Made by a program: the position numbers and the translations under genes. From the NCBI GenBank assembly GCA_900754955.1, contig CAAEEV010000049.1, positions 1 to 15,889 of the forward strand: a DNA stretch of 15,889 nt, read 5' to 3'. The notes beneath the pieces were generated by a model, which was not told the DNA's origin, did no database searches, and saw only the letters and a list, made by a program, of their open reading frames with translations. This DNA comes from Eggerthellaceae bacterium. Lineage in GTDB: Bacteria; Actinomycetota; Coriobacteriia; Coriobacteriales; Eggerthellaceae. Each line of letters begins with the position of its first letter. Within the stretch, counting starts at the first letter, position 1. Shown here piece by piece: positions 1 through 15,889 of this stretch.

Positions 1-1248
1 CTCCTTCTTGCCGCGCGTGGCCGTGAGCTTGCCCTTCGCGAGCAGCTGTTTGCAGTACGGCTCGTAGGCGGGATTGCCCGCGATCGTGCGCACCACTTCG
101 GCAAGGTCGAGCGAACTCGGGTACACCGTGTTGTCGACACGCGGGTAGGAGATGTAACCGTCCATGTAGAGGCTCTCGGCGATGCGCATGGTACGCGCAG
201 GCGACAGCCCCTCAGCCGAAGCGGCCGCCATAAGCGAGGTGGTGTTGAACGGCACGGGCGGCGCCACCTTGCGCGTGCGCTTCTCGATCGCCGCCACGCG
301 AGCTGAGTGCGCGCCCTCCACGGCCGCCATGGCTGCCTGTGCGGCCGACTCGTCCTTGAAGCGCGCCGTGGCGTGGCCCGCCGTAAACGCAAGCTCGCCC
401 TCGCCGTCGGTCGGACCCGCCTCGGCCGCCGCGTCGAACGCGCCCTTGATCACCCAGTAGTCCTCGGGAACGAACGCCATGCGCTCGCGCTCGCGCGCCA
501 CGATGAGCGCGAGCGTGGGCGTCTGCACGCGGCCCGACGAGCGCACGTTGCCGTAGCCTGCGAACTTCACGAGCGTGAGGTAACGCGTGAGCGCCGCGCC
601 CCAGATGAGATCGATGTCCTGGCGCGACGCACCCGCTGACGCGAGGTTGTCGTCCATCTCAACGAGGTTGGAGAATGCGCCCGTGATCTCGGGTTTCGTG
701 AACGCCGAGTAGCGCGCACGGTATACGGGCGCCGTCGCGTTCACCTCACGGCAGCACGACAGCGCATCCGACCCGATGAGCTCGCCCTCGCGGTCGAAGT
801 CGGTGGCGATCACGATGGTGTCGGCCTTCTTCGCGAGGTTCTTGAGCGAGCGGATGATGTCCTTCTCTTTGGGAAGCTTCTCGATGGGCGCGTACACGAG
901 ATACGGCAGCGCCTCCATCTTCCAGCCCTTGAGATCGACGCCGTCGGCGGTGAAGGGCTTCTTCTTTTTGAACGGGGGCTTCGCGAGCGTGTCGGGGATC
1001 TGCGCGGGGACCGACTCGCCCTCGGCGGTCACGCCTTGCCAGCCGCCGCGCTTCTTGTACACGAGCGACGGCGTGAAATCGGGCTCGAGGATGTGGCCGC
1101 GCAGGCCGATGGTCACCCACTCCTCGCCGTCGAGCTCGAAGCGGTACACGGGCGTGGAGTACACCTTGTCGGCCTTCGGCTTCGTTGCGCCGAGCAAATC
1201 GGCGATCTTCTGAGCTGCGTCGTTCTTCTCGGTTACCACCAGCTTCAC
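1..1248 (-). CDS. topA: Type IA DNA topoisomerase, archaeal TopA-like (partial, 3' end beyond window)
   Basis: Type IA topoisomerases relax negatively supercoiled DNA by cutting and passing one strand through a 5'-phosphotyrosine link. The visible 416 residues begin with a Toprim domain: VVTEKNDAAQKIADLL near the N-terminus carries the catalytic Glu, and D150-F-D-R-E-G-E156 is the DxD metal-binding signature. The central domain has YISYPRVDN, in which Y368 is the expected nucleophile (family consensus YxRTDS). The N-terminus (TEKN..A..IA, then IGLRGHILEPDF) and DFDREGELIG resemble archaeal TopA and reverse gyrase more than E. coli TopA. The GTG start at 1246-1248 is chosen because AGGAGG lies at 1255-1260, 6 nt upstream. 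The gene is open to the left edge, so the C-terminal zinc-finger part cannot be judged. A TopB-type name is possible; the enzyme class is firm. Confidence 0.93.
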   Translation of the reverse strand, partial: MKLVVTEKNDAAQKIADLLGATKPKADKVYSTPVYRFELDGEEWVTIGLRGHILEPDFTPSLVYKKRGGWQGVTAEGESVPAQIPDTLAKPPFKKKKPFTADGVDLKGWKMEALPYLVYAPIEKLPKEKDIIRSLKNLAKKADTIVIATDFDREGELIGSDALSCCREVNATAPVYRARYSAFTKPEITGAFSNLVEMDDNLASAGASRQDIDLIWGAALTRYLTLVKFAGYGNVRSSGRVQTPTLALIVARERERMAFVPEDYWVIKGAFDAAAEAGPTDGEGELAFTAGHATARFKDESAAQAAMAAVEGAHSARVAAIEKRTRKVAPPVPFNTTSLMAAASAEGLSPARTMRIAESLYMDGYISYPRVDNTVYPSSLDLAEVVRTIAGNPAYEPYCKQLLAKGKLTATRGKKE

Positions 1249-1350
1249 GCAGGTCCTCCTTTTCTGCCGCCGGGACGCCTCGCGCCGCAGCGGCTTCCTT
1301 TTCACACGAATGCCCCTACTTGTTTATTTAACGTGTGCGGGGATGCGAGC

Positions 1351-1367
1351 GCTCCGCGCTGCGGAGC
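1351..1367. repeat. Perfect GC-rich inverted repeat
   Basis: GCTCCGC and GCGGAGC form a 7-bp stem with a 3-nt GCT loop. No T-run follows on either strand, so it does not look like a standard intrinsic terminator. It lies in the leader or promoter region upstream of topA. Confidence 0.5.
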
Positions 1368-1534
1368 AAAACACCCGTAAGGATACACGAAAAGCGCCGC
1401 AGCACACGAGATGTACGCAGGATTGTTCGCGTTGCAATAAGAAACTTCCGACGCACGCGCGCTGAGGCGTGGCGTGCGCGCGAGAGCGCGGCGGCGCCTT
1501 CTCCTCACGAAAACGTTCGCTGCGCGCAGGATGC

Positions 1535-1606
1535 GATGCGGCACGGTGGCACCTGGCCGATGTGGGGCCCGATGCGGCGCGGTGGCGCGTGGCCGATGCG
1601 GGGTTC
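1535..1606. repeat. 36-bp imperfect tandem repeat, two copies
   Basis: Bases 1535-1570 and 1571-1606 match at about 30 of 36 positions when aligned by eye. Both begin GATGCGGC, then read CGGTGGC and TGGCCGATG. The unit is 36 nt, a multiple of 3, but no convincing coding frame with a ribosome binding site uses it. Its function is unknown. Confidence 0.6.
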
Positions 1607-1801
1607 GGGAAATCGCGTGAGGATTTCGTTGCCGTGCGCCGGAGATGGTGCGGGCGATTTATGGAGCGCCGCGACGTCGCGTACCATGGGCAGCGGCGTC
1701 CGTCGAACCGCAGCACCACCGCCTCATGTTCCACACGGCAATCGACCCGCGACACGCTCCATCAACGGACCAGCGGCGGCGCCCCGAGGGAGGAGGTTCC
1801 C

Positions 1802-2269
1802 ATGAAGACCATCATCAAAGCATTCGTCAGCCTGATCATCGTTGCCATCGTCGGCATCGGCGTGCTCGTAATTCTGCCCGAGCTTGGCATCGACAACCCC
1901 GTGACCGAGGCCGTCAACGATGCGAAGAACGCCGCCACAAACGCTGCCCTCGACGCATCGGGCATCAAGGAGAAGGCCCAGGCGGCACTCGAGGGCAACG
2001 CCGAGAGGATCGCCGCCGCCACGGGCATGTCGACCGCGCAGGTGAACGAGGCGATCGCCAACCTCGACATCGAGAGTTGGCGGGCCACGACGCTACCCGC
2101 CGACGCGCTTCCCGCCGGCACGTCGAACATCAGCTACGGCGGCACCGACGCCACCATCACCACCTACGACGACCCCTCGGTGGTCACCGTGAACGCCTAC
2201 GGGCAGAACCTCACGCTCGAGGTGCCCGCGAGCGCCCAGCAGTACCTGGGGTATCTGGAGTATCTGTAG
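1802..2269 (+). CDS. Small membrane-anchored protein of unknown function
   Basis: I do not recognise this 155-residue protein. A hydrophobic segment at residues 5-26 (FVSLIIVAIVGIGVLVILP) follows MKTIIK, so it is probably a single-pass N-in/C-out membrane protein or an uncleaved-signal protein. Residues 35-90 are Ala/Asn/Glu-rich and probably helical (AVNDAKNAATNAALDASGIK). The C-terminal part (105-155) is rich in Thr, Tyr and Gly and is probably beta-rich. The start is supported by a GGAGGAGG sequence just upstream. The gene stands alone and converges on the minus-strand cluster that ends at 2362. It has no cysteines and no catalytic motif that I can see. Confidence 0.8.
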   Translation: MKTIIKAFVSLIIVAIVGIGVLVILPELGIDNPVTEAVNDAKNAATNAALDASGIKEKAQAALEGNAERIAAATGMSTAQVNEAIANLDIESWRATTLPADALPAGTSNISYGGTDATITTYDDPSVVTVNAYGQNLTLEVPASAQQYLGYLEYL

Positions 2270-2361
2270 GCACGAGCTCCAGCGGAAGCGGGGCGGCGCG
2301 CGAGCAGGCGCGACCCTGGTGGAAGCGGAGTCAACGTGCGAGGCCGCGCATGGCGGCTCCG

Positions 2362-3012
2362 TTAGCGGCTCGCCTCGTCGATGAGGCCGAGCACGTGCAC
2401 CGCCTCGCGCCCCGCAAGTTCGACGCCCTCCATGCACCCTGTGCAGTAGCATGCCACGCGCGACGTGCGGTAGCGCTGCGCGAGTTCCTCGCGCGCATAG
2501 CGCAGCTGCCCATCCTGCGGTGCGGGCCGAAACGCAGGGCTCGCCGCCAGATGCGGCGCAAGGCGGCCGTAGCGCGGCGAGGGCTCGCGCAGCAGCGTGA
2601 CGCCGCACGAGTCGGCCCGCGCACGATTCGGCTCCACTTCCTCAACCTGCACGTTCATGCGGCGCAGCAGCGCACGCACCGCCTCGTGGAGCGCCCCGTC
2701 GCGCCGCGAGCGCCAGCAATCCTGCAGCGCCATGCGCTCGCCGCCGAAGTCGGGCAGCTCAAGCGCGGCGTCGTCTGCAATGAGCTCATACGCGCTCACG
2801 AGCCGCGCCTGCGGAGCCGACTCCCAGAGAATTGCGGCGCACGTTGGGCACACGTACACCGCCGTGTCACCCCGCTTCGGGAGCACGTAGTCGACGCTGC
2901 AGCACCGCGCGATCGCAGCGTCGTGGCGCTCGCGCATCACACGCTCAATCCACGCCGACGCTTGCGGATACCGCGCCGAAAACTTGCATCCCGGATAGTA
3001 GACGAGGGCCAC
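2362..3012 (-). CDS. CCG-type cysteine-rich domain protein (HdrB/GlpC-like fold)
   Basis: This 216-residue protein shows the duplicated pattern of cysteine-rich CCG domains found in HdrB, GlpC and succinate/lactate oxidoreductase subunits, where they bind a non-cubane Fe-S cluster or act in thiol chemistry. The first repeat has YYPGC9, C37-C38 and C55-P-T-C58. The second has QDC99 followed by about 37 residues to SC136G, then CYCTGC (C188, C190, C193). The canonical CCG is degraded to CCS and SCG, so cluster binding may differ from HdrB. The GTG start (3010-3012) has a weak GGGGA-type site upstream. It lies 63 nt after yqhQ and is probably the last gene of the thyX-yqhQ unit. No redox partner subunit is adjacent. 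The substrate is unknown. Confidence 0.85.
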   Translation of the reverse strand: MALVYYPGCKFSARYPQASAWIERVMRERHDAAIARCCSVDYVLPKRGDTAVYVCPTCAAILWESAPQARLVSAYELIADDAALELPDFGGERMALQDCWRSRRDGALHEAVRALLRRMNVQVEEVEPNRARADSCGVTLLREPSPRYGRLAPHLAASPAFRPAPQDGQLRYAREELAQRYRTSRVACYCTGCMEGVELAGREAVHVLGLIDEASR

Positions 3013-3075
3013 AGCCGTCCCCTTTCCCGTTGACCTGATACCGCCCGCCCGCGGGCAACGCGCGGCGGACGCCTC

Positions 3076-4377
3076 CTACGCAGCCGCTTCCGCCGCACGC
3101 CTCTCGCGCTCGAGCACGGGCTTCATCGCAGCGATGGCGCACGCGAGCTGTTCGTCGTCGGGCTCGTTCGTGGTGAGGTATTGCATCTGCATGCCCGGCC
3201 ACAGCACCACCTTCACGAGCGGATTCTCGGGGTGGCTGCCCGCCCACTTCACCGTGATCTCGTACGACACGCCCGCGATGACGGGCATGAGCACGATGCG
3301 GGCCACAATGACGAGCGCGAGCTTCGGCGCACCGTCGGGCACGCCCCAAGCACCGATGAGCGCATTGAGCGGCACGATGGTGTACACGAGGATGGCGATG
3401 ATCATCACCATGATGAGGAACGCCGTGCCGCAGCGCACGTGCAGGCGCGGGAACTGCCGCGCGTTCTCGGGCGTGAGCGGCAGGCCGTGCTCGTAGCAGT
3501 GGATGGTTTTGTGCTCGGCGCCGTGGTACATGAACATGCGGCGGATGTCCTTCATGCGCCCGATGAGCCAGATGTAGAACACGAACACCGCCACGCGCAG
3601 AATGCCGTCCACGATGTTCCACGCAAGCGTGTTCTGGTCGTACTCGCCCACGATGAGGTTGGCGGCGAAGGCGGGCAGCACGATGAACAGCGCGATGCCG
3701 AGCGCCAGGCCGAGTCCGAGCGAGAGCCCCATCTCGAGCGAGCTGAACGCGGGTTCCTTCTCGGCGGGAGCGGCGGCGACGTCGGACGCGAGCCCGGAAG
3801 CGGGCTCGGCGGCGGCGCTTGCGGGCGCGTTGGCGGCGGGCTCGGCGGCAGCGGGCTCGGCATCGCACACGACCTCGAGCGTGCGCTGGGCCCCAAGGCC
3901 GTCGATCATCTCGTCGGGGTTGCCGAAATCGCACTTCCACGAGAATGCCCGCGCAGGCTGCTCGTCAGCTGCGCCGGCGTCAGAAGCGGGGGCGCCTTCG
4001 CCATCGGCGCGCGAAGCCTCCCGCACCGATCGGTCGTCGGCGGGCGTCGCCGCAGCGCTCGATCCGCCCTCCTCTTCCTCATCCGCGTAGGCGTGGTTCG
4101 CGGCGATCTCGAGCGCTTTGAAGCCGAGCATGAGCGACTCCACGAGGGCCGTGCAGCCGCGCACGAGCGGCAGGCGCAGCCAGCGGTTCTTCCCCTTGCC
4201 CGAGGCAAGGTCGTGCTCCTCCACGTAGATGTTTCCGTCGGGCTCGCGCACGGCGGCCGCCCAGTTGAGCTTGCCGCGCATCATGACGCCCTCGATGAGC
4301 GCCTGGCCGCCCACGTGCGTCTTGACGGCGCCGTCCTCCGCGAACGCGCGCGCAAGCTGGCTCTTCTGCTTCGTCAC
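3076..4377 (-). CDS. yqhQ: DUF1385 (YqhQ-family) membrane protein with acidic/Ala-rich insert
   Basis: YqhQ-family proteins are integral membrane proteins of poorly defined function. This 433-residue protein has the family signatures GGQALIEGVMMRG (residues 23-35), HGAEHKTIHCYEH (285-297) and PGMQMQYLTT (394-403). Hydrophobic segments lie at about 214-238, 260-274, 316-340 and 353-372. Residues 99-211 form a low-complexity insert rich in Ala, Glu, Asp and Pro, which makes the protein longer than I would expect for the family (around 300 residues). The GTG start (4375-4377) begins 1 nt after the thyX stop, and a GAGGGA site is embedded in the last thyX codons, so translational coupling is likely. 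The role is not known; the family assignment is firm. Confidence 0.92.
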   Translation of the reverse strand: MTKQKSQLARAFAEDGAVKTHVGGQALIEGVMMRGKLNWAAAVREPDGNIYVEEHDLASGKGKNRWLRLPLVRGCTALVESLMLGFKALEIAANHAYADEEEEGGSSAAATPADDRSVREASRADGEGAPASDAGAADEQPARAFSWKCDFGNPDEMIDGLGAQRTLEVVCDAEPAAAEPAANAPASAAAEPASGLASDVAAAPAEKEPAFSSLEMGLSLGLGLALGIALFIVLPAFAANLIVGEYDQNTLAWNIVDGILRVAVFVFYIWLIGRMKDIRRMFMYHGAEHKTIHCYEHGLPLTPENARQFPRLHVRCGTAFLIMVMIIAILVYTIVPLNALIGAWGVPDGAPKLALVIVARIVLMPVIAGVSYEITVKWAGSHPENPLVKVVLWPGMQMQYLTTNEPDDEQLACAIAAMKPVLERERRAAEAAA

Positions 4378-4378
4378 G

Positions 4379-5059
4379 CTAGTCCCTCGTCACGCGCGGA
4401 TAGGGATTTCCGCAGGTCATCTTCCCTTCGGGGCACGCGCCGCGCACGCAGGGGGCGCCGGCGTCGGCGAACACGAACGGCGCCGTGGGACGCGCGAGCT
4501 CGAGCATGCGGTGCGCCATCTCGCGGATCTCCCACTGAGCGCGGTTGCAGCAGCGCAGGCTGAAGAAGTGCAGCAGCTCGCGCACGTTCATCGTCACGAC
4601 AATCTTGCTCTCCGCCGCATTCGGCAGCAGGTAGCGAGCGTCCTCGGCGGGCACGCCCGCGTCGAGCAGCTTCCGATAGGCAGTCACGCACGCCTCGATG
4701 GCCTCGTCGAAGACGGCCTCCGTCTCGGGCGATGCCGTCACGCTCGCGGGCTTCACCACAGCCACGCCGTCCTTGAACTTCACGTAGCGCTGGCTCTGCT
4801 GGTTGAAGCTCGCGATGCGATGGCGCACGAGCTGATGCGTAAGCGCGCGCGACACACCGTCGATGGCGAAGGTGTAGCTCGCGTGCTCGAGCGTGGAGAA
4901 GTGGCCCGAACTCATAATGGTGGTGAGCACGCTTTTCACGCGCTCCTCGGGCATCGTCTCCATGAGCTCCGCCGCGCCGACGGGCGCATAGCACAGGCGC
5001 GCGGCGGTGGCGATGGCGCGCTCGGGATCGGGGGTGTGGTACAGCAGCTCAACGTGCAT
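4379..5059 (-). CDS. thyX: Flavin-dependent thymidylate synthase ThyX
   Basis: ThyX makes dTMP from dUMP using methylene-tetrahydrofolate and FAD/NADPH, replacing ThyA. The 226-residue product carries the ThyX signature as RHRIASFNQQSQRY (residues 79-92), with R79-H-R81, S84, S89 and R91 in place. Q87 stands where the common motif has Glu (RHRxxSxNE). FFSLRCCNRAQWEIR (165-179) is the conserved nucleotide/FAD-binding region. The C-terminus has a Cys-containing tail (C204, C209, C216, ending CPEGKMTCG), a possible metal or structural site. The ATG at 5057-5059 is chosen because an AGGAGG site lies 4 nt upstream (5064-5069); an upstream in-frame start at 5125 lacks one. It is first in the thyX-yqhQ-CCG cluster. 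Confidence 0.97.
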   Translation of the reverse strand: MHVELLYHTPDPERAIATAARLCYAPVGAAELMETMPEERVKSVLTTIMSSGHFSTLEHASYTFAIDGVSRALTHQLVRHRIASFNQQSQRYVKFKDGVAVVKPASVTASPETEAVFDEAIEACVTAYRKLLDAGVPAEDARYLLPNAAESKIVVTMNVRELLHFFSLRCCNRAQWEIREMAHRMLELARPTAPFVFADAGAPCVRGACPEGKMTCGNPYPRVTRD

Positions 5060-5235
5060 GGGTCCTCCTTGCAGGCATGTCGCGGTTCTGGGCGGCGCAT
5101 CGCGCACCACGCGGGCGGTCTGCATGCGGTTAGCGCACGAGGCGCTCGTCGCCCCGCGTAACGCAGATGCAAATCACGCGCAGTTGGCGCAGATCACGCG
5201 CCGCAGAAAGACAATGCCGAATCTTGCTTTCGCTC

Positions 5236-5263
5236 TTGTTGTTATCTCATTGTAGGATAATAT
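5236..5263 (+). promoter_or_regulatory. Predicted sigma-70-type promoter for the first methyltransferase
   Basis: A TTGTTG -35 box (5236-5241) is separated by 16 nt from a TAATAT -10 box (5258-5263). It lies in the only AT-rich island of this intergenic region and points towards the gene at 5580, giving a leader of about 310 nt. An alternative register is TTGTTA with TATAGG, also with a 16-nt spacer. Confidence 0.5.
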
Positions 5264-5277
5264 AGGTGCGTCTGGGG

Positions 5278-5295
5278 TATACGGTATGCCGTATA
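5278..5295. promoter_or_regulatory. Operator-like inverted repeat TATACGG-N4-CCGTATA
   Basis: TATACGGTATGCCGTATA is a perfect 7-bp inverted repeat around a 4-nt centre. It lies about 15 nt downstream of the predicted -10 box, across or just after the expected transcription start, a typical position for a repressor site. The cognate regulator is not in the window. Confidence 0.55.
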
Positions 5296-5579
5296 GCTCA
5301 AGTATAGATTGCAGTACGCCGCGAACGGCCGCGGCGCCCTCCAGCTGCTCCGTTTTGCGGCGAAAGAACAGAACGGCTGAAGATGCGCGGAACGCGGAAG
5401 CGCGGGCACGCCACAATACGCGGAAGCCGAAGAGCGGTGAAACGCAGAAAACGCAGGTGCGCTATGGCGCCGGCCGGGCAAGAAAGAAGCGTTGAGGCCG
5501 CCATCTTCGCACGGTCGCGCGCCACGGACGCGCCCAGCATGCGAAGCGTCGCACGGAATTCAGACGGAAGGAGCGCCGC

Positions 5580-6479
5580 ATGACCGATTCGTTCATCCCC
5601 CGCCTCACCACAACCGACTGGGGCGAGGAGTGGAAACAGCTGCAGAAGGCGCGCCGCGCCGCCGACGACCCCGCCCACTGGGACGAGCGCGCCAAAACCT
5701 ACGGATGCGCCGACCCCGCCTCGCTCTACGTGCGGAAGTTCCTCGAGTTCGCCCAGGTCAAACCAGACGAAACCGTGCTCGACATGGGCTGCGGAACGGG
5801 CGCCATCGCGCTGCCGCTCGCCGCAACAGGCTGCAACGTGATCGCCGCCGATTTCAGCCGCGGCATGCTCGACGTGCTCGAGAGCACGGCGCGCAAGCGC
5901 GGCATAGCACACGACGCCGTCAGAACCGAGTTCATGAGCTGGGAAGACGATTGGGAGGCGCACGGGATCGGAGAGGGAAGCGTGGATGTTGCCGTGTCCT
6001 CGCGCTCGATCGCCACCGCCGACCTGCGCGACTCGCTCGAACGCCTCACCCGCGTGGCACGCCGCCGCGCGTGCATCACGCTCGCTGCAGGCTCGTCGCC
6101 GCGCACCGACGAGCGCATCCTATCGGCCATCGGCCTGCAAAATCGGCTCGGTCGCGACTTTCTCTACGCGTTCATGATCCTCTGCGACATGGGGTACTAC
6201 CCCGAGGTGCGCTACATCCCGAGCAAGCGCGCCGACAGCTACGACTCGGCGGAGGAGGCGTTCGTCAATCTACAGAAGATGGTGCGCGACGCCGCGGGCG
6301 AGATGACGCCGGAAGCCGAGGTCGCCGCAGCGCTGCGCAACCTCGAGCGGTGGATCGGCAGCAACCTTGTGGATAACCCCGCTGCAGGAACCGCCGACGA
6401 GGACGGCAACGTGCAGAAGCGCTACAAGCTGAGGGAAGCGCGCACCGTCACCTGGGCGTTCATCGCCTGGGACAAGTAA
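5580..6479 (+). CDS. Class I SAM-dependent methyltransferase (first paralogue)
   Basis: A 299-residue methyltransferase with a Rossmann fold. Motif I is VLDMGCGTGAIALPLA (66-81), the acidic ribose-binding position is D91 in IAADFSRGMLDVLE, and SSRSIATADLRDSLERL (140-156) takes the place of the motif IV/V region. An N-terminal helical segment (WDERAKTYG, 34-42) precedes the SAM domain, and a C-terminal domain (about 175-299) probably contacts the substrate. The ATG at 5580 is preceded by GGAAGGAG. The gene converges on the P-loop NTPase gene at 6605 and is clearly paralogous to the methyltransferase at 7891: both share the SSRS(I/L)xTxDL block and an aromatic WxxxxW end. The substrate is not predictable. 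A perfect DnaA-box 9-mer lies in its coding sequence at 6368-6376. Confidence 0.9.
   Translation: MTDSFIPRLTTTDWGEEWKQLQKARRAADDPAHWDERAKTYGCADPASLYVRKFLEFAQVKPDETVLDMGCGTGAIALPLAATGCNVIAADFSRGMLDVLESTARKRGIAHDAVRTEFMSWEDDWEAHGIGEGSVDVAVSSRSIATADLRDSLERLTRVARRRACITLAAGSSPRTDERILSAIGLQNRLGRDFLYAFMILCDMGYYPEVRYIPSKRADSYDSAEEAFVNLQKMVRDAAGEMTPEAEVAAALRNLERWIGSNLVDNPAAGTADEDGNVQKRYKLREARTVTWAFIAWDK
6368..6376 (-). other. Perfect DnaA-box 9-mer (TTATCCACA on minus strand)
   Basis: TGTGGATAA on the plus strand is the complement of the consensus DnaA box TTATCCACA. It lies inside the methyltransferase gene and encodes part of NLVDNP. A single box is not an origin, and chance cannot be excluded, but it lies only about 230 bp from a parS site. 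Confidence 0.3.
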
Positions 6480-6511
6480 GGCGAAGGCGTCGGGAAGCGC
6501 GGCGCCAGTAC

Positions 6512-6532
6512 GAGGGCGTCCGTCCCGCCCTC
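6512..6532. terminator. Hairpin between convergent genes, possible weak terminator
   Basis: GAGGGCG (6512-6518) and CGCCCTC (6526-6532) form a perfect 7-bp stem with a 7-nt loop, 32 nt after the methyltransferase stop. No T-run follows on either strand, so any termination role is uncertain. Confidence 0.3.
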
Positions 6533-6600
6533 TGCATGTCGCGGAGAAGGGGGTTTGCTGCCACTTCCGCCGCCGCAATCGGCGCTGTGGGCTCGACGAA

Positions 6601-6616
6601 TGTTTCACGTGAAACA
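6601..6616. other. parS: parS chromosome-partition site 1 (overlaps NTPase stop codon)
   Basis: TGTTTCACGTGAAACA is identical to the widely conserved chromosomal parS sequence to which ParB binds before spreading as a CTP-dependent clamp and recruiting SMC. The dyad extends further: bases 6596-6621 form a perfect 26-bp palindrome. Read on the minus strand, the first half encodes the last residues of the NTPase (C-F-T) and supplies its TGA stop (6605-6607). Site identity rests on an exact 16/16 match, and a second copy lies 457 bp away. Confidence 0.93.
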
Positions 6617-7501
6617 TTCGTTCGCAAGCGCGAGATCAACGCCGCATGCACGCGCCACGGCAACGGCGCCTTCGGCGTCGGGATGGATCACCTGCACAGC
6701 GCCCCATGCGGGTTCGAACTGGGCGCGTGCAGCCTCGAGCAGACGCGCACGCACCACCACAAGCGCGTGCGGCCACCGCGGCGTCGAACCACCCTCGAGC
6801 AGGTGCAGCGCGCACGACAAGCCCTCGCCGCGCTCGAGCTCCATCCACCCGAGCTCGTCAACAACGAGCAACCGTGCGACACAGCGCGCATCTGCGGAAG
6901 CGGCAACACCAGGCCGCTTCCCAGCATGCTTGCGCTGACACCATGTGTCGTGGGATGCGTCCGAATCCGAGGGAGCGTCCATCTCGAGTGGATCCTCGGC
7001 ACCTTCATGCCGCCCCACGCCCTGCGGAATGGTCGCAGAATCAACCGCTCCTCCGAATGTTTCACGTGAAACATTCGTTCGCTCCGAAAGAGTGGGGGCA
7101 AGAGGATCATACGGGGCGCACGAGCAAGACGGAGCGGACGGGCAAGGCGGGGCCGACGGGGCAAGCGGGGCCGGCACGTCGCCCGCTTGCGCCACCGCGC
7201 GCCCCAGCTTCGCGAAATGCTCGTTCACAAGCGCGACAGCCTCCTGCGAGAACACCCATCCACAGCTCTTGCCCGCCCCTTCAACCAGGTCGGCGCGACG
7301 CGCGAATTCAATCGTCGGACCGTCGGGCAGCAGACGGTTCTCAATGGCAAGCTTCTCGAAACCGCCACACCCGTCCTCGCGCCACACGCCGGGAGCAATC
7401 ACGCCATCGGCGCCCACGCCGAGCGCGCGCAGACCGTCGAGCAGCCGCAGCAGCCACCGCGTCTTGCCCGTCTGCACATCACCCGTCAGCATGAACAGCA
7501 T
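6605..7501 (-). CDS. THEP1-like P-loop NTPase with a parS-bearing low-complexity insert
   Basis: A 298-residue protein whose ends resemble the NTPase_1/THEP1 family of small nucleoside-triphosphatases. GDVQTGKT (residues 7-14) is the Walker A loop and LLVVDELGWMEL (211-222), with D215 and E216, is the Walker B motif; family members have VxDEIGxMEL there. Family proteins are about 180 residues. The extra length is an insert at about 107-207 rich in Pro, Ala, Ser and Cys, including an 18-bp tandem repeat at 7138-7173. The insert holds T-N-V-S-R-E-T-F (142-149), which is simply the translation of parS site 2. The C-terminus ends inside parS site 1. The ATG at 7499-7501 has a GGGGGA site upstream; M4 is an alternative start. 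Methyltransferase genes flank it on both sides. The natural nucleotide or RNA substrate is unknown. Confidence 0.82.
   Translation of the reverse strand: MLFMLTGDVQTGKTRWLLRLLDGLRALGVGADGVIAPGVWREDGCGGFEKLAIENRLLPDGPTIEFARRADLVEGAGKSCGWVFSQEAVALVNEHFAKLGRAVAQAGDVPAPLAPSAPPCPSAPSCSCAPYDPLAPTLSERTNVSRETFGGAVDSATIPQGVGRHEGAEDPLEMDAPSDSDASHDTWCQRKHAGKRPGVAASADARCVARLLVVDELGWMELERGEGLSCALHLLEGGSTPRWPHALVVVRARLLEAARAQFEPAWGAVQVIHPDAEGAVAVARACGVDLALANECFT
7058..7073. other. parS: parS chromosome-partition site 2 (inside NTPase coding sequence)
   Basis: This is an exact second copy of TGTTTCACGTGAAACA, with the perfect palindrome extending over 7054-7077 (24 bp). It lies wholly within the NTPase gene in the low-complexity insert and is read as N-V-S-R-E-T-F. 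The flanking bases (CGAA and TTCG) are shared with site 1, so the two sites are identical over 24 bp. Confidence 0.93.
7138..7173. repeat. 18-bp tandem repeat in the NTPase low-complexity insert
   Basis: Bases 7138-7155 and 7156-7173 are two copies of an 18-bp unit starting ACGGG and ending CGGGGCCG, matching at about 15 of 18 positions. They encode a repeated Pro/Ser/Ala stretch on the minus strand, suggesting that the insert grew by slippage next to parS. Confidence 0.55.
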
Positions 7502-7556
7502 CGTACATCCCCCTTACTCGCACGCCGCATTCCCGAGCCACGCCACCCGCCGAGCC

Positions 7557-7613
7557 GCATCACGCACCGGCGCGCGCCAGGAGCCCGCTGCGGCGCATCA
7601 CGCACCGGCGCGC
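7557..7613. repeat. 19-bp exact direct repeat, 38-bp spacing
   Basis: GCATCACGCACCGGCGCGC occurs at 7557-7575 and again at 7595-7613. Diverged relatives (GCCGCATCGCGCGCC) follow at about 7661. There are only two exact copies with no uniform spacers, so this is not a CRISPR array. Confidence 0.65.
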
Positions 7614-7840
7614 AAATCGCCACGGCATGCCCCGACAACGCATGCCACCCGCCGCGCCGCATCGCGCGCCAGCACACGCCAACCACCCACTGCGGCGCGC
7701 CGCCCGATAACGCACGTTGTACGCAACAGCACGATCCTCCAACACGCATCGCACTGCGCGCCATAGCTCACCGCCCGACAACGCACGCCGCCCGTCACAG
7801 CGATTATCCTCGCGCCGCCAGCATTGCCGTCCTTGGCATC

Positions 7841-7868
7841 TTGTTTATACTTAACTGCATATTATACG
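7841..7868 (+). promoter_or_regulatory. Predicted promoter for the second methyltransferase
   Basis: TTGTTT (7841-7846) lies 16 nt before TATACG (7863-7868) in the only AT-rich stretch upstream of the gene. A start near 7875 would leave a very short leader before the ATG at 7891, so the register may be slightly off. Confidence 0.5.
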
Positions 7869-7890
7869 CATCCGGAAAGATTGGAGCGCC

Positions 7891-8769
7891 ATGACGAGCT
7901 ACCGCGACATCGATTGGGCGAACTGCTTTCACGAGCTGTCTCACGCCGCCGACAAGGACGAGGCGGGCAGCGAGAAATCGCGCAGAGCATGGAACGAGAA
8001 GGCGCCCTCTTTCGCACGCAAGATGAAGCGTTCCGGCTACATCGGCAAGCTCATCGACCTCATGGCGCTCGACCCGAGCGAGACCGTGCTCGACTTCGGC
8101 TGCGGATCGGGAACGCTCGCCATCCCGCTCGCCCGCGCGGGGCACGCCGTGCTCGCCTGCGATTTCTCCCCCGTCATGCTCGAAGAGCTCGAGCGCGCCG
8201 CGGGTATCGCAGGCGTGGCCGTCGCCAGGCAGACCGCCCTGCCCGCACCCGGCGCCATCGCCATCTGCGAACGGTCGTGGCAGCAGAGCTGGGACGACCT
8301 CCCCCGCGCCGACGCGGTCATCTCGTCGCGCTCGCTCATCACCGACGACCTTCCCGACGCCATACGTAAGATGGAGGCGCACGCCACGCAGCGCGTCGTG
8401 CTCACCACGGGCGTGGGCGACCTCCCCTACCGTGACGCGCGCATCCTCGCCGCCATGGGGCGAAACACCGACGACGCGCTCGATCCCGCGCAGCTCGCCT
8501 GCATTGTGAACTACCTGTTCAGCATCGGCCGCCTTCCACGCCTCGACTACATCGAGGTGCCCGGCCCCTGGCACCGCAGCACCCGCGAAGAACTCGAGCA
8601 GGCGATTCGCCGTTCCCATACACCGCAGTCGCTCGAGGAGGAGCGTGCACTCGCTGCCTACCTCGATGCGCACATCGTCTTCAACGATGCCGAGCAGCGC
8701 TTCGAGCTCGACTATCCGCGCACCAACCGCTGGTCCTACCTCACATGGGAGCCGCCCGCGCACGTCTGA
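7891..8769 (+). CDS. Class I SAM-dependent methyltransferase (second paralogue)
   Basis: A 292-residue methyltransferase with motif I VLDFGCGSGTLAIPLA (66-81, read through ETVLD), acidic D91 in LACDFSPVMLEELE, and ISSRSLITDDLPDAIRKM (144-161). It aligns along its length with the methyltransferase at 5580: an N-terminal WNEKAPSFARKM-type segment, the same motif spacing, the shared SSRS block, DARILAAMG against DERILSAIG, and an aromatic end (WSYLTWE against WAFIAWD). The ATG at 7891 follows a GGAGCG site. It is transcribed away from the NTPase gene. The arrangement of two paralogues around one NTPase suggests shared function, but the substrate is unknown. Confidence 0.9.
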   Translation: MTSYRDIDWANCFHELSHAADKDEAGSEKSRRAWNEKAPSFARKMKRSGYIGKLIDLMALDPSETVLDFGCGSGTLAIPLARAGHAVLACDFSPVMLEELERAAGIAGVAVARQTALPAPGAIAICERSWQQSWDDLPRADAVISSRSLITDDLPDAIRKMEAHATQRVVLTTGVGDLPYRDARILAAMGRNTDDALDPAQLACIVNYLFSIGRLPRLDYIEVPGPWHRSTREELEQAIRRSHTPQSLEEERALAAYLDAHIVFNDAEQRFELDYPRTNRWSYLTWEPPAHV

Positions 8770-8817
8770 TCACCCCCCGCGCGACCGCGTGCGCACCACA
8801 TCCCCGGCGCCGCCCCT

Positions 8818-8826
8818 TGCTATAAT
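8818..8826 (+). promoter_or_regulatory. Extended -10 promoter for the glycan cluster
   Basis: TGCTATAAT is a perfect extended -10 element (TGn-TATAAT). No good -35 box lies 16-18 nt upstream, as is usual for extended -10 promoters. Transcription would begin near 8833, about 40 nt before the glycosyltransferase ATG. Confidence 0.7.
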
Positions 8827-8872
8827 GAGGCGCCAGTTGCAAAGGCCCTCGAAAGGCATGCGGAGGTACGCC

Positions 8873-10342
8873 ATGAACATCGACCAGCATTCAGATCCGG
8901 AAGCCACCGAGACCCTGACCCGCGCCGCCGCAACTGCCACCACCGCCCCGACGATCGTCCCTTCCGCGCCGTCTGCGGCGCCCGACAGCCCGCGCCCGCG
9001 CATCGCGGTCGTCACCATGGGCGTCAAGCTCGGCGACGAGACGCGCGGCTACACGCGCTTCCGCTTCCTCTCCGAGCTGCTCGTGCGCGAAGGATTCGAC
9101 GTCGACCTGTACACCTCGTCGTTCCAACACTGGGAAAAGGCCCAGCGCGATCTTACGCGCGCCTGCTACCAAAACCTGCCGTACCGCGTGCGCTTCATCG
9201 AGGAGCCCGGGTACAAGCGCAACCTCGACCTCGCGCGCATTCGCAGCCACCATATCGCGGCAAAGAACCTGCGCCGCATGCTCGAGGAGGAGTTCGCCGC
9301 CGCAGCCGGCACCAACGCGGCAAACGCGGAACCCGCCGCCTCAAGTGCGCACCATCCCGCACCCGCCGCAACCGACGGCACCGCTCCCGCCGCCGCAGCC
9401 GACGCGCCGCGCGCCTACAGCCTCATCTACGCGGAGATCCCGCCGAACGACGTCGCACGCGTCTGCGCCGAGGTGGCGCACGTCCACGGCATTCCCTTCG
9501 TCGCCGACATCAACGACCTGTGGCCCGAGGCCATGCGCATGGCGATCGACATCCCCGTGCTGAGCGACATCGCGTTCTACCCCTTCGCACGCGACGCGAA
9601 GAAGACCTACCGCCTGCTTTCCGCCGCCGTGGGAACGTCCGACGAGTACGCCGCCCGCCCGCTGCACGACCGCACGGAGCCCTGTCCCACGCGCACCGTG
9701 TACGTTGGCAACGACCTCGCAACCTTCGACGCGGGAGTCGCCGCCCACGAACGCGAGATCGACAAACCGCTCGGGGAGCTGTGGGTCATCTACACGGGCA
9801 CGCTCGGCGCGAGCTATGACATCGCCACGCTCATCGACGCCGCCGCCGTCATCCGCGACATGCCCGCCCTTGCCGCGCCCTTCCGCTCGGTGCGCGTGAA
9901 GATCCTCGGCGACGGCCCCGACCGCGCCCGGCTCGAGCAGCGCGCCGCCGAGAAGCGCGCGCCCGTCGACTTCCTCGGCTACACCCCCTACGACCTCATG
10001 GCCGCCTACCTCACCAAGGCCGACATCACGGTGAACTCGCTCGTCGCAAGCGCGCCGCAGAGCATCGTCACGAAGATCGGCGACTACCTCGCAGCGGGAA
10101 AGCCCCTGATCAATACGGGCTCGAGCCCCGAGTTCCGCGCGAAGGTGGAAAACGACGGCTTCGGCATCAACATTCCCGCCGAGGACGCCGCCGAGCTTGC
10201 GGCCGCCATCTGCGAGCTCGCCGGCAAACCCGAGCTGCGCGAGCGCATGGGAAGACGCGCCCGCATGATCGCCGAGCAGCAGTTCGATCAGCCGAAGGCC
10301 TACCTCGCTATCGTGGATTTGATACGCAGTTTGATCGCCTAG
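8873..10342 (+). CDS. GT4-like glycosyltransferase (GT-B fold)
   Basis: A 489-residue retaining-type glycosyltransferase that probably adds a sugar to a polyprenyl-linked glycan at the cytoplasmic membrane face. The N-terminal half starts RPRIAVVTMG (41-50) and includes FVADINDLWPEAM (209-221), typical of the WbuB/Cap group. The donor-binding half has YTGTLGASYD (307-316), ILGDGPD (344-350), VDFLGYTPYDLM (365-376) and SIVTKIGDYLAAGKPLI (397-413), the equivalent of the usual Px(K)xxEYxAxGKP motif. Ala-rich low-complexity segments lie at 10-40 and 141-180. The ATG at 8873 is chosen because CGGAGGTA lies just upstream; an upstream in-frame start would overlap the methyltransferase gene. It is the first gene of a plus-strand cluster with the aminotransferase and sugar transferase. 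Confidence 0.9.
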   Translation: MNIDQHSDPEATETLTRAAATATTAPTIVPSAPSAAPDSPRPRIAVVTMGVKLGDETRGYTRFRFLSELLVREGFDVDLYTSSFQHWEKAQRDLTRACYQNLPYRVRFIEEPGYKRNLDLARIRSHHIAAKNLRRMLEEEFAAAAGTNAANAEPAASSAHHPAPAATDGTAPAAAADAPRAYSLIYAEIPPNDVARVCAEVAHVHGIPFVADINDLWPEAMRMAIDIPVLSDIAFYPFARDAKKTYRLLSAAVGTSDEYAARPLHDRTEPCPTRTVYVGNDLATFDAGVAAHEREIDKPLGELWVIYTGTLGASYDIATLIDAAAVIRDMPALAAPFRSVRVKILGDGPDRARLEQRAAEKRAPVDFLGYTPYDLMAAYLTKADITVNSLVASAPQSIVTKIGDYLAAGKPLINTGSSPEFRAKVENDGFGINIPAEDAAELAAAICELAGKPELRERMGRRARMIAEQQFDQPKAYLAIVDLIRSLIA

Positions 10343-10485
10343 CAACCGCCGAAGGGCGTTTCGCGTCAGAATAATGTATTTGGCTACGAGCGCACGTCGC
10401 CCCTGCGGGCGCGCGAACGCGCATCGCATCCATCCGCGTCGCCTACGGGGCGCGCGGCGTGAAACTCTCCGGCAGAAGGAACGAC

Positions 10486-11754
10486 ATGACGGCATCGGCA
10501 GAAGACCTGCAGGCGAAAACGAGGCACATCGCCTTCTCCCCGCCCGACATCCGCGAGGAGGACATCGAAGGCGTTGTGGAGGCGCTGCGCAGCGGCTGGA
10601 TTACCACTGGCCCGCGTACCAAGGAGTTCGAGCGCGCGCTGACGGACTTCACGGGCGCCGACGGCGTTGCAGCCCTCTCGTCAGCCACCGCCGCGCTCGA
10701 ATGCGCGCTGCGCGTGCTCGGCATCGGACCGGGCGACGAGGTGATCACGTCGGCCTACACGTACACGTCGTCGTGCTCGTGCATCTGCCATGTGGGCGCC
10801 ACGCCCGTGCTGTGCGACACCGCCCCCGGCTCCTTCGAGATGGACTACGACCGCCTCGCCGATCTCATCACCGAGAAGACGAAGGCCGTCATTCCCGTCG
10901 ACCTCGGCGGCCGCATGGTCGACTACGACCGCGTGTTCGACGTTGCGCGCAGCCGCACGAGCGCGTTTCGCCCCGTAAACGACGTGCAAGAGCGCCTCGG
11001 CCACGTTGCCGTCGTCGCCGACGGCGCGCATTCGCTCGGCGCCACCTACCACGGCAGACGCTCGGGATCGGTCGCCGACCTGACCGCGTTCTCGTTCCAC
11101 GCCGTGAAGAACCTCACGACCGCCGAAGGCGGCGCGCTCGCCTGGCGCTGCGACGCGCTCAACAACGACGCCACGTACCGCCAGCTCATGCTGCTGTCGT
11201 TGCACGGCCAGACGAAAGACGCGCTCTCCAAGACGCGCGCCGGCGCCTGGGAGTACGACATCGCCTTCCCCGGCTACAAGTGCAACATGACCGACTTGCA
11301 GGCCGCGCTCGGGCTCTCGCAGCTCGCGCGCTATCCCCAGCTGATCGCGCGGCGGCACGAGATCCTTGCGATCTACCGAAGCGAGCTCGCCGACCTGCCC
11401 GTCGCATTCATGCCGCACGCCGATCATCCCGAGTCCGCCGAAGGCGGCTTCACCTCGAGCGCGCACCTTGCCGTGACACGCCTCACCGGAAAGTCGTCCG
11501 CCTTCCGCAACGCGCTCATCGAGCGCATGGCCGAGCGCGGCGTGGCGACCAATGTGCACTACAAGCCGCTGCCGCTGCTCACCGCCTACCGCGATCTCGG
11601 GTTCGACATCGCCGACTTCCCGAATGCCTCCGCCCAGTTCGAAAACGAGCTCACGCTGCCGCTCCACACGCTGCTGACCGACGACGACGCGCACTACGTG
11701 GCGCGCACGCTCGCGTCCTGCTATCGCGCGCTCGAAGAAGAGGGCGTCGCCTGA
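10486..11754 (+). CDS. DegT/DnrJ/EryC1-family sugar aminotransferase
   Basis: PLP-dependent aminotransferases of this family convert nucleotide-linked 4- or 3-keto sugars to amino sugars using glutamate. This 422-residue protein has the PLP-lysine motif SFHAVKNLTTAEGG with K208, the pyridine-nitrogen Asp in VVADGAHSLGA (D179), and the N-terminal SGWITTGPRTKEFE and TSAYTYTSSCSCI signatures. C-terminal FPGYKCNMTDLQAALG and VHYKPLPLL are also typical. The ATG at 10486 has AGAAGGA 5 nt upstream; an in-frame GTG at 10459 is a weaker alternative. The stop codon overlaps the start of the downstream sugar transferase (TGATG). With a CapD/PglF-type dehydratase nearby, a PglE-like role making UDP-4-amino-4,6-dideoxy-GlcNAc is the best inference. 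Confidence 0.93.
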   Translation: MTASAEDLQAKTRHIAFSPPDIREEDIEGVVEALRSGWITTGPRTKEFERALTDFTGADGVAALSSATAALECALRVLGIGPGDEVITSAYTYTSSCSCICHVGATPVLCDTAPGSFEMDYDRLADLITEKTKAVIPVDLGGRMVDYDRVFDVARSRTSAFRPVNDVQERLGHVAVVADGAHSLGATYHGRRSGSVADLTAFSFHAVKNLTTAEGGALAWRCDALNNDATYRQLMLLSLHGQTKDALSKTRAGAWEYDIAFPGYKCNMTDLQAALGLSQLARYPQLIARRHEILAIYRSELADLPVAFMPHADHPESAEGGFTSSAHLAVTRLTGKSSAFRNALIERMAERGVATNVHYKPLPLLTAYRDLGFDIADFPNASAQFENELTLPLHTLLTDDDAHYVARTLASCYRALEEEGVA

Positions 11755-12392
11755 TGTACGTGCGTTTCGGAAAGCGTCTGTGCGACATCGCGATCGGCAT
11801 CGTCGCGCTGCCGTTCGTGCTCATTGTCATCGCCGTGCTCGCGCCGTTCATCAAGGGCGAGGACGGCGGTCCCGTGTTCTACAACGCGCCGCGCGTGGGC
11901 AAGGACGGCGTCGACTTCACGATGTACAAGCTGCGCTCGATGCGCGTCAACGCGCCCGATCTGCTCATGCCCGACGGCTCCACCTACAACGGTGCCGACG
12001 ACCCGCGCATGACGAAGGTGGGCGCCTTCATGCGCAAGACGAGTCTCGACGAGATCCCCCAGTTTCTCAACGTCCTCAAGGGCGACATGAGCGTCGTGGG
12101 ACCGCGTCCCGATCTGCGTCGCGAGACCGAGCTCTACCAGGGCGAGGAGCACCGCAAGCTCTCCGTGAAGCCGGGCATCACCGGGTACGCCGCCGTGTAC
12201 GGCCGCAACTCGCTGCCGTGGCACGACCGCCTTGCGCTCGACATCTACTACGTCGACCACGTGAGCTTCGCGCTCGACGTGAAGGTGTTCTTCAAGACGT
12301 TCTCCACCGTGCTGAGCCAGGAAGGCGTGTACGTGGAGGATGCGGAAGGCGAAAGCGAAGGCGACGCCAAAGGGAACGGGACCAGCGCCTGA
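11754..12392 (+). CDS. PglC/WcaJ-type polyprenyl-phosphate sugar-1-phosphate transferase
   Basis: This 212-residue monotopic phosphoglycosyl transferase moves a sugar-1-phosphate from a UDP-sugar to undecaprenyl phosphate, starting glycan assembly. It has one N-terminal re-entrant or membrane helix ([24 protein letters not shown] within residues 8-31). The catalytic domain follows, with KLRSMR (59-64), the active-site pair D99-E100 in SLDEIPQ, VVGPRPD (114-120) and [14 protein letters not shown] (139-152). Its length is close to Campylobacter PglC (about 200), without the extra N-terminal membrane domain of WcaJ. The ATG overlaps the aminotransferase stop by 1 nt, implying coupled translation. 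The last 20 residues are an acidic, Gly-rich tail of unknown role. Only 14 nt separate its stop from the convergent LCP gene. Confidence 0.95.
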
Positions 12393-12406
12393 CAGGCAAG
12401 GTCGCC

Positions 12407-13402
12407 CTACTCGAACGAGGGCTCTTCCACGATGCCGTCGGGATCGGCGCCCGCATCGACGACGCGCATGAGCTGCGCCCACGTCTCGGGATCCTCCTTG
12501 ACGACCCAAAGACCCGATGCGTTCTCCTCGCCTTTGTACGGACCGGTGCATGAGTAGATGACCACCTGGTCACGGTGGTTCGCGAAATCCTGCGCGAGCC
12601 GTTCGAGCACCTGCACGTCCAAGTTGCTGCTCGTCGTCGACGAGAACACGCTGCTTGCCGCCGCAGCGGACACCTCGCCGTCAACCACCTTGCGAATAAG
12701 CGCCTCCTCGAGCGCACGCACGTTGACCTGGCGGAGCGCATCCTGGTTGTCGCCGTACTCTTTGCGAGCACGCGCGAGAACAAGCGCCTCCGAGCCGTCG
12801 AGATGCTGGTCATTGCCCGGCTCAAGCTCGACGTCGGCCGCTGTGGAGGGATCCTGAACCTTCACCGCCCGTGGAACATCCGCCTCGACGCCGCCGAGTC
12901 CGTCGACGAGGTCCTCGAACCCGATGAACGTCGTCACGGCATAGTAGTCGGCGTACACGCCGGTGAGGTCCCCCACCGCAGCGACGGCCCTCTCGGGATC
13001 GGCCTCGAGAAACGCCTCGTTGATCTTCGCGTACTGCCCCGCAAGCTCGGTGTCGCGCGGAACCGTCACGAGCGTGATGACGTAGTTGCGCGGATCGACG
13101 CGCACGAGCGTGAGAATGTCGGAACGCTGATCGACCTGCGAGTGCTCGTTGGAGCGACCCGTGTAAAGCGCCGTGCCCTTGCGCGAGTCAGACCCGATGA
13201 GCAGCACATAGAACGGATCCTCGGGAACCGTCACGTCAACGACCACATCGGGCGACACGGAGCCGTCTTCCTGCGGAAACGCGGCGTCGAGCCCCGCCGC
13301 GAGCGCAAGTCCCGCGCATACGACGGCAAACACCACCGCGACGACCGCTGCGGCCATGATCCGCGAGCGGCGCTCCTCTTCCCCGTTCGTTGCCCGGCTC
13401 AT
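12407..13402 (-). CDS. LytR-CpsA-Psr (LCP) family cell-wall polymer ligase
   Basis: LCP proteins transfer polyprenyl-linked glycopolymers to peptidoglycan outside the membrane. The 331-residue protein has a cytoplasmic basic start (EEERRSR), one membrane segment (15-37) and an extracellular LCP domain. The domain carries LLIGSDSR (67-74), QRSDILTLVRVDP (92-104), TVPRDT (113-118) and ARARKEYGDNQDALRQ (210-225), which hold the pyrophosphate and metal-binding Asp/Arg residues. The ATG at 13400-13402 is used because AGGTGA lies just upstream; a further ATG at 13426 would overlap the preceding gene. The start is 4 nt after the WecA-type gene stop, so the two are co-transcribed: one begins and the other anchors a wall polymer. 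Confidence 0.93.
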   Translation of the reverse strand: MSRATNGEEERRSRIMAAAVVAVVFAVVCAGLALAAGLDAAFPQEDGSVSPDVVVDVTVPEDPFYVLLIGSDSRKGTALYTGRSNEHSQVDQRSDILTLVRVDPRNYVITLVTVPRDTELAGQYAKINEAFLEADPERAVAAVGDLTGVYADYYAVTTFIGFEDLVDGLGGVEADVPRAVKVQDPSTAADVELEPGNDQHLDGSEALVLARARKEYGDNQDALRQVNVRALEEALIRKVVDGEVSAAAASSVFSSTTSSNLDVQVLERLAQDFANHRDQVVIYSCTGPYKGEENASGLWVVKEDPETWAQLMRVVDAGADPDGIVEEPSFE

Positions 13403-13406
13403 CGTC

Positions 13407-14570
13407 TCACCTGCCCTCATGGGCATCCGACGAGTCGGCGTCCGCGCTCTCGCGCGGCTTGCGCGGGCCCGTCTTGCCCCGGTTGTCGAAGTGATGCTGC
13501 AACACGAGCCCGGAGACGCCGAGCTTCCACACGAGTACGATAAACACGACAGCGAGCACCGCGATGAGCGCCCAACGCACCACGCCGAACGAACTGCCGA
13601 TGAAGCATCCGCACGCCATCATGGCGGCCGACGCCACCCACAGCACGAGCACCGACCGACGCTGACCGATGCCCTGGTTGAGCAGCTGATGGTGGATGTG
13701 CTTCGCATCGCCCAGCCCCACCGGCTTGTGCTCGTGACGCCGACGCACCACGGCTGCCGTCGTGTCGAGGAGGGGGATGCCCACGATGATGAGCGGAACG
13801 AGCAGCAGCGTGAGCCCCTGGGTCTTCACCACGCCCGATATGGAGATGATACCGATCAGCAGCCCGAGAAGATGCGATCCCGAATCGCCCATGAAGATGC
13901 TCGCGGGATGGAAGTTGAAGCGCAGAAACGCAATGCACACCGCAAGAACGGCAACACTGGCGAGCGCAAGGACGGAGCTGCCGCGCATGATGGTCAGGTA
14001 GAGCAGGCCGATCGCGGCGATGCCGATGATGCCGGCGGCCAGTCCGTCAAGGCCGTCAATGAGATTGGTGATGTTGACGAACACGACGAGATACAGCACC
14101 GAGATCGGCACATCGAGCCAGCCGAGTTCGAAGTAGTCGCCCTGGAACAGACGGATCGTCTCGATGGACACGCCTCCGCCGACCACCACGATAAGCGCCG
14201 CAACAACCTGCGCGACGAACTTCGCCACCGAACGGAGCTGCGTGATGTCATCGACGATGCCGACGCAGAACATGGCGGTGATGCCGATGAAGAGCAGCAC
14301 GTAGTTGACGTCTTCAAGCGTGTAGAGCTCGACCGACCGCCATCCGAAGAAGCGCATCCCAAGGAAAATCACGAAGCACGCCGCGAGGAAACCCGCGTAC
14401 AGTGCGATACCGCCGCAGCGCGGCATCGGCTCTGTTTGGATGTGGCGGTTGCCGGGGTAGTCGATCGCGCCGATCACGTGTGCGAGCCTCTTGGACACGG
14501 GAACCATGGCATAGGTGACCAGAAACGCCACCGCAAACACTATGCCGGCCTGCTGCCACAGAAGATCCAC
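13407..14570 (-). CDS. wecA: WecA/TagO-type undecaprenyl-phosphate GlcNAc-1-phosphate transferase
   Basis: A polytopic PNPT-family enzyme (387 residues, about 10-11 membrane segments) that transfers a HexNAc-1-phosphate, usually GlcNAc, from its UDP-sugar to undecaprenyl phosphate. Visible motifs are PRCGGIALYAGF (50-61), the Mg-binding GIVDD (104-108), FVNITNLIDGLDGLA (164-178) with the nucleophile-region Asp, FMGDSGSHLLG (226-236) and the C-terminal HIHH loop (DAKHIHHQLL, 288-297), which separates WecA/TagO from MraY. The last 25 residues are charged and disordered. The GTG start (14568-14570) has GAGGTAG upstream. It is the first gene of a two-gene unit with the LCP ligase. MraY is unlikely because of the HIHH loop and the context. 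Confidence 0.94.
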   Translation of the reverse strand: MDLLWQQAGIVFAVAFLVTYAMVPVSKRLAHVIGAIDYPGNRHIQTEPMPRCGGIALYAGFLAACFVIFLGMRFFGWRSVELYTLEDVNYVLLFIGITAMFCVGIVDDITQLRSVAKFVAQVVAALIVVVGGGVSIETIRLFQGDYFELGWLDVPISVLYLVVFVNITNLIDGLDGLAAGIIGIAAIGLLYLTIMRGSSVLALASVAVLAVCIAFLRFNFHPASIFMGDSGSHLLGLLIGIISISGVVKTQGLTLLLVPLIIVGIPLLDTTAAVVRRRHEHKPVGLGDAKHIHHQLLNQGIGQRRSVLVLWVASAAMMACGCFIGSSFGVVRWALIAVLAVVFIVLVWKLGVSGLVLQHHFDNRGKTGPRKPRESADADSSDAHEGR

Positions 14571-14589
14571 GTGCTACCTCGATATGCCG

Positions 14590-14611
14590 TACCGCCCGCG
14601 ATCAGGCGGTA
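14590..14611. promoter_or_regulatory. Inverted repeat in the leader of the WecA-LCP unit
   Basis: TACCGCC (14590-14596) and GGCGGTA (14605-14611) form a perfect 7-bp dyad with an 8-nt centre, about 20 nt before the wecA start codon on the minus strand. It could be an operator or a leader hairpin near the ribosome binding site. The neighbouring TATGCCGTA (14584-14592) is shared with the operator-like dyad at 5278-5295. Confidence 0.4.
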
Positions 14612-14656
14612 TTGTTCGTAATCTGTAATATTGTAGCGGAAAAGCACCCAATGATC

Positions 14657-14684
14657 TGCGGCGCACGTACAGGAGCGCCGCAGC
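14657..14684 (-). terminator. Strong 9-bp hairpin downstream of the dehydratase gene
   Basis: CTGCGGCGC and GCGCCGCAG form a perfect 9-bp stem with a 10-nt loop. Read on the minus strand it lies about 150 nt after the dehydratase stop and is followed, after 12 nt, by CTTTT. It may end the dehydratase transcript, but the T-run is short and displaced. It could equally be a leader structure of the wecA unit. Confidence 0.4.
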
Positions 14685-14701
14685 TGGAAGGCGCAGGCTC
14701 A

Positions 14702-14792
14702 CCCGCACGCGCGTCTCACGCGGCGACGCGAAGGCGAGACCATGCACATCAGGACCGTCCCAGCGGCCCACCCCGCACGCGCGCCTCACGCG
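14702..14792. repeat. 21-bp direct repeat pair, 70-bp spacing
   Basis: The segments at about 14702-14722 and 14772-14792 share CCCGCACGCGCG, then CTCACGCG, with a single difference. They lie in the intergenic stretch between the dehydratase stop and wecA. No function is apparent. Confidence 0.55.
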
Positions 14793-14833
14793 CTGCTTCC
14801 GCCAACGCGGCGCGCCAACCCGTCGCGCGAGCC

Positions 14834-15889
<1,056 letters not shown>

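Follow-up and report, generated by a model that had tools for sequence, protein, structure and literature searches.

The window analysed here is a stretch of 15,889 bp from an Eggerthellaceae bacterium. It contains two exact copies of TGTTTCACGTGAAACA, at 6601-6616 and 7058-7073, with starts 457 bp apart. Both are associated with a minus strand gene predicted to encode a P-loop NTPase. The features of the window referred to below are as follows.

1-1305, minus strand: DNA topoisomerase gene, truncated at the edge of the window and used as synteny anchor (79% identical at 1,368,446 in the relative G061)
3076-4377, minus strand: gene for a DUF1385 protein (PF07136)
4379-5125, minus strand: thyX, flavin-dependent thymidylate synthase (PF02511; 88% identity in G061)
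5580-6479, plus strand: methyltransferase MT1, part of the conserved neighbourhood
6601-6616, no strand: putative parS site 1, a 26-bp exact palindrome that overlaps the NTPase stop codon
6605-7501, minus strand: THEP1-like P-loop NTPase of 298 aa (PF03266 at 23.6 bits, cut-off 23.9; fold match 2i3b)
7058-7073, no strand: putative parS site 2, a 24-bp exact palindrome (CGAA, the 16-mer, TTCG) in the NTPase linker

The copy at 7058-7073 is located wholly within the NTPase open reading frame, where it encodes the peptide VSRET (codons 144-148, minus strand). The copy at 6601-6616 makes up the final three codons of the same gene plus its stop (CFT-stop, minus strand) and extends 4 bp beyond the stop. 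The right flank TTCGTTCGC is common to the two copies. A scan of the window with up to three mismatches gave no match to TGTTTCACGTGAAACA beyond the two exact copies. In 200 dinucleotide shuffles of the window the mean number of matches was 0.01, and none of the 200 had two. In the chromosome of G061, 0.0001 exact copies would be expected, and chance occurrence was ruled out on these numbers. The original prediction, made from the sequence of the window, had described two exact 16-mers 457 bp apart, a palindrome reaching 24-26 bp, an occurrence not credible by chance and a location inside an NTPase gene. All of this was borne out, with the 7058 copy fully inside the gene and the 6601 copy spanning its stop.

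The parS consensus is reportedly that of Livny et al. 2007. We take the 16-mer of the family to be this consensus and to be different from the Noc site. As judged from sequence, both 16-mers of the window are almost certainly parS sites. The match to the consensus is exact, the codon usage of G061 gives P ~8e-7 for VSRET encoded as GTT TCA CGT GAA ACA, and one strong ParB is encoded in 16/16 relatives. The identification as parS, also part of the original prediction, is thereby well supported.

The NTPase starts with the P-loop. It narrowly misses the gathering cut-off of PF03266, and NCBIfam gave no family for it, while three close homologues (P0002, P0005 and P0006) are labelled PF03266 in the database. 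An AlphaFold2 model, built on a 28-sequence alignment (mean pLDDT 73.2), is confident in both halves of the core and falls below a pLDDT of 50 at residues 112-116 and 118-206, the linker. Codons 144-148, encoding VSRET, are inside this low-confidence linker. The THEP1 fold was recovered; the sole PDB match with E <0.001 was 2i3b, the human cancer-related nucleoside triphosphatase (E 5.5e-4, TM 0.56 by target). The window protein thus resembles the THEP1 family in its P-loop core with matching fold, but differs by the long insert that hosts the parS and by its score just below the cut-off.

The NTPase is flanked by two related methyltransferase genes, at 5580-6479 and 7891-8769, the latter with its best match (40%) in a Gordonibacter locus (L016). 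A sugar/polysaccharide cluster at 8645-15889 adjoins the NTPase region and encodes a glycosyltransferase, a DegT aminotransferase, an LCP protein, a WecA-like protein and a UDP-sugar dehydratase.

We counted the exact 16-mer in 138 genomes of the family, that is the family of Rubneribacter badeniensis (G008). It was found in 125 of them, with a median of 4 and a maximum of 148 copies, and a reversed-pattern control gave 0 in every family genome row. At least 10 copies are present in 35 of the 138 genomes, at least 20 in 28, and 103-148 in ten. In a class-level draw of 396, 285 genomes placed outside the family by their handle carry at most 4 copies, and in a phylum-level draw of 396 the maximum outside the family was 21. 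The parS-poor genomes searched for both parS and ParB (G001, G003, G005, G027, G029 and G047) have every exact site within 4 kb of parB (6/6). Ancestrally, parS was probably confined to a few sites next to parB. No paper on parS expansion in Eggerthella or its kin appeared among the titles and abstracts listed from the open-licence literature, and judged from that literature only, the family-wide expansion is apparently undescribed so far.

A single strong ParB-HTH match was found in each of 16 relatives (E between 1e-33 and 1e-35), and a single ScpB in each of the 12 relatives searched. Extra weak ParB-HTH matches occur in several genomes, parS-rich and parS-poor alike; a second HTH_ParB match was absent from G061, G060 and G062. 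The numbers of strong ParB and ScpB do not separate parS-rich from parS-poor genomes, because there is one of each throughout. Extra ParB paralogues were rejected as the cause of the expansion, since both kinds of genome have one strong ParB and both have weak extras. The ParB of G066, a genome with 107 parS sites, can be aligned to solved structures of ParB and Noc along its CTPase and HTH regions, with 7bnk as the best match (E 1.8e-53). It begins with the motif LGRGLNSLL, presumably the ParA-binding motif of ParB. The peptide DVSRET is encoded in the N-terminal part of the G066 parB gene (L247, 943-2001), and a parS also lies in the G061 called gene with the ParB-HTH match (3625563-3626612).

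The array was followed along G061, a single contig of 3,632,260 bp with ParB at 3,625,770, 6.2 kb from the record end. G061 has 130 exact parS genome-wide. The parts read, from 0 to 2.40 Mb plus the final 80 kb (2.48 Mb), contain 83 and 27 sites respectively, and the remaining ~1.15 Mb contains 20 by subtraction. Outward from the origin, the sites per 100 kb number 23, 13, 4, 10, 5, 4, 6 and 2. Further out there are 0 sites at 0.8-1.3 Mb, 8 at 1.34-1.46 Mb around the NTPase, and then 8 up to 2.4 Mb. For the satellite cluster of 8 sites (1.344-1.458 Mb), a test against sites placed uniformly over 0.8-2.4 Mb gave p 0.0006, or p 0.012 with doublets collapsed; the region had been spotted prior to testing. 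A few sites persist near the skew maximum, at 1.72-1.84 Mb. The second genome, G060, has a gradient like that of G061 among the 92 sites listed, but more mid-arm sites and also a group of six at 2.16 Mb, all inside 8 kb and about midway along its 4.2 Mb. A trio of sites beside the NTPase is common to the two genomes (1417919, 1419342 and 1419376 in G060; 1352279, 1353736 and 1353770 in G061). An even scatter of the 16-mer around the chromosome had been named by the original prediction as an observation that would count against it; the 16-mer is indeed scattered in the relatives, yet it is graded from the origin and not even.

In the parts of G061 that were read, 110 sites are exact, 18 have one mismatch and 6 have two. 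The 16-mer is maintained in G061, because the 110 exact copies stand against just 18 with one mismatch. Going by this spectrum and by the parS codons used for VSRET, the 16-mer is kept by selection at the DNA level, a conclusion that applies to the relative G061 rather than to the species of the window. By rough gene calls, 80 of the 110 sites are intergenic, and several of the short ORFs overlapping sites may be false. The same calls give 88.5% coding in the first 2.4 Mb of G061; one source gives 88.4% for the chromosome of the Eggerthella lenta type strain (PMC3035228). Convergent genes border 26 of the 80 intergenic sites, and such intervals make up 15% of the intergenic length. Two long called genes near the origin, at 71791-74064 (757 aa) and 193969-196731 (920 aa; loci L120 and L126), hold four and three in-frame parS sites respectively.

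The position of the window was assessed by synteny. The genes topB, DUF1385, thyX, MT1 and NTPase are found in this order and with matching relative orientation at 1,353,273-1,369,693 in G061. The glycosyltransferase and DegT of the window match 2.37 Mb in the same genome. The region has been rearranged, since these two genes, in the right half of the window, have their counterparts elsewhere in G061 than the genes syntenic at 1.353-1.369 Mb. Cumulative GC skew over the part of G061 that was read has its maximum at 1.90 Mb. With ParB at 3,625,770 and the skew peak at 1.90 Mb, the NTPase of G061, ~1.36 Mb from parB, is ~70% of the path toward the skew peak. Origin distance was measured to parB on the same contig. 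The NTPase is ~1.4-1.5 Mb from parB in G060 (contig C1 taken as a closed circle of ~4.2 Mb), 1.28 Mb in G063 and 1.13 Mb in G030, so that the carriers of a linker site with parB on the same contig (G061, G060, G063 and G030) have the two at least 1.1 Mb apart in 4/4 cases. The NTPase is nearer parB in four non-carriers, at ~0.2 Mb in G001 and G005, 0.56 Mb in G003 and 0.4 Mb in G066. G001 and G005 are parS-poor and G066 is parS-rich, and none of the four has a site in the NTPase. Since the linker-site carriers are distal, and weighing this against the four non-carriers, we consider an origin-proximal position of the window unlikely and suggest, from synteny with relatives only, that its locus is origin-distant. 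The original prediction of a window probably close to the origin did not hold up, with the NTPase 1.13-1.5 Mb from parB in four linker-site carriers.

The NTPase was also followed in relatives at the level of protein. We found 268 homologues, and peptides were counted in 120 among the matches listed. VSRET and/or FHVK, the two full translations of parS, are present in 22 of these 120. The closest homologues among the matches listed (P0001-P0006, 87-94% identical) all keep, at the protein level, VSRET and the terminal CFT (6/6). The linker is otherwise variable in length and sequence, and several homologues without VSRET have a short one. In the called genes of the first 2.4 Mb of G061, parS accounts for 11 of 12 VSRET peptides and its inner 12 bases for 12 of 14 FHVK peptides.

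At the level of DNA, the set comprised 41 family genomes, made up of 30 loci plus 14 loci with three genomes in both; the 14 added loci were picked toward parS-rich genomes. An exact parS is present in the NTPase linker of 6/41 (G061, G060, G063, G062, G030 and G075). It is a doublet, 34 bp apart, in G061, G060, G063 and G030, and single in G062 and G075. The NTPase of the other 35/41 genomes contained no exact parS, G008, G066, G067 and G092 with >100 copies each among them. The linker site is present in five of the nine genomes that have at least 100 parS copies plus an NTPase match. A contig search with the window protein alone gave no relative. With alignment A1 the search gave 53 NTPase loci, which overlap the 41 genomes, and an exact parS in 1/53 (L002, E. 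sinensis, the same genome as G062). By these sequence comparisons, several species have conserved the linker site at the DNA level.

Based on these observations, we think it likely that the parS of the window are an origin-distant locus, in the NTPase linker, of a dispersed and origin-graded array served by one canonical ParB. Both palindromes, parS by their sequence, would be nucleation sites of the chromosomal CTPase ParB. In brief, Eggerthellaceae and kin would have started from a few parB-adjacent parS and multiplied them to tens or >100 copies, spread out and graded from the origin, all served by a single canonical ParB, with presumably a normal SMC-ScpAB. Each site would most likely load sliding ParB clamps. 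The expected outcome is that ParB occupies the origin-proximal arms in a graded fashion and also sits on satellites like the NTPase locus. Such satellites may organise or mark the DNA of the arm and may be places of SMC loading remote from the origin, or they may only buffer ParB. The NTPase linker may tolerate the parS because it is disordered. The NTPase enzyme itself is probably a passive host, with no role in segregation.

In its chromosomal ParABS, the family resembles other bacteria in the identical 16-bp palindrome and in the ParB and ScpB of the relatives. It differs in having up to 148 exact copies, where one to 20 parS per genome are given for other bacteria in one source (PMC10197239), in the spread of its sites over >1 Mb, and in a conserved satellite within a gene far from parB. 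Pseudomonas aeruginosa is likewise described with hundreds of ParB sites dispersed over the chromosome, but these are 7-bp half sites, whereas the family has full 16-bp palindromes that are kept exact (PMC7022226). Published limits on placement make the array unexpected. A second parS cluster is described as tolerated only within ~500 kb in Caulobacter (PMC5815017), parS as required within a ~650 kb region around oriC in P. aeruginosa (PMC5098823), and loading sites in B. subtilis as tuned in number and spread against SMC collisions (PMC8357415). Scatter of parS is in itself not new, because the last source reports scattered parS in a few lineages including Bacilli (PMC8357415). The number of sites and their distance from the origin are new as far as literature searches show.

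A related possibility, compatible with the dispersed array, is that ParB uses the scattered 16-mers chiefly as a map for nucleoid occlusion or division timing, in the manner of Noc but without Noc. We regard this only as a tentative idea. G061 has >100 dispersed sites, many of them on the origin-proximal arm and few around the skew maximum. This recalls Noc of B. subtilis, a ParB-family reader of ~70 scattered palindromes with none in the terminus region as described in one account (PMC4331003). The single HTH_ParB match of G061, G060 and G062 agrees with this, and it is also where these three genomes differ from B. subtilis; weak extra matches occur in some other genomes. Sites do remain close to the skew maximum of G061 and at 2.16 Mb in G060, which speaks against a map of this kind, as does the ParB of G066 with its putative ParA-binding motif. 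Going further, we speculate, with the same reserve, that the ParABS of Eggerthellaceae may form a chromosome-wide map of at least 100 exact parS, in which one ParB does the jobs of both ParB and Noc (positional information, arm organisation and division timing). The NTPase-linker satellites would then be distal loading stations outside the 'permissive zone' and the SMC-collision limits of Caulobacter, Pseudomonas and Bacillus.

A classical origin-proximal cluster, in which the window would be beside oriC and parAB and the two sites would be two of a handful, is unlikely. It agrees with the exact consensus in the window, with the parS-poor relatives (6/6 with all exact sites within 4 kb of parB), with the NTPase being just ~0.2 Mb from parB in G001 and G005, and with a source placing the vast majority of parS in the ori domain (PMC7022226). 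It is disfavoured by the synteny and by the distance of 1.13-1.5 Mb between NTPase and parB in the four carriers of the linker site. In addition, a Pfam scan of ten window proteins showed no ParA, ParB or DnaA.

Another reading traces the sites to a small palindromic element, mobile or selfish, that contains parS and whose NTPase copies are neutral insertions. The flanks of the 110 G061 sites have the consensus CGAA...TTCG, more weakly CGAACGAA...TTCGTTCG. Covariation across the dyad at flank positions 1-3 (z 3.8-4.8) speaks for such an element. Doublets with 34-bp spacing share an 18-bp spacer near TTCGTTCGCGCAAACAAA at 8 places, four of them in NTPase linkers (L087, L088, L102 and L258) and four elsewhere (L189, at 1456611 in G061; L271 in G070; L272 in G074; L273 in G071). 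The window sites have the first half of such a spacer. However, no flank consensus was found past ~8 bp on either side of the 110 sites, and the spacer occurs only in doublet classes. The 110 exact against 18 one-mismatch copies are unlike decaying insertions, and the same NTPase linker is occupied in several species. We thus find a small element quite improbable as the source of the sites. A larger mobile element was rejected, as the flank sequence of the 110 sites is not shared.

A second doublet class has a spacing of 48 bp. A further site, ~1 kb upstream of the NTPase (L087:507 and L258:505), forms a 32-bp palindrome without a mismatch in both G061 and G060. Its counterpart in G063 (L088:573) has two mismatches in the core, and its flanks are altered on both sides yet still complementary.

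That the palindromes are RNA hairpins such as transcription terminators instead of ParB sites is very improbable: although 80/110 of the G061 sites are intergenic by the rough calls, 26/80 of these between convergent genes, and five of the 110 have perfect palindromes of 36-40 bp, TTTT follows in ~4% of right flanks, the part that does not vary coincides exactly with the 16-bp parS, and of the window copies one is within a coding sequence and the other at its end. Intrinsic terminators were rejected, with a T run after the hairpin in just ~4% of the 110 sites.

A dispersed, origin-graded array would have consequences for annotation and for chromosome biology. Annotators should read VSRET and FHVK in such proteins as sites at the DNA level rather than as protein motifs. 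A human gut bacterium with 130 exact parS and a station shared between species >1 Mb from parB would be a natural exception to the rule that parS belong at the origin only. Such an exception would make the origin-only rule, the avoidance of SMC collisions and a Noc-like use of ParB directly testable.
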